DNA of 64,000 nucleotides from an uncultured Oscillospiraceae bacterium. GTDB lineage: Bacteria; Bacillota; Clostridia; Oscillospirales; Oscillospiraceae. The notes beneath the pieces are model-generated. The model ran no database searches, had not been told where the DNA came from, and saw nothing but the letters and a program-made list of their open reading frames with translations. Within the stretch, counting starts at the first letter, position 1; the number at the start of each line of letters is the position of its first letter. The stretch is taken from assembly GCA_934597345.1 (NCBI GenBank), contig CAKTRJ010000007.1, forward strand, positions 1-64,000, written 5' to 3'. Shown here in pieces: positions 1 through 64,000 of this stretch. Made by a program: the position numbers and the translations under genes.

Positions 1-73
1 GGCGTAGCTCATCTGGTAGAGCGCGACCTTGCCAAGGTCGAGGTAGCGAGTTCGAGCCTCGTCGCCCGCTCCA
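1..73 (+). tRNA. tRNA-Gly (anticodon GCC), 5' end cut by the window edge
   Basis: The D arm, the anticodon arm (stem CGACC/GGTCG, loop TTGCCAA, anticodon GCC), the T arm with TTCGAGC and an encoded CCA at 71-73 are all visible. The 3' acceptor strand CGCCCGC (63-69) pairs with GGCG at 1-4, so three 5' bases lie outside the window. The GCC anticodon reads GGC/GGT glycine codons. Confidence 0.95.
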
Positions 74-75
74 AA

Positions 76-105
76 AAACACCACCCAATCGGGTGGTGTT
101 TTTTT
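76..105 (+). terminator. Rho-independent terminator after tRNA-Gly
   Basis: An eight-base stem CACCACCC (79-86) / GGGTGGTG (91-98) with a four-base loop is preceded by A residues and followed by seven T residues. Confidence 0.9.
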
Positions 106-263
106 GCGGTCGACTCGGCGACGGCCCGCGTTGCACCAGCCGCCCGGCGGTCACGTTCGTGCCCGCCAAACGGGGTGCTGCCTTGAAAGCGACTTGCTGC
201 ATCCGCCGCAGGCAGCGCTTCGCCGCTTCTTGCCCTCGTCGTGTCAGCCAATGCCCGCTCCCC

Positions 264-293
264 TTGCGTTTTCCCCTCCCTCTGTGCTATGAT
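264..293 (+). promoter_or_regulatory. Putative sigma-A promoter for the DUF3786 gene
   Basis: TTGCGT (264-269) and TATGAT (288-293) are separated by 18 bases and lie 30 bases before the start codon. The -35 match is weak. Confidence 0.45.
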
Positions 294-323
294 GGTACTA
301 TCATCAACATCAGGAGGTGCCCC

Positions 324-938
324 ATGACATCCCTATCCAACTATGACAAGGCTCGTGACGCCACGGCGGCGGCCTTTCTGCGGTACGATCAGGCGCAGAT
401 GATCCGCAAATTTGGTCTCGCCCACGACGAGGAAGCCCTTTACATCACCTTTGTGGACCGCGATTACCGCGTGGATCGCAAAACCGGTGCGGTGACCTGG
501 GCCGCGGATGCCGCCCGCATTGCCAGCTATAACGAAGCCATGTCCATTTACGATGTACTGTGTGATTCCAAGCCCCTGTGCCATCTGTCCCACGAATGGG
601 TCAACGTGGCCAGTCTGTGTTCCATTCAGGGCGGCACACTGGCCAAGGACGGCGACTTCTTCAAAAACTCCTGCGCCCAGTTCGCCGGAGACGTCGCCGC
701 GCTGGCACGCGCCTGCCGGCGGCTCCACGGGATCCCCCAACCCAAAGGGGACGTGGCCTATCAGCTGGCGCTGTTCCCCTTCCTGCCGCTGATCCTGCGG
801 TTCTGGGAGGCAGACGAAGACTTCCCCGCCAGCATGCAGGTGCTGGTGGACCGGAACACACTAGACTATCTGCATTATGAGACGCTGATGCTTGCCCTCT
901 CCCACCTGATGATCCGCCTGCGGGAGGAAAGCATATAA
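324..938 (+). CDS. DUF3786 domain protein
   Basis: The 204-residue soluble protein matches the general pattern of DUF3786 proteins, which are widespread in clostridia and have no settled function. It has an early Tyr-Asp, a central section rich in Cys and Trp-Val, and a C-terminal helix after the Phe-Pro-Phe-Leu-Pro stretch. ATG 324 is chosen because CAGGAGG lies seven bases upstream; the open frame extends further upstream but without a ribosome site. It has its own promoter and meets the shikimate operon tail to tail at a shared terminator. The family call is from recalled sequence style, not a search. Confidence 0.7.
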   Translation: MTSLSNYDKARDATAAAFLRYDQAQMIRKFGLAHDEEALYITFVDRDYRVDRKTGAVTWAADAARIASYNEAMSIYDVLCDSKPLCHLSHEWVNVASLCSIQGGTLAKDGDFFKNSCAQFAGDVAALARACRRLHGIPQPKGDVAYQLALFPFLPLILRFWEADEDFPASMQVLVDRNTLDYLHYETLMLALSHLMIRLREESI

Positions 939-944
939 CGAAAA

Positions 945-973
945 ACGGCTGACAGCCCTCCGCTGTCAGCCGT
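945..973. terminator. Bidirectional terminator between DUF3786 gene and aro operon
   Basis: The 11-bp stem ACGGCTGACAG (945-955) / CTGTCAGCCGT (963-973) has a seven-base loop. A residues before it give a T run on the minus strand, so it mainly ends the leftward aro operon. It can also serve the rightward gene. Confidence 0.85.
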
Positions 974-976
974 TCC

Positions 977-1711
977 TTATTTTATAAACCGTTCAAAGGC
1001 CAGCTCCGCCTGGGCATGGAGCAGCGCCAGCCCGCCGATGACCGGCAGGCACCGCTCCTGCGCCGCCGTCAGCAGCGCCGTCTCACGGGGCTGGTACACC
1101 AGATCGTAGACCCAGCCATGGCAGCCCTCCAGAAAGCGAAAGTCCGCGAACTCCGCTTTTCCCGTCATGCCCAGTGGCGTGGCGTTCACCAGCAGATCGC
1201 ACTCCCCTGCCAGCACAGGCAGCTCCCGCCACAGGTGAGCATCCACATCCCATCCCACCGTCTTTTCCGGATGGCGGCAGCAGATGGACACCGCCGCACC
1301 AGCACGCACCAGCGCCCGGCTCACTGCCGAGGCCGCGCCGCCGCTGCCCAGCACCAGCACCCGCTTTCCCGCCGCCGGAAACGGCAGCGACGCCACGAAG
1401 CCCGGCCCGTCGGTATTATAGCCGGTGGCCCGGCCCTGCCGCACCACAACGGTATTCACGGCGTTCATAGCCGCCGCGTCCTCCTCCACCGCGTCCAACA
1501 GCGGCAGGATGGTCTGCTTATGGGGCATGGTCACATTGAAGCCGTCGTAAGTGCCTTGCTTGGCCCTTTCCACGAAGGCGGCCAGTTCCCCCTCCCGGAC
1601 GGTCACCGTCTCATAGCTGCCTGCCAGTCCCCGCTGCCGCAGCAGCGCCGTATGGATGGACGGCGACAGACTGTGGGCCACCGGATCGCCGATCACGCAA
1701 AGTCTGAACAT
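977..1711 (-). CDS. aroE: Shikimate dehydrogenase
   Basis: AroE reduces 3-dehydroshikimate to shikimate with NADPH. The 244-residue protein has the substrate-binding N-terminal motif VIGDPVAHSLSPSIH (6-20), the catalytic lysine in NVTMPHK (about 59-65), a Rossmann loop VLVLGSGGAASAV (about 118-130) and the C-terminal GLALLHAQAELAFE helix. It is somewhat shorter than the usual 270-285 residues, the shortening lying in the nucleotide-binding half. It is the last gene of the aro operon, four bases after the EamA transporter, and ends at the shared terminator. Confidence 0.95.
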   Translation of the reverse strand: MFRLCVIGDPVAHSLSPSIHTALLRQRGLAGSYETVTVREGELAAFVERAKQGTYDGFNVTMPHKQTILPLLDAVEEDAAAMNAVNTVVVRQGRATGYNTDGPGFVASLPFPAAGKRVLVLGSGGAASAVSRALVRAGAAVSICCRHPEKTVGWDVDAHLWRELPVLAGECDLLVNATPLGMTGKAEFADFRFLEGCHGWVYDLVYQPRETALLTAAQERCLPVIGGLALLHAQAELAFERFIK

Positions 1712-1715
1712 ACTC

Positions 1716-2618
1716 TCACGCTCCCTGTTTCGTCACTTCCCGCACGCCCACCAGCACCAGCACAGCGCCCAGCAGCATCACCCAGGTAAAGGGTTCCCGC
1801 AGGAACACCACACCGGAAAAGGCGGAGACCACTGTGTTGATGTTTCCGATGGCCGACATCTTGGTGACGCTGATGCGCCCCGCGCCATAGTTCACCAGCA
1901 TGTTGGCGGCGATGGAGCAGAACACGCTCAGCAGCACCACCACAGCAACGAACAGCGGCTGATGCAGCGGCTGGGCGTAGGCGCTCAGATTGCCCTTACA
2001 TTCCACCAGCGCCGCGCCCGTAAAGAATACCGAGCAGCTCAGCAGCAGGACATAGGTGCGCTCGTAGGGTGAAAACTCCGCCGCGGTACGGTTGGCCACC
2101 TTAAAATAGCCGGTGCAGACGCTGTATCCCAGCAGGAACGGCACGCCGATCCACGTCACCACGCCGATTTCCTTCCCCGCCGCCGCCAGCAGGATCATAC
2201 CCGCCACCGGAAGCAGCGAAAACATCGCCTGCCGCCGGGTGGGATATTCCCGCAGCAGCAGCGCCGCCAGCGCCATGGCCACGATGGGCGACAGGGCCGA
2301 CACCACGCCGGTGACGGTGGCGTTGGTGAAGTAAATGGCGTAGCTTTCAAACACGAAGCACAGCGGCTCCAGTATGCCCAGCACCAGCAGCGGCCGCAGC
2401 TTCCTGCCCCGCAGACGGAGCTTTTCCTTTCCCAGCAGCAGCGGCACATTCAGCAGCACAAAGGCCAGCAGAAAGCGGACGCTCAGCAGCACCATGGGGC
2501 TGGCGTACCGCTGGCCCACACGGGTCAGCAGCAGGCTGAAGCCCCAGATGGTAAAGCCCGCCACGGGAAACAGCACCGCCCAGTCTGGCGCTTTTCGCCG
2601 CTTCATCTCCACGCTCAT
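1716..2618 (-). CDS. EamA-family (DMT) membrane transporter inside the shikimate operon
   Basis: The 300-residue protein has about ten hydrophobic segments arranged as two EamA repeats, as in drug/metabolite exporters. The start at 2618 follows GGAGG and overlaps the aroQ stop codon by four bases, so the two are translationally coupled. Four bases separate it from aroE. Position within a biosynthetic operon suggests transport of an aromatic intermediate or product, but the substrate cannot be read from the sequence. Confidence 0.85.
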   Translation of the reverse strand: MSVEMKRRKAPDWAVLFPVAGFTIWGFSLLLTRVGQRYASPMVLLSVRFLLAFVLLNVPLLLGKEKLRLRGRKLRPLLVLGILEPLCFVFESYAIYFTNATVTGVVSALSPIVAMALAALLLREYPTRRQAMFSLLPVAGMILLAAAGKEIGVVTWIGVPFLLGYSVCTGYFKVANRTAAEFSPYERTYVLLLSCSVFFTGAALVECKGNLSAYAQPLHQPLFVAVVVLLSVFCSIAANMLVNYGAGRISVTKMSAIGNINTVVSAFSGVVFLREPFTWVMLLGAVLVLVGVREVTKQGA

Positions 2619-3046
2619 CCTCTGTCCTCCAGCACGTCCATGGCCCGCAGATAGCCGTCAAAGCCCAGTCCGGCAATGATTTTCACACAGGCCGGGGCCG
2701 TCACCGACACATGCCGCCACGGCTCACGGGTATTGATGTCGCTGATATGCACCTCCACCGCCGGTACGTCCACCGAGCGCAGCGCGTCGTGGATGGCGTA
2801 GCTGTAATGGGCGTAGGCGCCGGGGTTGATGACGATACCCCGGGTGCCGTCCTCCCCCGCCAGCTGGATGGCGTCGATCAGCGCGCCCTCATGATTGGAC
2901 TGCACGAACCGCACCTGATGGCCGCGGGCCGCGGCGTAGTCCGCGATCCTGCGGCACAGACCGGCATAGGTCTCATGGCCGTAAATATCCGGCTCCCGCT
3001 TCCCCAACAGGTTCAGGTTGGGGCCGTTGATGATCAAAAGCTTCAT
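2615..3046 (-). CDS. aroQ: Type II 3-dehydroquinate dehydratase
   Basis: AroQ converts 3-dehydroquinate to 3-dehydroshikimate in the third shikimate step. The 143-residue protein shows INGPNLNLLGKREPDIYG (5-22) with the catalytic tyrosine, SNHEGALID, INPGAYAHYSYAIHDAL and the VEVHISDINTREPWR motif, all diagnostic of the small dodecameric type II enzymes. ATG 3046 follows GGAGG and overlaps the aroK stop codon. Type II replaces the type I AroD enzyme in this operon. Confidence 0.97.
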   Translation of the reverse strand: MKLLIINGPNLNLLGKREPDIYGHETYAGLCRRIADYAAARGHQVRFVQSNHEGALIDAIQLAGEDGTRGIVINPGAYAHYSYAIHDALRSVDVPAVEVHISDINTREPWRHVSVTAPACVKIIAGLGFDGYLRAMDVLEDRG

Positions 3047-3534
3047 AGTTTCCTCCACAGCTCCGCGATCTGCTCCGCCAGCTGTTCCGCTGTGCCGTCG
3101 CCTACCGCCGCGTCGGCGCAGTCCAGATACCAGCTCCGCCGCTGCGCCGCCAGCTGCGCCAGCGTATGCGTCCGCAGCAGAGGCCGCTCCCGATTGCCCA
3201 CGCGCAGGTCGATATCGCGGATATCACGATCCAGAAATACCACAAACCCGGAGCTTTTCAGCAATTTCCGGTTTCCCTCCGCCACGACGGCGCCGCCGCC
3301 GGTGGCGATCACCTGCCGCGGCCCGGCACACAGCTCCGCCAGCAGGCGGCTCTCCAACGCCCGGAACCACGGCTCTCCCTTTTCCGCGAAGATAGCCGGG
3401 ATGGTCATGCCCGCCGCCTGCTGGATCAGATCGTCACAGTCGGCAAAGGGCAGGCCCAGCCGCTCCGCCAGCAGGCCGCCCACGGTGGTCTTTCCGCTGC
3501 CGGGCAGGCCGATGAGGATCAGCTTCCGCTTCAT
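3043..3534 (-). CDS. aroK: Shikimate kinase
   Basis: AroK phosphorylates shikimate at the 3-hydroxyl using ATP. The 163-residue P-loop protein has Walker A GLPGSGKTT (9-17), the shikimate-binding DCDDLI (about 32-37), ATGGGAVV and the lid arginine in RNRERPLL-like GNRERPLL. Four-base overlaps couple it to aroC upstream and aroQ downstream. Confidence 0.96.
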   Translation of the reverse strand: MKRKLILIGLPGSGKTTVGGLLAERLGLPFADCDDLIQQAAGMTIPAIFAEKGEPWFRALESRLLAELCAGPRQVIATGGGAVVAEGNRKLLKSSGFVVFLDRDIRDIDLRVGNRERPLLRTHTLAQLAAQRRSWYLDCADAAVGDGTAEQLAEQIAELWRKL

Positions 3535-4739
3535 TGCTCCACCTCGCGGGTCTGGGCCATGATGGCCGTGAACACCGCCTCAATGGCGTCGTGGTAGGCG
3601 GGCGACATGTCGCCCCGGCTTTGCAGCACCTGCTTCTCCCGTTCCGGATCCCGGATCGGCTGGCCATTTTCCCGCTTGATCTTCCCGATCCTCTGCCCCA
3701 CCAGAAACCGCTCCGTCAATAGCCGAACGATCTCCCCGTCGATCCTGTCCAGCTCCTGACGGCAGCCCGTCAGGCCCTCCGCCGGTTCCTCCTGCCACAG
3801 CTGGCAGATGGCCAGTGCGGCGGCAGCCTCAACAATGGGAGCTGCCCGCAGGACGATGCAGCTGTCGTGCCGTCCCGCGGCGGACAGCGTCACGTTCACC
3901 ATCCGGGCCATGTCCACGGTGTTCTGCTCCTTTGCAATGGTGGGCGTTGGCTTGAAGGTAACGGTAAAAGTCACAGGCATACCGTTGGTAATGCCGCCGT
4001 TTATGCCGCCGTTATGGTTGGTCTCCGTCCACACGGCTTTCCCGTCGGTACGCAAGGGATCATTGGCCTGGCTACCCCGCAGGGCGGCAAAGCCCTCCCC
4101 TTCGCCGAAGCCCACCGCCTTGACGGCGGGGATGGCGAACACATGGCGGGCGATCTCGCTCTCCACCGCGTCCCGCCAGTCAGGGCCGCCGATACCCGCC
4201 GGAAGGCCGGTGACGGCGCAGGCGATCTGTCCGCCCACGCTGTCGCCCTCCGCCTTTGCTTCGGCGGCGCGGCGGTGCAGCGCCTCCTCGTCCACGATAT
4301 GGGCAGAAATGGCAACACCACGAGCTGACAGCGCCGTTTTTGCGATGCTGCCCGCCGCCACCAGCGGCGCGGTGAGCCGTCCGGAGAAGTGTCCGCCGCC
4401 CCGATAGTCCTGAAAGCCCTTAGCCTTTACATGGGCGGTATAATCCGCGTGGCCGGGCCGGGCCACCGTGCGCAGGGCATCATAATCGCCGCTGCGGACA
4501 TCCCGGTTGGGGATCGCCATCACCAACGGCATGCCGGTGGTGTACCCCTGGAACACGCCGGAGAGAAACTGCACCTGATCTGTCTCCCGCCGGGCGGTGG
4601 ACAGTTGGCCGTTGGGGCTTCGGCGCAGCAGCTCCCGCTCCATTTGCAGCCTGTCCACCGGAAGGCCCGCCGGGACGTGCCGCAGCAGCACGCCCACCAC
4701 GGGGCCGTGAGACTCCCCGAACAGCGTATAGTCCAACAT
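3531..4739 (-). CDS. aroC: Chorismate synthase fused to an AroQ-class chorismate mutase domain
   Basis: Residues 1 to about 318 are chorismate synthase, which makes chorismate from EPSP with reduced FMN. It shows GESHG near the start, ARPGHADYT, FSGRLTA and the NHNGGINGGITNGMP block. From about residue 323 to 402 there is a second domain with the AroQ-class mutase pattern: LDRIDGEIVRLLTERF, then GKIKRENGQPIRDPEREKQVL. It retains the Arg, Lys, Asp-Pro-x-Arg-Glu positions used to bind prephenate. The fusion would convert chorismate to prephenate directly, toward Phe and Tyr. ATG 4739 follows GGAGG. No stop or frameshift separates the domains. Confidence 0.92.
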   Translation of the reverse strand: MLDYTLFGESHGPVVGVLLRHVPAGLPVDRLQMERELLRRSPNGQLSTARRETDQVQFLSGVFQGYTTGMPLVMAIPNRDVRSGDYDALRTVARPGHADYTAHVKAKGFQDYRGGGHFSGRLTAPLVAAGSIAKTALSARGVAISAHIVDEEALHRRAAEAKAEGDSVGGQIACAVTGLPAGIGGPDWRDAVESEIARHVFAIPAVKAVGFGEGEGFAALRGSQANDPLRTDGKAVWTETNHNGGINGGITNGMPVTFTVTFKPTPTIAKEQNTVDMARMVNVTLSAAGRHDSCIVLRAAPIVEAAAALAICQLWQEEPAEGLTGCRQELDRIDGEIVRLLTERFLVGQRIGKIKRENGQPIRDPEREKQVLQSRGDMSPAYHDAIEAVFTAIMAQTREVEQ

Positions 4740-4753
4740 GATCTATCCTCCAC

Positions 4754-5881
4754 TTATTCCGTCAATTCTTCCGCTTTTCCACCCAAGGCGGCGTAATCCC
4801 GCCAGAACCCCTCATAGGACTTCGACACGCAGTCTCCGCCCCGCAGCGTCACCGGCTCCGCGCAGAACAGCGCCCCGCAGGCGCACAGCATGGCGATGCG
4901 GTGGTCGCCGAAGGCGTCCACCGTCACGCCGCCCCGCAGCGGCGTCCCCCCGGTGACGGTCAAACCGTCCGGCTGCTCCCGCACCTCCGCGCCCAGCGCC
5001 GACAGCACGGCAGCGGTGGTACGGAGCCGGTCGCTCTCCTTGCGGCGCAGGAACGCGCCGCCGGTAAATCGGGTGATCTGGGGCGTCATGGCCGCCAGCA
5101 GCGCCAGCGTCGGCAGCAGATCCGGCGTTTGCGATACGTCCGCCGTCTCCGGCAGACGCTGTAAGTAATCCACAATGGCCCGGTCGCTCTGGCGGCTCTC
5201 TGGCGAAAGCCCTTCTACCGTGATGCCGCCCCCTTGCAGGGCGTCGACCGTCAGCCACCAGCCCGCCGCCGACCAGTCCCCCTCGATGGGGTCGTCATCA
5301 GCCCGGAAGCTCTGGGGCGCGGGGATGCGCCAGCCGTCCGCCGTCTCCTCCGCGGTCACACCGTGGCGGCGCAGGGCGTCCAGCGTCATGTCCACATAGG
5401 GCCGGGACACCAGCGGCGTGGTCAGCACCAGCCGCGACGGCGCGTCCAGCAACGGCAGCGCCATCAAAAGGGCGCTGACGGTCTGGGAGGTCTCATCCCC
5501 CCGCAGGGCATACCGTCCCGGCGTCAGCGGCGCAGCGGCACGATAGCCCCGCTCCGTCCGCTCCACCGGATAGGGCGCGGACAGGGGCCGCTCCAGCAGC
5601 CGTGGAGTGCCCGCAAAGAGCGTGTCCCTCCGCCCCAGTGCCATGGCCAGCGGCAGCAGAAACCGCAGCGTAGCGCCGGAGTCGCCGCAGTCGATCAGCG
5701 GTGCGCCGCTTTCCAGCGCCCGTAACCCCGCCAGCGTATGCTTCACATCGTCGCCGGATACCCGCTCTGGAAGAGGCTGCCCCGCCAGAAAGCGGCAGAT
5801 CAGCGCCCTGTGCCACGCGCTTTTGCTGGGCGGCGCGGTGACCGTGCCCGCCAGGCGGGCGGGGTACAGCCGCCGGGTCAT
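4754..5881 (-). CDS. aroA: 3-phosphoshikimate 1-carboxyvinyltransferase (EPSP synthase)
   Basis: AroA joins shikimate-3-phosphate and PEP. The 375-residue protein begins with the substrate-binding PPSKSAWHRAL (17-27), carries CGDSGATLRFLLP in the first globular domain and FLRRKESDRL plus AFGDHRIAMLCA in the second. It is about 50 residues shorter than the usual 425-430 residues, distributed over loops rather than at a missing motif. Its ATG overlaps the aroB stop codon by four bases. Confidence 0.95.
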   Translation of the reverse strand: MTRRLYPARLAGTVTAPPSKSAWHRALICRFLAGQPLPERVSGDDVKHTLAGLRALESGAPLIDCGDSGATLRFLLPLAMALGRRDTLFAGTPRLLERPLSAPYPVERTERGYRAAAPLTPGRYALRGDETSQTVSALLMALPLLDAPSRLVLTTPLVSRPYVDMTLDALRRHGVTAEETADGWRIPAPQSFRADDDPIEGDWSAAGWWLTVDALQGGGITVEGLSPESRQSDRAIVDYLQRLPETADVSQTPDLLPTLALLAAMTPQITRFTGGAFLRRKESDRLRTTAAVLSALGAEVREQPDGLTVTGGTPLRGGVTVDAFGDHRIAMLCACGALFCAEPVTLRGGDCVSKSYEGFWRDYAALGGKAEELTE

Positions 5882-6915
5882 CGTGCCGCCTCCAGCAGCG
5901 CGGCAAGATGTACGTCCTCCACACAGGCGTCGCCCGCCGCCCGCAGTAATACGGCGTGAAGAGTTTCCCCCTCCCGCTTCTTATCCTGTTTCATATAGCC
6001 CGCCAGCTCCTCCGCCGCCACCGGCAAAGACGCAGGCAGCCCCCAGCGCTCCAGCAGCGCCAGCAGACGGTGATAGGCCTCCGATACCGCGTCGCCCCGG
6101 CGCAGCTGCCAGCGCAGCATGGCCGCCATACCGGCGGCCACCGCCTCGCCGTGGGTATAGGCCCCGTAGCCGCCCGCCGCCTCATAGGCGTGACCGAAGG
6201 TGTGGCCGAAGTTCAGCAGGCGGCGTGCGCCGGTATCCCGCTCGTCGGCGGCCACCAGCGCCGCCTTTACCCGCAGGCATCGGGCGATGATGTCCGTCCA
6301 TTCCGGCGCGTCGGTCTCCAGCAGTTCCAGCAGCGCGATGTCGCGGATGAAGCCGTATTTGATGACCTCCGCCATGCCGCTGCGCAGCTGGCGCTCCGGC
6401 AGCGTGGCAAGGCAGTCCGGATCCACGATCACCAGCGACGGCTGGTAGAACGCCCCCAGCTGGTTCTTCCCCTCCGGAAGATCCACCGCCGTCTTGCCGC
6501 CCACGGCGCTGTCCACCTGGGCCAGCAGGGTGGTGGGAATCTGCACCAGCGGCATGCCCCGCTGATAGCAGGCGGCGGCAAAGCCCGCCAGATCGCCGGT
6601 AACGCCGCCGCCCAGCGCCAGCACGCCGTCGGCGCGGGTAAAGCCCCGCTGCGCCAGCTGGCGGCAAAGGGTGAGCCACGTCTCCGGCGTCTTGTGTTCC
6701 TCCCCCGCCGGGAAGGTCAGCAGCTCGCCGGTAAGGCCCGCGGCGCGCAGGTTGTCCAGCAGCGTGCCGCCGTACAGCGCCGCCACTGTATCGTCCGCCG
6801 CCACCGCCCAGCGGCGGCAGGGCAGCGCGGACAGCAGCGCCCCGGTCTGCCGCAGCAGGCCGGGCTGGATATGAACACAGTAGCTGCCCGCAGGCAGCGG
6901 CACGGTCACGGTCAT
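5878..6915 (-). CDS. aroB: 3-dehydroquinate synthase
   Basis: AroB cyclises DAHP to 3-dehydroquinate using NAD and a divalent metal. The 345-residue protein shows GGGVTGDLAGFAAACYQRGMP, PTTLLAQVDSAVGGKTAVDLP, KNQLGAFYQP and the metal-ligand region LNFGHTFGHAYEA followed by HGEAVAAGM. The start at 6915 is chosen over an upstream in-frame ATG because TTTCGGAGG lies just before it and the upstream frame contains the promoter. It is the first gene of the operon; DAHP synthase is not in the window. Confidence 0.96.
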   Translation of the reverse strand: MTVTVPLPAGSYCVHIQPGLLRQTGALLSALPCRRWAVAADDTVAALYGGTLLDNLRAAGLTGELLTFPAGEEHKTPETWLTLCRQLAQRGFTRADGVLALGGGVTGDLAGFAAACYQRGMPLVQIPTTLLAQVDSAVGGKTAVDLPEGKNQLGAFYQPSLVIVDPDCLATLPERQLRSGMAEVIKYGFIRDIALLELLETDAPEWTDIIARCLRVKAALVAADERDTGARRLLNFGHTFGHAYEAAGGYGAYTHGEAVAAGMAAMLRWQLRRGDAVSEAYHRLLALLERWGLPASLPVAAEELAGYMKQDKKREGETLHAVLLRAAGDACVEDVHLAALLEAAR

Positions 6916-6944
6916 GGAGCGCCTCCGAAATTTATGTTTTCCCC

Positions 6945-6973
6945 ATTTTATCGCACTTTTCCGCCGTTGTAAA
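6945..6973 (-). promoter_or_regulatory. Sigma-A promoter of the aro operon
   Basis: On the minus strand TTTACA (6973-6968) and TAAAAT (6950-6945) are 17 bases apart, about 30 bases before the aroB start. Confidence 0.75.
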
Positions 6974-7035
6974 GTATCGGTAAAGGCGCGGTGATTTTTT
7001 TGCCGCAAAAGCAAAATTGTATCCCCCCACCCGGC

Positions 7036-7064
7036 TTGCGGGCGGTTTTGGCGTCCCGTATAAT
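7036..7064 (+). promoter_or_regulatory. Putative promoter of the methyltransferase/ABC importer operon
   Basis: A perfect TATAAT (7059-7064) lies 35 bases before the first start codon. The spaced -35 is TTGCGG (7036-7041), 17 bases upstream, a partial match, which may mean an activator or a regulated promoter. It is back to back with the aro promoter. Confidence 0.6.
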
Positions 7065-7099
7065 GATACCATCGAAAACATGAGCGGAGGTAACCGCAT

Positions 7100-7858
7100 A
7101 TGGCAGAGCTGCTTCACTCCATCGGACAATACTGGACGCGCCGCGCCCCCTCCTATACGGACGTGATCAAGAAGAATCTGGCGGATGGCTGGGATCAGGT
7201 GTGGGCCGACGAGCTGATCTCCCACTTCCCCGACGGCGGCGACCGCCCGCTGCGGGTGCTGGACATCGGCACCGGGCCGGGCTTTTACGCCATCATTCTG
7301 GCCCGCCGCGGCTATGAGGTCACCGCCGTGGACTATTCCGAGGGTATGCTGCGGGAGGCAAGGCGCAACGCAGGCGCACTGGCGGACAAGATCCGCTTCG
7401 TCCGGATGGATGCCCAGAGGCTGGCCTTTGCCGACGGCAGCTTTGACGCCATCGTCACCCGCAACCTCACATGGAACCTGCCCGATCCGGCAGGCGCCTA
7501 CCGGGAGTGGATGCGTGTGCTGCGGCCCGGCGGCGCGCTGGTGAACTTCGACGCCAACTGGTACGCCTACCTCTTCAACGAGGACAAGCAGCAGGAGTAC
7601 CAGCGTGACCGGGCCAACGCCCGGCTGGCAGGCGTGGAGGATCACGAGGCCTACGCCGAGACCGACATGATGGAGGGCATCTCCCGGATGCTGCCCATGG
7701 GCCGCCTGCGCCGTCCCCAGTGGGACATGGACACCCTGAACGCGCTGGGCTTTTCCGCCGTGAACGCCGACACCTCCGTGGGCAAGCGGCTGTGGAACCC
7801 GGAGGAGAAGATCAACTACGCCTCGACCCCCGGCTTTATGGTCTGGGCCACGAAATAA
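7100..7858 (+). CDS. Class I SAM-dependent methyltransferase, paralogue 1, upstream of the importer
   Basis: The 252-residue protein carries the SAM-binding motif VLDIGTGPGFYAIILA (53-68), the acidic motif II in TAVDYSEGM, and the post-motif RNLTWNLPDPAGAYREWMRV then LRPGGALVNFDANW. The same unusual Trp-x-Leu-Pro-Asp / FDAN-Tyr-or-Trp pattern occurs in the gene at 12781, so the two are paralogues bracketing one importer. GGAGG precedes the start and 13 bases separate it from the binding protein. The methyl acceptor is unknown; the operon suggests that the transported ligand or a metal chelator is methylated. Confidence 0.85.
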   Translation: MAELLHSIGQYWTRRAPSYTDVIKKNLADGWDQVWADELISHFPDGGDRPLRVLDIGTGPGFYAIILARRGYEVTAVDYSEGMLREARRNAGALADKIRFVRMDAQRLAFADGSFDAIVTRNLTWNLPDPAGAYREWMRVLRPGGALVNFDANWYAYLFNEDKQQEYQRDRANARLAGVEDHEAYAETDMMEGISRMLPMGRLRRPQWDMDTLNALGFSAVNADTSVGKRLWNPEEKINYASTPGFMVWATK

Positions 7859-7871
7859 AGAGGAACTGCTT

Positions 7872-9398
7872 ATGAAAAAACGACTGACCGCGCTGGCGCT
7901 GGCGGCGCTGATGCTGCTGGGGCTTGCCGCCTGCGGCACGGCACCCGATAACGACGCCGGAAATGAGCAGAAGATCCTGCGGCTGGCGGCAAGCTTCGCC
8001 TATCCCAGTTTGGACGCCCACAAGGAGTATTACGGCTGGTACACCTCCAACTACGGCATCACGGAGACGCTGTTCCGCATCGACGACAACAGCGCCATTC
8101 AGCCGCTGCTGGCCGAAAAGGCTGAAGCCAGCGAGGATGGCCTGACGTGGACGGTAACGCTGAAGGACGGCGTCCGCTTCTCCAACGGCAGCGCCGTGAC
8201 GGCGGAGATGGCGGTACGCAACCTTCAGCGGGCGGCGGAGGTCAACAGCCGCTTCGCCTATCTGGCGGAATACGACATGGCCGCCATGGACGAGCGGACG
8301 CTGACCATCACCACGCCGGAGGTCTATCCCACCATGCTCAACGAGCTGGCAAGCCCTGAGCTGGCCATCATGGATCTGGACGGCTCCGCCGATCTGGACA
8401 ATGCCCCCGTGTCTACCGGCCCCTTCGTCATCAAGTCCTTCCAGCCGGAGGGCACCGTGGAGGTCACCCGGAACGAAAGCTACTGGGGCGGCGAAGTGAA
8501 GCTGGACGGCGCGGTCTTCTACTACATGCAGGAGGACGAGCCAAAGCTGATGGCCATGCAGAACGGCGAGATCGACGCCTATACCAGCGTCACCGCCGCG
8601 GCGCGGGAGATCTTTCTGTCCGACCCCGACACCTATCAGCTGACGGACATCCCCGCCACCCGGTTACAGTTCTACATCCTCAATGAGGCCACCATGGACG
8701 ACGCCGTCCGGGCCGCCGTGAATCTGGCGGTGGACTGCGAGGCCATGGCCGCGTATCTGGGCGGCACCGTCTCCCCCGCCGCAGGACCCTTCAGCACCTC
8801 CGCCGCCTACGGCAAGGTGACGAAGCCCGCGCCGGATGCGGAGAAGGCCAGAGCCCTGCTGGAGCAGGACGGCTATACCATGAACGACGACGGGCTCTAT
8901 GAAAAGGACGGCCAGCCCCTGACGCTGACGGTGGCCTATTACGCCGCCCGGTCTCTTGACAGCATCGCCCTGCTGATGCAGGAGCAGCTGAAGGCCATCG
9001 GCATCACCGTCACCTTCAACTGTCAGGAGGATCCTGACGCCACCTATATCGCCAACCGGGACTTTGACATCGCCCTGTACTGCATGATTGCTGACAAGAA
9101 CGGCGACCCCTACTACTTCATTGACAGCACCCTGCGCAAGGGCGGCTACTTCGATGTAGGCGGCTTTGACAGCGCAGAGTGCCAGCAGCTGATCCAGCAG
9201 CTCCGGTACGAGACCGACGAGGCGCAGCGCGCCGCGCTGGCCAACCGGATCGTGCAGTTGGCCATCGACGACAACGCCTTCGGCTATGTGGGGCTGTTCA
9301 ACAAGACCACAGTCATGCGCAAGGGCGTCAGCCATATCTCGGAAAACTGCCCCTTTGACTTTTATTACATCAACGCCGCCACCGATATCACGGCGTAA
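7872..9398 (+). CDS. Nickel/oligopeptide-type ABC substrate-binding lipoprotein
   Basis: The 508-residue protein has a lipoprotein signal with lipobox LAAC (Cys21) and the family 5 solute-binding fold. It includes ITETLFRIDD, AEDGLTWTVTLKDGVRFSNG-like residues, PVSTGPFVIKSF and a C-terminal domain with AYYAARSLDSIALLMQEQLKAIGI. It would capture a ligand outside the membrane for the two permeases downstream. Family 5 proteins bind peptides, nickel complexes or opine metallophores; the motifs do not decide between them. A strong hairpin follows the stop. Confidence 0.88.
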   Translation: MKKRLTALALAALMLLGLAACGTAPDNDAGNEQKILRLAASFAYPSLDAHKEYYGWYTSNYGITETLFRIDDNSAIQPLLAEKAEASEDGLTWTVTLKDGVRFSNGSAVTAEMAVRNLQRAAEVNSRFAYLAEYDMAAMDERTLTITTPEVYPTMLNELASPELAIMDLDGSADLDNAPVSTGPFVIKSFQPEGTVEVTRNESYWGGEVKLDGAVFYYMQEDEPKLMAMQNGEIDAYTSVTAAAREIFLSDPDTYQLTDIPATRLQFYILNEATMDDAVRAAVNLAVDCEAMAAYLGGTVSPAAGPFSTSAAYGKVTKPAPDAEKARALLEQDGYTMNDDGLYEKDGQPLTLTVAYYAARSLDSIALLMQEQLKAIGITVTFNCQEDPDATYIANRDFDIALYCMIADKNGDPYYFIDSTLRKGGYFDVGGFDSAECQQLIQQLRYETDEAQRAALANRIVQLAIDDNAFGYVGLFNKTTVMRKGVSHISENCPFDFYYINAATDITA

Positions 9399-9417
9399 CG
9401 ATCCCACAAGTGGTACA

Positions 9418-9447
9418 GGGTGGACGCCGCCTCCCCGGCGTCCACCC
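9418..9447. other. Intercistronic hairpin between binding protein and permease
   Basis: A perfect 12-bp stem (9418-9429 with 9436-9447) and a six-base loop are not followed by a T run. Such hairpins after a binding-protein gene often protect the upstream mRNA and keep the binding protein in excess. Confidence 0.7.
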
Positions 9448-9473
9448 TGCGCTTGCAGCGTGAGGGAGAACCT

Positions 9474-10412
9474 ATGAAACGAACCATTGGAAAACGGCTG
9501 GCACATCTGGCGGTCGTCATATTGGGCGTCAGCTTTCTGACGTTCCTGCTGATGTACATATCGCCCGGCGACCCTGCCCAGAAGAAGCTGACGGCGCAGG
9601 GCGTCGCCGTTTCTCAGGAGGTGCTGGAGGCCACCCGTCAGGAGATGGGGCTGGACCGGCCCTTTCTGACCCAGTACGGCGACTGGCTGGGGTCGGCCCT
9701 GCGGGGCGATCTGGGCGTCTCCTATAAGGACGGCCTGCCGGTCAGCGGCAAGCTGGCCGGAGCCATGGGCCGCACCTTCGTGCTGGCCCTGACCAGCCTT
9801 GCGCTGGCGCTGCTGGTCTCGCTGCCGCTGGCGGTGTGGACGGCGGTGCGCCAGGGCGGCATTGCTGATCACGCGGTGCGGTTTTTCAGCTTTATCGGCA
9901 ATTCGCTGCCCAACTTCCTGCTGTCGGTGCTGCTGATGTATTTCTTCTGCATCCGGCTGAAGCTGCTGCCGGTGATCGCCAACGGCAGCGTCAGAGGATT
10001 GCTGCTGCCCTGCCTTGCGCTGACCATCCCCCTGTGCAGCCGGTTTACCCGGCAGTTCCGGGCGGAGCTTCTGGAGCAGCTGGGGCAGGAGTATGTGCTG
10101 GGCGCCCGGACCCGGGGTGTGCGCTGGCGCGATATCCTGCTGCACGACGTGCTGCGCAACGCCGCGCCTGCCATGGTCACCATCACGGCGCTGTCCATCG
10201 GAACGCTGCTGGGCGGCAGCGTGGTGATCGAGACCATTTTCAGCTGGCCGGGACTGGGCAAGCTGGCCATGGATGCCATCAGCGACCGGGACTATCCCGT
10301 GATACAGGGCTTTGTGCTGTTTACCGCCACGGTCTATGTGGCGGCGAACCTGCTGAGCGACCTCTGCTGTGGCTGGGTCGATCCCCGCGTCAGAGAGGAG
10401 GCGCGGCCATGA
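9474..10412 (+). CDS. ABC importer permease, DppB/NikB type
   Basis: The 312-residue inner-membrane protein has a TM helix at the N terminus, the family signature SPGDPAQKKL and MGLDRPFLTQYGDWLGSALRGDLGVS, about five further TM helices and an EAA loop near QEYVLGARTRGVRWRDIL. ATG 9474 follows GAGGGAG. Its stop overlaps the next gene's ATG by four bases. Confidence 0.9.
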   Translation: MKRTIGKRLAHLAVVILGVSFLTFLLMYISPGDPAQKKLTAQGVAVSQEVLEATRQEMGLDRPFLTQYGDWLGSALRGDLGVSYKDGLPVSGKLAGAMGRTFVLALTSLALALLVSLPLAVWTAVRQGGIADHAVRFFSFIGNSLPNFLLSVLLMYFFCIRLKLLPVIANGSVRGLLLPCLALTIPLCSRFTRQFRAELLEQLGQEYVLGARTRGVRWRDILLHDVLRNAAPAMVTITALSIGTLLGGSVVIETIFSWPGLGKLAMDAISDRDYPVIQGFVLFTATVYVAANLLSDLCCGWVDPRVREEARP

Positions 10413-11227
10413 TGAGAGAACGGAAGCGCCGCAGGATGCTGGTGCTGCTGGCACTGGTGCTGGCGCTGGCGGCGTTCAGTCTGGCGGCCCCGCTGCTGAC
10501 GCCCAACGATCCCACCGCCACCAATGCCGCCCATATCAACGAAGGCCCCAGCGCGGCCTTCCCGCTGGGCACCGACCGGTACGGGCGCTGCGTCTGCTCC
10601 CGCGTGATGATGGGCGGGCGCACCACCATTTTCTCCGCCGTGGCGCTGGTGGCCGTCACCTTTGCCGCCGGCACGGCGCTGGGCCTGCTGGCAGGCTACT
10701 ACGGCGGCGTGCTGGACACGCTGGTGATGCGCCTTGCCGACATCATGCTGGCGTTTCCCCAGATGGTGCTGGCCATTGCCGTGGCCGGTATTCTGGGCGG
10801 TGGCATGGGCAACGCCATGCTGGCCATGGGCGTGACCGCCTGGACGCTGTACGCCCGGCTGGCCCGGGCGCAGGCCATGGCGCTGAAAAACGCCCCCTAC
10901 GTCTGCGCCGCACAGCTGAGCGGCTGCGGTGACGGGACGATCCTGCTGAAATACCTGCTGCCCAACATGATCGGCACCATGGCGGTCAACGCCGCCACGC
11001 AGCTGGGCGTTATGATGGTGGGCATCGCGGGATTGTCCTTTCTGGGCATCGGCGTGCAGGAGCCCTATGCCGAATGGGGCAGCATGATCAATCAGGGCCG
11101 GGCCTATATCCAGCTGAACCCGTGGCCGGTGCTGGCCCCGGCGGCCGCCACGGTGGTGACGGTAATGCTGTTCAACTATCTGGGCGACAGCGTCCGGGAC
11201 TATGCGGCGGTGGAGGAACGGAAATGA
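10409..11227 (+). CDS. ABC importer permease, DppC/NikC type
   Basis: The 272-residue protein shows the OppC-family FPLGTDRYGRCVCSRVMMG, about six TM helices, the cytoplasmic EAA segment and the C-terminal GLSFLGIGVQEPYAEWGSMI. It pairs with the preceding permease. Start 10409 follows GAGAGGAGG; the stop overlaps the ATPase start. Confidence 0.9.
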   Translation: MMRERKRRRMLVLLALVLALAAFSLAAPLLTPNDPTATNAAHINEGPSAAFPLGTDRYGRCVCSRVMMGGRTTIFSAVALVAVTFAAGTALGLLAGYYGGVLDTLVMRLADIMLAFPQMVLAIAVAGILGGGMGNAMLAMGVTAWTLYARLARAQAMALKNAPYVCAAQLSGCGDGTILLKYLLPNMIGTMAVNAATQLGVMMVGIAGLSFLGIGVQEPYAEWGSMINQGRAYIQLNPWPVLAPAAATVVTVMLFNYLGDSVRDYAAVEERK

Positions 11228-12027
11228 CGGAAATGCAGTCTCTTTTGCAGGTCAGCGGCCTGTGCGCCGGGTACAGCCGGGGTGATGTGCTGCGGGACGT
11301 CTCCTTCACCCTCCGCAAGGGTGAGATCCTGTGCGTGGTGGGCGAGAGCGGCTGCGGCAAAAGCACGCTGCTGAAAGCCCTGATGGGCGCGGACGACGCC
11401 GTACACATCACCGGCGGAACGGTCACGCTGGAGGGCCGTGAGCTGACAGCCCTCAGCCGCCGGGAGCGGCAGCGCCTCTGCCGCGACCGGATGGGCATGA
11501 TCTTTCAGAACCCCGGCGCGTCCTTCGACCCCATCCGCACCTACGGGGCGCAGTTCCGGGACACGCTGAAGGGTCACGGAAAATTCCGGAAGGAGCGGTT
11601 CGCCGCCGACGCGGCGGCGGCCTTTGACAGGCTGGGACTGACAGACAGCGGCCGCATACTGGCCAGCCGCCCCTATGAGCTGAGCGGCGGCATGAACCAG
11701 CGGGCCGCCATGGCGCTGGCCCTGCTGCTGGAGCAGGACATCCTGCTGGCGGACGAGCCTACCAGCGCGCTGGACGCGGTGATACAATTGCAGGCGGCGC
11801 GGCAGCTGAAGCAGCTGAGCCGCACAGAGGGCATCGCCCAGCTCGTGGTGACCCACGATCTGGCGCTGGCGCGGTTTCTGGCCGGCCGCATCGCCGTGCT
11901 GTACGAGGGCCGCTTTGTGGAATACGGCGACACGGAGACCGTGCTGCATGCCCCCGGCCATCCCTATACGAAAAAGCTGCTCCAGGCCGTACCCCGGCTG
12001 GAGCGCGGCGAAGGAGCGTGTCCATGA
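11224..12027 (+). CDS. ABC importer ATPase, DppD/NikD type
   Basis: The 267-residue ATPase has Walker A GESGCGKST, Q-loop in MIFQNPGASFDP, signature LSGGMNQRAAMALAL and Walker B DILLADEPTSALD, then H-loop VVTHDL. The signature LSGGM replaces LSGGQ, a common variation in this subfamily. It ends with the HPYTKKLLQAVP tail of the oligopeptide/dipeptide class. ATGA overlaps couple it on both sides. Confidence 0.92.
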   Translation: MTEMQSLLQVSGLCAGYSRGDVLRDVSFTLRKGEILCVVGESGCGKSTLLKALMGADDAVHITGGTVTLEGRELTALSRRERQRLCRDRMGMIFQNPGASFDPIRTYGAQFRDTLKGHGKFRKERFAADAAAAFDRLGLTDSGRILASRPYELSGGMNQRAAMALALLLEQDILLADEPTSALDAVIQLQAARQLKQLSRTEGIAQLVVTHDLALARFLAGRIAVLYEGRFVEYGDTETVLHAPGHPYTKKLLQAVPRLERGEGACP

Positions 12028-12767
12028 GCGTATTGGAGATAAGCGCACTCAACAAGCGCTACGGTACGGTGCAGGCGGTAAAGGATATCTCCTTCACGCT
12101 GGAGTCCGGTGACATTCTGGGCATCGTGGGCGAAAGCGGCTGCGGAAAAACCACCCTGCTGCGGCTCATCAGCGGACTGGAAGCCGCCGACAGCGGACAG
12201 GTGCTGCTGCACGGCAGGCCCCTGACCGTAAAGCGCAGCAAGGCCGACTATCGCGCCATGCAGATGATCTTTCAGGACACCGCCGGTTCCTTCCACCCCC
12301 GGCGGCGGATCGCCGACACCATACAGGACAGCGTCCGGAGTCTGCTGGGACGGGACAGCCGCGCCGACATTCCGGCGCTGTGCGCCATGGTGGGCCTTGC
12401 GCCGGAGCTGGCCCAGCGGTACCCCCGTGACCTCAGCGGCGGCCAGTGTCAGCGCTTTGCCATCGCGCGGGCCATGGCCGCCGGGCCGGAGCTTTTGCTG
12501 TGCGATGAGATCACCAGTGCGCTGGACGCCGCCACACAGGCCCGGATACTGGCGCTGATCCGGACACTGTGCCGGGAAAACCACATGGCCACCGTGTTCG
12601 TCTCACACGATCTGGCGGTGGTGGGCAGCCTGTGCGGCCGGGTGCTGGTGATGAAGGACGGCCATATGGTGGAGGAAGGCAGCACGGCGCAGATCATTCA
12701 AGCGCCAAAGGAAGCATATACACAGCGGCTCATCGCCTCGGTCATGGAACTGCGGCAGCCGCAATAA
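12024..12767 (+). CDS. ABC importer ATPase, DppF/NikE type
   Basis: The 247-residue ATPase has GESGCGKTT, MIFQDTAGSFHPRR, LSGGQCQRFAIARAM and LLCDEITSALD with the VSHDLAVV switch. It is the second nucleotide-binding subunit of the importer. ATG 12024 is preferred to an in-frame GTG six bases earlier because AAGGAG is well spaced for it. It ends 13 bases before the second methyltransferase. Confidence 0.92.
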   Translation: MSVLEISALNKRYGTVQAVKDISFTLESGDILGIVGESGCGKTTLLRLISGLEAADSGQVLLHGRPLTVKRSKADYRAMQMIFQDTAGSFHPRRRIADTIQDSVRSLLGRDSRADIPALCAMVGLAPELAQRYPRDLSGGQCQRFAIARAMAAGPELLLCDEITSALDAATQARILALIRTLCRENHMATVFVSHDLAVVGSLCGRVLVMKDGHMVEEGSTAQIIQAPKEAYTQRLIASVMELRQPQ

Positions 12768-12780
12768 GCGAGGTTTTATC

Positions 12781-13515
12781 ATGCAGGATATGGAACAGCG
12801 TGTGCAGGCCTACTGGACGAAGCGGGCCAGAGATTTCAGCACCGTGCGGCGCAACGAGCTGCACGACGGCGCCATGGGCCAGCGGTGGCTGGCGGAAATG
12901 CAGCAATATCTGCCGCAGGGAAAGGCCCTTGACATTCTTGACGTCGGCACGGGGACCGGCTACTTTGCCATTCTTCTGGCGCAGGCAGGCCACCGCCTGA
13001 CGGGCATCGACCTGACCCCCGCCATGATCGCCGAAGCGAAGGCCACCGCGGCGGCCATGAACGTTTCAGCGCGGTTTCTGGTAATGGATGCCATGGAGAC
13101 GGCGTTCGCGGACGCCGCCTTTGACGTGATCGTGACCCGGAACCTGACGTGGACGCTGCCGGACACGGAGCAGGCCTATCGGGAGTGGCGGCGGTTGCTG
13201 CGGCCCGGCGGCGTGCTGCTGAATTTTGACGCCAATTATGGCGACAACGTGCGGCACCACCGGCAGAGGGACTCCTATATCCCCGCCACGGAGGTATACG
13301 GCCACTGCGGCATCACGCCGGAGCTGGAGCAGGAAAATGCCGCCATCACGCTGGCCATGCCCATCAGCCGTCAGGCGCGGCCCCAATGGGACATGGCGCT
13401 GCTGCCCCGTTGCGGCTTTTCCCGGTGCGGCTGTGACGAGGACGCGGGCCGCCGTATTCTGGGCGATCTGGATCTGGCGGACGCGCCGCTGTTTCTGATC
13501 ACCGCCCGGCGGTAA
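12781..13515 (+). CDS. Class I SAM-dependent methyltransferase, paralogue 2, downstream of the importer
   Basis: The 244-residue protein has ILDVGTGTGYFAILLA as SAM motif I, GIDLTPAM as motif II and RNLTWTLPDTEQAYREWRRL followed by LRPGGVLLNFDANY. The layout matches the gene at 7100 along its length, including the C-terminal RPQWDM segment. It closes the operon at a strong terminator. The two copies may act on different positions or substrates. Confidence 0.85.
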   Translation: MQDMEQRVQAYWTKRARDFSTVRRNELHDGAMGQRWLAEMQQYLPQGKALDILDVGTGTGYFAILLAQAGHRLTGIDLTPAMIAEAKATAAAMNVSARFLVMDAMETAFADAAFDVIVTRNLTWTLPDTEQAYREWRRLLRPGGVLLNFDANYGDNVRHHRQRDSYIPATEVYGHCGITPELEQENAAITLAMPISRQARPQWDMALLPRCGFSRCGCDEDAGRRILGDLDLADAPLFLITARR

Positions 13516-13543
13516 ACGCCCGATACCCCCGCAAAATGCAGAC

Positions 13544-13585
13544 AAAAGACCGCCCCTCCGGCAGCCGCCGGAGGGGCGGTCTTTT
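13544..13585. terminator. Bidirectional terminator between importer operon and nag operon
   Basis: A 15-bp perfect stem (13548-13562 with 13567-13581) has a four-base loop, A residues on the left and T residues on the right, serving both converging operons. Confidence 0.92.
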
Positions 13586-13593
13586 CGATTTGC

Positions 13594-14715
13594 TTACAGC
13601 GGCTTGCCGCCCAGATAGACGGCCTGCCGGATGAGTTTTTCGTCACACACCACGAAATCCGCGTGCATACCGTCGGCGATGGCGCCGATCTCATCCTGCC
13701 GCCCGATCTCGCGGGCGGGAATTGCGGTGGCGGAGAAAACGGCCTGCTCACGGGGAATACCGAAGGCCACGGCATTGCGCATGCAGTCGTACAAATTGGC
13801 GGCGCTTCCGGCGATGGTGCCGTCCGCCAGACGGGCCACGCCGCCGGAGAGGAACACATCCTGTCCGCCCAGGGTGTACTGCCCGTCCGGCATGCCGCAG
13901 CAGCGCAGCGCGTCGGAGATCAGGCAGATGCGGCCGGGGAACAGCTTGAAGGCCATCCGCACGGCGCTGGGATGGACATGGTGTCCGTCGCAGATCAGCT
14001 CGGCGGTGACGTTCTCCCGCTCAGAGGCCGCGCCGATGGGACCGGGATTCCGATGGTGGATGCCGGGCATGGCATTGAACAGGTGCGTCAGGTGGGCAGC
14101 GCCCGCGTCAAAGACGGCGGCAGCCTCCTCATAGCTGGCGTCGGTATGGGCCACGGAGACGGTGCACTTCTCCGACGCGCGGCGGGCAAATTCCACCGCG
14201 CCGGGCAGCTCCGGGGCCACGTCCGCGATCCGCAGCAGGCCCTCCGCCGCGTCATAGAGCCGGACAAAGGCGTCGTAATCCGGCAATCGGAGATAGGCAG
14301 CGTTCTGGGCGCCCTTCTTCTTCTCGGAGAAGAAAGGCCCCTCCATCTGAATACCCATCAACTGTGCACAGCCCTCCGGCTGCGTTTTATGGAGCCGCAC
14401 CGCCGTGCGGAAGGCCGTTTCCAGCACGTCATAGGGCAGCGTCATAGAGGCGGGGGCGAAGGAGGTCACGCCGTTTTGCGCCAGATAGGCGGCCATTTTC
14501 ACAAGACCGTCATCGTCGCCGTCGGAGAAGTCCGCGCCGGAGTTGCCGTGGGTGTGGACATCCACCAGACCGGGGATCACATACGCGCCGTGAAGGTCGA
14601 CGCACTCTCCGTCCGCCGTTTCCGCCAGCACATGGGCGAACCGGCCGTGCGCCACAGAGAAGCCGCCGGGGACGAACCGGCCGTTGACAAAGATATTTCC
14701 GTTGATAAACCGCAT
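13594..14715 (-). CDS. nagA: N-acetylglucosamine-6-phosphate deacetylase
   Basis: NagA removes acetate from GlcNAc-6-P. The 373-residue amidohydrolase has the metal-site region DVHTHGNSGADF, GIQMEGPFFSEKKKGAQ with the metal-binding Glu, HLFNAMPGIHHRNPG, CDGHHVHPSAVRMAF and the catalytic aspartate in LISDAL. ATG 14715 follows CCGGAGG; an upstream in-frame start lies inside the ROK gene. It is the last gene of nagB-ROK-nagA. Confidence 0.95.
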   Translation of the reverse strand: MRFINGNIFVNGRFVPGGFSVAHGRFAHVLAETADGECVDLHGAYVIPGLVDVHTHGNSGADFSDGDDDGLVKMAAYLAQNGVTSFAPASMTLPYDVLETAFRTAVRLHKTQPEGCAQLMGIQMEGPFFSEKKKGAQNAAYLRLPDYDAFVRLYDAAEGLLRIADVAPELPGAVEFARRASEKCTVSVAHTDASYEEAAAVFDAGAAHLTHLFNAMPGIHHRNPGPIGAASERENVTAELICDGHHVHPSAVRMAFKLFPGRICLISDALRCCGMPDGQYTLGGQDVFLSGGVARLADGTIAGSAANLYDCMRNAVAFGIPREQAVFSATAIPAREIGRQDEIGAIADGMHADFVVCDEKLIRQAVYLGGKPL

Positions 14716-14716
14716 A

Positions 14717-16099
14717 TCACACCTCCGGCAGACTGACCGTCGGCAGACTAGCCGCCGCCATGGACTGGCCCACACGGCGGAACTGCTCGTCCGGCAGGGT
14801 AACGGACACCGTCAGTTCCGGATATTCCTCCGCCAGCACACGGCGGCACTCCGCAACGATCGTCTCGCCGCCCACGCCGGAGGCCACGCGGCCCAGCACC
14901 AGCAGGTTTTTCAGGTCATATACGGAGGCGTACAGGGGCAGGGTGTGGCCCAGATACACGCCGATATCCCGGAAGATGGCCAGCGCACGCGCATCGCCGC
15001 GCTCCGCCAGCTGCTGTACCGCCTTCAGCTTTTCCGCCGGGGTCAGACCGGCGTCCAGCGCGATACCGGCGGCAGGCGCCAGCTTGATCACCGCGTCCTG
15101 CGAAAAGTATTTGCAGCCCACGCCGATATCGCCGGACCACTCGTCACGCTCCGCGTGGGGGTTCAGATCCACCGGTGCAAAGGCCAGCTCATTGAACCAG
15201 CCCAGAATACTGCCCTCCCGGTTCACATAGCCCACCGCCTCGCTGGTGCCCATGGCAAGGCCCATGACGCAGCTGTCATGAAGGCTCATGGCACCGGCCA
15301 GCGCCGTCACGTCGCCATCGTTGGCCACCACGATGGGCACATTGCCGATGGCGGCGGCCGCGCGGTCATAGATGGTCTTGATGGGGCCGCGCTTGTCCTG
15401 CGGCACCTTGATGAACAGCGACGACACCATGGGAGCGTTGCCGATGAACACACCGGCGGAGGACACGCCGATGCCGTCCACACGGGGCATTTTCGACGCC
15501 GCCGTGCGGAAGGCGTCCAGAATGCCCTGATAGTGATACTCCGGGTCGGTCTGGGCCTTGGGATGCCAGACCACCTCCTCGGAATACACCGTCTCGCCGT
15601 CAATGACGGCGGAGACCTTCCGGTCAGAGCCGCCTGCGTCGAAGCCGATGCGGCAGCCGTTGAGATGGCCGCCGATCCTCCGGGCGCTGCTGCGCTCCTT
15701 CGGGAAGTCCACCTCTGCGATGGCCTCCAGCTGGAAGGGCCGCTCGAACACCGTCTCCATGAAGTCCACGTCGAATTCCCGGTCGCCGCCCCGGCGGTAG
15801 ATGCTCCGCAGGTCCTCCGCCAGCTCATTGCAGCCGCTGATATACACCCGCCAGCCGCCTACGCTCCACAGCAGCAGCTTGACGGTGCGCTCCAGAAACC
15901 GCAGGTTGGCGTCCTGATACACCACGCTCCGCAGGCGGGTATCGAATACCGACACCTGTCCATCCTGCCGCTCCACGGCGATGCGGACGGGGCGATGAGC
16001 CTCCGCCAGATAGGCCGTGCGCCACGGGGCAAAGGGGATGAAGCCCCCGTCCAGCGCGGGCTTATTCTTGATGTCATAGGAAATACCCAGATATTCCAT
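14717..16099 (-). CDS. ROK-family sugar kinase-like protein with N-terminal extension
   Basis: The 460-residue protein has an N-terminal section of about 150 residues not found in ordinary ROK kinases. The actin-like fold follows: phosphate motif IGFDAGGSDRKVSAVIDG, DGIGVSSAG, VVANDGDVTALAG with the catalytic Asp, and a C-terminal GHTLPLYASVYDLKNLLVLGR. There is no DNA-binding HTH, so it is more likely a kinase than a repressor. The spacing of one base to nagA and two bases to nagB argues for amino-sugar phosphorylation. The sugar is not provable from sequence. Confidence 0.8.
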   Translation of the reverse strand: MEYLGISYDIKNKPALDGGFIPFAPWRTAYLAEAHRPVRIAVERQDGQVSVFDTRLRSVVYQDANLRFLERTVKLLLWSVGGWRVYISGCNELAEDLRSIYRRGGDREFDVDFMETVFERPFQLEAIAEVDFPKERSSARRIGGHLNGCRIGFDAGGSDRKVSAVIDGETVYSEEVVWHPKAQTDPEYHYQGILDAFRTAASKMPRVDGIGVSSAGVFIGNAPMVSSLFIKVPQDKRGPIKTIYDRAAAAIGNVPIVVANDGDVTALAGAMSLHDSCVMGLAMGTSEAVGYVNREGSILGWFNELAFAPVDLNPHAERDEWSGDIGVGCKYFSQDAVIKLAPAAGIALDAGLTPAEKLKAVQQLAERGDARALAIFRDIGVYLGHTLPLYASVYDLKNLLVLGRVASGVGGETIVAECRRVLAEEYPELTVSVTLPDEQFRRVGQSMAAASLPTVSLPEV

Positions 16100-16101
16100 A
16101 G

Positions 16102-16854
16102 TCAGTCTTCCTTTCCCATACCGGCGCCGTCCCACGCGGCCCGGTCACAGATCAGCGTTACATCGGGGTGGAATTGCAGGATGGAGGCGGGCACCCACGG
16201 CGTCACCGGGCCGAAGAAGGCTTTGCGCAGGATCTCCGCCTTGTCCGCGCCGGTCACCAGCATCAGCACCCGGCGGGCCGCCATCACCGTACCCACGCCC
16301 ATGGTATAAGCCGCCGCGGGCACCTCCGTCTCGCTGGCGAAGAAACGGGCGTTGGCCCGGCGGGTGGTCTCCGTCAGCGCCACCTCATGTGTCCAGCTGG
16401 GGAAATGGTCACAGGGCTCGTTGAAGCCGATGTGGCCGTCGTGGCCAAGTCCCAGCAGCTGTAAGTCTATGCCGCCCCAGTCCTCGATGGCCCGCTCATA
16501 GGCCATGCACATGGCCTCCACATCCTGCGTCAGGCCGTCCGGCACCAGGGTGTTCTCCGGACGGATGGCGATGTGGTCAAACAGATTCTCCTGCATGAAG
16601 TGCCGGTAGCTCTGGGGATGGTCGGGGGCAAGGCCCTTGTACTCATCCAGATTCACCGACCGCACGCGGGTAAAGTCCAGAAGGCCCGCCTTCTCCCGCG
16701 CCGCCAGCTCGCGGTACAGGGGAACAGGGGTGGAGCCGGTGGCCAGGCCCAGCACGCAGGCGGGCTTGGCGGCCATGACCTCCTGAAACTGATCCGCCGC
16801 CAGACGGCCCACCTCCGCGGCGGTCTCCGCCTTCAATATCTTCAAGTGCAGCAT
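16102..16854 (-). CDS. nagB: Glucosamine-6-phosphate deaminase
   Basis: NagB converts GlcN-6-P to fructose-6-P and ammonia. The 250-residue protein shows LGLATGSTPVPLYREL, RSVNLDEYKGL with the catalytic aspartate, LLGLGHDGHIGFNEP with the ring-opening histidine, and TMGVGTVMAARRVLMLVTGADKA. ATG 16854 follows AAAGGAGG. It is first in the operon and its product enters glycolysis. Confidence 0.95.
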   Translation of the reverse strand: MLHLKILKAETAAEVGRLAADQFQEVMAAKPACVLGLATGSTPVPLYRELAAREKAGLLDFTRVRSVNLDEYKGLAPDHPQSYRHFMQENLFDHIAIRPENTLVPDGLTQDVEAMCMAYERAIEDWGGIDLQLLGLGHDGHIGFNEPCDHFPSWTHEVALTETTRRANARFFASETEVPAAAYTMGVGTVMAARRVLMLVTGADKAEILRKAFFGPVTPWVPASILQFHPDVTLICDRAAWDGAGMGKED

Positions 16855-16901
16855 GATTTGCCTCCTTTTGCAGGGAAATTTTGTCTCCGTCGTATTTTCA
16901 T

Positions 16902-16918
16902 CGTCGAGCAGTTCGACG
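16902..16918. promoter_or_regulatory. Short inverted repeat in the nag leader
   Basis: CGTCGA (16902-16907) and TCGACG (16913-16918) flank a five-base centre between the promoter and nagB. It could be an operator or a small RNA hairpin; no regulator gene is adjacent. Confidence 0.35.
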
Positions 16919-16946
16919 CGGCACATAGGCTCACTTTCTTCCTGCC

Positions 16947-16975
16947 ATCATACACCAAGCCGGAGGAAAATGCAA
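16947..16975 (-). promoter_or_regulatory. Sigma-A promoter of the nag operon
   Basis: On the minus strand TTGCAT (16975-16970) and TATGAT (16952-16947) are separated by 17 bases, about 90 bases before nagB. Confidence 0.7.
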
Positions 16976-17056
16976 CGTCGGTCTTGCCGTGCCTGTCACC
17001 TGTTTCCCCTCTCCGGCATAGAATGGCGTAACGATCTGCGGTAAGGAGAGATGACG

Positions 17057-17764
17057 ATGAATTGCAGCAACGGCACATACCGGGGAAACGGCTGTCATCC
17101 GCAGGATGCCTGCGGATCATATGTGACCATTCAGGGCTCCATGGCGCCAATGGGGCCGGAGGGGCCTCTGGGCGAGCAGGGGCCAATGGGCCCGCGGGGC
17201 ATCCGGGGTGAGCAGGGTATTCAAGGTCCCAAGGGCGATACCGGCGAGACACCGGCCATCACCGTGGCGGAGGATACCCCTCTCAGCTACCGGCTGCACT
17301 TCCAGACCAGCCAGCAGGAGCTGACCACCCCCAACCTGTTCGCACCCTTCACGGAATATCACGCCGACCTGTCCGCCGTGGGCAGCGCACTGGTGATGCC
17401 GCTGAAGGATCTGGTGCTGACGTATCAGTGTACCTCCTCCACCGCGCTGCGCATCACCATCGCCCCCAATGACAGCGCCGCAAGCGTTCTGGTCGACGTG
17501 CGCCGGACATCCATCTATAACGGCAGCACCGTGGAGACGCTGACGCTGAACGGCTCCACCGTCTCGGGCCGCGTCGTGCTGGACGATATCGTCTACACCA
17601 ATTCGCAGGAGTCCCACAGCATGCAGATCCGCCAGCAGGATCCGGCCACAAAGCTCTGGTCGCTGTGCGAGATACACTCCTTCCTCTCCGCAGGCGGCGC
17701 ACGGGTCTCCGTCCGTATCCAGTGGAGCGAGTACGACATAAGCTACGAGGCGCCTACGGTATGA
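17057..17764 (+). CDS. Collagen-like repeat protein
   Basis: The 235-residue protein has a Cys-containing N terminus, then about 12 Gly-X-Y triplets (GPEGPLGEQGPMGPRGIRGE and following), then a globular beta-rich domain of about 160 residues with no recognised motif. There is no signal peptide. Similar short collagen-like proteins in spore-formers are found on spore surfaces, in the manner of BclA-type filaments, but location here is inference. ATG 17057 is preferred over ATG 17051 because AAGGAG is spaced eight bases from it. Confidence 0.75.
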   Translation: MNCSNGTYRGNGCHPQDACGSYVTIQGSMAPMGPEGPLGEQGPMGPRGIRGEQGIQGPKGDTGETPAITVAEDTPLSYRLHFQTSQQELTTPNLFAPFTEYHADLSAVGSALVMPLKDLVLTYQCTSSTALRITIAPNDSAASVLVDVRRTSIYNGSTVETLTLNGSTVSGRVVLDDIVYTNSQESHSMQIRQQDPATKLWSLCEIHSFLSAGGARVSVRIQWSEYDISYEAPTV

Positions 17765-17803
17765 GCAAGGCCCGCACCCACCGGCGGTGGGTGCGGGCCT
17801 TGC
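17765..17803. terminator. Hairpin after the collagen-like gene
   Basis: A perfect 18-bp stem (17765-17782 with 17786-17803) has a three-base loop and starts at the stop codon. A T run is lacking, but the stability suggests termination or 3' end protection between convergent genes. Confidence 0.7.
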
Positions 17804-17861
17804 CGCGTTCCGTTATTCCTTCAGCTGCTCCACAACTTTGTGGGAATCCTCTCTGGCCGCC

Positions 17862-18467
17862 TTACTTCCGCGCCGTGACGCAGAGCCAGCCCATTCTGTT
17901 TCTTCGGGTCTGAACGTCCCGGAACCCGGCCTGCTCCAGAGCGTCCTTCAGCTGGGTGTCCCGATAGACGGTCATGCCGTTGATGATCTCCGGCCATTTG
18001 CTGTCCTTTACCGGGTCGCTGCACTCGTTGCAGATAAGGAACGTGCCGCCGCTTTTCAGCACGCGGAACACCTCACGGAAGCACCGGGGCAGATCGGGCC
18101 AGAAATAGACCGTCTCAAAGGCTGTAACCATGTCGAACCAATCATCGGCAAAAAGCATGTCGGCAACGCTGCCCTGCAGGACCGTGCAGCGGCCCTCCCG
18201 GATGGCCTGCCGGTTGACCTCCTGCGCCTTTTCCACGCTGACGGGCGAATAGTCGATGCCCTTCACCACGCCGCCGGGGCACTTTTTCAGCAGCTTTCTG
18301 ATGTTGGCTCCGCCGCCGCAGCCGCAGTCCAGCACCGCTGCGTCCGGCGCAATGCGCAGGTGGGAAAGTCCCCACCGTGCCAGCGGCCGGTGGCACAGGT
18401 TCATCATGGCCACCATCACCCGGCCGCCGCGGCCTGTGGGCTTGCGGGTATTTTCAAAGAATGACAT
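17862..18467 (-). CDS. Class I SAM-dependent methyltransferase
   Basis: The 201-residue protein has SAM motif I VLDCGCGGGANIRKLL, motif II GIDYSPVSVEKA and a FETVYFWPDLPRCFREVFRVLKSGG segment typical of UbiE/Methyltransf_11 enzymes. ATG 18467 follows CAGGAGG; GTG 18473 is an alternative. It stands alone behind a near-perfect promoter with a downstream inverted repeat, so it is probably regulated. Substrate unknown. Confidence 0.8.
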   Translation of the reverse strand: MSFFENTRKPTGRGGRVMVAMMNLCHRPLARWGLSHLRIAPDAAVLDCGCGGGANIRKLLKKCPGGVVKGIDYSPVSVEKAQEVNRQAIREGRCTVLQGSVADMLFADDWFDMVTAFETVYFWPDLPRCFREVFRVLKSGGTFLICNECSDPVKDSKWPEIINGMTVYRDTQLKDALEQAGFRDVQTRRNRMGWLCVTARK

Positions 18468-18493
18468 ACGCACCCTCCTGTTCTTTATTCGCG

Positions 18494-18515
18494 CTGGTTA
18501 GTTTTCGCTAACCAG
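18494..18515. promoter_or_regulatory. Inverted repeat, candidate operator, ahead of the methyltransferase
   Basis: CTGGTTAG (18494-18501) and CTAACCAG (18508-18515) form a perfect 8-bp dyad around TTTTCG. It lies 27 bases before the start codon and about 45 bases after the -10. The TTAG/CTAA half-sites recall metal-responsive DtxR-type boxes, but the binding protein is unknown. It would also fold as an RNA hairpin. Confidence 0.5.
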
Positions 18516-18559
18516 TATCTGTATAAAAGGCTGCCTGCCGCAGCCTGTTTAACGGCTTC

Positions 18560-18588
18560 ATTATAGTCCCACGGTTTTGGCCTGTCAA
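18560..18588 (-). promoter_or_regulatory. Consensus sigma-A promoter of the methyltransferase gene
   Basis: On the minus strand TTGACA (18588-18583) and TATAAT (18565-18560) are perfect hexamers 17 bases apart. Confidence 0.9.
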
Positions 18589-18590
18589 GC

Positions 18591-18628
18591 AAAAAGAGGC
18601 GCCCGGCCATGACCGGACGGTTCTTTTT
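18591..18628 (-). terminator. Terminator of the yhaM-like transcript
   Basis: A symmetric imperfect hairpin has outer arms AAAAAGA / TCTTTTT and inner CCGG/CCGG pairs, giving a T run on the minus strand. Confidence 0.6.
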
Positions 18629-18640
18629 GCTATTGCGCTT

Positions 18641-18697
18641 TCACGCGCCGATGACACCGATCCCCGCCCCGCCATGGGGCAGAATACCATATTCCAT
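18641..18697 (-). CDS. Possible 18-residue peptide gene MEYGILPHGGAGIGVIGA
   Basis: An ATG at 18697 is preceded by AGGAAGG with good spacing and opens an 18-codon frame ending in TGA, just before the terminator at 18591. It lies in the 3' region of the yhaM-like transcript. Gly-rich and apolar, it resembles no family I know. It may be chance. Confidence 0.3.
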   Translation of the reverse strand: MEYGILPHGGAGIGVIGA

Positions 18698-18714
18698 CTG
18701 AGATCCTTCCTTTT

Positions 18715-19671
18715 TCACTTCGATTCATGGGGCTTGTATACCCGCCGCTCCAACGCGAAAACGCGGTCACTGAATTCTCCCACGGACAGGCCGCTCAGAA
18801 CCTCGCGGTAGATCTCCATACGGCTGTCGATGGCATCGATGTGGGACAGCAGCTCCGCCTCCGCGAACAGTGGCCGCACAGCGGCGCCGAACTCCGGCTC
18901 GCCGTGGTGGGAGAGGATCATGTGCTGCAGCAGCGTGGATTTGTCGTCGGGGATACCCCGCTCTTTCGCCGTATCCGCCGCCTCCTGGGCTCCCATTACC
19001 AGATGGCCCAGCAACTGACCCTTGGTGGAATAGCCGGTCACCAGCCCCAACTCGGAAAAAGCGAACTCCTTGGCCTTGGCAAAGTCGTGCAGCAGCGTAC
19101 CTGCCAGCAGCAGATCGCGGTCGATGACCGCGCGGTACTGTGCCGCCAGAAACTCCGCCATGGTCAGCATATCCACCGTATGCATCAGCAATCCGCGAAG
19201 AAAGCCGTGGTGTACGCTTTTGGCGGCGGGGATCTGCTGAAATTCCGCCAGATGCCGCCGCAGCATCTCACGGCAGAGGGTCTGATAGTCCGCGTCCTCC
19301 ATACCGTCCACGATGTCGTTGACCTTTTGCAGATAGGCGTCGGTGTCAATAGGGGCCACGGGGACCAGCGCGCTAAGGTCCACCGGGTCATTCTCCGTGC
19401 GGAGGCGGATGCGGTCGATGACGATCTGCGGCGTGCCCCGGTATTCTGACACCGTGCCCCGCAGCTTGATGATCTTACCCTCGTCAGCCACACCGATGGG
19501 GCCGGTGTAGTCCCACACCTTGGCGTCGATCAAGCCCGACGTGTCGGACAGCGACGCGCTGAGGAAGGGCTTGCCTGCCGCCGTGGTCTTGGGATAAGCG
19601 CCCTTCAGGATGTAAAAGCCCTCCACCTCGTCGCCGCTGCGCATGTCAGCGATCCTTTTGTTGTATTCCAT
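18715..19671 (-). CDS. YhaM-type 3'-5' exoribonuclease (OB-fold plus HD domain)
   Basis: The 318-residue protein has an N-terminal OB-fold nucleic-acid-binding section (about 15-95), then an HD phosphohydrolase domain (about 160-280) with HHGFLRGLLMHTVDM, LLLAGTLLHDFAK as the His-Asp metal pair, and HMILSHHGEPEFG. That order and length match YhaM/CBF1 exonucleases of Firmicutes, which trim RNA from the 3' end with Mn. ATG 19671 follows AAAGGA. Confidence 0.88.
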   Translation of the reverse strand: MEYNKRIADMRSGDEVEGFYILKGAYPKTTAAGKPFLSASLSDTSGLIDAKVWDYTGPIGVADEGKIIKLRGTVSEYRGTPQIVIDRIRLRTENDPVDLSALVPVAPIDTDAYLQKVNDIVDGMEDADYQTLCREMLRRHLAEFQQIPAAKSVHHGFLRGLLMHTVDMLTMAEFLAAQYRAVIDRDLLLAGTLLHDFAKAKEFAFSELGLVTGYSTKGQLLGHLVMGAQEAADTAKERGIPDDKSTLLQHMILSHHGEPEFGAAVRPLFAEAELLSHIDAIDSRMEIYREVLSGLSVGEFSDRVFALERRVYKPHESK

Positions 19672-19727
19672 ATCTCTTGTCCTTTCCGGTCATGCTTTCT
19701 ATCTCTGTCAAGTGCCGCAGACAGTTA

Positions 19728-20375
19728 TCATTCCGTCGCTACCTCTATTACGGAAAAATCACCAAAACCCAGAATTCTACCGGTCTTATAGGCCAGCGGT
19801 CTGTGAAATACCGGCCCATCCATGACCAGCGTATGGTATTCACCGTTTTCACCGCAGATGTCAATGCCGCAGCCGCTCATGATGTCGATCACCTCGGCGT
19901 TGATCACGCGGCCCAGCAGGCTTTTCGGCAGCAATGTGCTGTTGATGGATTTGATAAGGCACTGATAGCCCAGGCTCACCAGCTCACGCACGTTTTCCGA
20001 GCGATCCTTGTGCCACAGGGGAAACACCGCCTCAAGTCCGGTATTCCTGCATCGCGTTTCGCACCATGCGCGATTCTTCTCAATGTCAATATCACCGAAG
20101 CAGACGGCCTCCGCGCCCAGCGTGGCAGCTTCCTTCAGCCTGTCCTCCATAGCCAGATGGTAGCACTCTCCCGCCGTCGGCGTCATCAAAAGCGGGATCT
20201 CCAGGGCATCCGAATAGGCCCGGAGCATTCCAGGATCCGCCCCGTGAAAGAAAGAGCGCTTTGCCTCCTGATCCACCATTGTCAGCAGCGCCACAGGCTC
20301 ATTCCCTTGTGCGATCATATGATGTAACGCCAGCGTACTGTCCTTTCCGCAGCTGTAAGACATGACAAATCTCAT
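19728..20375 (-). CDS. ATP-pyrophosphatase of the diphthine-ammonia ligase (DUF71) family
   Basis: The 215-residue protein begins with the PP-loop FVMSYSCGKDSTLALHHM, which binds ATP pyrophosphate, and has VCFGDIDIEKNRAW and the conserved EYHTLVMDGPVF near the C terminus (family EGGEFHT-like motif). Bacteria do not make diphthamide, so the real substrate is unknown; related proteins amidate small molecules. ATG 20375 follows GGAGG and lies 35 bases after the Vat-like gene. Confidence 0.82.
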   Translation of the reverse strand: MRFVMSYSCGKDSTLALHHMIAQGNEPVALLTMVDQEAKRSFFHGADPGMLRAYSDALEIPLLMTPTAGECYHLAMEDRLKEAATLGAEAVCFGDIDIEKNRAWCETRCRNTGLEAVFPLWHKDRSENVRELVSLGYQCLIKSINSTLLPKSLLGRVINAEVIDIMSGCGIDICGENGEYHTLVMDGPVFHRPLAYKTGRILGFGDFSVIEVATE

Positions 20376-20409
20376 GGTTTCCTCCGTTTCTGATGCAAAT
20401 TCTCCCGCA

Positions 20410-21045
20410 TCAGTCCGCAATGTGCCGGATCCGCGTCAGATCGCCGCTGCACAGCGCATCCATATTGCGGAAGATCTTCTCCGGCTCCCAGTCCCACCAT
20501 CTCAGCGCCAGCAGATACTCCGTCAGCTCCTCATCAAAGCGGGGCCGGATCACCCGGCAGGGATTGCCGCCCGCCACGCAGTAAGCCGGAACGTCCTTCG
20601 TCACCACCGAGTTGGCGGCAATGATGGCACCGTCGCCGATGTGGACGCCCGGCATTACGGTGACGTTCTGTCCGATCCACACGTCGTTTCCCACCACCGT
20701 GTCGCCCTTCAGCGGCAGCTCCTCCAGCGCCGGGGCAAACCGCTCCCATCCCCCGCCCATGATGTTGAAGGGATAGGTGGTGACGCTGTTCATCCGGTGA
20801 TTGGCACCGTTCATCACAAACTCGATCCCTCTGGCGATGGCGCAAAACCGGCCGATGATCAGCTTGTCCCCCAGGAACTCATAGTGATGGGTCACATGCT
20901 CCTCAAACCGCTCCGCGCCGTCCACATCATCGTAGTAGGTGTAATCCCCCACGATAATGTTGGGCCGGGTGATGACATTCTTGATATAGACGACCTGCCT
21001 GATCTTTTCGTTGGGGTGAATACGGTTGGGGTCCGGTCCTGTCAT
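20410..21045 (-). CDS. Vat-type (xenobiotic) O-acetyltransferase, hexapeptide repeat
   Basis: The 211-residue left-handed beta-helix protein has the Vat/CatB features YYDDVDGAERFEEHV, GRFCAIARGIEFVMNGANHR with the catalytic His, PFNIMGGGWE, KGDTVVGNDVWIGQNV and VVTKDVPAYCVAGGNPCRVI. Vat enzymes acetylate streptogramin A. Length and motif order fit, but many such chromosomal genes act on unknown hydroxyl substrates. AGGAGG precedes the start. It sits 48 bases after the U32-like gene, probably in one transcript. Confidence 0.85.
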   Translation of the reverse strand: MTGPDPNRIHPNEKIRQVVYIKNVITRPNIIVGDYTYYDDVDGAERFEEHVTHHYEFLGDKLIIGRFCAIARGIEFVMNGANHRMNSVTTYPFNIMGGGWERFAPALEELPLKGDTVVGNDVWIGQNVTVMPGVHIGDGAIIAANSVVTKDVPAYCVAGGNPCRVIRPRFDEELTEYLLALRWWDWEPEKIFRNMDALCSGDLTRIRHIAD

Positions 21046-21093
21046 TGTTCTGTCCTCCCTGCTTGTTATTCTTCGGTGTCTCGCCGCCGTTCT

Positions 21094-22005
21094 TCAGAAC
21101 AGATCCAGCATATTGTCCAGATAGATCTCCTCCCGCACACGCAGGTGGTATTCCGGCTTTGTCATGTAGTAGAGCAGAAACTCCAGAACCAGTGCGCTGC
21201 CAAGGCTCCGGCCCTCGATCTTGAACTGGGAAAAGCCCATGGGCAGGTATCTATTCCGGATATCCTCCACACCGATAAAGCCGGGGTTCTCCATGGCCTT
21301 GGAAAAGCGGTAGCCGCCTGCGGCGTCGGGCGCGGTGCAGCGGTGCTCCGGGCCGTTTATCCCCAGATTCTTCCGGCTGACCGCCTCATAGCAGGCTTTT
21401 CTGTCCTTGCAGCCGAAAGCGCAGCACTCGTTGCACAGGAATTCCACCTTCGCCTTCTGCGGCCGTGTTAAGGTGTCCAGCTTGTCAAAGTCCTTATTCA
21501 GCCGGAAATCCGGCACCACATAGCGGAAGTCCTCCCGCGCAAGCTCATGGCGGAGATCCGGAAAATCCGTCAGCACCTTCGTGGTGGAGGAAACGAAGTA
21601 AAGCTGCGGATACGCCCTTTTCAAATGATCCAGCAGCAGCTCCGAATGGACGATCACGCCGTTTTGAGGACCCCGGCTCTCCGCGAACAGGCGGCACAGG
21701 GCATTGCATTTCGGGTCGGAGAGATGCTCCTGGCGCAGCAAGGAGTTGCTGAAAGTCAGCCGGGCCGGGATGCCGTATTCCCGCGTCAGGGCCAGCACCT
21801 CCCGCGGGTCATAATCGCCCGCGCCCACGCGGCCGCCGCCCCAGAGGCAGTCCTCCGGCGCACCGTACAATGAGCCGATGGCGCACCAGTCGTAGAAGTA
21901 TTCCCTGTGGGCGCGGAACAGCGGCAGAAACACTCGGTACAGCTCATAAAACTCGAACAGGCCGGAAAGATGGTAGTACGCGACGCGGGGACTTGTATCA
22001 TTCAT
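21094..22005 (-). CDS. U32-peptidase-like protein with Cys cluster
   Basis: The 303-residue protein reads like a TIM-barrel of the U32/YhbU group. GIPARLTFSNSLL and GVIVHSELLLDHLKRAYP resemble its strand-loop pattern. A cluster NECCAFGCKDRKACYEA plus a later Cys after about 20 residues could bind an iron-sulfur centre. No radical-SAM CxxxCxxC is present. Assignment is by pattern only. ATG 22005 follows AAGGAG at long spacing. It leads the transcript that includes the Vat-type gene. Confidence 0.5.
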   Translation of the reverse strand: MNDTSPRVAYYHLSGLFEFYELYRVFLPLFRAHREYFYDWCAIGSLYGAPEDCLWGGGRVGAGDYDPREVLALTREYGIPARLTFSNSLLRQEHLSDPKCNALCRLFAESRGPQNGVIVHSELLLDHLKRAYPQLYFVSSTTKVLTDFPDLRHELAREDFRYVVPDFRLNKDFDKLDTLTRPQKAKVEFLCNECCAFGCKDRKACYEAVSRKNLGINGPEHRCTAPDAAGGYRFSKAMENPGFIGVEDIRNRYLPMGFSQFKIEGRSLGSALVLEFLLYYMTKPEYHLRVREEIYLDNMLDLF

Positions 22006-22030
22006 GGCAGAAACAGCTCCTTCTCTTTTT

Positions 22031-22060
22031 AGTATATCACCCCGGCAGGCCGCAGCGCAA
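22031..22060 (-). promoter_or_regulatory. Putative promoter of the U32-like/Vat transcript
   Basis: On the minus strand TTGCGC (22060-22055) and TATACT (22036-22031) are 18 bases apart, about 26 bases before the start at 22005. Confidence 0.5.
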
Positions 22061-22066
22061 GAAAAA

Positions 22067-22091
22067 AGAGACGCTTGCGGCAAGCGTCTCT
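22067..22091 (-). terminator. Terminator of the sugar ABC importer operon
   Basis: The 11-bp stem AGAGACGCTTG / CAAGCGTCTCT with loop CGG is flanked by A residues on the left and T residues on the right, so it works on both strands. Confidence 0.9.
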
Positions 22092-22126
22092 TTTTCTATT
22101 GAATCAGGCCGATAAAGATCCACCGG

Positions 22127-22984
22127 TCAGCCCTTGACGCTGCCCAGCGATACGCCCTCTACGATGTAGCGGGACAGGAGGAAATACATGACGAACATGG
22201 GTAGAATGGTGATGGACAGGGCCAGGAAGATCACGCCGTAGTCGGCGCGGAAGGATTCGCCCATCAGCATCTGCACGAACATGGTCAGTGTTTTCTTGCC
22301 GGTGGAGTTGATGATCAGGCTGGGCAGGAACAGGTTGTTCCAGTTGGCTACGAACTGGAAAATGGCCTGCACCGCCAAGGCCGGCTTCATGATGGGCAGG
22401 ACGATGGTGTTGAAGGTGTGGAACTCGCCGGAGCCGTCGATGCGGGCGGCCTCCACCACCTCCAGCGGCAGCGCGCCCAACAGGTACTGCCGCAGGAAGA
22501 ACACCACCACCGGGGTAGTGATGGCTGGGATGATCAGCGGCCAGTAGGTGTCGATCAGCTTCAGCTGGATCATGAATTTATAATAGCCGATGGCGAACAC
22601 CTGGGTGGGCACCATCATCACCGCCAGAATAAAGCCCCATGCGGCTTTTTTCAGCTTGAAGTCGTAGGCGTGGATGCCGTAGGCCGTCAGCGCGGAGAAA
22701 TAGACCGACAGCGCTGTGGCCGGTACCGTCACCAGCAGGGAATTGAACATACTGCCCAGAGCGGTAACGCCCAGGCCGCGCTGCTTCAGGTCGAAGTTGC
22801 GAAGGTTCTCCAGCAGGTTGCTGCCGAACCAGAAGCTGATGCCGGACTTGACCTCATTGGAGGTGCGGGTACCGTTGACGAACATCAGGTAAAAGGGCAG
22901 CAAACTGATGATGCACAGGAGCACCATCACGATGGTGCGGATGATCTTGGCACGCCGGATAGCGGCGGGGTCGTGGTGCTTCAC
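22127..22984 (-). CDS. Carbohydrate ABC importer permease, MalG type
   Basis: The 285-residue protein has about six TM helices and the EAA motif EVVEAARIDGSGEFHTFNTIVLPIMKPALA. The C terminus YFLLSRYIVEGVSLGSVKG is typical of CUT1 permeases. It overlaps the upstream permease by four bases and is last in the operon. Confidence 0.93.
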   Translation of the reverse strand: MKHHDPAAIRRAKIIRTIVMVLLCIISLLPFYLMFVNGTRTSNEVKSGISFWFGSNLLENLRNFDLKQRGLGVTALGSMFNSLLVTVPATALSVYFSALTAYGIHAYDFKLKKAAWGFILAVMMVPTQVFAIGYYKFMIQLKLIDTYWPLIIPAITTPVVVFFLRQYLLGALPLEVVEAARIDGSGEFHTFNTIVLPIMKPALAVQAIFQFVANWNNLFLPSLIINSTGKKTLTMFVQMLMGESFRADYGVIFLALSITILPMFVMYFLLSRYIVEGVSLGSVKG

Positions 22985-23949
22985 TGTGCGTCACCTCCTG
23001 CCTGAATGTGCTTTTTGCGGGGCTGCCGCTCCTTCATAAAGAAGAACAGCAGCATGGAGATGGCCACCGTCACCAGGAACAGCAGAATGGACACCGCTGC
23101 CGCACGGCCGGTATCCGTGCTGTGCAGACGCATGATATACATGGTAACGGTGGTGCTGGTGTCGTCGGGATAGCCGATGGTGCCGCCGTTGGTGTTGAAC
23201 AGCGCGGGAATGTCATACAGCTGCAAGCCGCCGATGGCGGACGTGACCAGCGTGTACAGCAGCACCGGCTTCAGCAGCGGCAGCGTGATGCGGATGAACT
23301 TCTGCCAGGAGCTGGCGCCGTCGATGTCGGCGGCCTCGTACAGGGACTTGTTGATGCCCATCATGCCAGAGATCAGGATGAGGGACGTGTTGCCGTACCA
23401 CATCCAGAACAGGATAAAGGAGATGGTCAGGCTGGTAGCCCACTTGTCGGACATGATGTTGGCCGTCTGTGCCACCCAGCCCAGCTTACGCAGGGTGGTC
23501 ATCACCGGGCCGTACTGGCACAGCAGCGCGTAGAACACCATGGAAACGGAGGCCGCCGTAATGATATTGGGCATATAGGTCAGCACCTTAAACACGCCTT
23601 TGCCCTTCAATTCCACGCGGTTGTCGGTCAGCCACGCGGCCACCAGCAGGCTCATCAGGATTTGGGGCACGAAATTGCACACCCAGATCCGCATGGTGTT
23701 GCCCAGGTACAGGAGAAAGTTGGCCTTCTCCCCTTCCACCAGTCCCAGTATCTTGCCGTAGTTTTCCAATCCCGCGAACCGGGAGGTCTCCACCAGATTA
23801 CGGGTGGTGTATTCAAACAGGCTGTAATAAAACGTGCTCAGCAGCGGCCACAGGGAGAACACCAGATATACCAGGAAGAACGGCAGGATAAACCGATAGC
23901 CGTATTTGCTGTAATTGATGCCCCTGCGCTTTTGTCTCGGTACGCGCAT
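22981..23949 (-). CDS. Carbohydrate ABC importer permease, MalF type
   Basis: The 322-residue protein has about six TM helices after a basic N terminus and the EAA loop YEAADIDGASSWQKFIRITLPLLKPVLL. It partners the MalG-type permease. AAAGGAGG precedes ATG 23949. A strong hairpin separates it from the binding protein gene. No ATPase is encoded nearby, so a shared MsmK-type ATPase elsewhere probably powers it. Confidence 0.93.
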   Translation of the reverse strand: MRVPRQKRRGINYSKYGYRFILPFFLVYLVFSLWPLLSTFYYSLFEYTTRNLVETSRFAGLENYGKILGLVEGEKANFLLYLGNTMRIWVCNFVPQILMSLLVAAWLTDNRVELKGKGVFKVLTYMPNIITAASVSMVFYALLCQYGPVMTTLRKLGWVAQTANIMSDKWATSLTISFILFWMWYGNTSLILISGMMGINKSLYEAADIDGASSWQKFIRITLPLLKPVLLYTLVTSAIGGLQLYDIPALFNTNGGTIGYPDDTSTTVTMYIMRLHSTDTGRAAAVSILLFLVTVAISMLLFFFMKERQPRKKHIQAGGDAQ

Positions 23950-23976
23950 GGCGGGCCTCCTTTCGGGAAATGGCCG

Positions 23977-24012
23977 CAGGACTCCCTCCCCCCACCGGGG
24001 GAGGGAGTCCTG
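23977..24012. other. Intercistronic hairpin between sugar-binding protein and permeases
   Basis: A perfect 16-bp stem (23977-23992 with 23997-24012) and CACC loop sits between the two genes without a T run, probably setting more binding protein than permease mRNA. Confidence 0.75.
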
Positions 24013-24025
24013 TCGGAAAGTTGCC

Positions 24026-25351
24026 TTACTTGACGTTCAGGTAGGAATACTTGTCATGGATGGAGGCGGCGAAATCAGACAGGGCAGCGTCCAGATCGCC
24101 GTTGGCGATGTACTGATCCACAGCGGCGGGCAGCAGCTGCTCGCAGATGACCTGATCCTCGCCCACGGCCAGCACGTTGATGCCGTCGCACTTGTCAGCG
24201 AAGAAGCCAATGATGTCCTGACCGCCGGCGGTCTTGTAGGTGCTGGTGGTGCCGGAGCCGTTGGCCTTGATGTAGTCGATGGCGGCCTTGTTGTTCACAT
24301 AGTCGCCGTTGGCGGTGTTGATGTCCACCATAGAGTCGGTGTTGCAGGTGGTGTAGTAGATGATCTGGCGAGCCAGCTCCTTATCGGAGCAGTTGGCGGT
24401 AGCCGCCAGACCGGTGCCGCCCCAGTAGAAGGCCTGGGGGCCCTGGATCAGCACGGAGTTGTCGGACCAGGTGTCGGTCAGGCACCAGTAGGTGTACCAA
24501 GGGCAGCCGGTGAAGGCGATGCAGGCTTCCGTCTCCTCGCCGTCGCCGTCCTTCAGGGCGGCCCAGTCGGTGCTCCACATCTTGGTATCGAAGGTCAGAC
24601 CCTCCAGCTTCTTGCTGAGCTCGAAATAGGTCTTAACGGCGTCGTCGATGACGATGTTGTCGTCGGCGTCATACCACGCGGAGGTGCGGGCGCCGTTGCA
24701 GAACACATACTTCAGGTCGTCCGCGCCGCTGAGCAGCTTCACCTTTCCGCCGCTCTGCTGGTTGACGGACTGGGAGACCTCAACGACCTTGTCCCAGGTG
24801 CTCAGCATATCCTGCAGCGCCGCGGGATCGGTGGTGCCCAGATACTTCTCGGCCAGATCGGTACGGATCTGCCAGCAGCCGGGCGTAGCCTGCCAGAACA
24901 GGGCGTAGGCGTCGCCGTTGGCGTCGCTGCCCAGCTTCAGGTTATAGTCGTACATGTTGGACATGTCATCGGCGGTGATGCCCAGGTCGGCAGCCTTCAT
25001 CAGCTGGCCGGACTGGACGTACTTCTGCACATAGCCCACTTCCAGCAGCATGATGTCGGGATACTGCTCGTTGCTGGGATCGGCCAGGATGGCGTCGATC
25101 TTATCCTGATAGATGTTGGAATCGCCCACGTTGACGATCTGGATACGGGAGACCTGATCCTCGCTCAGGTACTTGGGCAGCACCTCGTCCAGGATCTTCT
25201 GATAGTCGGTGTTCCATGTCCAGATATAGAACGGGTCGGTGCTTGCGGCATCATCAGCGCCCTGATTGTCGCCGGGCTGCTCGGTGTTGCCGCAGGCCAC
25301 AAGGCTCAGCGCCATGACCAGCGCCAGCAGCATAGCCAAAAACTTCTTCAT
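24026..25351 (-). CDS. Sugar-binding lipoprotein of the CUT1 importer
   Basis: The 441-residue extracellular protein has a lipoprotein signal with lipobox LVAC (Cys20) and the family 1 solute-binding pattern. FYIWTWNTDYQKILDEVLP comes at the N terminus, and a Trp-rich middle section (PWYTYWCLTDTWSD, FYWGGTG) fits carbohydrate stacking. Linked to a GH94 phosphorylase and an aldose epimerase, the likely ligands are cellobiose or short beta-glucans. AAGGAGG precedes the start. Confidence 0.9.
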   Translation of the reverse strand: MKKFLAMLLALVMALSLVACGNTEQPGDNQGADDAASTDPFYIWTWNTDYQKILDEVLPKYLSEDQVSRIQIVNVGDSNIYQDKIDAILADPSNEQYPDIMLLEVGYVQKYVQSGQLMKAADLGITADDMSNMYDYNLKLGSDANGDAYALFWQATPGCWQIRTDLAEKYLGTTDPAALQDMLSTWDKVVEVSQSVNQQSGGKVKLLSGADDLKYVFCNGARTSAWYDADDNIVIDDAVKTYFELSKKLEGLTFDTKMWSTDWAALKDGDGEETEACIAFTGCPWYTYWCLTDTWSDNSVLIQGPQAFYWGGTGLAATANCSDKELARQIIYYTTCNTDSMVDINTANGDYVNNKAAIDYIKANGSGTTSTYKTAGGQDIIGFFADKCDGINVLAVGEDQVICEQLLPAAVDQYIANGDLDAALSDFAASIHDKYSYLNVK

Positions 25352-25374
25352 AAGCTTTTCCTCCTTAAAAATGT

Positions 25375-25410
25375 GTGATATACAGACTGTGCGCCTTGCA
25401 CAGGTATCAC
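25375..25410. promoter_or_regulatory. Inverted-repeat hairpin between lacI remnant and binding protein gene
   Basis: GTGATA/TATCAC outer arms and CTGTGC/GCACAG inner arms fold into one interrupted stem-loop just before the ribosome site. It may be an operator or an mRNA processing or stability site. Confidence 0.45.
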
Positions 25411-25411
25411 C

Positions 25412-26119
25412 TTATTCGGTGCGGGGCGGGGCTATCGTTCCGCCGGGCAGAAGTGCGCCGGAGACGACGGTACGATCCATCACGGTGGTGCGGGGCTTTT
25501 CGATCAGCTCGATGAGCCGTGCGGCGGCCGTCCTGCCCAGCACGGCCGTATCCTGCCGGTAAGTGGTCAGCCGGGGGCTCATGGTCTGGGAGAGATAAAT
25601 ACCGTCGTACCCCGCCACGGAGATGTCGCCGGGAACGCGCAGCCCGGCAGCGGCGATGGTGTTCAGTCCGCCGATGGCGGAAAAATCATCGGGAAACAGG
25701 ATACAGGTAGGGGGCTGGGGCAGCGCCAGCAGCGCCGCCGTCTCCCGGGCGCAGCGCTCCGGATCGTGATAGCGTCCGGCGCGGATGTAGTCCGGCTCCG
25801 CCTCCAGTCCCAGCGATTCCAGCGCCCGGTAATAGGAGGTCAGGCGGTTCTGGGTAACGGCGGTATCCTCGCCATGGATGAAGGCAATGCGGCGGTGGCC
25901 AGCCTCGTACACGTGGCGCACCAGCGCCTCTGTGCCGCAGAGGTTATCGGAGGTCACGGCCAGACGGTTGTTGAACACGTGGTCGATGGTCACCAGCGGC
26001 AATCCGCTGTCCACCAGCTCCTGCACCTGCGGATGGGTGAAGTCCACACAGGCGATGACGACCCCGTCCAGACCGCAGTAGCGGCAGTGCTGCAAATAGG
26101 TGGTAGGCTTGCCGCCCAC
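25412..26119 (-). pseudogene. LacI-family regulator lacking its HTH (5'-truncated)
   Basis: The readable part is the sugar-binding core of a LacI regulator: LDGVVIACVDFTHPQVQEL, GLPLVTIDHVFNNR, GHRRIAFIHGE, FPDDFSAIGGL and ISVAGYDGIYLSQ, ending normally. The DNA-binding HTH and about 100 N-terminal residues are absent. The frame is closed by a TAA six codons upstream of the GTG at 26119. The loss ends at the same place as the loss in the divergent GH94 gene. A protein made from GTG 26119 could not bind DNA. Normally it would control the adjacent sugar operon. Confidence 0.8.
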
Positions 26120-26132
26120 ATTGTGGTTAAGA

Positions 26133-28292
26133 GATGATTACGAATGCCGCCACGGGCTGGGCTACACCGTCATCCGCGGCGTCAAAAACGGCGTGGCCGT
26201 CCGTCAGGAGATGCTGGTACCCAAGGGTGACAACTGCCTGCTGATCCGTCTGACCGTCACCAACGAGAGCGCTGTAGAGCGCACCATATCTCTTTTCCCC
26301 TATGTGGAATTCTGCCTGTGGGACGCCATGGATGACAGCTCCAATTTTCAGCGGAACTTCTCCATCGGCGAGGTGGAATTGGAGCCCAACGCCATCTACC
26401 ATAAGACCGAGTACCGGGAGCGACGGGATCACTACGCCGTCCTGTGGGCCGACCGGCCCTATGACGGCTTTGATACCAGCCGGGACGCTTTTATGGGAGT
26501 CTACGGCGGGCCGTCCATGCCGCAGGCGGTGAAGGACGGCGCGTGTACCGGCAGCGTGGCCCACGGCTGGGCGCCGGTAGGCGCCATGCAGTTCACCCTG
26601 TCCCTGGCCGCTGGTGCGTCCCAGTCGCTGCTGCTGGGGCTGGGCTACATTGAGAATCCGGAGAAGAGCAAGTGGGCCGCTCCCGGCGTTATCAACAAGG
26701 AAAAGGCCCACGCCATGATGGAGCGCTACCGCTCCGGTGCAGCCTTTGATGAGGCACTCTCCGCCCTGTGGGATCACTGGAGCGGCCTGTTGAGCGGCTA
26801 TCGTGTCTCCACCGGCGACGAAAAGCTGGATCGCATGGTGAATATCTGGAACCAGTACCAGTGCATGGTCACCTTCAACATGAGCCGCTCCGCCAGCTAT
26901 TTTGAAAGCGGCATGGGCCGGGGCATGGGCTTCCGGGATTCCTGTCAGGATCTGCTGGGCTTTGTCCACATGATCCCCCAACGGGCAAGAGAGCGCATTC
27001 TGGACATCGCCGCCACCCAGTTTCCCGACGGCAGCGCCTATCATCAGTACCAGCCCCTGACCAAGAAGGGCAATCTGGCGGTGGGCAGCGGCTTCAATGA
27101 CGACCCGCTGTGGCTCATCGCCGGAACGGACGCTTACCTCCGGGAAACGGGGGACTGGAGCATTCTGAACGAACCGGTGCCCTTTGACACACAGGCCGGC
27201 ACGGAGCAGCCGCTGCTGGAACATCTGCGCCGCAGCTTCCGCTATACCGCGGAGCACCTGGGCCCTCACGGTCTGCCGCTGATCGGCCGCGCCGACTGGA
27301 ACGACTGCCTGAACCTGAACTGCTTCTCCGCCCACCCCGGCGAGAGCTTCCAGACCACCGGCCCAAGCGAAGGACCTGTGGCCGAGAGCGTATTCATCGC
27401 CGGTATGTTCGTGAAATACGGCCGCGCATGGGCGGATATATGCCGTCATCTGAGCATGACAGACGAAGCGGAGGACGCAGAAACCGCCATCGCCGCCGTG
27501 GAGCGCGCCGTGCTGGATGCCGGGTGGGACGGCGAGTGGTTTCGCCGCGCCTATGATGCCTTCGGTCAGCCTGTTGGCAGCCGGACATGTGAGGAGGGCC
27601 AGATCTTCATCGAGCCCCAGGGTATGTGCGTGATGGCGGGCATCGGCGCTGCCGCCGGTCAGGCGGCGCAGGCGCTGAAGAGCGTGGAGCGGTATCTGGA
27701 TACCCAATACGGTATCGTTCTGCTGCATCCGGCCTACACCCGGTATCATCTGGAGTTGGGTGAGATCACCAGCTATCCCCCCGGTTATAAGGAAAATGCC
27801 GGTATCTTCTGCCATAACAACCCGTGGATCACCTGCGCCGAGACGGTGCTGGGACACGGCGTGCGGGCGTTTGAGGTCTATCGCAAGACCTGCCCGGCCT
27901 ATATCGAGGACATCAGCGAGATCCACCGCACCGAGCCGTATGTGTACAGTCAGATGGTGGCTGGCAAGGACGCTCCTACCTTCGGTGAAGGGAAGAACAG
28001 TTGGCTCACCGGCACGGCGGCGTGGACGTTCGTCAGCATTTCCCAGGCCATTCTGGGCATACAGCCTACGCTGGAGGGCCTTGCCATCGACCCCTGTATT
28101 CCCGCGGAATGGGCAGGCTTCACCGTGGATCGCCGCTATCGCGGCGCCGTCTATCACATCACCGTGGAAAATCCCCGCCACGCGGAAAAAGGCGTCGTTT
28201 CTCTCACCATGGACGGCTCCCCCATCGCCGGAAACGTGCTGCCGCCGGCCGCACCCGGCACAGAGGTGCGGGTACACGCCGTTATGGGCTGA
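26133..28292 (+). pseudogene. GH94 cellobiose phosphorylase, 5'-truncated
   Basis: GH94 enzymes phosphorolyse beta-glucosyl disaccharides to glucose-1-phosphate. About 719 residues are readable, from [12 protein letters not shown], which is near residue 95 of the family. They include [32 protein letters not shown], the catalytic aspartate in [22 protein letters not shown] and [18 protein letters not shown]. These favour cellobiose phosphorylase. The first ~95 residues, the ribosome site and the promoter are missing; in-frame GTG 26100 lies inside the antisense regulator. Functional expression is unlikely unless the junction is an assembly error. Confidence 0.85.
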
Positions 28293-28315
28293 AATGAATA
28301 AATGAATAACAGAAC

Positions 28316-28346
28316 GACCCTCGCGCAGATACTCTGCGCGAGGGTC
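28316..28346. terminator. Terminator between GH94 gene and galM
   Basis: A perfect 14-bp stem (28316-28329 with 28333-28346) and TAC loop lies between two converging genes. Confidence 0.85.
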
Positions 28347-28352
28347 GCATCG

Positions 28353-29360
28353 TTATTTTGAGAAGGTATACACCGTGCAGTGGCGGTATACTTCGCCTTT
28401 CCGCAGCAGCGGCTGTGGGAAGCCCGGGTGATGTAGCGCGTCCGGCGGAAACTGCGGCTCCAGACACACGGCGCAGCGGGGTTCATACGCCGCGCCGTTC
28501 TTTCCGTTCCGCCGGGACAGCCAGTTTGCCGTATACAGCTGCACGCCGGGGGATGTAGTATCCACCGTCATGGTGATGCCGCTCCTGTCGCCCCGTAGCA
28601 CCGCCGCCCGGCGCAGGCCACCGCCGTCCACGCAAAAATGATGGTCGTAGCCGTTCACCAGCCGCAGCTGCTCCTCCGGGGCGTCGATGTCCAGGCCCAC
28701 TGTCTTGGCGGCGCGGAAGTCAAAGGGCGTTCCGGCCCCCGGCAGCGCCCGTCCTGTGGGCAGGCAGCCCGGCGAGGTCTCCAGATACGTCTCCGCCGCC
28801 AGCGTCAGGGTGTGCCCCATAGCCGTACCGCCGCCGTTCAGGTTGAAATAGCTGTGGTTGGTGAGACTGCACAGGGTGTCGATGTCGCTTTCGGCCTCGT
28901 ACTCTATCCGCAGCGACGCGCCGGCCAGCCGGTACGTCACCGACACGTTCAGTGCGCCGGGATAGCCTTCCTCGCCGTCGGGCGACAGGCGGCGCAGCCG
29001 TACGCCGTCCGGCAGTAATTCCGCTATCCAGATACGTTTGTCAAAGCCCCGCACGCCGCCGTGGAGGTGGTTCTCTCCGTCGTTTTTCGCCAACGGGTAC
29101 GTCTTGCCGTTCAGGGTGAAGGATGCCCCGCCGATGCGGTTGCACACGCGGCCCACCGTCGCCCCGAAGCAGCCGTCGCCGCCCTCGTACTCCGGCAGGG
29201 TGTCATAGCCCAGTACCACGTCCACGCCGCCGAATACCAGCCGCCGCAGCGTTGTGCCGTAGGTAAGTACCTCCGCTGTCAGAAGCTCATTTTTCAGCGT
29301 CCAGCTCTCCACGGTCTCGCCGAGCGCTGTTATGCCGAAAGTCTGATACATCTCCCTCAT
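28353..29360 (-). CDS. galM: Aldose 1-epimerase (mutarotase)
   Basis: GalM interconverts alpha and beta anomers of hexoses released by disaccharide breakdown. The 335-residue protein has LGYDTLPEYEGGDGCFGATVGRVCNRI-like N-terminal residues, NHLHGGVRGFDKRIW with a catalytic His, LTNHSYFNLNGGG with the second His, and YDHHFCVDG. AGGAGG precedes ATG 29360. It has its own promoter and faces the GH94 gene. Confidence 0.92.
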   Translation of the reverse strand: MREMYQTFGITALGETVESWTLKNELLTAEVLTYGTTLRRLVFGGVDVVLGYDTLPEYEGGDGCFGATVGRVCNRIGGASFTLNGKTYPLAKNDGENHLHGGVRGFDKRIWIAELLPDGVRLRRLSPDGEEGYPGALNVSVTYRLAGASLRIEYEAESDIDTLCSLTNHSYFNLNGGGTAMGHTLTLAAETYLETSPGCLPTGRALPGAGTPFDFRAAKTVGLDIDAPEEQLRLVNGYDHHFCVDGGGLRRAAVLRGDRSGITMTVDTTSPGVQLYTANWLSRRNGKNGAAYEPRCAVCLEPQFPPDALHHPGFPQPLLRKGEVYRHCTVYTFSK

Positions 29361-29408
29361 CTGTGCCGCCTCCTCTCCATAGGTGCGTTTCAGCTTTTCA
29401 CCCTTAGT

Positions 29409-29437
29409 ATAATAGTCTGCATTTTGCCAAAAGGCAA
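29409..29437 (-). promoter_or_regulatory. Sigma-A promoter of galM
   Basis: On the minus strand TTGCCT (29437-29432) and TATTAT (29414-29409) are 17 bases apart. Confidence 0.6.
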
Positions 29438-29553
29438 GGGCAATGCGCGTAAAGACAGCCGAGCGTTGGTGCTGCCCCTGACATTAACTGGCTCTTTCTC
29501 TTCTCAAAACGATTTAGCCGTATGGCTTTCGATCCCTGTATGATGTGACCGTC

Positions 29554-30139
29554 TCACTGTTCCGGTGACGCCGGGAACTGCCGGCCCGTGTGGTCGATGG
29601 TGTAGTCCCCCGTCAGGATCAGCTGGCTGATGGGCACCACGGTGTAGCCCTCGTTGATAAGATACTCCAGAATACGCGGCAGTGCCTCCGGCGTGTGGAG
29701 GGCCGCATTGTGGAACAGCACGATGCTCCCCGGCTGTACCTTGGACGTCACTCGCTGGTAGATGGTATCGGCATCGTAGTCCTTCCAGTCCAGGGAGTCC
29801 ACATCCCACTGGATGGGCTCCATGCCCAGTGAGCGCACGGCGGAGATCACATGGTCGTCATACTCGCCGTAAGGACAGCGGATCAACGTGGGGCAGCAGC
29901 CGGTAACGGCCTTGATCTTATCACAGCTGGTCTGAATATCCGCCACGATCTGTGAGGTGCTCAGGCTGTTGTAATGGTCGTGATGGGTGGAATGGCTCAT
30001 AACCTCATGGCCCGCGTCGTGGAGCGCCTTTACCGATTCCGGGTATTTATCCACCCAGTCCCCTACCACGAAAAAGGTGGTTTTCACGTTATACTTCGCC
30101 AGAATATCAATGAGATGCTGGGTATCCTCGTTGCCCCAC
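29554..30139 (-). pseudogene. 3' part of a PdaB-type polysaccharide deacetylase split by the 11-kb element
   Basis: This is the C-terminal 194 codons of a NodB/CE4 deacetylase, starting at the Trp of the FDAAW motif and reading WGNEDTQHLIDILAKYNV, TTFFVVGDWVDKYPESV, GHEVMSHSTHH with metal His residues, RCPYGEYD and SIVLFHNAALHTPEAL. The 5' part is at 41189-41389 on the same strand. The frame is open right up to the element end and stops being deacetylase there. In Firmicutes this SFDAAWGNED subtype is annotated as sporulation protein PdaB; activity while split is not expected. Confidence 0.9.
30136..30139. repeat. Direct repeat CCAC at the left element junction
   Basis: CCAC here and at 41189-41192 flank the element. 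On the coding strand it is the end of an Ala codon plus the Trp codon of the deacetylase, so one copy restores the gene. The match extends to CCCCAC if the last two element bases at the right are counted. Confidence 0.85.
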
Positions 30140-30160
30140 GGTGATGGTAAAGTGCGGCAG
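30140..30160 (+). repeat. Left terminal inverted repeat / attachment half-site
   Basis: It reads inward GGTGATGGTAAAG then TGCGGCAG. It differs at two positions from the inward-reading right end (41188-41168). Confidence 0.88.
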
Positions 30161-30171
30161 TTTATTGCCGC

Positions 30172-31371
30172 TCACCACGTTTCCGCCAGCAGGAAATCCT
30201 GAAGATGCACGATTTTGATACCGTTTTCAATACCAACATCCATGTCGTTCAGGGTAACAACGTATTTGGGGTAGTGGTCTTTGATCTCCATGAGGTTGCC
30301 CACCTCGCGGTCAGAGCCCTCCGGAAGCTGGACACAAACCTGCACATAGATCCGTTCGTCGCGGCGGGTGGCAACAAAGTCGATCTCCCTGGTATCATTC
30401 TTGCCGATATACACATCGTACCCCCGGCGCTTCAATTCCAGGAACACGATGTTCTCCATTGCTCCGTCCAGCATCTTGCGGTTATAGCCCAGCAGGGCGT
30501 ATTTCAGCGACACATCCGCAAGGTAGTATTTCTCCTGGGTTTTCAGGATGCTCTTGCCCTGCAAGTCATAGCGTTCGCAGGGATAGATGATGAACGCCTG
30601 CTCCAGCCAGCGCAGATAGTTGTAGATACTCTCCACCGAGACCTTGCGGTGCTCGCTTTTCAGAAATGTAGAGATGGAGTTGGCAGAGAAGGTCTTGCCT
30701 ACGTTCTCGATAATGAATTTCACCACGCGATCAAAAAGATCCTGCTTGTTGATGCGGTGGCGCTTCACGATGTCGCGGGAGACCACGGTATGATAGATAC
30801 CGTTGACGATCTGATAGGCATTCTGCGCGTCATATTCACTCAGCGCGATTATGGGGAACCCACCGAAGCGGATATATTCCTCCAACAATTCTTTTCGTGT
30901 CAGAGTGCTGTCGGCTTTGAAATCTAGGTACTCGCGGAAAGACAGGGGATAGACGGGGATAGACACATAGCGTCCCGTCAGGTAGGTGGAGATCTCGCTG
31001 GACATGAGCTTGGAGTTAGAGCCCGTCACATAGATGTCGGCGTCAGAGCCTTCCAACAGACTGTTGACCGCCTTTTCCCAGCCGATGATCTCCTGTATCT
31101 CATCCAGCAGGAGGTAGCAGTGTCCCTTACCCGCCATAGTTTCCACCAACTCGTCATACATTTGCTTAGCGGTGATATTTTCGGGGATATCCATCTCCGT
31201 GTACCGCTTGCAGATAATATGATCCGCAGGTACGCCCCGCCGCCGCAGCTCCTCCTCCAGCATTTCAAAAATGGTGGACTTACCGCAGCGGCGGATGCCC
31301 GCCAGTATCTTGACCAGCGGCTGGTCGATAAAAGGCGTGATGGCCTCGATATAATTCGGTCTGTTGATCAC
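30172..31371 (-). CDS. AAA ATPase with DUF4143 C-terminal domain
   Basis: The 399-residue protein has Walker A GIRRCGKST (about 26-34), Walker B CYLLLDEIQE and the sensor-like VTGSNSKLMSSE in an AAA_14 domain. A helical linker follows, then a DUF4143 domain with a PD-(D/E)XK-like tail ELKRRGYDVYIGKNDTREIDFVA. These proteins are common and mobile in anaerobes; their target is unknown. Start is GTG 31371 behind AAGGAGG. The stop codon is only 12 bases from the left end repeat. The gene looks AT-richer than its neighbours. Confidence 0.9.
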   Translation of the reverse strand: MINRPNYIEAITPFIDQPLVKILAGIRRCGKSTIFEMLEEELRRRGVPADHIICKRYTEMDIPENITAKQMYDELVETMAGKGHCYLLLDEIQEIIGWEKAVNSLLEGSDADIYVTGSNSKLMSSEISTYLTGRYVSIPVYPLSFREYLDFKADSTLTRKELLEEYIRFGGFPIIALSEYDAQNAYQIVNGIYHTVVSRDIVKRHRINKQDLFDRVVKFIIENVGKTFSANSISTFLKSEHRKVSVESIYNYLRWLEQAFIIYPCERYDLQGKSILKTQEKYYLADVSLKYALLGYNRKMLDGAMENIVFLELKRRGYDVYIGKNDTREIDFVATRRDERIYVQVCVQLPEGSDREVGNLMEIKDHYPKYVVTLNDMDVGIENGIKIVHLQDFLLAETW

Positions 31372-31394
31372 GTTATCGCCTCCTTACCGTCATT

Positions 31395-31423
31395 AGTATA
31401 CCCAAAATGCTTTCGATATGCAA
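31395..31423 (-). promoter_or_regulatory. Sigma-A promoter of the ATPase gene
   Basis: On the minus strand TTGCAT (31423-31418) and TATACT (31400-31395) are 17 bases apart, 24 bases before the GTG start. Confidence 0.7.
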
Positions 31424-31501
31424 CAAGTTTTTCTTGTCTAACCTTGAAAACCATTCAATTTTCAGATTTTTTTGGTTCCACTTATATAGAGCGCCACATT
31501 G

Positions 31502-33052
31502 CTATCCTTCCAGCAGCGTCCGATAGGACTCCGAAAACAGATAGTCGATCTCAATTCGGTTTCCCTCATAGACACGTATCTCACGGATGGCGGCGGCCAC
31601 TGTGGGACGATCCAGCTCCGTCAGATGACCCAGAGCCAACAGCTCCTTCACCCACGGCAGAGACAGAGGGCCGTCCTGCGCTGTGCTGTGCAGCTTGTCC
31701 AACTGGGCTTGCAGCGCCTGTTCCTGCGCGTCATAGTCGGCGCGGTAGCGCAGATAATCCTCCTTGGAGATCAACGCATCCTGATAGTCTTCGTAGGCGC
31801 TCTGGCGGCGGCGCTGAATGCGCTGCAGGGCAGCCTCCAGCTTTTGGGGTTGGTCGGCGCCTGAGTGCGGGCACTTTGCCGCGCCCTGCTGCGCCAGCTG
31901 GTGGAGATTTTCCACGCCAGCAATGAGTTGGTTCAAATCATCCAGTATTACCTTCGTCAACACATCGTGGGCGATATAATGCTTGCTGCACACGGACGCG
32001 CCGTAGCGCTTGTATGAACCGCAGGTATAGAAAATTTTGCCGCCCCAGGTGGTCTTGACCATGGCTCGTCCACAGTCACCACACTTGAGAAAGCCCGCAA
32101 AGGGGCTGATGTTCTGCCGGAAATCCGGTGTGCGGGCGTTGGTATTCAACATGGCCTGTACCCGCTGCCACTGGTCTTTTTCGATGATCGGCTGGTGGGT
32201 GCCGGATACCACCGTCCACTGGGAGCGCTCCTTCCGCTTTGCTTTCCCGTGCATCTGGAGGCGGTCATCCCGTCCCTGCTCCATGTTGCCTCTGTACATC
32301 TCGTTTTGCAGGATACGGTGGATGGTGGCATATGTCCAGTAGGTGGTAGCCTCCAGCCGGTGGTTGTTGCGATATTTTTCTCCGGTGAGCCGCTTGTACT
32401 CACTGGGGCAGGGGATTCCCTCCTCGTTCAGCTGCTTGGCAATACGGATCTTGCCCATTCCGTTTTCAAACAGGGTAAAGATGCGCCGCACCACCTCCGC
32501 CGCAGGCGGGTCGATGACCAGACGGTTATGATTCTGCGGGTCCTTGCAGTACCCGTAGCTGGCGAAGGCCCCGATGAACTCGCCCCGCTGCTGCTTGGCA
32601 TGGAGGGAGCTTTTGACCTTCCGGGAGATGTCCTGGGCATACTGGGTGTTGAACAGGTTCTTCAGCGGCATCATCATGTCGTAGGCGCCGCGGTCGCTGT
32701 CGATATTGTCCGTAACGGCGATGAACCGCACGCCGTGCTCCGGCAGCCAGCGCTCCAGATAGCGGCCTGTTTCTATGTAGTCACGGCCGAAACGGGACAG
32801 ATCCTTTACCAGCACACAGCGGATGCGCCCACTTTTCATGTCCCGCAGCATCCGCTGAAAGGCAGGACGCTGGAAATTCGTGCCGGTATAGCCGTCGTCG
32901 GCATAGCACTCCGCCGCGGTCAACTCCGGATGGTTTTCAATATACTCCTCCAGCAGCTTCCGCTGGTTGCCGATGGAATCACTCTCCACCCGGTCTCCGT
33001 CCTCCCGGGACAGGCGGCAGTACAGCGCGGTGGGCAGTAGTCGCTTCTCCAT
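31502..33052 (-). CDS. Large serine recombinase (integrase/excisionase of the element)
   Basis: The 516-residue protein has the resolvase catalytic domain with ALYCRLSREDGD (catalytic Ser15), DDGYTGTNFQRPAF, VKDLSRFGRDYIETGRYLE and SDRGAYDMMMPLKNLFN. The Recombinase domain (about 160-280) follows with PPAAEVVRRIFTLFENGMGKIRIA. A zinc beta-ribbon (GFLKCGDCGRAM to TCGSYKRYG-ASVC) and a coiled coil (about 395-450) complete the architecture. All catalytic residues appear present. It is of the TnpX/TndX type. It is preceded by a small ORF and its own promoter. Confidence 0.95.
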   Translation of the reverse strand: MEKRLLPTALYCRLSREDGDRVESDSIGNQRKLLEEYIENHPELTAAECYADDGYTGTNFQRPAFQRMLRDMKSGRIRCVLVKDLSRFGRDYIETGRYLERWLPEHGVRFIAVTDNIDSDRGAYDMMMPLKNLFNTQYAQDISRKVKSSLHAKQQRGEFIGAFASYGYCKDPQNHNRLVIDPPAAEVVRRIFTLFENGMGKIRIAKQLNEEGIPCPSEYKRLTGEKYRNNHRLEATTYWTYATIHRILQNEMYRGNMEQGRDDRLQMHGKAKRKERSQWTVVSGTHQPIIEKDQWQRVQAMLNTNARTPDFRQNISPFAGFLKCGDCGRAMVKTTWGGKIFYTCGSYKRYGASVCSKHYIAHDVLTKVILDDLNQLIAGVENLHQLAQQGAAKCPHSGADQPQKLEAALQRIQRRRQSAYEDYQDALISKEDYLRYRADYDAQEQALQAQLDKLHSTAQDGPLSLPWVKELLALGHLTELDRPTVAAAIREIRVYEGNRIEIDYLFSESYRTLLEG

Positions 33053-33085
33053 AAGCCCCTCCTCTCCGTGGACTGTCCGCAGGTA

Positions 33086-33205
33086 TCAGGCCGTCTGCAT
33101 ATGGGCGCGGATCAATTCCAGCAGCAGCGTCTCCGCTGTCTGCTGGCCGACAAAATGTCGGATAACCGTGATGGCCGGGTCGGGCGCTTGCTTTGCGGTC
33201 GGCAT
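33086..33205 (-). CDS. 39-residue protein just upstream of the serine recombinase
   Basis: ATG 33205 (or 33208) follows AGAGGAGG. The product MPTAKQAPDPAITVIRHFVG continues to LLELIRAHMQTA and ends 33 bases before the recombinase start. Small helical partners of this kind often precede serine recombinases in clostridial elements; a role as accessory or directionality factor is possible but unproven. The frame stays open upstream to an ATG at 33424, which would give 112 residues. Confidence 0.6.
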   Translation of the reverse strand: MPTAKQAPDPAITVIRHFVGQQTAETLLLELIRAHMQTA

Positions 33206-33620
33206 CATAAGACCTCCTCTTTGGGAATACTCCATCGTATGCGCACTGCGGAGACCGTATGTTTGGCAGTTGGACAAAGGGCAGGCCGCTTTCCAGAAAT
33301 GGGCATGAAAAAAGCAGCGTACCGCCCCTTCGTCCTCTACATGCGGAGAGTGGGCCCGCTGCAATTCATAGCCGGTGCAGTCTTTCTGACTCGCGCCGCG
33401 GAGCTTCCGCTCCTCGTCGGACATCTTACCTTCTCACAGGATACAGCCCTGCAATGGCGGATTTCTCCCAGCGGCTTTTCCGCCGCCTCAGATGCCTTCT
33501 TGCGCACACAGTGTCCTTCACGCGGGGTTTATCCCCATTTCACTTGACCGCTGCCTGACCCCTTGCGGAATCGCTGCGGCATACGGTCACACCGGCTCAA
33601 AAACATATTTTATTGTGTTT
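33206..33620. other. Leader of the recombinase transcript, no firm gene
   Basis: This 415-base stretch lies between the recombinase promoter and the small ORF. The only candidate is a minus-strand in-frame extension of the 39-residue gene starting at ATG 33424 behind AGAAGG. I see no family motif in it, and the other open frames are short and poorly initiated. Confidence 0.5.
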
Positions 33621-33649
33621 ATTATAGTGTTCACGCCATACAAAGTCAA
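33621..33649 (-). promoter_or_regulatory. Sigma-A promoter of the recombinase transcript
   Basis: On the minus strand TTGACT (33649-33644) and a perfect TATAAT (33626-33621) are 17 bases apart. Confidence 0.8.
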
Positions 33650-33677
33650 GTCTCACAGCACTTTGATCGCATGCAAA

Positions 33678-33703
33678 AAAGCGTTGGCAAAAGCCAACGC
33701 TTT
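33678..33703 (-). terminator. Terminator after the structured RNA leader
   Basis: The 11-bp stem AAAGCGTTGGC / GCCAACGCTTT around AAAA has six T residues on the minus strand. It lies between the RNA element (33766-33883) and the recombinase promoter, where a riboswitch terminator would be. Confidence 0.88.
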
Positions 33704-33765
33704 CTTCTTAGTATCGCGGTAAGGCTTCCGTCATGCGCTGCGGCATTGGCACTTTGCATTCGTGA

Positions 33766-33883
33766 TGTTCCCGGCGTGATCTGACTTATCTTCCATCTCG
33801 GAAGCCTCACTGTGACCTGCTCGCGGGGCCTCGGACCCCATTCCACTTTTATCGCGGCGCCATGGCGCTTTGAACCGGAAACA
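33766..33883 (-). ncRNA. Structured leader RNA, cobalamin-riboswitch-like
   Basis: On the minus strand a closing helix (33883-33875 with 33774-33766, nine pairs with one G-U) encloses several hairpins. They include GGGGTC/GGCCCC with a CGA loop and CTTCC/GGAAG. Segments ATAAAAGTGGAAT, GGTCACAGTGA and GAAGATAAGTCAGATCACGCC-like residues recall parts of the cobalamin riboswitch core (AAAAGGGAA, CCACTGTGA, AAGTCAGGANACCTGCC), but not perfectly. The bases at 33807-33799 are exactly complementary to 33730-33722 downstream, a possible switching helix, followed by a terminator. It has its own promoter. No regulated gene follows except the recombinase unit. Confidence 0.5.
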
Positions 33884-33909
33884 TAATTCACTTATCGGAA
33901 GCTACATCC

Positions 33910-33938
33910 ATAGTAACCACATTTTTCCATTTTTGCAA
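33910..33938 (-). promoter_or_regulatory. Promoter driving the structured RNA leader
   Basis: On the minus strand TTGCAA (33938-33933) and TACTAT (33915-33910) are 17 bases apart, about 27 bases before the closing helix. Confidence 0.6.
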
Positions 33939-33973
33939 TAGGAAATTTTTGGAAAATTTATCTAGAAGGAGCC

Positions 33974-34030
33974 ATGTCAAAAGGGAACACTTCCAAAAAC
34001 GGCCAGAATACAGGCTTTGCAGGTTTTTAA
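33974..34030 (+). CDS. Possible 18-residue peptide gene MSKGNTSKNGQNTGFAGF
   Basis: AAGGAG is two bases before the ATG, closer than usual, and an 18-codon frame ends at TAA exactly where a terminator begins. The peptide is polar, rich in Gly, Asn, Ser and Lys. It could be a real small gene, a gene remnant or chance. Confidence 0.35.
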   Translation: MSKGNTSKNGQNTGFAGF

Positions 34031-34053
34031 CATGACTGCTCCTCATGTTTTTT
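34029..34053 (+). terminator. Terminator after the short ORF
   Basis: AACATGA / TCATGTT arms with a seven-base loop run into five or six T residues. Confidence 0.7.
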
Positions 34054-34078
34054 ACACCAAAGATGATGGACAGACGAC

Positions 34079-34963
34079 TTATTTATCCCCGTTTTCCGCC
34101 ACCCATGTCCGCACATAGTCCACGAAAAGCCGGGTGGAGTTGGACAGGGCCTTCTCGTCCTTCACGCCGATGCCGATGGTGCGGTGGAAGGTCATGGGCG
34201 GACGGCAGGCGGTGATGGGCGCGGGACTGTGGCGCACCATCAGCTCCGGCAGCAGGCTGATGCCCAGCCCCTCCGACACCATGGACAGAATCGTCCGGTC
34301 CTCCCGCGCCACATACTTCACGTTGGGCCGGATGCCCATCTCGTCAAAGGCCGCCATGATCTCATAGTCGTCGCCCTCCTCCAGCTGGATAAAGGGCTCC
34401 GACGCCAGCAACTCCCTGGGGAAGGGGTCGCTGTGGGCATAGGGATGGTCGCAGGGCGCGATGACCTGCAATTCGTCCCGGTGCAGGGCATAGGTCTGCA
34501 AACGTTTCACCGACGGCAGCCGCAGGAAGCCGCAGTCCACTGCGCCGGTGACGATCCAGTTTTCGATCTGGTCGTAGAAATCGCCGGTGACCACCTCGAA
34601 CTCAATGTTGGGGTACAGCTTACCGAAACTTTTCAGGATGCGGGGCAGCCATTGAGCCGACACGCTGGAAAAGGTAGCGATCTTCACAAGGCCGCTGTCC
34701 ATGTCCTTCAAGCCCTCCACCGTCTGCATCAGGGCGTGGTGGGCGGCGCACAGCTTCTCGATCTTGGGCAGCACCGCCCGGCCATCCGCCGTCAGCACCA
34801 CGCCGCCCCGGTTGCGGCTGAGCAGCGTGACGCCCAGTTCGCTCTCCAGCGACGTGATGGCGTGGCTGATGCCGGACTGGGTGAAGTTCAGCGCCTCCGC
34901 CGCCTTGGTAAACGTGCCGCAGGACACCACCTTCAAAAACACCTGATATTTGGAAATGCTCAT
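34079..34963 (-). CDS. LysR-family transcriptional regulator
   Basis: The 294-residue protein has an N-terminal winged HTH (FLKVVSCGTFTKAAEALNFT, QSGISHAITSLESELGV) and a periplasmic-binding-like effector domain of normal length. It is complete. ATG 34963 follows GAGGTGG; an upstream in-frame start overlaps the promoter. It diverges from the zinc-ribbon gene at 35099, which is the likeliest neighbour to be controlled, though a distant target is possible. Confidence 0.92.
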   Translation of the reverse strand: MSISKYQVFLKVVSCGTFTKAAEALNFTQSGISHAITSLESELGVTLLSRNRGGVVLTADGRAVLPKIEKLCAAHHALMQTVEGLKDMDSGLVKIATFSSVSAQWLPRILKSFGKLYPNIEFEVVTGDFYDQIENWIVTGAVDCGFLRLPSVKRLQTYALHRDELQVIAPCDHPYAHSDPFPRELLASEPFIQLEEGDDYEIMAAFDEMGIRPNVKYVAREDRTILSMVSEGLGISLLPELMVRHSPAPITACRPPMTFHRTIGIGVKDEKALSNSTRLFVDYVRTWVAENGDK

Positions 34964-34994
34964 GAGAACCACCTCGCTGTTGTCGATAGGCTCA

Positions 34995-35024
34995 TTATAC
35001 ATGACGACCACTCATGAAATCAAT
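34995..35024 (-). promoter_or_regulatory. Promoter of the LysR gene
   Basis: On the minus strand TTGATT (35024-35019) and a perfect TATAAT (35000-34995) are 18 bases apart. Confidence 0.7.
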
Positions 35025-35037
35025 AGCAAAGATGCGT

Positions 35038-35066
35038 TTTACAAATGCGGATTTCCGTGCTATTCT
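35038..35066 (+). promoter_or_regulatory. Promoter of the zinc-ribbon gene
   Basis: TTTACA (35038-35043) and TATTCT (35061-35066) are 17 bases apart and back to back with the LysR promoter, so LysR could cover both. Confidence 0.65.
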
Positions 35067-35098
35067 ATGTACAGCTTACGAAACGGAGGACAGGAAAC

Positions 35099-35317
35099 AT
35101 GGCCGCGCCTGCAAAAACCATTCGCTGTGCCCTGTGCGGCAGCAGCAATGTGGTGTACCGGAGCGGACGCTACTATTGCGTCTCCTGCGGTGTCAAGGGC
35201 GACCATCCCATGTCCGACGCGGAGTTGGCCAACATCGCCCAGGCCCTTTCACTGGGTGATGACAGCGCGGAGCTGGCGGCACTGCGACGCCGTTACCCCC
35301 GGCTGAGAGTCAGATAA
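35099..35317 (+). CDS. Small zinc-ribbon protein
   Basis: The 72-residue protein has two CxxC pairs, CALCGSSNVVYRSGRYYCVSCG cut here into CALC and CVSC, forming a zinc ribbon at residues 9-30, and a helical C terminus. GGAGG precedes ATG 35099. Function unknown; it may bind nucleic acid. A terminator follows. Confidence 0.75.
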   Translation: MAAPAKTIRCALCGSSNVVYRSGRYYCVSCGVKGDHPMSDAELANIAQALSLGDDSAELAALRRRYPRLRVR

Positions 35318-35371
35318 ATCCCCCTATCTGTACCCAATCTTTTCCATAATGAGGGTATCCTCCCCTCGGAT

Positions 35372-35411
35372 CGCACCCGGTCACACCGCCCTGTGGCCGG
35401 GTGCGGTTTTT
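35372..35411 (+). terminator. Terminator after the zinc-ribbon gene
   Basis: CGCACCCGG (35372-35380) / CCGGGTGCG (35397-35405) with an inner CACA/TGTG stem is followed by six T residues. Confidence 0.9.
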
Positions 35412-35424
35412 TGACATGATAAAA

Positions 35425-35446
35425 GGGACAGCCGGCCGGCTGTCCC
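35425..35446 (-). terminator. Terminator of the gene at 35454
   Basis: A perfect 22-base palindrome (11-bp arms) is preceded by AAAA, giving T residues on the minus strand. Confidence 0.75.
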
Positions 35447-35453
35447 TCATGTT

Positions 35454-35756
35454 TTATTTCGCCACCGGCGCGTCGGGCCAGTAGATCACATAGCATTCCT
35501 GCATCTCGCCCATGAAGAAGAAAATATTCTCCCCCATCTCGATATGCTGGCCAAAGGCCAGATCCGGCACGAAAAGCCGTCCGCTGGTGCGCTTGGGCCC
35601 CTTGATGGTGAAGCCCTCCGCCGTGGGATGCTGCCGCAGCGCATTGGCGGCCTCCTCCAGACCGGGGAAGTGCAGTGTTTTTTCCAGCTCGGCCAGCTGT
35701 GTCTCGCCGTTGATGTAAATGAGATTGTTCTCGTCCTTGAACCAGTTGATACGCAT
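35454..35756 (-). CDS. Hypothetical 100-residue protein
   Basis: I do not recognise a family. It is soluble, with INWFKDENNLIYINGETQ at the start, a helical middle (GLEEAANALRQHPTAEGF) and an acidic-aromatic end (GENIFFFMGEMQECYVIYWP). CAGGAGG precedes ATG 35756, and a terminator follows, so it is a real single-gene unit. Confidence 0.65.
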   Translation of the reverse strand: MRINWFKDENNLIYINGETQLAELEKTLHFPGLEEAANALRQHPTAEGFTIKGPKRTSGRLFVPDLAFGQHIEMGENIFFFMGEMQECYVIYWPDAPVAK

Positions 35757-35834
35757 GGTATATGCCTCCTGTCGCAGTGCTATAACCACATTATAGATAA
35801 GCCCGCCGCGCCGGTCAAGGGTTTTATCGGCTTC

Positions 35835-36461
35835 TCACGCTTTCACTTCGCGGATGCTCTCCTGCAAACGCCGCAGGAACCGCCCGGCATGAGCGCCGTC
35901 CATCTGGGTATGGTGGAACTGGAAGGAGATCGTCAGCGTCGTTCGGAAAAGCTCCCTGCGATACCTGCCCCAGATGAGGAAGGGGTTGTTGAAAATTCCG
36001 CTGTTCATGCCTACCGCACCGTCGATCTCCGTGTCCACGATGGCGGAGGTGCCGATGACCATGTGCTCCGTCAGGTCATGGTTTTCGCAGCGCTCCGCCG
36101 TCTGCCGCGTCAGGCGCAGATAGTCGGCATTGAACTGGGCAAGATCGGCAGAAAAGGACACATCGCAGGAGCTGACCTCACCCGTCCTGTTCTTCACGAT
36201 GGTATTCACCGCGATGGCGTCGTATTGCAGCAGCTCCCGCCCCACGGGAAGCGTATAGAATTCCCGGATACCGCTGGCCGCCCTGCCGATGCACCAGCAC
36301 AGCAGCATATTGAATTTATAGCCGCGCCTGCGGCTGAGCCGGACAAGAGGCGTCACGTCCAGCGTCTTGAAAAACGTCACCATGGGGTTGGGCGCGTCCA
36401 TCCAGAGATCAAACGCCGCGCCGCGGCTGGTGGCTTTGGGGTCAACTGTGACCGGTCTCAT
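35835..36461 (-). CDS. Chloramphenicol acetyltransferase-like (CatA family) enzyme
   Basis: The 208-residue protein has the CAT fold pattern: FDLWMDAPNPMVTFFKTLDVTPLV at the N terminus, YKFNMLLCWCIGRA, and the catalytic histidine in SFQFHHTQMDGAHAGRFL. The HHxxxDG site is intact. CatA enzymes use acetyl-CoA to inactivate chloramphenicol, but many short CAT-like proteins act on other substrates. It heads the downstream leftward set; 15 bases separate it from the upstream hydrolase, so they share a transcript with the TetR gene. Confidence 0.85.
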   Translation of the reverse strand: MRPVTVDPKATSRGAAFDLWMDAPNPMVTFFKTLDVTPLVRLSRRRGYKFNMLLCWCIGRAASGIREFYTLPVGRELLQYDAIAVNTIVKNRTGEVSSCDVSFSADLAQFNADYLRLTRQTAERCENHDLTEHMVIGTSAIVDTEIDGAVGMNSGIFNNPFLIWGRYRRELFRTTLTISFQFHHTQMDGAHAGRFLRRLQESIREVKA

Positions 36462-36476
36462 AAGTGTTTCTCCTTT

Positions 36477-37109
36477 TTACAGAATGGTCTTTGCGGGCTC
36501 TGCCCTCCCGGTACGGGCGCTTATGATCCAATCATCCAAAAACCGCATCTGCTCCGCCGTGTGGAACCAATGCTCGCCGTCCGACATGACTGTCAGCGCC
36601 GCGCCGGTCTTTTCCGCAAAGGCCGATATGGTCTCTATGGAGGTCAGGCCGTCGTGCTCTCCGTACAGAATACGGGTGGGGATGCGCCACGAAACGGGGT
36701 GCGCCCGCACATAAAGGAGATATTCCCACGACAGCGTTTCACCGAAGGCCGTGGGGATCTCCCGCTTTTCCGCAAGCTCTGCTTCGGTCACGTTCGCCCA
36801 CCGCATCATATTGCCAATCAGTGTTTCCATGTCCACCACCGGAGAGATGAAATACGCCCTGTCCACCAGCGTCTCATCCAGTGCGGACAGGGCAAAAAAC
36901 GCGCCGATGCTGTTGGCGATCAGCGTAAGGGAGCGGCAGCGCTGCCGCTGCTCCGCGAAGAACGCCGGAAATTCCTCCGCGGCCTCCCAGGGCGTCCGGG
37001 CGCGGTAATCGAAGCCAATGACTTCACTGTCCGGAAACAGGGGCTGATAATGTTCGGCTTCCTCCGCCGAGCCGCCCTTCCCGTGAACGTATACGATCAG
37101 ATTTTTCAT
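36477..37109 (-). CDS. Alpha/beta hydrolase
   Basis: The 210-residue protein has the oxyanion-region YVHGKGGS (7-14), nucleophile elbow LIANSIGAFF (63-72, Ser67), an acid in RILYGEHDGLT and the late His in DGEHWFH, so the triad is complete. It is similar to small serine hydrolases of the YdeN/RBBP9 kind. AAAGGA precedes ATG 37109, six bases after the membrane protein. Confidence 0.85.
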   Translation of the reverse strand: MKNLIVYVHGKGGSAEEAEHYQPLFPDSEVIGFDYRARTPWEAAEEFPAFFAEQRQRCRSLTLIANSIGAFFALSALDETLVDRAYFISPVVDMETLIGNMMRWANVTEAELAEKREIPTAFGETLSWEYLLYVRAHPVSWRIPTRILYGEHDGLTSIETISAFAEKTGAALTVMSDGEHWFHTAEQMRFLDDWIISARTGRAEPAKTIL

Positions 37110-37114
37110 CTGTT

Positions 37115-37579
37115 TTATCCTTTCTGAAACGATTGCAGCGACACCGTAATATGTGCCGCGCCGAAAATGATCATGAGGAGCACCGCCGGATAATTGTGCA
37201 GCCAGACGGCGGCGCACAGGTAATACAGCACCGGAAATACCGCCAGCGGCAGAGGGGCAAAAAGAAACGCCCGGCGCAGCAGCTCCGTTTTCCGCCCGCC
37301 CGCAAAATAGCGGAGCCAGACGGCGTAGTACAGCACCAGAAAACCGGCGGCCAGATACAGCCATACGCTGTGGAGCGCCAGCGGCCGGCGGCTCACCAGC
37401 AGCACTACAGTCAGCAAATACGCCATGCGGCTGACCTGCTCCACCACCTCCACCCAGTGGGTGACCGCCGCCTGCTCCGTCTTTTCCGCAGGCGGAAAGA
37501 GGACATAGGCAATATTGATCAGCATGGGCAGGGCGAAGATCACCAGCCCGGCCCATGAGAAGGACACCGTCAGGTTCAT
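37115..37579 (-). CDS. Small integral membrane protein
   Basis: The 154-residue protein has four or five TM helices (about 6-28, 48-66, 72-92, 105-140). I recognise no family; the pattern recalls uncharacterised membrane proteins cotranscribed with TetR regulators. It overlaps the TetR gene by four bases, so expression is coupled to it. Confidence 0.7.
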   Translation of the reverse strand: MNLTVSFSWAGLVIFALPMLINIAYVLFPPAEKTEQAAVTHWVEVVEQVSRMAYLLTVVLLVSRRPLALHSVWLYLAAGFLVLYYAVWLRYFAGGRKTELLRRAFLFAPLPLAVFPVLYYLCAAVWLHNYPAVLLMIIFGAAHITVSLQSFQKG

Positions 37580-38181
37580 AGCACAACACCCGCTTTCACA
37601 GCAAACGGCGGCAGTTTTGCGGGCTTTCCGTAAATGGCGATCAGTGCGCGGAACTCCCGCCGGAAGGTCTCGCGCAACTCCGCCTCTGTCAGGTGCAGAT
37701 GGTCGGTATTGGCCAGAATGGCCAGCCCATAGGAGAAATAGATCATGTCCTGATGGAAGCGGCGGGCCACCTCCTGGCTGTAACCGAATTCCTCCACGAT
37801 CACGTCGATGACCTCCGGCAGCAGCACATCGTTCTGATACGGCCCCAGCTGTTCCCCCTCCAGATAGAGCCAGCGGAAAAGCTGTTTTTCCTCCGCCGCG
37901 AATCTGACAAAGCCCATGCCATAGCTGCTGTAACGGCTGTCGTTCCCCTCATGGGCACGCAGCGAGTCCCGCACCCGTTGGGTATGCATCTCGATGGCGC
38001 GCTCTGTCAGCGCGGCCTTCAGCTCCTCCATGCTCTGAAAGGAGAGATAGATCGGCTGGGTGGAGCAGCCCAGTCTCCGGGCAACGCTGCGGGCGTTGAT
38101 GGCGGAAAAGCCGCCGTCACGCAGCACCTCGATGGCGGCATCAATGATCTTGTCTTTAGAAACCTTCTTTGCAGCAGGCAT
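37576..38181 (-). CDS. TetR-family repressor (autoregulated)
   Basis: The 201-residue protein has the TetR HTH AAIEVLRDGGFSAINARSVARRLGCSTQPIYLSF split over residues 16-49 and a helical ligand domain. ATG 38181 fits GAGGTG better than GTG 38190. A 12-bp inverted repeat covers its -10 region, so it very probably represses itself and the coupled membrane protein, hydrolase and CAT-like genes. Confidence 0.92.
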   Translation of the reverse strand: MPAAKKVSKDKIIDAAIEVLRDGGFSAINARSVARRLGCSTQPIYLSFQSMEELKAALTERAIEMHTQRVRDSLRAHEGNDSRYSSYGMGFVRFAAEEKQLFRWLYLEGEQLGPYQNDVLLPEVIDVIVEEFGYSQEVARRFHQDMIYFSYGLAILANTDHLHLTEAELRETFRREFRALIAIYGKPAKLPPFAVKAGVVL

Positions 38182-38197
38182 CGTATTCACCTCAACA

Positions 38198-38229
38198 ATA
38201 ACATGTTGTTATTCATAACAACATGTTAT
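38198..38229. promoter_or_regulatory. TetR operator
   Basis: ATAACATGTTGT (38198-38209) and ACAACATGTTAT (38218-38229) form a perfect inverted repeat with an eight-base centre, touching the -10 hexamer of the same promoter. Confidence 0.85.
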
Positions 38230-38256
38230 TATATGCCGTGAAAGCCGATTTGTCAA
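38228..38256 (-). promoter_or_regulatory. Consensus promoter of the TetR-membrane protein-hydrolase-CAT operon
   Basis: On the minus strand TTGACA (38256-38251) and TATAAT (38233-38228) are perfect and 17 bases apart. Confidence 0.92.
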
Positions 38257-38278
38257 GGGGTTTCTTTGGGCGGCAGGC

Positions 38279-38313
38279 AAAAAGCTGCGGGACTTGCCGT
38301 CCCACAGCTTTTT
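38279..38313. terminator. Bidirectional terminator beside the lipoprotein gene
   Basis: AAAAAGCTG...CAGCTTTTT outer arms and CGGGAC/GTCCC inner arms give A/T runs on both sides; it ends the leftward lipoprotein transcript. Confidence 0.85.
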
Positions 38314-38320
38314 CGTTTGC

Positions 38321-39148
38321 TTATCGCCGTCCGGCGGCCTGCATGATGGCCTCCACGGCATCCACCGGCTGGCTGCCCCAGGTGATCTCGGTACTCTCGC
38401 ACCCGGCGCTGTCCAGCAGCTCACGGGCCTGGTCGGTCAGCAGCTTCTGATAGGCGTCGTCCACCAGTTCCAGCTTTTGCAGGAACTCCGTCAGGTTGTC
38501 GGTTTTAGAGGACAGCCATGTGGTGGCGGCATCACTGATCTCATTGGCGCCAAGGCCGGTGTTCACGCCCCATTCGATCAGCCCGGCCGCCGCCTGCACC
38601 GCCGACAGGGAGGAACCGGAAGTCCCCACCTTCACCTCCTCGTCGATCTCGTCCAGAATGGGCAGCGTCAGCACCGGCGGCACATCGGCCGGGGCTCCGG
38701 CTGCATCAGAGGTGGAGCAGGTCACGCCGTCCGCGCCGATGGTCACATACAGCTTTTCCTGCGTCGCGTCATAAAGGAAGGTGCCCTCCCTCAGCAGCGT
38801 ATCATCCGCATCCAGCGCACCCACGGTAAAGAGGACGGAACAGTTATCCTTCCGGGAAAGCTCCACGATATCCTCGCCGGTGAAGATCCACTCCCCGCCC
38901 TTCAGGGGCGAACCGTCGGCGTTTTTGCACACCTTCGAGAAGCTGCCGCCGTGGATGTAGATGGAGCTGGCATCATCCCGTTCCAGCTTGACATACACGC
39001 CGTATTCCCCGGTCTCCGCCGGGATGTCTGCCCCGTTGGCCGAGGGTGTGTTGTCTTTTACTTCTGTCAGACGGGTGCAGCCCGTCATAAGGGCGGCCAG
39101 CAGCAGTATCGCCGCGGCCAGCAGCGTGATCTTTTTCATCTGTTTCAT
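38321..39148 (-). CDS. Predicted lipoprotein, function unknown
   Basis: The 275-residue protein has a lipoprotein signal with lipobox LMTGC (Cys24). A beta-rich section follows (YGVYVKLERDDASSIYIHGG, GEWIFTGEDIVELSRKDNCSVLFTVGALD), then a helical C terminus. I do not recognise a family. ATG 39148 is chosen from three close Met codons by spacing to AAAAGGAG. It lies downstream of DUF3795 and may share its transcript. Confidence 0.7.
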   Translation of the reverse strand: MKQMKKITLLAAAILLLAALMTGCTRLTEVKDNTPSANGADIPAETGEYGVYVKLERDDASSIYIHGGSFSKVCKNADGSPLKGGEWIFTGEDIVELSRKDNCSVLFTVGALDADDTLLREGTFLYDATQEKLYVTIGADGVTCSTSDAAGAPADVPPVLTLPILDEIDEEVKVGTSGSSLSAVQAAAGLIEWGVNTGLGANEISDAATTWLSSKTDNLTEFLQKLELVDDAYQKLLTDQARELLDSAGCESTEITWGSQPVDAVEAIMQAAGRR

Positions 39149-39173
39149 CATTTCTCCTTTTGCCTGTTTCGTT

Positions 39174-39530
39174 TTACTTCGTCTCCCGGAGCTGCTTCAG
39201 GTTTTCCAGTACGAACGGGTTGTTGGCGGCGATGCGCCCCAGCGTCGGACATCCATCCATCTCCGTGCAGTCGGCGCAGGTATCCAGCCCCTTCTCCCGG
39301 ACGCAGTTATGTACCGGACAGAGCTTGTCGCAGAAGGGCGTTTTCGCGCCCTCTATGCGGCAGCCGGTGCAGTTTATCATGTCCGGCGTGATGGTCACGC
39401 CGTTGAGCTTCGTCCACAGGGCGGCGGTTTTCTCCCGCAGGGCATCGTCGTTTGTGACGGTTGCGATCCTGGCGTCGCACGTTTCGCAGTCCAGTCCGCA
39501 GCAGCCGATCAGTTGGTTTGTGTATTTCAT
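39174..39530 (-). CDS. DUF3795 Cys-rich protein
   Basis: The 118-residue protein has the family-style cysteines CCGLDCETCDAR, NCTGCRIEG, CDKLCPVHNCV and CADCTEMDGCP, probably metal or iron-sulfur ligands. DUF3795 proteins are common in anaerobes and have no assigned role. ATG 39530 follows GGAGG; the longer open frame upstream is only a dispersed repeat. Confidence 0.85.
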   Translation of the reverse strand: MKYTNQLIGCCGLDCETCDARIATVTNDDALREKTAALWTKLNGVTITPDMINCTGCRIEGAKTPFCDKLCPVHNCVREKGLDTCADCTEMDGCPTLGRIAANNPFVLENLKQLRETK

Positions 39531-39594
39531 TGTTGCCTCCATGTTTTTATTACTTTGCCCACGCTTTTGTTTGCCGGCACACCTCCTGCAATAA

Positions 39595-39631
39595 GTAAAC
39601 GCGGCACAGGCCGTTTTTGTGGCATGCATCG
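39595..39631. repeat. Dispersed 37-bp hairpin repeat, copy A
   Basis: It starts GTAAACGC and contains TTTTTGTGGCATGCA. It matches copy B (40190-40226) at all but about four of the first 34 positions and lies just before DUF3795. It creates spurious 'MHATK' frame starts on the minus strand. Confidence 0.75.
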
Positions 39632-39649
39632 TATTTACGCGACCGGCGC

Positions 39650-40144
39650 TTATGCCCCCGTAACTTGGGAAAGCGTCACCACAGCGCCGCCCTTGCTCTC
39701 ATAATAGGCCAGCAGCTCCGGCAGCTTCTTTTTATCATAGCTGGTGATGCAGTCCGACAGCACATGGACGGTATAACCGGCTTTCCGCATATTATAGCAG
39801 GTGGATTTGACACAGGCCGCGGCATCCGCCCCGGCAAGATAAAAGTCGGTAATCCCCGTTTCCCCGATGAAAGCCGCAAATGCCTCGCTGGTCAGGGCAT
39901 TGCTCTTCGACTTCGTGAAGATATGGTCGGATACGACGTTCAGCTCCGGCACCAGCTCCGCGCCGCGGGTGCCGGGCTTGAAGGTTCTCGTCCACGCGGA
40001 CAGATTGTTGTGCTGAATGTAAACGATCCACAACTCCTTTTGGATGGCCCAGTCGATGGCCCTGTTGACGTTTTCAATAATTTCCTTGTAATTCTTCGTG
40101 ATGTCATTCTGAAGGTCGATCACGACCAATGCGCTGTTTTTCAT
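39650..40144 (-). CDS. Isochorismatase-family cysteine hydrolase
   Basis: The 164-residue protein has the catalytic triad pattern: Asp in VVIDLQND (about 5-12), Lys in HIFTKSKSNA and Cys in YLAGADAAACVKSTCYN. Family members include nicotinamidases, N-carbamoylsarcosine amidases and isochorismatases; the substrate is not evident. GGAGG precedes ATG 40144. Confidence 0.88.
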   Translation of the reverse strand: MKNSALVVIDLQNDITKNYKEIIENVNRAIDWAIQKELWIVYIQHNNLSAWTRTFKPGTRGAELVPELNVVSDHIFTKSKSNALTSEAFAAFIGETGITDFYLAGADAAACVKSTCYNMRKAGYTVHVLSDCITSYDKKKLPELLAYYESKGGAVVTLSQVTGA

Positions 40145-40189
40145 GCTGTGTTCCTCCATATTCTCCTTTTGTCTCGGTCTCCCCAAATA

Positions 40190-40226
40190 GTAAACGCAGT
40201 ACACGCCATTTTTGTGGCATGCACTG
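40190..40226. repeat. Dispersed 37-bp hairpin repeat, copy B
   Basis: It can fold with outer arms CGCAGT/ACTGCG and inner arms GCCA/TGGC. The same element precedes the neighbouring gene (copy A), in the same orientation. Confidence 0.75.
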
Positions 40227-40229
40227 CGT

Positions 40230-40418
40230 CTAAGCGTCTGGCATTTTGATTTCTTCTATTTTCCCGTCCCGGAAACGGATCACGCAGGTATATCTGCACT
40301 TGGGGCAGAAGAGAGGGAAATCCTCCAGCACCGTGTGCGGCCGTATCTGCGTTCTGGTCTTGCCGCCGCATTTAGGACAGCGCAGCCAATCCAGCTTCAA
40401 TGACATGCACTCAGTCAT
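40230..40418 (-). CDS. Cysteine-rich KTR domain protein
   Basis: The 62-residue protein has CPKCGGKTRTQIRPHTVLED cut by family pattern, then FCPKCRYTCVI, two zinc knuckles with the Lys-Thr-Arg motif of the KTR family found on many clostridial and Tn916-type elements. ATG 40418 overlaps the TetR stop by eight bases; ATG 40406 is an alternative. Translational coupling to TetR is likely. Confidence 0.88.
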   Translation of the reverse strand: MTECMSLKLDWLRCPKCGGKTRTQIRPHTVLEDFPLFCPKCRYTCVIRFRDGKIEEIKMPDA

Positions 40419-41052
40419 GGGACGTTACCTCGGTTCCCTGCCTCACCAGCGCACAAAAGGCCGCGTCCCGGTCAAAGATCCCCGCGGCAAAGCCGGGGAT
40501 CTCCCGGATGGACTTATAGATGCTGAGACTGAATCCCGTCAGGATCCGGCCGATCTCCTGATCGGAGTAGCCGCAGTCGCCGGTGACAATCAGTGTGGAC
40601 AGGCTGTGCACCACGAGCCACATATCCCGGAAATAGAGGTCAGCTTCCGCGGCGGTGATGTGATAAATGTCCATCAGCGTCGGGCGTACCAGCTGCTGCA
40701 AATGCCGCATGGAGTTCATGGCGCTGTACTCCTGCCCCCGGGTCAGGAACAGCAGCCGGTAAAGCTCCGGCTCCTCCCGGGCGAAGCGGATATAGCTCTT
40801 TCCAACACCAAGGAACGGGATCTTCTCTTTTAAGCCCGCACTGGTGTAGCTGTCATATACACGCACCGCAGCCCCGTAGACCTCCTGTCTGACGTCATCC
40901 ATGGAGCCGAATCCGGTAAAGATGGGCCGCGTGGAGGTGCCCAGCTCGTCGGCAATGGTCTTTGCCGTCAGGGCGTCGATCCCCCTGGCCCGCACCACAC
41001 GCAGCGCCGCCGCCACCATTTCTTCTCTTGTAAACTTATTCTTCGGCGCCAT
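40411..41052 (-). CDS. TetR-family regulator at the right end of the element
   Basis: The 213-residue protein has the HTH region VRARGIDALTAKTIADELG then STRPIFTGFGSMDDVRQE and a helical ligand domain with a TetR_C-like end. ATG 41052 follows AAAGGGGG; longer frames run back through the promoter. It is the first gene inside the right end repeat, transcribed inward, with a palindromic region by its promoter. Confidence 0.9.
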   Translation of the reverse strand: MAPKNKFTREEMVAAALRVVRARGIDALTAKTIADELGTSTRPIFTGFGSMDDVRQEVYGAAVRVYDSYTSAGLKEKIPFLGVGKSYIRFAREEPELYRLLFLTRGQEYSAMNSMRHLQQLVRPTLMDIYHITAAEADLYFRDMWLVVHSLSTLIVTGDCGYSDQEIGRILTGFSLSIYKSIREIPGFAAGIFDRDAAFCALVRQGTEVTSHD

Positions 41053-41080
41053 CGTTTTCCCCCTTTCGCCAAAATGCACT

Positions 41081-41112
41081 AAGCGATGCACATCGCATGA
41101 TGCGCATCGCTT
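41081..41112. promoter_or_regulatory. Palindromic operator region of the right-end TetR gene
   Basis: AAGCGATG (41081-41088) and CATCGCTT (41105-41112) are inverted; inside them GCGATGCACATCGC (41083-41096) is a second dyad. It starts directly after the -10 hexamer. Confidence 0.75.
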
Positions 41113-41141
41113 ATTATATGCAGACACAGTCCTCTTGTCAA
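41113..41141 (-). promoter_or_regulatory. Consensus promoter of the right-end TetR gene
   Basis: On the minus strand TTGACA (41141-41136) and TATAAT (41118-41113) are perfect and 17 bases apart, 27 bases inside the element end. Confidence 0.92.
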
Positions 41142-41167
41142 TAGGGAAATATCCGGCCCAAAAACGG

Positions 41168-41188
41168 CTGCCGCACTTTTCCCTCACC
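41168..41188 (-). repeat. Right terminal inverted repeat / attachment half-site
   Basis: Read inward on the minus strand it matches the left end (30140-30160) at 19 of 21 bases, including the shared AAAGTGCGGCAG. Confidence 0.88.
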
Positions 41189-41389
41189 CCACGCGGCGTC
41201 GAAGGAGATGCTGCACAGTTTATCCTTGCGTTCCACCGAATAGATCGGCAGCTGGCGCTGGGTGGCCGCCGCCGTGCGGGAGGCGGGATACAGTGTCACA
41301 TAGAAGATGCCCGCCGCCACCGCCAGCGTACACAGCACCGCCAGCACCCGCCGGTGCAGCAGGAAGATCCGCACCCGTTTCTCTTTCAT
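41189..41389 (-). pseudogene. 5' part of the split PdaB-type polysaccharide deacetylase
   Basis: ATG 41389 follows AAAGGACGGGG. The product has a basic start, one TM helix (about 15-36) and QLPIYSVERKDKLCSISFDA followed by AW, then runs into element sequence and stops soon after. It contains the catalytic-base Asp of motif 1. Joining codon 66 to the Trp codon at 30138 gives a continuous 260-residue deacetylase. Confidence 0.9.
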
Positions 41390-41491
41390 ACGATCCCCGT
41401 CCTTTCTGGTGTCCAGCCTATGCGTGCCCAAGGGGAAAAATACCGGGGCGCTCCGTCTCCGCTCCCGTTGGCCGCCAGCACATGAGCAGGT

Positions 41492-41531
41492 CTTAATAAA
41501 ACCTTAATCTCCGCCGTGATTGTTTCTTAAT
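41492..41531. repeat. In-phase CTTAAT repeats upstream of the glycosyltransferase
   Basis: CTTAAT occurs at 41492, 41503 and 41526, spaced 11 and 23 bases, close to one and two helical turns. Such direct repeats are typical of OmpR/PhoB-type regulator sites. The OmpR-type gene at 42925 is a candidate. Confidence 0.45.
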
Positions 41532-41548
41532 CCGGCGTTTGCTACCAT
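41520..41548 (+). promoter_or_regulatory. Putative promoter of the glycosyltransferase gene
   Basis: TTGTTT (41520-41525) and TACCAT (41543-41548) are 17 bases apart; both are partial matches, consistent with activation through the upstream CTTAAT repeats. Confidence 0.45.
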
Positions 41549-41599
41549 AAAGGTGACATCGATTGACAAGGGCAGAAAGAGAAGAAAGGATGTGCCTTT

Positions 41600-42856
41600 A
41601 TGGAGACCACGCTGCGCACCATCAACGCCGTTATCTCGGCGCTGTTTTTTATCTGCTATACCTATCAGTTCCTCTATATCCCGCTGGTACTGGCGAAAAA
41701 GCCAAAGCCCCTCACCGCCCCGGCCGGATCGCACCGTTACGCGGTATTGATCGCCGCCCGGAACGAGGAGAACGTCATTTCCGGCCTGCTGGAGAGCCTC
41801 CGGGCGCAGACCTACGACATGTCCCTTGTGACGGTGTTCGTGGCGGCGGACAACTGCACCGACCGCACCGCCGCCGTGGCCCGCGCCCACGGCGCGGTGG
41901 TCTATGAGCGGTTCAACCAGCTGAATGTGGGCAAGGGCTACGCGCTGGACTTCCTGCTTCAACACATCGGCGCGGACTATCCGGCGGGGTTTGACGGCTA
42001 TTTTGTGTTTGACGCCGACAACCTGCTGGCCCCGGACTACATAGAGCGGATGAACGGGATGTTCTCCAACGGCCATGAGATCGTCACCAGCTACCGCAAC
42101 AGCAAGAACTTCGGCGGCAACTGGATCAGCGCGGGCTATGCCCTGTGGTTCCTGCGGGAGAGCCGCTATCTCAACGGCGCCCGCACCCGTCTGGGCAGCA
42201 GCGCCGCCGTGGGCGGCACGGGCTTTCTGTTCTCCCAGCGGGTGCTGGACGAGAGCCACGGCTGGCGCTTCTATCTGCTGACCGAGGACATTGAATTCTC
42301 CGTGTACCACATCCTCCGGGGCGAAAAGATCGCCATCTGCGAGGACGCCGTGCTGTATGACGAGCAGCCCACCAGCTTCCGCCAGTCCGTGCGGCAGCGG
42401 CTGCGCTGGGCCAAGGGGTATATTCAGGTGTTCCGCCGGTACGGCGCTGATTTGTTGAAGGGCGCGGCCAGGGGCAGCTGGAGCTGCTTCGACATGTCCA
42501 TGTCCATCCTGCCGGCCTTTATCCTGACGGCGCTGTGCCTGCTGGCCAACATCACCCTGTCGGTGCTGGGGCTGATGCAGGGCGTCGGTGTGTGGTTCGC
42601 CATGCGGTCGCTGCTGGAGTGCATGGGCAGCATCCTTGCCACGCTGCTGGTGCTGGGCGGCATCACCGTGGCCACCGAGTGGAAGCGCATCCACGCTCCG
42701 GCGTGGAAAAAGATCGCCTATACGCTGACGTTCCCACTGTTCATGCTGACGTATCTCCCCATCTCGCTGGCGGCGCTGTTCATGAAGGTGGAGTGGAAGC
42801 CCATCCACCACAGTGTGAACCTGCCTGCCCTCCCGTACCCCGCCGCCAAGAATTGA
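41600..42856 (+). CDS. Membrane glycosyltransferase family 2
   Basis: The 418-residue protein has an N-terminal TM helix (10-32), then a GT-A domain: IAARNEENVI, FVAADNCTDRT, the DxD region FVFDADNL (about 135-142), acceptor-side LLTEDIEFS and QRLRWAKG. About four C-terminal TM helices follow. The QxxRW motif marks processive-type enzymes such as those making beta-linked polymers, though the product is unknown. It precedes the two-component system by 68 bases. Confidence 0.88.
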   Translation: METTLRTINAVISALFFICYTYQFLYIPLVLAKKPKPLTAPAGSHRYAVLIAARNEENVISGLLESLRAQTYDMSLVTVFVAADNCTDRTAAVARAHGAVVYERFNQLNVGKGYALDFLLQHIGADYPAGFDGYFVFDADNLLAPDYIERMNGMFSNGHEIVTSYRNSKNFGGNWISAGYALWFLRESRYLNGARTRLGSSAAVGGTGFLFSQRVLDESHGWRFYLLTEDIEFSVYHILRGEKIAICEDAVLYDEQPTSFRQSVRQRLRWAKGYIQVFRRYGADLLKGAARGSWSCFDMSMSILPAFILTALCLLANITLSVLGLMQGVGVWFAMRSLLECMGSILATLLVLGGITVATEWKRIHAPAWKKIAYTLTFPLFMLTYLPISLAALFMKVEWKPIHHSVNLPALPYPAAKN

Positions 42857-42924
42857 CCTTGTGCAATCGGCCGCGAAAGGGTATGATAGAGGTATGACAA
42901 ACTCACCCCCACAGGAGGTCATCT

Positions 42925-43620
42925 ATGTATACGATCTTAGTCGTTGATGACGAAAAGGATATCGTCTCCGCGCTGGAAATATATCTCAAGGCCGAGGGCT
43001 ACCGGGTGCTGGCCGCCTATAACGGAAAAGAGGCCCTGTCCGTGGCGGCGCGGGAGGACGTGCACCTGATCCTCATGGACATCATGATGCCGGTCATGGA
43101 CGGCCTGACCGCTATGGCCCAGCTGCGGCAGACCAGCAACGTCCCCGTGATCCTGCTGACCGCCAAGGGTGAGGACACCGACAAGGTGCTGGGCCTGAAC
43201 GTGGGCGCGGACGACTACATCACCAAGCCCTTCAATCCAGTGGAGATGCTGGCGCGGGTGCGTTCCCAACTGCGGCGGTATTTACAGCTGGGCGGCGGGC
43301 AGGTACAGCCCTCCACGATGATCATCGGCGGCATTTGTCTGGACGACAACGCCAAGGCCGTCACCGTGGACGGCGATCCCGTCTCTCTTACCCCCAAGGA
43401 ATACGACATTCTCCGCTTTCTCATGCAGAACGCCGGAACGGTGTTCTCCCCCGGCGAGATCTACCGCCGGGTGTGGGGAGACGTGCCCCTGAACGCCACA
43501 GGGGCCATCGCCGTGCATATCCGGCATCTGCGGGAAAAGCTGGAGATCAACCCCTCGGAGCCGCGATACATCAAGGTGGTCTGGGGCAAAGGCTATAAAA
43601 TGGAGGGTACCCTGACATGA
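42925..43620 (+). CDS. OmpR-family response regulator
   Basis: The 231-residue protein has a receiver domain with DDE acidic pocket, phospho-acceptor Asp52 in LMDIMMPVMDG and Lys100 in ITKPF. A winged-helix DNA-binding domain follows (LTPKEYDILRFLMQNAGTV, HIRHLREKLE, VWGKGYKM). It resembles VanR-type regulators. AGGAGG precedes the start and the stop overlaps the kinase ATG. Confidence 0.95.
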   Translation: MYTILVVDDEKDIVSALEIYLKAEGYRVLAAYNGKEALSVAAREDVHLILMDIMMPVMDGLTAMAQLRQTSNVPVILLTAKGEDTDKVLGLNVGADDYITKPFNPVEMLARVRSQLRRYLQLGGGQVQPSTMIIGGICLDDNAKAVTVDGDPVSLTPKEYDILRFLMQNAGTVFSPGEIYRRVWGDVPLNATGAIAVHIRHLREKLEINPSEPRYIKVVWGKGYKMEGTLT

Positions 43621-45554
43621 AACGACTTCTGGACAAGACCTGGGCCAAGCTGGCGGCCTTTTTCCTGACGCTGTTGTTCATCGCGCTGACGGCGCTGGGC
43701 GGTATCGGCATTGGCATTCTGGCCAGCTACAACGTATTTCTGGACGGCGGCGCGTACCTGCGCCAGACGATGTATGAATCGCAGTGCAACAGCGCCATTC
43801 ACAACGCCTACTACTATCTGTACGGTACCATGGCAAACGCCGGACTGCTGGCGGATGACACGCCCGACACGGATGCCTCGGATACCTCTGCCGCAGACAT
43901 TACCGAAGAGGAACAGCAGCAGGCGCTGGAGGATATGCCCCGCGCCTTCGCAGAAAGATTCTCCCGCGAGGATACCGACTGTCATCTGGCCATCGTCGAC
44001 AAGAATACCGGGGAGATCACCTTTGAAAACTTTGCGCTGACGGACAGCGACAAGCCGCTGTACTCCATACAGGAGACCTTTACGCTTACCTATGCCGACG
44101 GATCTGAGGAGGAGCTGACCATTGCCGCCGACCTGCTGCCTGCGGATGAGTTCCCTGACTATTCCTATCTGGTGATGACATGGCTGCTGAACCACATCGG
44201 ACTGACGGTGTTCCTGACGGTGCTGTTTCTGCTGCTGACGCTGCTGTGCTTTGGCTTCTCCATGGCTTCCGCCGGACACTGGGCCGGCCACGAGGGCATC
44301 CACCTGACGTGGCTGGATAAGATTCCGGCGGATGTGTGGCTGCTTGTGCTGCTGTGCGCGTTTTTCATCGGCTGGGACACCTTCTACTACGGGTTGGGAC
44401 GGCTCGGGATCATCGCGGCGCTGCTGCCCTTTCTTCTGCTGTTCCTGTGTGTGTTCGCCGCCCAGTGCAAGGCCGGAACGGTGCTGCGGAGCACGCTGAT
44501 CGGCCGTCTCCTGCGGCTGCTGTGGCGCATCGTCAGGGCGGTGGGCCGGGGGCTGTACCGCACCGCCGCTGGCCTGCCGCTGATGTGGAAAACCGCTTTG
44601 ATCACAGTGGCGCTGTTCTTTCTCGAGATGCTTCTGGTTCTGGTAGGCTACGGCTCCGTGGACGGCATCTTTGTGGCGATGAAGTTGGTGGAGTTCCTTG
44701 CCATCCTGTACATCGCCCTGAACCTGCGCATCCTGCAGAAGGGCGGCGAGAAGCTGGCGGAGGGCGACCTCTCCCAGAGCATCGACATCAAGCCGCTGAT
44801 CGGTGACTTCAAGCGCTACGGCCAGCGGATGAATGACCTGCGCACCGGCATGGAGCGGGCGGTGCAGGAGCAGACCAAGGCCGAGCGCATGAAGACCGAG
44901 CTGATCACCAACGTGTCCCACGATATCAAAACCCCCCTGACCTCCATCGTCAACTATGTGGACCTGCTGCAGAAGGTGGATGTCCAGCCGGAGACGGCAC
45001 GGGAGTACATCGCCGTGCTGGATCGCCAGAGCCGCCGTCTGAAAAAGCTGACGGAGGATCTGGTGGAGGCATCCAAAGCGTCCTCCGGCGCGCTGCCGGT
45101 GGAGCTTCAGCCCACGGATGTAGCGGTGCTGTTCGATCAGATCGTGGGCGAGTATCAGGAGCGGCTGGCCGACTGCCATCTGACACTGGTGGCCCGACCG
45201 CCGGAGAAGCCCGTCTCCGTCCGGGCCGACGGCAAGCTCCTCAGCCGCGTTATGGACAATCTGGTCAGCAATATCTGCAAATACGCGCTGGAGGACACCC
45301 GCGTCTACGTCGTGGCATCCAGCGACGCGGAGACGGTCACCATCAGCTTCAAGAATGTCTCCCGGGCCGAGCTGAACATCTCCCCCGATGAGCTGATGGA
45401 GCGCTTTGTCCGGGGCGACGCCTCCCGCCATACTGAGGGCAGCGGTCTGGGCCTCTCCATCGCCGGAAGTCTGGTGCGTCTTATGAACGGCACGTTTGCC
45501 CTGTCCATCGACGGTGATCTGTTCCGCGCCGATATCACCCTTCCCCGGGCGTAA
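43617..45554 (+). CDS. Sensor histidine kinase
   Basis: The 645-residue kinase has an N-terminal TM helix, an extracytoplasmic section of about 140 residues, and an unusual block of about five TM helices (about 180-365). HisKA with phospho-acceptor His435 in NVSHDIKTPLTSIVNYVDLL follows, then HATPase_c with N box DNLVSNICKYA and G boxes GSGLGLSIAGSLV. VanS-like C terminus. The multi-TM block suggests sensing within or at the membrane, for example lipid II or an envelope-active compound. Partner of the preceding regulator. Confidence 0.95.
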   Translation: MKRLLDKTWAKLAAFFLTLLFIALTALGGIGIGILASYNVFLDGGAYLRQTMYESQCNSAIHNAYYYLYGTMANAGLLADDTPDTDASDTSAADITEEEQQQALEDMPRAFAERFSREDTDCHLAIVDKNTGEITFENFALTDSDKPLYSIQETFTLTYADGSEEELTIAADLLPADEFPDYSYLVMTWLLNHIGLTVFLTVLFLLLTLLCFGFSMASAGHWAGHEGIHLTWLDKIPADVWLLVLLCAFFIGWDTFYYGLGRLGIIAALLPFLLLFLCVFAAQCKAGTVLRSTLIGRLLRLLWRIVRAVGRGLYRTAAGLPLMWKTALITVALFFLEMLLVLVGYGSVDGIFVAMKLVEFLAILYIALNLRILQKGGEKLAEGDLSQSIDIKPLIGDFKRYGQRMNDLRTGMERAVQEQTKAERMKTELITNVSHDIKTPLTSIVNYVDLLQKVDVQPETAREYIAVLDRQSRRLKKLTEDLVEASKASSGALPVELQPTDVAVLFDQIVGEYQERLADCHLTLVARPPEKPVSVRADGKLLSRVMDNLVSNICKYALEDTRVYVVASSDAETVTISFKNVSRAELNISPDELMERFVRGDASRHTEGSGLGLSIAGSLVRLMNGTFALSIDGDLFRADITLPRA

Positions 45555-45571
45555 TACTTCTTTATAAACCT

Positions 45572-45611
45572 GACCGGGAGCCTTCCAAAAAGGCTCCCGG
45601 TCGGGTTCTTT
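45572..45611 (+). terminator. Terminator of the two-component operon
   Basis: A 13-bp stem (45572-45584 with 45590-45602) is followed by GGGTTCTTTTT. Confidence 0.88.
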
Positions 45612-45614
45612 TTC

Positions 45615-45657
45615 TTGACAAGCAGAGAAAATGCTTTATAATAGTTGTACATACAAC
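45615..45657 (+). promoter_or_regulatory. Promoter and operator of the MarR-ABC operon
   Basis: TTGACA (45615-45620) and TATAAT (45637-45642) are perfect, 16 bases apart. GTTGTA-CA-TACAAC (45644-45657), a dyad with a two-base centre, begins two bases after the -10 and is the likely MarR binding site; partial copies follow. Confidence 0.85.
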
Positions 45658-45695
45658 GATGTATCTACAACTTTCTCTGTGAATCGGAGGTGGCT

Positions 45696-46172
45696 ATGGA
45701 TATTACAGAACGGAAGATCACAAAAATCGCCCGCGAAGCGGAAAAGCTGGTGCTGCGGACGCTGCGGGAAAAGGACGTAGGCACGGCGGAGATCGACCTG
45801 ATCCACGCGCTGCGCCACAATCCCGGCTGCACGCAGGCGGCGCTGGCGGAACTTCTCCACGCCGACAAGGCCGCCATCGCCCGACGGACGAAGAATCTGG
45901 AAGCCAAGGGGTATCTCGTCCGCAGAAACGCCCCCAACGACCGGCGCAGCCAGCTGCTGTACCCCACGGAAAAGGCGGAGAGCCTGAAGTCCTCCAAGGC
46001 GGAGATCGAAGCGGCTTTTTACGAGTATCTGACCAGTGCCCTGTCCCCGGAGGAGGCCGCCGCCTTCGCGGCGGCGCTGGACAAGCTGTACACAGTGTCC
46101 AAGAGGGAGCGCCGCGCGGGCTTCCCGCACTTTCAAAAGGCCGTGGAAGGTGAAGCGAACGATGAAGCATGA
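45696..46172 (+). CDS. MarR-family repressor
   Basis: The 158-residue protein has the winged HTH GCTQAALAELLHADKAAIARRTKNLEAKG split over residues 46-74, and the wing VRRNAPNDRRSQLLY. ATG 45696 follows CGGAGG. Its dyad operator at the promoter and the 11-base overlap with the exporter gene indicate it represses the whole operon until a ligand binds. Confidence 0.93.
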   Translation: MDITERKITKIAREAEKLVLRTLREKDVGTAEIDLIHALRHNPGCTQAALAELLHADKAAIARRTKNLEAKGYLVRRNAPNDRRSQLLYPTEKAESLKSSKAEIEAAFYEYLTSALSPEEAAAFAAALDKLYTVSKRERRAGFPHFQKAVEGEANDEA

Positions 46173-47892
46173 CAAGACGTTCCGCCCGGATCAGATCGGC
46201 TCCTATTTCCGTGCGGAATGGCTGCCGCTGGCTCTTGTGACGGTCTCCGGCCTGATCTATAACGTGGGTCTGCTGGCCGCGCCGTGGTTCGAGGGACGGC
46301 TGGCCCAGTGCCTTGCCGATATTCTGGGCGGCAGCGCGACCGCCGCCCAGATGGCGGTGCTGGTGCTGGCCTACATTGCCGTGACGCTGCTGGTGCAGGC
46401 GGCGCGGTTCATCAAGCGGTTCTATGTCCGCCGCTTTGCCAACAACATCAACCGCCGGATGAAGGGCATCCTGTACGCCAATCTGGTGCGGCAGAGCCGG
46501 GCCTCTCTGGAGCAGGAGGGCGCGGGCGAGCTGATGACCAAGGCCATCTCCGACGTGGACGACTGCGTGGAGGGCATGCGGAAATTCACCACCGAGGTTT
46601 TCGATACCGGCGTGGCCCTGGCCGGTTATGCCGTGATGCTGCTGGTGTACGACTGGCGGCTGGCACTGCTGAGCCTGCTGTTTACACCGGTGTCCTACTT
46701 CTGTGCGGCATGGATGAAAAAGCCGGTGCAGCGGGCGGGCGCCGCCTATAAAAAGGCGGCGGGCGCCCTTAGCACGGCCACGCTGGATCGCGCCCAGAAC
46801 GCCGTGACCTACCGCATCTACGGCTGCGAGAGCGCCCGTGAGGCGCGGTACGAGGGTGCGCTGGATACCTATGAAAAAACCGCTGTGCGCAGCAACGTGT
46901 GGCAGTCGGCCCTGCCGCCGCTGTATCTGGCCGTATCGGGCGCGGGCACCCTGTTCATCCTGTGGTTCGGCGCGAAAAACGTGCTGGGAACAGGCTGGAA
47001 CACCTGGGATATCGCGGCCTTCACCACGTTCCTTTCCTGCTTCACCAAACTGACGGTAAAATCCTCCAAGGTGGCCAAGCTGTTCAACGCCGTGCAGAAG
47101 GCGGAGGTGTCGTCGAAGCGCATCAGGCCGCTGATGAAAACGCCGGAAACACTGGAGCCGCTGACCATTCCGACCCCTGCCGACGTGACGCTGGAAAACC
47201 TGTCCTTCGCCTATGGGGACGAGCCGGTGTTCTCTGGCCTGACGCTGACGGCCCACCTCGGCGATATCATCGGCGTCACCGGGCCGGTGGCCTGCGGCAA
47301 ATCCACCTTTGGGCGGGTGTTCCTGTGCGAAGTGCCCTATGGCGGCTCGGCAAAATTCGGGCAGAAGGAATTTTCCGCCCTGACCCCCCGGCAGATCGCC
47401 GCCACCGTAGGCTATCTGGGCCACGACCCGGAGCTGAGCACCGACACCATCCGCAGCAATGTCCTCTGCGGCGACGAACAGGACGCCATGCCGTATTTGG
47501 CCGCTGTGGCGCTGCAAGAGGAAGTGTCGGCCATGGAAAATGGGGCCGACACCGTCATTGGCAGCAGCGGCACCCGCCTGTCCGGCGGGCAGGCCCAGCG
47601 GCTGGCGCTGGCCCGTACCCTGGCCCATCCCCGGCCGGTTCTGGTGCTGGACGACCCCTTCTCCGCCCTGGATCGCAATACCGAGGACACGGTATTTGCG
47701 AATTTGCAGGCTTACGCCAAGGATAAGGTGGTGTTCCTGATCTCCCACCGGCTGTACCACTTCCCCCAGCTGCAGAAGGTGATTTTCATAGAGGACGGCA
47801 AAACCGCCGTCGGCACCCATGCGGATTTAATGGCGTCTGAACCGGTGTATCGCCAGCTGTATGAAAGCCAGACGGGAGGTAAGCAGGCATGA
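46162..47892 (+). CDS. ABC exporter half-transporter 1
   Basis: The 576-residue protein has a six-TM membrane domain (about 15-310) and an ATPase domain with Walker A GPVACGKST, signature LSGGQAQRLALARTL and Walker B VLVLDDPFSALD; the residue after VLDD is Pro, where the catalytic Glu is usual, so ATP hydrolysis at its site may be weak. The H-loop ISHRLYH is present. It overlaps MarR by 11 and the next exporter by four bases, so the two half-transporters form a heterodimer. Confidence 0.93.
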   Translation: MKHDKTFRPDQIGSYFRAEWLPLALVTVSGLIYNVGLLAAPWFEGRLAQCLADILGGSATAAQMAVLVLAYIAVTLLVQAARFIKRFYVRRFANNINRRMKGILYANLVRQSRASLEQEGAGELMTKAISDVDDCVEGMRKFTTEVFDTGVALAGYAVMLLVYDWRLALLSLLFTPVSYFCAAWMKKPVQRAGAAYKKAAGALSTATLDRAQNAVTYRIYGCESAREARYEGALDTYEKTAVRSNVWQSALPPLYLAVSGAGTLFILWFGAKNVLGTGWNTWDIAAFTTFLSCFTKLTVKSSKVAKLFNAVQKAEVSSKRIRPLMKTPETLEPLTIPTPADVTLENLSFAYGDEPVFSGLTLTAHLGDIIGVTGPVACGKSTFGRVFLCEVPYGGSAKFGQKEFSALTPRQIAATVGYLGHDPELSTDTIRSNVLCGDEQDAMPYLAAVALQEEVSAMENGADTVIGSSGTRLSGGQAQRLALARTLAHPRPVLVLDDPFSALDRNTEDTVFANLQAYAKDKVVFLISHRLYHFPQLQKVIFIEDGKTAVGTHADLMASEPVYRQLYESQTGGKQA

Positions 47893-49525
47893 AGAAAACG
47901 CAAAACGGCGTGTTTGCAGCCATTGGAATGGCGGCAAGGTCGCACCATCTGCTGACTGCGGGTACGCTTCTGTGTGTGGCGGCGTCAGTTGCGGCATCTC
48001 TGCTGCCGCCGCTGCTGTTGGGGCGCGTCATCGACCGGCTGACGGGCGGCATCCCACTGACATTTCTCGCGGTGCTGCTGTACTTCGGCAGCCTTGCGCT
48101 GGAGGGTCTGTTCTCTTCAGCACAGGAGAGTCTGCTGGTGCTGTTCGGGCAGAAAATGACCCACGCGCTGCGCTCGGAAATGTCCCAGAAGCTGACGCGG
48201 CTGCCCGCCGGTACGCTGGCGGAGCAGAACCCCGGTGAGGTGGCCGCCCGTTTTTCCGGCGATGTGGACACCGTGGAGGCGCTGTTCACCTCCGGTATCA
48301 TCAGCATGGTGGCGGATGCCTGCCGCATCGTCTCCATCATGGCGGTGATTGCCGTGAAGAACACCGGTCTCGCGCTGATCCTGCTGCTGGTGCTGCCGCT
48401 GTTCGCAGTGTTCACCCGCCATATGCAGAAGCGGATGCTGGCGGCGCAGCTGGACAACCGCCGCGCCGTTGCCGCCGTGTCCGGACAGGTGCCGGAAACG
48501 CTGCACAATATCCGTACCATCCGGGCGCTGGGGATCGAGGACTATATGGAGCGCCGCTATGACCGGCGCATCGGTGACGGCTATGCCGCCATGGAGCGCA
48601 CCAACTTCTATGACGCGGTCTATTCGCCGGTGGTGCTGCTGCTGAACGCCGTAGTGGTGGGCGTTGTCATGCTGCTCTCCGCCTCCGGCAAAGCGGAGAT
48701 ACTGACCCTGTTCGGTATGTCGGTAGGCACCTCGGTGACGGTGATCAACTACATCTCCCGCATTTTCGCCCCCATCGAAAGCCTCGGTATGGAGATCCAG
48801 ACCATCCAGTCGGCTATGGCGGGCGTCAAGCGGATCGACGCGTTTCTTGCCCAGCCGGAGCGCACCATCCCCCGGGCGCGGGAAGGCGCGGCACGGGGCG
48901 ACGTGGTACTCTCTCATGTGACCTTCGGCTATGGAGAAAGATGTGTACTGAAGGATCTCTCCCTGACCGTAAAGCAGGGCGAGCAGGTCACGCTGGTGGG
49001 CCGGACGGGCGCGGGAAAAGCACAGTGTTCAAGCTGCTGGGGCTCTATCCGCCCCAGAGCGGTACGGTCTCCATCGGCGGCGTGGACGTTTCCGCCATTC
49101 CGGATGGAGAGCGGCGCGCCTGCATCAGCTGTGTGGAGCAGCACTTCTCCCGCGTGCCGGGAACGGTACTGGATCAGATCACCCTCAACGACCCCCAGAT
49201 CACCTGTGAAATGGCGCAAAACGCGGCAAAGCTGGCGGAGATCGACGATGCCATCCGGGCGCTGCCGGAGGGCTATGATACCGTGTGTACGGACGGCATG
49301 TTCTCTCAGGGTGAGTGGCAGCTGCTGTCCATCGCCCGGGCCGCAGCGGCAGACCCCGCCGTGCTGCTGTTGGACGAGATCACCGCCAATCTGGACGCGG
49401 AGACCGAGGCGCGGGTGCTGGAAGCCCTGCGGCAAGCCTCTCAGGGGCGCACGGTTCTCTCCGTTTCCTACCGGGTCTATGAAAATCTGGGCGGCCGGAC
49501 GGTGGAGATCAGACCGCAGCCGTAA
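47889..49525 (+). pseudogene. ABC exporter half-transporter 2, frameshifted in Walker A
   Basis: Six TM helices and the start of the ATPase domain read normally from ATG 47889 to GRTGAGK (about residue 378). The frame is then lost within the AAAA of GGGAAAA (49013-49019). The -1 frame continues perfectly with STVFKLLGLYPPQSGTVSIG, signature-like FSQGEWQLLSIARA and Walker B VLLLDEITANLD, to a stop at 49525. Without correction the product lacks a working ATPase. Options are a one-base sequencing error, a recent mutation, or programmed -1 frameshifting, since the heptamer is in the right phase and a hairpin lies 17 bases on. Confidence 0.85.
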
Positions 49526-49607
49526 CAAACCAAAAAGCAACCCCTCCGGTTTTAATGGGTGGTCGTAAAACAGTTCATGCCAACATGCTATGTAACGGGG
49601 TACAGGT

Positions 49608-50072
49608 CCTTGGCTCTCCCTTTGGGAGGGCTGTCACCGCAGGTGACTGAGAGGGGCTTGCAGCCTTTTTTGAATGATAAAATCAATTTGTGTGCACACA
49701 CCACGAAAATCCCTGTCGATATCTCGGTTGGAGAATCGCAAAGCCTCCAAACCAAGAGCCGTCAGAAATTGAGAACGTTCAGCATCATAAGCAAGCCCCT
49801 GTGGTTCATAATGTTGAGATCCATCCAACTCAATGACCAGTCTGGCCGAAGCACAGTAAAAATCTACGATGAATCTGCCGATGATCCGCTGTTTGTAGAT
49901 CTTTACTGGATATTTGCGCAGAAAAAGATACCAGAGCTTACGTTCATGGGATGTCATCTCCCTGCGAAGACGCCGGGCATTTTCTAATTGGGTGTTTTCT
50001 TTTGGTATAGTCATTGTTGCCCCTCTCCGTCCTCGCTGCGCTCGGCCACCTCTCCCAAAGGGAGAGGCAAGG
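49608..50072. mobile_element. DUF559 cassette bounded by long imperfect inverted repeats
   Basis: The left end (49608-49657) and right end (50019-50072) are related inverted repeats. Both start CCTTG, contain CTCTCCCTTTGGGAG and end GAGAGGGGC when read inward. The DUF559 gene fills the inside, and its last codons lie within the left repeat. The repeat framework resembles the MITE-like repeat at 60828. Confidence 0.7.
49634..50014 (-). CDS. DUF559 endonuclease-like protein
   Basis: The 126-residue protein has the DUF559 pattern: ARRLRREMTSHERKLWYLFL, RIIGRFIVDFYCASARLVIELDG with Asp-x-Glu-like acidic residues, and QFLTALGLEALRFSNRDI. It belongs to the Vsr/MutH-like restriction-endonuclease fold. 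Start ATG 50014 has only a weak AGAGGGG site. Its C-terminal APLSHLR is encoded by the flanking repeat, which ties gene and repeat together. Confidence 0.85.
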   Translation of the reverse strand: MTIPKENTQLENARRLRREMTSHERKLWYLFLRKYPVKIYKQRIIGRFIVDFYCASARLVIELDGSQHYEPQGLAYDAERSQFLTALGLEALRFSNRDIDRDFRGVCTQIDFIIQKRLQAPLSHLR

Positions 50073-50278
50073 GATGCTGCGCCATGAAATCTGCTTGACA
50101 AATTAGATAGAAGCTTCTGTAAATCTCCCAAGACAAATTCTTATTTATCGATCTGTCTCTATCTTATCACACGAGATTAAATGATACAAGAACAGACACA
50201 GCAGATCATCCCGTTGTGTCTGTTAACTGTCTGATGCAGCCTGCTCATTTCACCGGAGGGTTACTCTACACTTACACT

Positions 50279-50917
50279 TTACAGGCCCAGGCTCTCCACC
50301 CATTTCTGCACGGAGACGGCGCTCTCGCGGCTGCTGAGGCGCTTGCCGGGCAGCCACTTGGTCTCCTTGGAGCAGGCGGCTTTCAGGATATCCTCTCCAC
50401 CCATGCCGCTGCCGCCGGAGGTGGCAAAGGGGATAACGGTCTTGCCGGAGAAGTCATAACTCTCCAGAAAGGTCTCGATAATACGCGGGGCCTGATACCA
50501 CCAGATGGGATAGCCGATAAACACCACGTCATACCCGGCCATATCCTCCACGCCGCCGGAGATAGCGGGGCGGGCGGAATCGTCGTTCTGCTCCCGGTTG
50601 GCCCGGCAGCCGTCAGTGTTGTAGTCCAGATCGTCGGCGGTGTAGGGCTCCTGCGGCACGATCTCATAGAGGTCGGCGTCCAGCGCCGTTTGCAGGTACT
50701 CCGCGATAGTCTTGGTATGGCCGGTGGCGGAGAAATAGGCCACCAGTACCTTGCCGCCGGTGCTTTCCGGGGTGGTATCATCAGGCGCGGGATCGGCGGT
50801 GTCCGCGGCGGTATTGTTTTTCGGTTCATCAACGGTGCCGCCGGTGTTTGCCGTACCGCAGGCCGCCAGCGTCAGCAGCATGGCCGCAGCCAGCAGCAGG
50901 GAAAACAGCTTTTTCAT
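50279..50917 (-). CDS. Flavodoxin-domain lipoprotein
   Basis: The 212-residue protein has a lipoprotein signal with lipobox LAAC (Cys20), a Thr/Asp/Pro-rich linker (21-55), and a flavodoxin domain with the FMN phosphate loop YFSATGHTKTIAEYL and YPIWWYQAPRII. It would hold FMN outside the membrane for electron transfer. AAAGGAG precedes ATG 50917. The MerR-type gene ends four bases upstream, so they form one operon. Confidence 0.9.
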   Translation of the reverse strand: MKKLFSLLLAAAMLLTLAACGTANTGGTVDEPKNNTAADTADPAPDDTTPESTGGKVLVAYFSATGHTKTIAEYLQTALDADLYEIVPQEPYTADDLDYNTDGCRANREQNDDSARPAISGGVEDMAGYDVVFIGYPIWWYQAPRIIETFLESYDFSGKTVIPFATSGGSGMGGEDILKAACSKETKWLPGKRLSSRESAVSVQKWVESLGL

Positions 50918-50921
50918 GTGG

Positions 50922-51275
50922 TCACACTCCTTTTTCTTTTTGAATTTCATGGCGCAGATAGTCCAGCCGCTGAAGCTGCCGCTCATGAAAGTGGATCTCC
51001 TCCAGCGTCGCCTTCCGTTTTTCCTCCATCATCCGCAGCCGTTTTTTGTCGCTGTCCGGCTGCTCCAGCAGCAGACGCATATAGGTCTCCACTTCTTCGG
51101 CGGTAAAGCCGATGTCATGCAGCGTCATGATGGTGCTGAGCCGCTCCAGATCCTCGTCATCGTACTGCCACGCACCCATCACCTTTTTCACCACGCCGCA
51201 CAATCCCCAGCTTTCATATTCGTCCAGAATGTGGGGTGGGATACGGTAGCGGCGGCTGGCTTCTTCCTTTGTCAA
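50922..51275 (-). CDS. MerR-like small regulator
   Basis: The 117-residue protein has an N-terminal MerR-type HTH (EEASRRYRIPPHILDEYESWGL), GAWQYDDEDLERLSTIMTLHDIGFTAEEVETYMRL and a coiled-coil tail. TTG 51275 is the likely start by family pattern (LTKEEASRRY); no ATG is near. It precedes the flavodoxin lipoprotein and probably controls it, perhaps through the inverted repeat at 51298. Confidence 0.75.
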   Translation of the reverse strand: MTKEEASRRYRIPPHILDEYESWGLCGVVKKVMGAWQYDDEDLERLSTIMTLHDIGFTAEEVETYMRLLLEQPDSDKKRLRMMEEKRKATLEEIHFHERQLQRLDYLRHEIQKEKGV

Positions 51276-51297
51276 AGCCCTCGCTCCTAAAATAAAT

Positions 51298-51332
51298 AAA
51301 ATACAGGCATCCAAACAGGATGTCTGTATTTT
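51298..51332. promoter_or_regulatory. Inverted repeat upstream of the MerR-like gene
   Basis: AAAATACAGGCATCC (51298-51312) and GGATGTCTGTATTTT (51318-51332) pair with one mismatch around a five-base centre. It is a likely operator or leader hairpin of the MerR-flavodoxin operon. Confidence 0.65.
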
Positions 51333-51383
51333 ATACTCTTTTATGCCATATGTCGAACACCTGTTTTGAGGGACCAAAAATGC

Positions 51384-52031
51384 CTAAAGTGTATTTTTGA
51401 TGTCGTCCAGAAACTGCTTTGCCGCCGAAGAATATGCCTGATCCTTTTTCCACGCCAGCACTGTTCCCGTCTCCAGCTTCGGGAAAAGCGGCACAAAGAT
51501 CAGCGCATCGGAGAGATTGCCGAAATCATAGCACAGCGCCGCACCGACGCCGTTTTTCACCATATTGGCGGCGTTCAGGATCAGGTTAAAGGTGGCGGCT
51601 ACCTCGATCTTTTCATAGGTATCGCCAAACCAACCCGCCAGCTCGTTGCGGACGCTCTCACGCCCGCTGATCAGCAGCGGATGCTGCCTGCGGAACGCCC
51701 GGATATGCTCCGAAAGAAACGTCATGGCGGCGGTCTCGCCGCAGCCGATGGCGATCTCGCCGGTCAGCTCCGTCTCCGTGTGCTGCAATTCCCGCTCCGC
51801 CTTGTCCGCCAGCTCCACGATCTCCTGGGCGCGGCGGCGCAGCAGCATCCCGTCCTCCGTCAGCACCACCCGATACTGGCTGCGGCGGAACAGCTTGACG
51901 CCCAGTTCGTCCTCCAGCTGCATGAGCTGGCGGGAAAGTGTGGGCTGCGTCACATGGAGCAGCGCCGCCGCCTTTGTGATATTTTCCTCCCGCGCCACGG
52001 CGAGAAAATAGCGCAAGACCCGCAGTTCCAT
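51384..52031 (-). CDS. LysR-family regulator with internal deletion
   Basis: The 215-residue protein has a normal LysR HTH (FLAVAREENITKAAALLHVT, QPTLSRQLMQLEDELGV). The effector domain then jumps from EHIRAFRRQHP (about 117) directly to LLISGRESVRNELAGWFGDT, which in related regulators lies about 80 residues later. Most of effector subdomain I is missing, without a stop or frameshift. It may bind DNA but not sense its ligand. GAGGTG precedes ATG 52031. Confidence 0.8.
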   Translation of the reverse strand: MELRVLRYFLAVAREENITKAAALLHVTQPTLSRQLMQLEDELGVKLFRRSQYRVVLTEDGMLLRRRAQEIVELADKAERELQHTETELTGEIAIGCGETAAMTFLSEHIRAFRRQHPLLISGRESVRNELAGWFGDTYEKIEVAATFNLILNAANMVKNGVGAALCYDFGNLSDALIFVPLFPKLETGTVLAWKKDQAYSSAAKQFLDDIKNTL

Positions 52032-52275
52032 ACGATCACCTCAAGAAAATCATAGCGCAATCAGGGCATTTTTGCAAGGCAAATATGCCTAATTAAAGAA
52101 TAATGACCTCAAGGCTCCGGTCGTCAGTCACGCGCTTTTTGCTGGCAGTATTACTGATATCCTCTATCACATTCTATAGCTTTACTTTTCCTGTTAAATA
52201 TTCTACGATATAGTCATAAAGACAAAGGAACCCAAAAATACCAAGATATCATAAAACTTCAAGGAGGAATTTACC

Positions 52276-52500
52276 ATGAAGAACTTCAATAATTACGTCC
52301 TGACCGCTATCGTTTCTCTCGTGCTGGTGGTTGCCACCGCTTTCCTGATGACCGCGGCTGACGAGCCTATCCGTCAGGCTGGTTACTACCTGCCTGTGGT
52401 GTTCGGCGCCGTAGCCGCCTGGGCTGCCGGTAAGGCCGGTCTGCTGGAGCTGGACTACGAGGAGCGCAATGCCCGCCGCAGCGTTCACGCCGCCGCGTAA
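52276..52500 (+). CDS. Small membrane protein (74 residues)
   Basis: Two TM helices (about 7-26 and 36-54) are joined by a short polar loop; the tail is acidic then Ala-rich. A very strong CAAGGAGG site, an AT-rich leader of about 240 bases without another gene, and a hairpin after the gene suggest high expression. I recognise no family. Confidence 0.7.
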   Translation: MKNFNNYVLTAIVSLVLVVATAFLMTAADEPIRQAGYYLPVVFGAVAAWAAGKAGLLELDYEERNARRSVHAAA

Positions 52501-52540
52501 ACTTATTACACCATTTCTTTTCTCTCCCCTAATTCCATAC

Positions 52541-52587
52541 ATCTAAGCAGGAGCGGTGCGCCGTTGGCGTGCCGCTCCTGCTTAGAT
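52541..52587. terminator. Hairpin after the small membrane protein gene
   Basis: A perfect 16-bp stem (52541-52556 with 52572-52587) encloses a 15-base loop. There is no T run. Confidence 0.6.
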
Positions 52588-52632
52588 GCGCTCAAAATAG
52601 CGGTCTGCCGCGCCGCATGAAAAGTTTTCTCT

Positions 52633-52682
52633 TGACAAATGAAATGCCCTCGGTTATTATGTAGTCAACCTACATATGTAGT
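52633..52682 (+). promoter_or_regulatory. Promoter and PadR operator
   Basis: TTGACA (52633-52638) and TATTAT (52656-52661) are 17 bases apart. CTACATATGTAG (52671-52682), a perfect palindrome with further GTAG/CTAC half-sites beside it, lies just downstream and is the likely PadR site. Confidence 0.85.
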
Positions 52683-52708
52683 TACTCTACACAACACGGA
52701 GGGCCACC

Positions 52709-53059
52709 ATGGAATTTGACAAGACGCTGACCTCTGGCAGCACAAAGCTGCTGCTGATGAAGCTGCTGGAGCAGCAGGACATGTACGGCTATCAGATGAT
52801 CGAGGAGCTGCGCCGCCGGTCGGATCACACCTTCGACCTGAAGTCCGGCACGCTGTATCCCCTGCTGCACGCCCTGGAGCAGGAGGGCTGGGTGACGGCC
52901 CGGGAGGAACCGGCGGCAGGCGGCCGCACCCGGCGGTACTATCATCTGACCGGCTCCGGCCGGGAGGCGCTGGGCAAAAAGGAGGCGGAATGGCGCAGCT
53001 ACGCCGCCGCTGTGACGAAGGTGCTGGAGGGAGGTGCTCACTGTGTCGGAGCGGTTTGA
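52709..53059 (+). CDS. PadR-family regulator
   Basis: The 116-residue protein has the PadR winged HTH (LLLMKLLEQQDMYGYQMIEEL, LKSGTLYPLLHALEQEGWV) and the wing GGRTRRYYHLTGSG. GGAGG precedes the start. Its 17-base overlap with the next gene and the palindrome at its promoter indicate autoregulation of the pair. Confidence 0.95.
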   Translation: MEFDKTLTSGSTKLLLMKLLEQQDMYGYQMIEELRRRSDHTFDLKSGTLYPLLHALEQEGWVTAREEPAAGGRTRRYYHLTGSGREALGKKEAEWRSYAAAVTKVLEGGAHCVGAV

Positions 53060-54320
53060 CGGCTATCTTGCGCAGGTGGATGAGCAGATCCGCTGGGCGC
53101 GGGTACGGCCCGCTCTGCGGCGGGAGCTGATGGGCCATCTGGAGGAGCAGCGGGACGCCTGTCTGGCGGAGGGCATGGACGAGACCTCCGCCGAGGTGGA
53201 GACGGTGCGGCAAATGGGCGACCCGGTACAGGTGGGGCAGCAGCTGGACGCGGTACACCGGCCCCGTCCCCAATACGCGCCGCTGGCACTGGCGGCGGTG
53301 TTAGCGGTATGCGGCATGCTGATCCGCATCAATGTGAACCACACCTCCTCCATCCGTTCGCTGGCGGGCATGGGGGTCGGCCTTGTGCTGATGGCGGCGC
53401 TCTACTTCTTCGACTACCGGAAGCTGCTGCGGTATGCGTGGTGGCTCTACGGCGGCGTGGTGCTGGCCAGTCTGGCGCTGGAGGTGTTCTGCGCGCTGAC
53501 CGGCCAAAGCGGCGTTGCCGTGGGCGGATGGCGATACAGCGTGTATCTGACGCTGCTCTTTCCCATGGCAGGGGCGCTGGCAGCCTGCGCCCTGCGGGGC
53601 AAACGGTGGGGCTTTTGGCTGGCCGTTCTTGCCTACGCGCCCCTGTGCGTTTTCGCCAGTCTTGCGCCCTCGATAACCGGTCTGCTGCTGACGGTGATCT
53701 GCGGCTGCGTCACGCTGCTGTACGGCATCCGGCAGAACTGGTGGCCGGTACATAAAACCGCCGCGCGGCTGCTGGTATTGGCTGGCGGCGGCGTGACGCT
53801 GGGGCTGTTTCTGGCCGCGTCGCTACGCAGGATCGAACGCTACACATCCACTTCCACCTCTGACGGCTATGCCCTGTACGCCCTGCGGGCCGCGCTGGAC
53901 AAGGCGGTGCTGTGGGGCAACGGCTGCGCCGATATCGGCCAGCGTGATCCGGTCTATCTGGTGGTCTGCGACAGTACCAGCTTCCCGCTGACGAAGGTGA
54001 TCTGCACGCTGGGGTGGATCCCCTTCCTGCTGCTGTGCGGCGTGTTCTGCGCGCTGCTGGTGCTGGTGGGCCTTCGGTGCGTGAAGCGCTGCCGCAGCAC
54101 AGGCGGCATACTGGCCGTGACGGCAGGGCTGACCATCGGCGGGTGTTTCCTGCTGAGCGTGATCTCCAGCTGCGGCCTGCCGCTGTGGAGCACGCACTTC
54201 CCCTTCGTGGAGGGCAGTATGTTCACGGTCATTGATCTGGCGCTGCTGGGCGTGGCGCTGTCGGTATTCCGGCAGGCGGGCTGCCCGGAGGATGCGCAGC
54301 AGACCCCGGCGAGGGTATAG
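53043..54320 (+). CDS. Permease-prefix-domain protein with FtsW/RodA-like membrane domain
   Basis: The 425-residue protein starts with a permease prefix domain (about 1-70: FDGYLAQVDEQIRWARVRPA, ELMGHLEEQRDACL), common in proteins encoded beside PadR genes. About ten TM helices follow, and the end, FPFVEGSMFTVIDLALLGVA, recalls the C terminus of FtsW/RodA/SpoVE polymerases, although key polymerase residues cannot be confirmed. GTG 53043 fits GGAGG best. PadR probably represses it. Confidence 0.75.
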   Translation: MSERFDGYLAQVDEQIRWARVRPALRRELMGHLEEQRDACLAEGMDETSAEVETVRQMGDPVQVGQQLDAVHRPRPQYAPLALAAVLAVCGMLIRINVNHTSSIRSLAGMGVGLVLMAALYFFDYRKLLRYAWWLYGGVVLASLALEVFCALTGQSGVAVGGWRYSVYLTLLFPMAGALAACALRGKRWGFWLAVLAYAPLCVFASLAPSITGLLLTVICGCVTLLYGIRQNWWPVHKTAARLLVLAGGGVTLGLFLAASLRRIERYTSTSTSDGYALYALRAALDKAVLWGNGCADIGQRDPVYLVVCDSTSFPLTKVICTLGWIPFLLLCGVFCALLVLVGLRCVKRCRSTGGILAVTAGLTIGGCFLLSVISSCGLPLWSTHFPFVEGSMFTVIDLALLGVALSVFRQAGCPEDAQQTPARV

Positions 54321-54326
54321 GATACG

Positions 54327-54366
54327 AAAAACCAGCCGTGACTGCGTTGAAGTCACGGCTGGTTTT
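54327..54366. terminator. Bidirectional terminator
   Basis: A 16-bp stem AAAACCAGCCGTGACT / AGTCACGGCTGGTTTT ends both the PadR operon and the leftward small-gene operon. Confidence 0.92.
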
Positions 54367-54372
54367 ATGTAT

Positions 54373-54579
54373 TTACCGGTACACCTTCGGCTCCGTTTGC
54401 GCAATCACGTCAATGATCTGGTTCTGTGTGCTGATGCGATAGTGCTTCCACGGCGCGTCACAAATGGTGATATGCAGCTGGTTCTCCTCCGCCTCTCTCA
54501 GCTCACGGAGAAACGGATCGCTCCGGCCGCTGTCCAGCATCCGTCCTGCCGCCGCAAAGGACAATACTTCCTTACTCAT
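54373..54579 (-). CDS. Hypothetical 68-residue protein
   Basis: Start ATG 54579 overlaps the stop of the upstream small membrane protein by eight bases, implying coupling. The product is soluble (FAAAGRMLDSGRSDPFLREL, NQLHITICDAPWKHYRI). No family recognised. Its own ribosome site is weak. Confidence 0.55.
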   Translation of the reverse strand: MSKEVLSFAAAGRMLDSGRSDPFLRELREAEENQLHITICDAPWKHYRISTQNQIIDVIAQTEPKVYR

Positions 54580-54739
54580 CCCTGCCGCAGAAGGCGATGA
54601 TAAACGCGCCCATGGAGCAGATGGCAAACACGATGGCAAGTCCGGTGGTACCCGCCAACAGCCTGTCGCCGATGATCAATCCGACCCATGAGGCCACCAG
54701 CGTCACGAAGATCGCCCCAATGATCCGCCAAACCTTCAT
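54572..54739 (-). CDS. Small two-helix membrane protein (55 residues)
   Basis: ATG 54739 follows GGGAGG with ideal spacing. Two TM helices (about 5-25 and 30-50) flank GDRLLAGTTG; the end is CGRDE. It lies 16 bases after the XpaC-type gene and overlaps the next small gene, so it belongs to that operon. Function unknown. Confidence 0.65.
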   Translation of the reverse strand: MKVWRIIGAIFVTLVASWVGLIIGDRLLAGTTGLAIVFAICSMGAFIIAFCGRDE

Positions 54740-54755
54740 AGAAGTCCTCCCTCTC

Positions 54756-55988
54756 TCATTCCACTTCCGTGCCGGGCATCTGCACGGCGGTGCCGCCGTC
54801 CAGGCCGAAATCGTCAGCCACAGTGGAGGTATCCCGCTTCAGCATGGTCTCCATGACGCGGATATCGCTGTCGATGTCCATGGCAGCGTCCCGGTACAGC
54901 TCATCCAGCTGGTGCTCGAACCCGGCAATGATGTTGTCCATGGTCTCCTGGATGCGGGCCTTGGCCTGATCCAGATTCTGGCCGCTGATGCCCGCCTCCT
55001 CAAAGTCGGCGTAGCTGTCCAGCAGCTTCTGTGTGGTGGGCAGGTAATAGTTCAGGAAGGTGCTGGCCTTGGCTTTCTTGGCGGGCTCCTCCTGAATGAC
55101 CTTAAAGATCTGGCAGGTGATGGTCTCCAGCCGGTCGATCTTGGCGCTGAGCACCGGATCGTCAATGCGGTCGTTGGCCCGGCGGATGGCCTCCAGCGTC
55201 CCCTCGTCACCCTGGGCCTCCGGCACGGCGGCGGACTGCGCCGTCTGCCTGGCGCTGGCGGCGCGGTGCTCGGCAAAGTAGGCGTTGGCCGCATCCTGCG
55301 AGCGGAACAGCATGTCGTTGCCCCGGTCCAGATAGGCGTCGGGGCCCCACATGCCCTTTTCCACCATGACCTCCAGATCCCGCTCGGCCTTGCTCTCCCC
55401 CACGTCGGCGGCTTTCATCAGATGAGCCAGCGGGATAGCGTCCCGTTGACCGGCGCAGGCCAGATACTTAGCGTAGCGGCGCATCCTGCGGCTCATGATG
55501 GCGCCGCCGCTCAGCAGGGCAAGGCCGCCCGCCAGCAATCCCGTAGGATAGAACAGCTGCCGCAGGAAGTACCACCACTCGTGATAATTGACGGCATAGC
55601 TCAGGTCATTGTAAACCGCACTCATCATGGCCGCGACGCCCAGCGCCGCCAGAGCGATGCCGATGAATTTCAGCGCTCTGGCCCCTTTCGCGGAGGGCTG
55701 CGGCGTCTGCGTGACCTTCTTGACAGCGCCGGTCTTTTGCTGCGGTGTCTTCTGGGCCGTTGTCTGCTTCTGCTCCTCCGCCTTCGCGCGGATGTGGGCC
55801 GCCGTGGCAGAGGCCGCCTTTTTGAGCTTCTGCGGGTTGTCGGTCAGCTTTTTGATCAGCAGGATCAGACCCACCGGCCACGCCACCAGGAACATAATGC
55901 CGATCAGCAGCCACGCGCCGAAGTCATTGCCGTTTTTACCGCCGCGGTTGGGCTGCCGCTGCGGCTTGTAGTCCTCATGATAGTCCAT
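54756..55988 (-). CDS. XpaC-type (5-bromo-4-chloroindolyl phosphate hydrolysis family) membrane protein
   Basis: The 410-residue protein has TM helices at about 25-45 and 105-165, with a Lys/Gln/Thr-rich linker between. The cytoplasmic part has a winged-helix-like IPLAHLMKAADVGESKAERDL and a helical XpaC domain (TFLNYYLPTTQKLLDSYADF, MDNIIAGFEHQLDELYRDAAMD). XpaC proteins often pair with TelA-type proteins, absent here. ATG 55988 overlaps the DUF896 stop codon. Confidence 0.8.
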   Translation of the reverse strand: MDYHEDYKPQRQPNRGGKNGNDFGAWLLIGIMFLVAWPVGLILLIKKLTDNPQKLKKAASATAAHIRAKAEEQKQTTAQKTPQQKTGAVKKVTQTPQPSAKGARALKFIGIALAALGVAAMMSAVYNDLSYAVNYHEWWYFLRQLFYPTGLLAGGLALLSGGAIMSRRMRRYAKYLACAGQRDAIPLAHLMKAADVGESKAERDLEVMVEKGMWGPDAYLDRGNDMLFRSQDAANAYFAEHRAASARQTAQSAAVPEAQGDEGTLEAIRRANDRIDDPVLSAKIDRLETITCQIFKVIQEEPAKKAKASTFLNYYLPTTQKLLDSYADFEEAGISGQNLDQAKARIQETMDNIIAGFEHQLDELYRDAAMDIDSDIRVMETMLKRDTSTVADDFGLDGGTAVQMPGTEVE

Positions 55989-56197
55989 TATTTCTCCCCC
56001 CTGGGTTTCAGCTTCCGCTTGTTGCCCTTCTCGTCCACGATCCATGTGTTTTCCAGATGGCTGCGCAGGCTGCCCAGAATGGCCTCCTTATACTCCAGCC
56101 GCAAGGCCTCCCGCTCGGCCTCCTCCTCGACGGTCAGGCCGTCGGCCTTGGCCTTGCGGGCCAGCTCGTTGATGCGGTCAATTTTCTCCTGTTTCAT
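55988..56197 (-). CDS. DUF896 (YnzC-like) protein
   Basis: The 69-residue protein is a helical hairpin with IDRINELARKAKADGLTVEE, EREALRLEYKEAILGSLRSH and a Lys-rich tail, a complete DUF896 signature. YnzC is a small SOS-linked or ribosome-associated protein in Bacillus; the role here is unknown. It overlaps the ABC gene by four bases and the XpaC gene by one. Confidence 0.93.
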   Translation of the reverse strand: MKQEKIDRINELARKAKADGLTVEEEAEREALRLEYKEAILGSLRSHLENTWIVDEKGNKRKLKPRGEK

Positions 56198-57948
56198 CGC
56201 AATTCCCCCAAATTCTGTGTATGATACAGCCGGGCGTAAGCGCCCTGCTTTTCCAATAATTCCTCATGACTGCCCTGCTCGGCGATGCGCCCCTCCTGCA
56301 CCACCAGAATACGGTGGGCGCTGCGGATGGTGCTGAGCCGGTGGGCAATGATCAGCGTGGTGCGGCCCTTGGCCAGCATGTCAAGGGCATGCTGGATCTT
56401 CGCCTCGGTGACGCTGTCCAGCGCCGAGGTGGCCTCGTCCAGGATCAAAATGGGCGGGTCCTTCAAAAATACGCGGGCAATGGCCACACGCTGCTTCTGG
56501 CCGCCGGACAGCAGCGTGCCCCGCTCGCCCACATAGGTGTCGAACCCCTGGGGCATGGCCATGATGTCGTCGTAGATCTCGGCACGGCGGGCGGCGGCCT
56601 CTACCTCCCCGTCAGTGGCATCGGGACGGCCATAGCGGATGTTCTCCCGCACGGTATCGGCAAACAGGAACACGTCCTGCTGCACCACGCCCACGGCCCG
56701 GCGCAGATCATCCAGCCGGATATGGCGCACATCCACGCCGTCGATGTCGATCTCGCCCCCGGTCACGTCGTAGAATCGCGGGATCAGCTGGCAGAGGGTG
56801 GACTTTCCGCCGCCGGAGGGGCCGACCACCGCCACCGTCTCGCCCTGCGCCACATGCAGTGTCACATCGTGGAGCACCTCGTCCGCGCCGTCGTAGGTAA
56901 AGCTGACGTCCTTTACATCGATACTGCCCCGGACGCTGGGCATGGCGCATGCGTCCTCCGCGTCGGCAATGGTGGGATCGGTGCCCATCAGCTCGATAAA
57001 CCGGTGCAGGCCCGCGAAGCCGTTGGAAAACATCTCGGCAAAGTTGGCCAGCTTTCGCACCGGCGTGATGAAGGTGGTGATATATAGGCTGAAGGTGATA
57101 AGGTCAACGTAGTCCATCCGGCCGCCCATCATCAGCCAGCCGCCGCCGGCAATGACCGTCACGTTCAGCACCGTGACGAACAGCTCCATAGTGGCGTTGA
57201 AGCGCCCCATCTCCTTATGAAAGCCCCGCTTGGCGGTCTTGAAGGTCTCGTTGGCGCAGTCGAACCGCTGCTGCTGGATGGTCTCGTTGCCGAAGGCCTT
57301 CACCGTGCGGATGCCGCTGAGACCGGATTCGATCTCGGCGTTGATGGCGCCGGTCTTCTGCTTGGCCGCCACGGAAGCGCGGCTCATGCCGCCCCGCAGC
57401 AGCATCAGTACCACCAGAAACACCGGAATGATGGCCATGACGATCAGTGCCATGCGCCACTCGATACGGAACATCACCGCCAGCGCACCCACGATGGTGA
57501 TGATGGAGATGGTCAGATCCTCCGGCCCGTGGTGGGCCAGCTCCGTCAGCTCGAAAAGATCGGTGGTCAGGCGGCTCATCAGCTGGCCGGTACGGTTGCG
57601 GTCATAGAAATCAAAGCCCAGCGTCTGCATATGATGGAACAGATCCCGGCGGATATCCGCCTCCACCCGGATGCCGAAGGTATGGCCCCAGTAGGTGACG
57701 ATATAGTAAAGCCCCGCCCGCAGCACAAAGGCCAGCGCCACGATGATCATCACCGTGAAAAACACACGGTAATTTTTCTCCGGCAGCCACTGGTACAGCG
57801 CCGCGCGGCTGATCAGCGGAAAGGCCAGATCCACCATGGCGATCAGGATGGCGCAGCTGATATCCAGCGTAAACAGTTTCCAATGGGGCTTGAAATAGCT
57901 CAAGAAGATCCGCAGCGGACTGCGGGTACGGTAATCCTGTGTGGTCAT
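56194..57948 (-). CDS. ABC exporter (homodimer type)
   Basis: The 584-residue protein has six TM helices (about 15-310) with the coupling segment RNRTGQLMSRLTTDL, Walker A GPSGGGKST, Q-loop VGVVQQDVFLF, signature LSGGQKQRVAIARVF, Walker B ILILDEATSALD with the catalytic Glu, and H-loop IIAHRLST. All ATPase elements are intact. It leads the operon with DUF896, XpaC and two small genes; a lipid or peptide export role is possible. Confidence 0.95.
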   Translation of the reverse strand: MTTQDYRTRSPLRIFLSYFKPHWKLFTLDISCAILIAMVDLAFPLISRAALYQWLPEKNYRVFFTVMIIVALAFVLRAGLYYIVTYWGHTFGIRVEADIRRDLFHHMQTLGFDFYDRNRTGQLMSRLTTDLFELTELAHHGPEDLTISIITIVGALAVMFRIEWRMALIVMAIIPVFLVVLMLLRGGMSRASVAAKQKTGAINAEIESGLSGIRTVKAFGNETIQQQRFDCANETFKTAKRGFHKEMGRFNATMELFVTVLNVTVIAGGGWLMMGGRMDYVDLITFSLYITTFITPVRKLANFAEMFSNGFAGLHRFIELMGTDPTIADAEDACAMPSVRGSIDVKDVSFTYDGADEVLHDVTLHVAQGETVAVVGPSGGGKSTLCQLIPRFYDVTGGEIDIDGVDVRHIRLDDLRRAVGVVQQDVFLFADTVRENIRYGRPDATDGEVEAAARRAEIYDDIMAMPQGFDTYVGERGTLLSGGQKQRVAIARVFLKDPPILILDEATSALDSVTEAKIQHALDMLAKGRTTLIIAHRLSTIRSAHRILVVQEGRIAEQGSHEELLEKQGAYARLYHTQNLGELR

Positions 57949-57989
57949 ATATGATAGATTCCTTCTCTGTCGACAATTCTCCAGTTTTG

Positions 57990-58018
57990 ATTATACCACA
58001 GGGCCTATGGTTTGACAA
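57990..58018 (-). promoter_or_regulatory. Sigma-A promoter of the ABC-DUF896-XpaC operon
   Basis: On the minus strand TTGTCA (58018-58013) and a perfect TATAAT (57995-57990) are 17 bases apart. Confidence 0.85.
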
Positions 58019-58062
58019 GGCGGGGGAAGAGAATCAACAACGTGTACAAAAGCTTCGCAGAA

Positions 58063-58263
58063 TTCGTCGCCCGCCATGGCGACGAACCTTTTGAATCGTT
58101 TTTCGCCGCGGCGTGTACGTGGCGAAAAACACTCTGCGCGGAGAGAGTGTTCGTCCGTACACAATGTGTACGGACGAATGCGGGTCGGAGCGAAATCTTT
58201 TTTGATAAAAAGGGTGTACCCTTTTTATCAAATGAAAGAAAAGCAGCGGCGCTGCCGCTGCTT
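58063..58263. repeat. Cluster of six consecutive hairpins in a gene-free spacer
   Basis: Perfect stems lie at 58063-58086, 58098-58130, 58129-58150, 58150-58178 (14 bp), 58204-58229 (11 bp) and 58241-58263 (10 bp). GTGTAC or GTACAC recurs in several of them. The last hairpin directly follows the stop of the gene at 58283 and with its T residues is a plausible terminator. The rest has no coding frame with a ribosome site. Confidence 0.75.
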
Positions 58264-58282
58264 TTCAAGGTCGTATTCGTGG

Positions 58283-59221
58283 TCAGTTGACGCGGACAAG
58301 GATCTCCGCCGTGGCGCTGCCGATGGTGATGGTAACGGTGGCCGTACCGGAGCCCACACGCTCCAGCGTACCGTCAGAGGAGACCTTCACCACATTGGTG
58401 TTGGAGCTCTTCCATGTGGCGGTACCGGTCACGCCCTCCAGCGTCAGCTCGCAGGGAGGATCGTTCTTATTGATGGTCATATCGAACTGACCGTCGGGAT
58501 TCTTGCCCAGCTCCGTGCCGTACATGGTCTTGATCTTCAGATTCTTCAGGGACGTGCTGGTGTTGGTATTGGTGTTCGTATTCGTATTGGTATTCGTGTT
58601 CGTGTTCGTATTGGTGTTCGTATTCGTGTTGGTGTTTGTATCCGTATTGGTGTCCGCCTTCTTCTGGACGGTGACGGCGCAGGCCGCGCTCTCGTCGCCG
58701 CAGGTAACGGTGATCATGGCCGTACCCTCGGCCACGGCGGTGACGGTGCCGTCGGTATCCACCTTGGCCACACCGGAGTCATTGGTGATCCAGCTGTAGC
58801 CTTCCTCAGCGCCGCCGGAGGCGGTCAGCTTTCCGGTTTCGCCGGGCGCCAGCAGCAGCGTGGTATGATCCAGCGCCAGCTCCTTGACAGTAGGCTCGTC
58901 AGTCGTTGTATCCGGCGGGGTGACAGGATCCTGCTGGACGGTGCCGGGGTTGGGATCGTTGGCCGGTTCCTGATTGCCGCCGAACCAGCCTTTCACCGTA
59001 TCGCCGGCAAAGGCCCACACCAGAACGGCGATCAGCAACACCACAACGACTACCAGAACAGGCCCCACGATGCTGGGCGCTTTTTTCTTCTGCTCCATCT
59101 GGCGATGGCCCCGCTTCTTTACCTTGCCGTTATAATATTCCTCGTCTTCCGCGCAGAAAGGGCAACTCTTATAGCTGTCGGAGAACATTTCCCCGCATTT
59201 ATTACACTTGATCAGACTCAT
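58283..59221 (-). CDS. Zinc-ribbon, single-TM, Ig-like (BIG2) surface protein with Thr-Asn repeat
   Basis: The 312-residue protein has an N-terminal zinc ribbon (CNKCGEMFSDSYKSCPFC), a basic stretch, one TM helix (52-72), and outside it two Ig-like BIG2 domains (about 112-186 and 224-312, each with a W-x-SxN/D-x-V-x-KV core). They are joined by a Thr-Asn/Asp repeat at 191-221. The ribbon stays in the cytoplasm, so it may couple surface binding to an internal partner. ATG 59221 is chosen; 59230 is too close to GGAGG. Confidence 0.8.
   Translation of the reverse strand: MSLIKCNKCGEMFSDSYKSCPFCAEDEEYYNGKVKKRGHRQMEQKKKAPSIVGPVLVVVVVLLIAVLVWAFAGDTVKGWFGGNQEPANDPNPGTVQQDPVTPPDTTTDEPTVKELALDHTTLLLAPGETGKLTASGGAEEGYSWITNDSGVAKVDTDGTVTAVAEGTAMITVTCGDESAACAVTVQKKADTNTDTNTNTNTNTNTNTNTNTNTNTNTNTNTSTSLKNLKIKTMYGTELGKNPDGQFDMTINKNDPPCELTLEGVTGTATWKSSNTNVVKVSSDGTLERVGSGTATVTITIGSATAEILVRVN
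58559..58651. repeat. Tandem hexanucleotide repeat encoding Thr-Asn
   Basis: About 15 copies of a degenerate six-base unit encode alternating Thr and Asn (once Asp) between two Ig-like domains. Codon variation between units suggests age, but length change by slippage is likely between strains. Confidence 0.9.
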
Positions 59222-59336
59222 GCTTTCCATTCCCTCCAAAGGACATACTCTTGATAATACTTAGCTATCATACCCCAAAAGCAATAGTCCCGTCAACTGA
59301 AAATGCTGGAAATTCATCATTTTTTTACATATTTTC

Positions 59337-59365
59337 TTGCTTTTCACCTGTTGAGTTTCTATAAT
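59337..59365 (+). promoter_or_regulatory. Sigma-A promoter of udk
   Basis: TTGCTT (59337-59342) and a perfect TATAAT (59360-59365) are 17 bases apart, 30 bases before the start. Confidence 0.75.
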
Positions 59366-59395
59366 AAAGAGGAACAATACAAGGGAGGGACCCCT

Positions 59396-60010
59396 ATGAG
59401 CACCATCTTCATCGGCATCGCCGGCGGCACCGGCTCCGGCAAAACCACACTGACCGAGCATCTGGCCCAGCGCTTCGGCAATGACATCAGCGTGGTCCAT
59501 CATGACAACTATTATAAGCGCCAGGACTGCTCCTTCGAGGAGCGGTGCCGCCAGAATTACGACCATCCCGACGCCTTTGACACCGACCTGATGATCGAAC
59601 ATCTGAAGGCTCTGAAGCGGGGCGAGACCATCTATTGCCCCGTGTACGACTACGCCATCCACAACCGCACCGAGGAGACGGTGGAGATCAAGCCCACCAA
59701 GGTGGTGATCGTGGAGGGCATCCTGATCTTCCAGAACAAGGCCCTGCGGGATCTGCTGGACATCAAGATCTTTGTGGAGACCGACGCCGACGTGCGCATC
59801 CTGCGCCGCGCCCTGCGGGACGTGGAGGAGCGGGGCCGCTCGCTGGAGTCGGTGGTGACCCAGTATCTCACCACCGTCAAGCCCATGCATGAGCAGTTCG
59901 TGGAACCCACCCGCAAGTATGCCGACATCATCGTGCTGGAGGGCGGCCACAATCTGGTGGCGCTGGACATGATCATGCAGCGCATCGCCAATCACATCGC
60001 GGAGAACTGA
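59396..60010 (+). CDS. udk: Uridine kinase
   Basis: Udk phosphorylates uridine and cytidine in pyrimidine salvage. The 204-residue protein has Walker A GGTGSGKTT, HHDNYYKRQDCS, NYDHPDAFDTDLM, YDYAIHNRT and EGILIF, all standard. ATG 59396 follows AAGGGAGG. Five bases separate it from the DUF218 gene. Confidence 0.95.
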   Translation: MSTIFIGIAGGTGSGKTTLTEHLAQRFGNDISVVHHDNYYKRQDCSFEERCRQNYDHPDAFDTDLMIEHLKALKRGETIYCPVYDYAIHNRTEETVEIKPTKVVIVEGILIFQNKALRDLLDIKIFVETDADVRILRRALRDVEERGRSLESVVTQYLTTVKPMHEQFVEPTRKYADIIVLEGGHNLVALDMIMQRIANHIAEN

Positions 60011-60015
60011 AACCT

Positions 60016-60759
60016 ATGCTGTTACCTATCCTTGGCACCCTTTCCCTGCTGGGCGTCGTGTATTTCCTGATGCCGCTGGCCATCGGCGTCCACCACATCG
60101 GCATGTACTGGCCGGCGGCGCTGCTGCTGCTGGCGGCGGCGCGGTGCTTCTTTCCCGGTTTCTTCCGCCACTTCCCCAAGTGGCTGAAGGCCGTCCTGAT
60201 CTCCGGCGTCAGCGTGGTGCTGGCGGTGGCCATCGCGGTGCTGACCGTCATGGGGCTGGCAGCGGCGGATCGTCCCACCAGCGATAACGCGCCGGGAACG
60301 GTGGTACTGCTGGGCTGTCAGGTCTACAACGGCAGGCCCAGCATGATGCTGCAAGGCCGCATCGAGGCCGCCTACGACTATCTGACGGCCCATCCGGACG
60401 CGGTCTGCGTCACCACCGGCGGACTGGACCGCACCAGCGAAACGCTGACCGAGGGCGGCTGTGCCGCGCAGGTACTGACGGATATGGGCATCGCTCCGGA
60501 GCGGGTCTACGCCGAGGAGAAGTCCTTCGACACCCGTGAGAATCTGCTGTTCGCCGCGGAGATCATCCGGGCAAACGGCCTTGACACCCATGTGGTCATC
60601 GCCAGCGACAACTTCCACCAGTACCGGGGCCAGCTGTTCGCCCGCGAGGCGGGGCTGGAAGCCCGGTCCGCCGGATGCTTCAGCCCGTGGTTCCTCGGCC
60701 CCGGCTACGCCTGCCGCGAGGTGGTGGGAATTCTGGCCACCTGGGCCGGAATCGCGTAA
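60016..60759 (+). CDS. YdcF/SanA-like DUF218 membrane protein
   Basis: The 247-residue protein has three TM helices (about 5-25, 30-48, 58-82) and a DUF218 domain outside or at the membrane: VVLLGCQVYNGRPSMMLQGRIEAAYDYL split here, CVTTGGLDRTSETLTEGGCAA, EEKSFDTRENLLFAAEII and ASDNFHQYRGQLFAREAG. Such proteins affect envelope integrity; catalytic function is not settled. Cotranscribed with udk and ends at a terminator. Confidence 0.88.
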   Translation: MLLPILGTLSLLGVVYFLMPLAIGVHHIGMYWPAALLLLAAARCFFPGFFRHFPKWLKAVLISGVSVVLAVAIAVLTVMGLAAADRPTSDNAPGTVVLLGCQVYNGRPSMMLQGRIEAAYDYLTAHPDAVCVTTGGLDRTSETLTEGGCAAQVLTDMGIAPERVYAEEKSFDTRENLLFAAEIIRANGLDTHVVIASDNFHQYRGQLFAREAGLEARSAGCFSPWFLGPGYACREVVGILATWAGIA

Positions 60760-60775
60760 GTAAATAATTGTTTAA

Positions 60776-60813
60776 AAAAGGATATCCGTGCCAAAAGGCA
60801 CGGATATCCTTTT
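60776..60813 (+). terminator. Terminator of udk operon
   Basis: A 16-17 bp stem AAAAGGATATCCGTGCC / GGCACGGATATCCTTTT with an AAAA loop ends in T residues. Confidence 0.92.
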
Positions 60814-60827
60814 ATTGCTGTAGGACA

Positions 60828-61038
60828 AAGGCTCCCCTTGTTGCAAGGGGAGCTGTCAACTACGGCGGCATAGCCGCCGAGATCGGGACTAAAAACATGC
60901 CACCGGCATGTTTTCTTAACGCCCCGACTGAGGGGATAAACCGTATTGGGACAATCCCTCCGTCAACGCTTCGCGTTGCCACCTCAGCTGTGCACGCCCC
61001 AGTGTGAGCACTGGGGTGCCTTTACACAAGGGAGGCTT
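60828..61038. mobile_element. MITE-like palindromic repeat element, non-coding
   Basis: The ends AAGGCTCCCCTTG and the inverted CAAGGGAGGCTT form terminal repeats of about 12 bp. Inside are strong hairpins (GCTCCCCTTG/CAAGGGGAGC, CGGCGGC/GCCGCCG, AAAACATGCC/GGCATGTTTT, GCCCCAGTG/CACTGGGGT). No gene is present. The framework GGGAGCTGTCA ... GACTGAGGGG is shared with the ends of the DUF559 cassette, which may supply mobility. Confidence 0.65.
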
Positions 61039-61051
61039 AAATTGCTGCCCG

Positions 61052-61657
61052 TTACAGCTTCCCCAGCACCACTGGCTCTCCGATTTGGAGGGCATAGTGA
61101 TAGATTCGGGCGCTGTCCTCGATGTACTGGGCGCGGGTGCGGGCCTCGTTCAGATCCCTGCCCACCGCCAGCACACCGTGATTGTTCAGCAGGCAGCCGC
61201 CCCGGCCATCCTTCAGGCAGGGCACCGCGTTCTCCCCCACGGCAAAGGTGCCGGGGGTGGCATATTCGGCGCAGCGGATGTCTCCGCCCAGGAACATCTG
61301 CGTCTCGATCAGCACGGCGGGGATGGGCTTATGCACCACGGCAAAGGCCGTGGCATAGGGGGAATGGGTATGGAAGATGGCCTTATGCTCCGGATAGGCC
61401 CGATAGATGGCGGCGTGCATCCGCCACTCGCTGGAGGGCCGCAGCTCCCCCTCCAGCACATTGCCGTCCAGATCGCACCGGACGATATCCATAGGCCGCA
61501 TCACCGTATAGCGCACTGAGGTAGGGGTGATCAGCATGGTGCCGTCCGCCAGCGCCACGCTGAGATTGCCGCTGGTGCCGGTGAACAGCCCCTCATGAAG
61601 GGATTCCAGGCACACATCCACCATTTCCTGCCGCAGCTCCTTGTGGGAATACTCCAT
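61052..61657 (-). CDS. Class II (zinc) sugar-phosphate aldolase
   Basis: The 201-residue protein has the AraD/FucA pattern: GTSGNLSV (27-34), SSEWRMHAAIYRAYPEHKAI with the catalytic Glu77, zinc ligands His96 and His98 in FHTHSPYA, and His160 in LLNNHGVLAVG. FucA-type enzymes split ketose-1-phosphates to DHAP and an aldehyde. Next to an MtnA-type isomerase and an MTA/SAH-type deaminase, the likely substrate is methylthioribulose-1-P or 5-deoxyribulose-1-P. Last gene of the leftward cluster. Confidence 0.88.
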   Translation of the reverse strand: MEYSHKELRQEMVDVCLESLHEGLFTGTSGNLSVALADGTMLITPTSVRYTVMRPMDIVRCDLDGNVLEGELRPSSEWRMHAAIYRAYPEHKAIFHTHSPYATAFAVVHKPIPAVLIETQMFLGGDIRCAEYATPGTFAVGENAVPCLKDGRGGCLLNNHGVLAVGRDLNEARTRAQYIEDSARIYHYALQIGEPVVLGKL

Positions 61658-61697
61658 TTTATCGCCTCTTTCGATTATTAAACGATTGTTTTGTATC

Positions 61698-62765
61698 TCA
61701 GATCACCATTTCATAGGGGCCCAATTCGCTGACTTCCAGATACTTTTGCAGCTCATAGGGGGAATAGATGCCCAGATCCGTCACCACGCCGGTGATCAGC
61801 TGGGGCGGCGTGATGTCGAAGGCGGGATAATAGCCCTTGACCCCGTCGGCGGCGGTCTTGACCCCCATAGCCTCCAGCGTATCCTGCGGATTCCGCATCT
61901 CGATGTGGACGGTGTCCACCGTGGGATGCCCCTTGTCGGGAATGCCGCTGATGTACACCGGCACGCCCAGATAGTTGGCGGCAATGGAGATCTGGAAGGT
62001 GCCCACCTTGTTGGCCACATAGCCGTCGCAGCAGATGGCGTCGGCGGCACAGGTAAACACATCCACATGCTCCCGCTGCATCACATAGGCGGGCATATTA
62101 TCGGTGATGACCGTCACATCAAAGCCCATGTCGTGACACACGGTGGCCGTCAGCCGTGCGCCCTGAAAATAGGGGCGGGTCTCCGGGCAGAACAGCCGGA
62201 TGGTCTTGCCCCGCTCCCGGCACTCCTTCAGCATCATGGCAACGATGGTCTCACCGAAGCACTGGGTCATGACGGTGCCGTTGTCGGGGAACTTATCCAC
62301 CAGATGCTTTGCCATCTGGCCCACCCGGTTATAGCGGCGGTTATTGGTGGCCACGGTATAGTCCCGGATGGCCAGCGCCACATCCGGTACACCCTTTTCA
62401 ATGGCGGCTCTGGCAGCCTCCAGGCAGCCGCCGCAGATCAGCTGCATCCGCCCCACCGTGGTGGGCCGGGCGTGGGATATGGTGTCCATGGCCCGCTCCA
62501 GATACGCCACCTGCTGTGCCGCCGCCATATGGCGGCACTGATAGGCCGCCAGCGCCATGCCCATGGCGGCGGCGGTAAAGGGGCCGGTGGACTGGGTCAC
62601 CATGTCCCGCAGGGCCTGGGTCACCTCCTCATAGGTGCGGCAAGTGACGAATTCCACTCTCCGGGGATACACCCGGCGATCCAATATCCGCACCTCGCCG
62701 CTGTCGTACCAGGCCACGTTTTCGTACTGCATCATAAAGGCAAGGCCCTTGTCCGCTCTTTCCAT
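61698..62765 (-). CDS. mtnA: MtnA-type aldose-1-phosphate isomerase
   Basis: The 355-residue protein matches methylthioribose-1-phosphate isomerase: SHARPTTVGRMQL, VMTQCFGETIV with the catalytic Cys169, ETRPYFQGARLTA, and the catalytic Asp242 in CAADAICCDGYVANKVGTF. The loop after Cys169 (FGE) differs from the usual CNTGALA, so the substrate may be 5-deoxyribose-1-P or another pentose-1-P rather than the methylthio form. GGAGAGG precedes ATG 62765, 20 bases after the deaminase. Confidence 0.88.
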   Translation of the reverse strand: MERADKGLAFMMQYENVAWYDSGEVRILDRRVYPRRVEFVTCRTYEEVTQALRDMVTQSTGPFTAAAMGMALAAYQCRHMAAAQQVAYLERAMDTISHARPTTVGRMQLICGGCLEAARAAIEKGVPDVALAIRDYTVATNNRRYNRVGQMAKHLVDKFPDNGTVMTQCFGETIVAMMLKECRERGKTIRLFCPETRPYFQGARLTATVCHDMGFDVTVITDNMPAYVMQREHVDVFTCAADAICCDGYVANKVGTFQISIAANYLGVPVYISGIPDKGHPTVDTVHIEMRNPQDTLEAMGVKTAADGVKGYYPAFDITPPQLITGVVTDLGIYSPYELQKYLEVSELGPYEMVI

Positions 62766-62785
62766 GCTACATCCTCTCCTATCTT

Positions 62786-64000
62786 TCAAGCGCCGTACAG
62801 CCGCCTGGCGGCGGCACGGGCCTCGTACAGCACCCGCTCTTTGTCCAGCGTCAGAAATTCTCCGTTTTCATACAGCACCCGGCCATCCACCATGGTCATG
62901 CACACATCGGCCGCCTGGGCGCTGTATACCGCAAGGCCCGTCGTGTCCAGATGGGGGCAGAGGTGGGGCGCGCTCAGGTCGATGGCCATGATATCCGCCC
63001 GCTTCCCGATTTCGATCGTGCCGGTGTCGCCGCGGCCCTGCAATTTTGCGCCGTTGACTGTGGCCATCTCCAGCACCTGACCGGCCGGCAGCAGCGCCGC
63101 GTCGTGGTGGCAGCCGTTGTGGAGGATGGCCGCCAGATGCAGCTCCTCCAGCATGTTCAGGTTGTTGTTGCTGGCCGCGCCGTCCGTGCCCAGCGCCACA
63201 TTGACGCCCTCTGCCAACAGCGCCGGGATCGGGGCAAAGCCGCTGCCCAGCTTCATGTTGCTGGTGGGATTGTGGACGACGCTGACGCCCTTTTGCCGCA
63301 GCAGCGCCCGATCCGCCTCCGTCACCCACACGCAGTGGGCGGCGGCGCAGGGTACATCAAATACCCCCAGATCGTTCATCCACGCCGCCGGGGTCTTGCC
63401 GTATTTCTCCACACAGCTGTCGTGCTCGCTCTTCGTCTCGCTGAGATGGATGTGCATCCGCACACCGCTTTGGCGGCTCCAGGCCGCCGTCCCCGCCGCC
63501 ACGTCGGGATTGCAGGTATACTCGGCGTGAAGGCAGCCGTCCACCCGGATGCGGCCGCCGGCGGCGTTGTGCCAGTCGCGGTAAAGCCGCTCCAGCCTGC
63601 GGGCGCTTTCGTTCTTTTCATAGGTGTCCGCCGGGTCAAAGGCCTGCACCGGATAGCAGAGGTTGGCCTTGATGCCGCAATCCCGCACCAGCTCCGCCGC
63701 CTCCCAGGGAAAGAAATACATGTCGGAAAAGCTGGTGGTGCCGCAGGCGAGCATCTCCAGCAGCGCCAGGGCCGTACCGGCCCGGATATCTTCCGCCGTC
63801 ATGCGGCCCTCCACGGGGAACACGCTGTCAAACAACCACTTCTGCAAGGGAAGATCGGTGCCAACGCCCCGAAGCAGCGTCATGGCGGCGTGGGTATGGG
63901 CGTTCACCAGCCCCGGCAGCAGCAGCTTGCCGGACATGTCCTTCTCACAGTCAAAGGCGCCCTCCGGACGGGCAGCGCCCACATAGGTGATCACCGCGCC
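62786..64000 (-). CDS. mtaD: MTA/SAH deaminase-type amidohydrolase, 5' end outside the window
   Basis: About 405 C-terminal residues are visible. They show the amidohydrolase metal site NAHTHAAMTLLRGVGTDLPL, GCLHAEYTCNPD, MHIHLSETKSEHD, AAAHCVWV and LGTDGAASNNNLNM. This is the MtaD/TrzN group, which deaminates 5'-methylthioadenosine, S-adenosylhomocysteine and often 5'-deoxyadenosine. Some 25 N-terminal residues lie beyond the edge. It precedes mtnA and the aldolase, so the three form one salvage operon. Confidence 0.9.
   Translation of the reverse strand, partial: GAVITYVGAARPEGAFDCEKDMSGKLLLPGLVNAHTHAAMTLLRGVGTDLPLQKWLFDSVFPVEGRMTAEDIRAGTALALLEMLACGTTSFSDMYFFPWEAAELVRDCGIKANLCYPVQAFDPADTYEKNESARRLERLYRDWHNAAGGRIRVDGCLHAEYTCNPDVAAGTAAWSRQSGVRMHIHLSETKSEHDSCVEKYGKTPAAWMNDLGVFDVPCAAAHCVWVTEADRALLRQKGVSVVHNPTSNMKLGSGFAPIPALLAEGVNVALGTDGAASNNNLNMLEELHLAAILHNGCHHDAALLPAGQVLEMATVNGAKLQGRGDTGTIEIGKRADIMAIDLSAPHLCPHLDTTGLAVYSAQAADVCMTMVDGRVLYENGEFLTLDKERVLYEARAAARRLYGA

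What the first reader, a model, noticed from the sequence alone, without database searches (positions are those of the whole stretch)
29554..41389. Skin-like 11-kb element whose precise removal would restore a sporulation-type deacetylase gene
Seen: two same-strand parts of one PdaB-type deacetylase lie at 41389-41189 and 30139-29554. The DNA between them is bounded by 21-bp inverted repeats (19/21) and by CCAC on each side. Removing it with one CCAC rejoins Ala66 (GCG) to Trp67 (TGG) and gives an uninterrupted 260-codon gene with its catalytic Asp. A complete large serine recombinase is inside. Known: in spore-formers, serine-recombinase elements interrupt sporulation genes (sigK skin, spsM) and are excised in the mother cell. 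Inference: this may be another developmentally excised element, in a new target gene and with non-phage cargo. It may instead simply be an inactivating insertion.
Basis: partly seen in the sequence, partly recalled or inferred. Interest (0 to 1): 0.95.

Follow-up and report, generated by a model that had tools for sequence, protein, structure and literature searches.

The report
Excisable element splitting spore gene pdaB
In a gut-type bacterium an 11-kb stretch of DNA that encodes its own recombinase splits a pdaB-type spore-wall gene; the same gene is split at the same codon in 30 other related genomes, and the DNA is likely cut out when the cell makes a spore, which would restore the gene.

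Summary
The element spans 11,053 bp (30138-41191) between codons 66 and 67 of a pdaB-type deacetylase gene; the joined flanks read 260 codons. Its ends pair 19 of 22 bases around a central TG, as an attP does; the gene sides pair 5 of 22. It recurs: the same codon is split, with like arms, in 27 of 400 family genomes and in 3 outside that draw. A relative of this serine recombinase is in 24 of the 27 and in 4 of the other 373. Eleven complete elements (5-42 kb) share only the recombinase and, in 10 of 11, a small ORF just upstream, a predicted directionality factor. Eight genomes have the gene cut at a second codon too. No split piece listed has an internal stop. pdaB has a sigma-E-like upstream pattern in 39 of 85 sequences (shuffles 2.2); sigK is split in 3 of 13 genomes. 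Excision in the mother cell is the best explanation but was not seen: no rejoined gene, no free circle, and the circle search fits only half of the known ends. New variant of a known kind.

The parts
41189..41389 (-). 5' part of pdaB-type deacetylase gene, codons 1-67 (...SISFDAA, Trp67)
29554..30138 (-). 3' part of the same gene, WGNEDT... to stop (194 codons + stop), deacetylase domain
30138..41191 (-). intervening element, 11,053 bp from central TG to central TG
41187..41193 (.). shared core CCCCACG (minus strand CGTGGGG), junction on the 5' part side
30134..30140 (.). shared core CCCCACG, junction on the 3' part side
41168..41189 (.). element-end arm (predicted attP half-site), 5' part side
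   Evidence: 19 of 22 pair with the other arm
30139..30160 (.). element-end arm (predicted attP half-site), 3' part side
31502..33052 (-). large serine recombinase, 516 aa, predicted integrase/excisionase of the element
   Evidence: (phrog_95 integrase, E 9.9e-111)
33086..33205 (-). small ORF, 39 aa, directly upstream of the recombinase; predicted recombination directionality factor
30172..31371 (-). AAA_14/DUF4143 ATPase, shared with the element of L002
34079..41187 (-). variable cargo: LysR regulator, CAT-family protein, alpha/beta-hydrolase-like ORF, TetR regulators, DUF3795, isochorismatase, Cys-rich KTR

Best explanation
The window carries an 11,053-bp element, encoding its own large serine recombinase, inserted between codons 66 and 67 of a pdaB-type spore deacetylase gene, and it is likely excised in the sporulating mother cell, which would restore the gene. 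SHOWN by sequence: the junctions, the TG-centred palindromic element ends, the recombinase, open frames on both sides, and the same split at the same codon in 30 other genomes. INFERRED: the recombinase joined attP to an attB made of the codons for the conserved motif FDAA-WGNEDT, cutting at TG inside the Trp codon; neither half should work alone, because (family motifs recalled) the catalytic Asp lies on the 5' part and the metal-binding His motif on the 3' part. PREDICTED: in vegetative growth the split costs little, as the gene serves sporulation; in the mother cell the recombinase with the small upstream protein (directionality factor) recombines attL with attR, releases a circle and restores pdaB around the time sigma-E transcribes it. 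The forespore chromosome would keep the element, so the spore passes it on. pdaB would then be a safe harbour into which related recombinases bring diverse cargo.
For: Restorability: 260 codons. attP arms pair at 12-19 of 22 in the 10 complete elements (G088: 14), attB arms at 4-7 of 22. Same codon split in 7 of 80 loci, in 21 of 400 genomes by one pattern with 0 control hits, in 27 of 400 counting every junction read. Recombinase at E <= 1e-150 in 18 of the 21 pattern hits and 10 of the other 379 (Fisher p 2.2e-21), or 24 of 27 and 4 of 373 once six junctions read in recombinase-bearing genomes are added (p 2.6e-31). No internal stop in any pdaB piece listed. In 3 of 7 pairs compared, recombinase dS is close to pdaB dS (G201-G349 0.53/0.48, G047-G347 0.69/0.76, G003-G005 1.57/1.41), with pdaB dN/dS 0.21, 0.07, 0.09 (Fisher p 2.8e-8, 3.9e-17, 3.0e-18), as expected if the gene stays in use while split. 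In 20 of the 21 split genomes the intact-site pattern, which hits 192 of 400, finds nothing. Sigma-E-like pattern upstream of pdaB in 39 of 85 sequences, shuffled mean 2.2, maximum 7; in B. subtilis pdaB (spoVIE) is listed in a sporulation-mutant table as sigma-E regulon (PMC4703394, passage). Spo0A over cut-off in 12 of 13 genomes, 11 of the 12 split ones among them. sigK in two same-strand pieces in G086 and G008, with a serine-recombinase-like ORF beside the 3' piece, and on two contigs in G254, 3 of 13 genomes.
Against: No rejoined gene and no free circle was seen. The attP pattern hit 1 of 34 genomes, inside a chromosome contig, but it would fit only 5 of 10 known element ends, not the window's. 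No clear sigma-E-type enrichment upstream of the small ORF/recombinase: 2 of 26 against 0.7 expected. Some elements look recently mobile: G007/G008 element ends are 178 of 181 identical while pdaB dS is 0.65; in G006-G254 the recombinases are more diverged than the gene (0.84/0.51), in WIN-G002 less (0.53/0.88), and in two further pairs recombinase dS is saturated; low dN/dS there may predate insertion. The window's genome is not held; its nearest split relative G002 has no Spo0A over the cut-off, and G001/G002 show only fragments of sigK. The window's own pdaB upstream has no exact match to the promoter pattern. The small ORF was not found beside the G006 recombinase and only at E 0.13-0.18 in G313 and G140.
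Confidence: 0.67

Rival explanations
1. Plain mobile island: the recombinase group simply targets a conserved codon run in pdaB, the insertion inactivates the gene, and hosts that sporulate rarely or not at all tolerate it; excision happens only for transfer.
For: Cargo is diverse and some insertions look recent. Diverse large serine recombinases that share one conserved coding target are known and need no developmental role (PMC10083194, passages). No rejoined form was seen. G002, the window's nearest split relative, lacks a Spo0A hit over the cut-off.
Against: No stops in any split piece listed; dN/dS 0.07-0.21 in the three pairs with matching divergence; genes in three open pieces; sigma-E-like pattern and sigK splits in the same family.
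Confidence: 0.23
2. Reversible switch outside sporulation: the element leaves and re-enters in a fraction of vegetative cells and gives on/off variation of a wall deacetylase.
For: yin in yabG was found excised in cultures at all time points (PMC10747680, passage).
Against: Excision needs a small phage-encoded directionality factor (PMC6957869, passage); the gene looks sigma-E-controlled; no free circle in 34 genomes, though that pattern is half-sensitive and assemblies hide minorities.
Confidence: 0.08
3. Assembly artefact or chance repeat.
For: No whole genome is held for the window, so its contig cannot be checked against another assembly.
Against: The same junction recurs in 30 other genomes, among them two single-contig genomes of 4.31 and 3.22 Mb.
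Confidence: 0.01

Closest known systems
gin element in gerE, Bacillus cereus ATCC10987 (PMC5595907, passages)
   Same: island without phage genes, with serine recombinase, splitting a sporulation gene; short shared core; imperfect inverted repeat at the att sites; needs a second factor (GirX)
   Different: 28.6 kb, three recombinase genes, target gerE, rearrangement shown by experiment; here target pdaB, one recombinase in the window, excision not shown, many species
skin in sigK; SPbeta in spsM; vfbin in spoVFB; vrin in spoVR; yin in yabG; phi3T in kamA
   Same: site-specific split of a sporulation gene by an element with its own integrase
   Different: described as prophages or prophage-like in the passages read, with other target genes
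Site-specific large serine recombinases sharing one coding target (PMC10083194, passages: a prolyl isomerase; a magnesium chelatase/protease gene)
   Same: diverse recombinases, one conserved coding target site
   Different: no developmental restoration in the passages seen; the word deacetylase does not occur in its main text

Membership tests
Sporulation gene-intervening (skin-type) elements | splits a sporulation gene so that precise removal restores the frame | tested here: met
   pdaB-type by best NCBIfam hit TIGR02764, below its curated cut-off, as are the intact relatives searched
Sporulation gene-intervening (skin-type) elements | encodes its own site-specific recombinase, with attL/attR | tested here: met
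Sporulation gene-intervening (skin-type) elements | encodes a recombination directionality factor | tested here: inconclusive
   conserved small ORF beside the recombinase, function untested
Sporulation gene-intervening (skin-type) elements | excised as a circle in the mother cell during sporulation | not testable with these tools
   no cultures or reads; the attP search found no free circle in 34 genomes but fits 5 of 10 known ends
Sporulation gene-intervening (skin-type) elements | target gene expressed in the mother cell | tested here: inconclusive
   sigma-E-like pattern upstream in 39 of 85 sequences, no exact match in the window
Sporulation gene-intervening (skin-type) elements | host makes endospores | tested here: inconclusive
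   Spo0A over cut-off in 12 of 13 related genomes, not in G002; window genome not held
Large serine recombinase integrative elements | palindromic attP, less symmetric attB, shared central dinucleotide | tested here: met
   arms 12-19 of 22 versus 4-7 of 22 in 10 elements; TG at both ends in all 10, though the search patterns asked for TGGGG
Prophage | phage structural genes in the element | tested here: not met
   of 8 window ORFs scanned with PHROGs only the recombinase and a TetR-like ORF matched (the other ORFs were not scanned there); no viral contig matched the junction, attP or recombinase patterns

The most novel reading that the evidence does not exclude
pdaB is a developmentally spliced gene across gut Oscillospiraceae: unrelated serine recombinases cut it at two fixed codons, so that in eight of the genomes seen the gene lies in three pieces and both elements must leave the mother-cell chromosome before a deacetylase can be made, in some beside a sigK that needs the same treatment. 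The sporulation gene then works as a shared safe harbour where islands of many kinds are carried at no vegetative cost and handed on through spores.
Probability: 0.5. Interest if true: 0.88.

Novelty: new variant of a known kind. Interest (0 to 1): 0.8.

Why it matters
The papers seen describe programmed removal of DNA from sporulation genes in Bacillus and clostridia, one element at a time. Here is a recurrent family: one spore-wall gene, one codon, 31 genomes counting the window, one recombinase group, varied cargo, and a second independent site. If excision is developmental, it shows how gut spore-formers can stockpile mobile cargo at little cost, supplies some two dozen natural recombinases with their sites and a candidate directionality factor, and gives a readout (rejoined pdaB) of sporulation from faecal metagenomes.

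Tried and rejected
Prophage origin: no phage genes among the 8 window ORFs scanned with PHROGs; no viral contig matches the junction, the attP pattern or the recombinase peptides (these find close relatives only). Plasmid origin: the best-listed plasmid match to the recombinase is 35% identical, none of 41 records reaches 60%. Rejoined form in G194: an intact pdaB on C66 and a split junction on C95 looked like two states of one gene, but the sequences differ, so it is another gene or another organism in the bin. The second copy in G313 (C19) is a divergent paralogue (WGGEN). Vertical inheritance of all elements: rejected, since G007/G008 and G006/G254 do not fit. Sigma-E promoter of the recombinase operon: no clear support. 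G315 attP-like site at C2:164085-164112: not a free circle, it lies 4 kb past pdaB and near a second recombinase copy; unexplained. The strict junction pattern (9 of 400) was too narrow and was followed and by reading junctions. The 17-base 5'-junction pattern had 2 control hits in 24 genomes (0 in 12), so each hit was read. The first codon-distance run missed three genes through a search-pattern slip; redone. Recombinase tree: the rows I had marked as split need 8 label changes, partly because G095, G188 and G384, marked unknown there, were counted as split afterwards; several other branches are long.
Full report
WHAT IS THERE. The minus strand holds codons 1-66 of a pdaB-type polysaccharide deacetylase gene at 41389-41192 and Trp67 onward at 30138-29554. 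The 3' part scores PF01522 at E 1e-31 and, best among NCBIfam models, TIGR02764 pdaB at 186.8 bits, below that model's cut-off of 237.4; none of the 35 genomes searched with it passes the cut-off, intact copies included. Both edges share CCCCACG (+ strand). Counting from the TG of the Trp codon, the DNA between is 11,053 bp, and the joined flanks read 260 codons. The best relatives of the 3' part come from Oscillospiraceae-type genomes, many from gut and rumen.

ATTACHMENT SITES. Laid end to end, the element ends form a palindrome around TG with 19 of 22 paired bases; the two gene sides pair at 5 of 22. Over the 10 elements of that table attP arms pair at 12-19 of 22 and attB arms at 4-7 of 22. 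A symmetric attP is stated as general for phage serine recombinases in PMC5595907 (passage). The predicted cut lies in the Trp codon of the motif FDAA-WGNEDT; 73 of 80 loci carry the motif unbroken.

RECURRENCE. A scan of species-representative genomes gave 80 loci (the best 80 of 498 relatives); 7 of the 80 are split at exactly this codon with a like element end (L002, L005, L014, L015, L039, L048, L075). In 400 genomes of the family, drawn evenly, a strict junction pattern hit 9 with 0 reversed controls, a relaxed one 21 with 0 controls. Six more junctions were read in genomes that the recombinase search had pointed to (G088, G095, G188, G222, G347, G384), making 27 of 400: G003, G004, G007, G008, G047, G086, G088, G095, G140, G158, G188, G190, G194, G201, G208, G214, G222, G224, G254, G279, G313, G315, G347, G349, G362, G384, G393. 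In G004, G008, G140, G194, G201 and G222 only the 3' junction, and in G095, G188 and G384 only the 5' junction, was read with its arm. G002, G005 and G006 lie outside the 400, making 30. The intact-site pattern hits 192 of 400; of the 21 only G194 is in both lists. Both halves lie on one contig in 12 cases counting the window (11, G047 by coordinates); element length runs from 5.25 kb (G088) to about 57.6 kb (G047). G086 and G214 are single contigs of 4,308,696 and 3,224,506 bases.

RECOMBINASE. The window's recombinase is found at E <= 1e-150 in 28 of 400 genomes (at most three candidates were scored per genome). Of these 28, 24 have pdaB split at site 1; the others are G044 and G166 (site 1 whole, cut at site 2), G374 (whole) and G392 (no clear pdaB; 1.7 Mb). 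Three split genomes (G004, G007, G194) lack such a match; in G194 the recombinase is in pieces, in the other two the contigs holding the junction show no close recombinase. With the pattern hits alone, which do not depend on the recombinase, it is 18 of 21 against 10 of 379, Fisher p 2.2e-21. Identity of pdaB-linked recombinases to the window's is 51-67%, with G002 at 92%. The tree puts 11 other recombinases of the same genomes on one side of a branch with modest support, 47/91.

SHARED CORE AND CARGO. All-against-all comparison of ORFs in 11 elements found one gene family in all 11, the recombinase with its overlapping frames, and a small ORF directly upstream in 7 of 11 by BLAST. A profile of 15 such peptides finds it at E < 1e-4 in 10 of the 11 (G313 only at 0.13). 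Of 19 recombinase loci not used to build it, 16 match at E < 1e-3, two weakly (G140, G313 at 0.13-0.18) and one not at all (G006); none of 11 other recombinase loci and none of 13 loci with whole pdaB match at E <= 1. It is my candidate directionality factor; nothing tested it. Cargo differs: regulators, a CAT-family protein, isochorismatase and others in the window; TrkH/TrkA-like in L002 (read from ORFs); pilin-like in G158, transporter- and amidohydrolase-like in G208, ParA-like in G086 (read from ORF starts, no family search).

SECOND SITE. In G254, G208 and G349 the gene breaks off again after QWDV and resumes elsewhere at DSLDWK; G158, G166 and G224 show the same with both pieces on one contig, and piece borders say so for G190, G222 and G279; G044 shows the left side only. 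Eight genomes have both sites split (G158, G190, G208, G222, G224, G254, G279, G349). A different recombinase, 25-28% identical to the first, lies beyond the second site in G158, G224 and G349; none was found in the G166 and G044 stretches. G004 and G047 keep a complete 3' part and carry an extra 3' piece further on.

IS THE SPLIT GENE ALIVE? No stop lies inside any split piece listed, and the pieces read by eye run open to their junction or end. dN/dS of the 3' part: WIN-G002 0.030, G007-G008 0.022. These alone prove little, because elements move: G007/G008 share 178 of 181 element-end bases while pdaB dS is 0.65. Of seven pairs compared, three have a recombinase about as diverged as the gene: G201-G349, G047-G347, G003-G005, with pdaB dN/dS 0.21, 0.07, 0.09; WIN-G002 (0.53 versus 0.88) and G006-G254 (0.84 versus 0.51) do not match, and G214-G086 and G315-G313 are saturated. 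G001, with pdaB whole, is only dS 0.18 from split G002 in the 3' part, a natural empty site in a close relative; the 5' part of G002, on another contig, is far more distant (dS 0.93) and may be from another organism in the bin.

HOST CONTEXT. Spo0A is over cut-off in 12 of 13 genomes, not in G002; the remaining split genomes were not searched for it. sigK is in two same-strand pieces in G086 (10.9 kb apart) and G008, each with a serine-recombinase-like ORF beside the 3' piece (read from sequence, no family search), and on two contigs in G254. Upstream of pdaB, ATA-N13-17-CATA occurs in 39 of 85 sequences, mostly intact genes (shuffled mean 2.2, most 7 in 100 single-base shuffles). The window has a near match by eye only. 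In B. subtilis SpoIIID binds upstream of ybaN (pdaB) (PMC517825, passage), and pdaB is given as sigma-E regulon (PMC4703394, passage).

LITERATURE. Split sporulation genes named in the passages read: sigK, spoVFB, spoVR, spsM, gerE, yabG, kamA. Searches for pdaB, ybaN, spoVIE or polysaccharide deacetylase with excision, recombinase, intervening element or prophage terms and for Oscillospiraceae with skin element listed no title or abstract on a split pdaB; one search listed 20 of 103 and 20 of 32 papers, and the library holds open-licence papers only.

VERDICT. An integrative element family that splits pdaB at a fixed codon is shown by sequence. That it leaves the mother-cell chromosome in sporulation is inferred, at about two in three; on checking I lowered this by a point, since the circle search fits only half of the known ends and four of seven pairs do not bear on the age argument.

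Noticed in passing
G086 C1:1133702-1145261 (L237); G008 C19:22713-39295 (L238); G254 C17 and C44: sigK split skin-style in Oscillospiraceae genomes that also carry split pdaB, the first two with a serine-recombinase-like ORF beside the 3' piece.
   Followed up: partly
G158, G224, G349, G208, G254, G166, G044 (L218, L231, L130, L110, L112, L222, L223): Second interruption site in pdaB at QWDV/DSLDWK; in three of them a different serine recombinase lies beyond it; three-piece genes.
   Followed up: partly
G004 C15 (L133) and G047 C42 (L232): Complete pdaB 3' part followed kilobases later by an extra copy of the gene's 3' end, as if an element at site 2 brought its own replacement end.
   Followed up: partly
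G315 C2:164085-164112 (L236, L239): A perfect attP-like palindrome within a chromosome contig, 4 kb beyond split pdaB and near a second, 96% identical recombinase.
   Followed up: partly
G194 C95 (L114): A spo0A gene lies on the same 8.3-kb contig as a broken recombinase and the pdaB junction, so the element may carry a spo0A copy.
   Followed up: no
G001 and G002 (relatives of the window): Only fragments of sigK were found, some with a stop, in the two genomes nearest to the window; sporulation may be failing in this lineage, or sigK may be split there too.
   Followed up: no
35835-36461: CAT-family (PF00302, E 9e-13) protein in the element cargo; weak match, function unknown.
   Followed up: no
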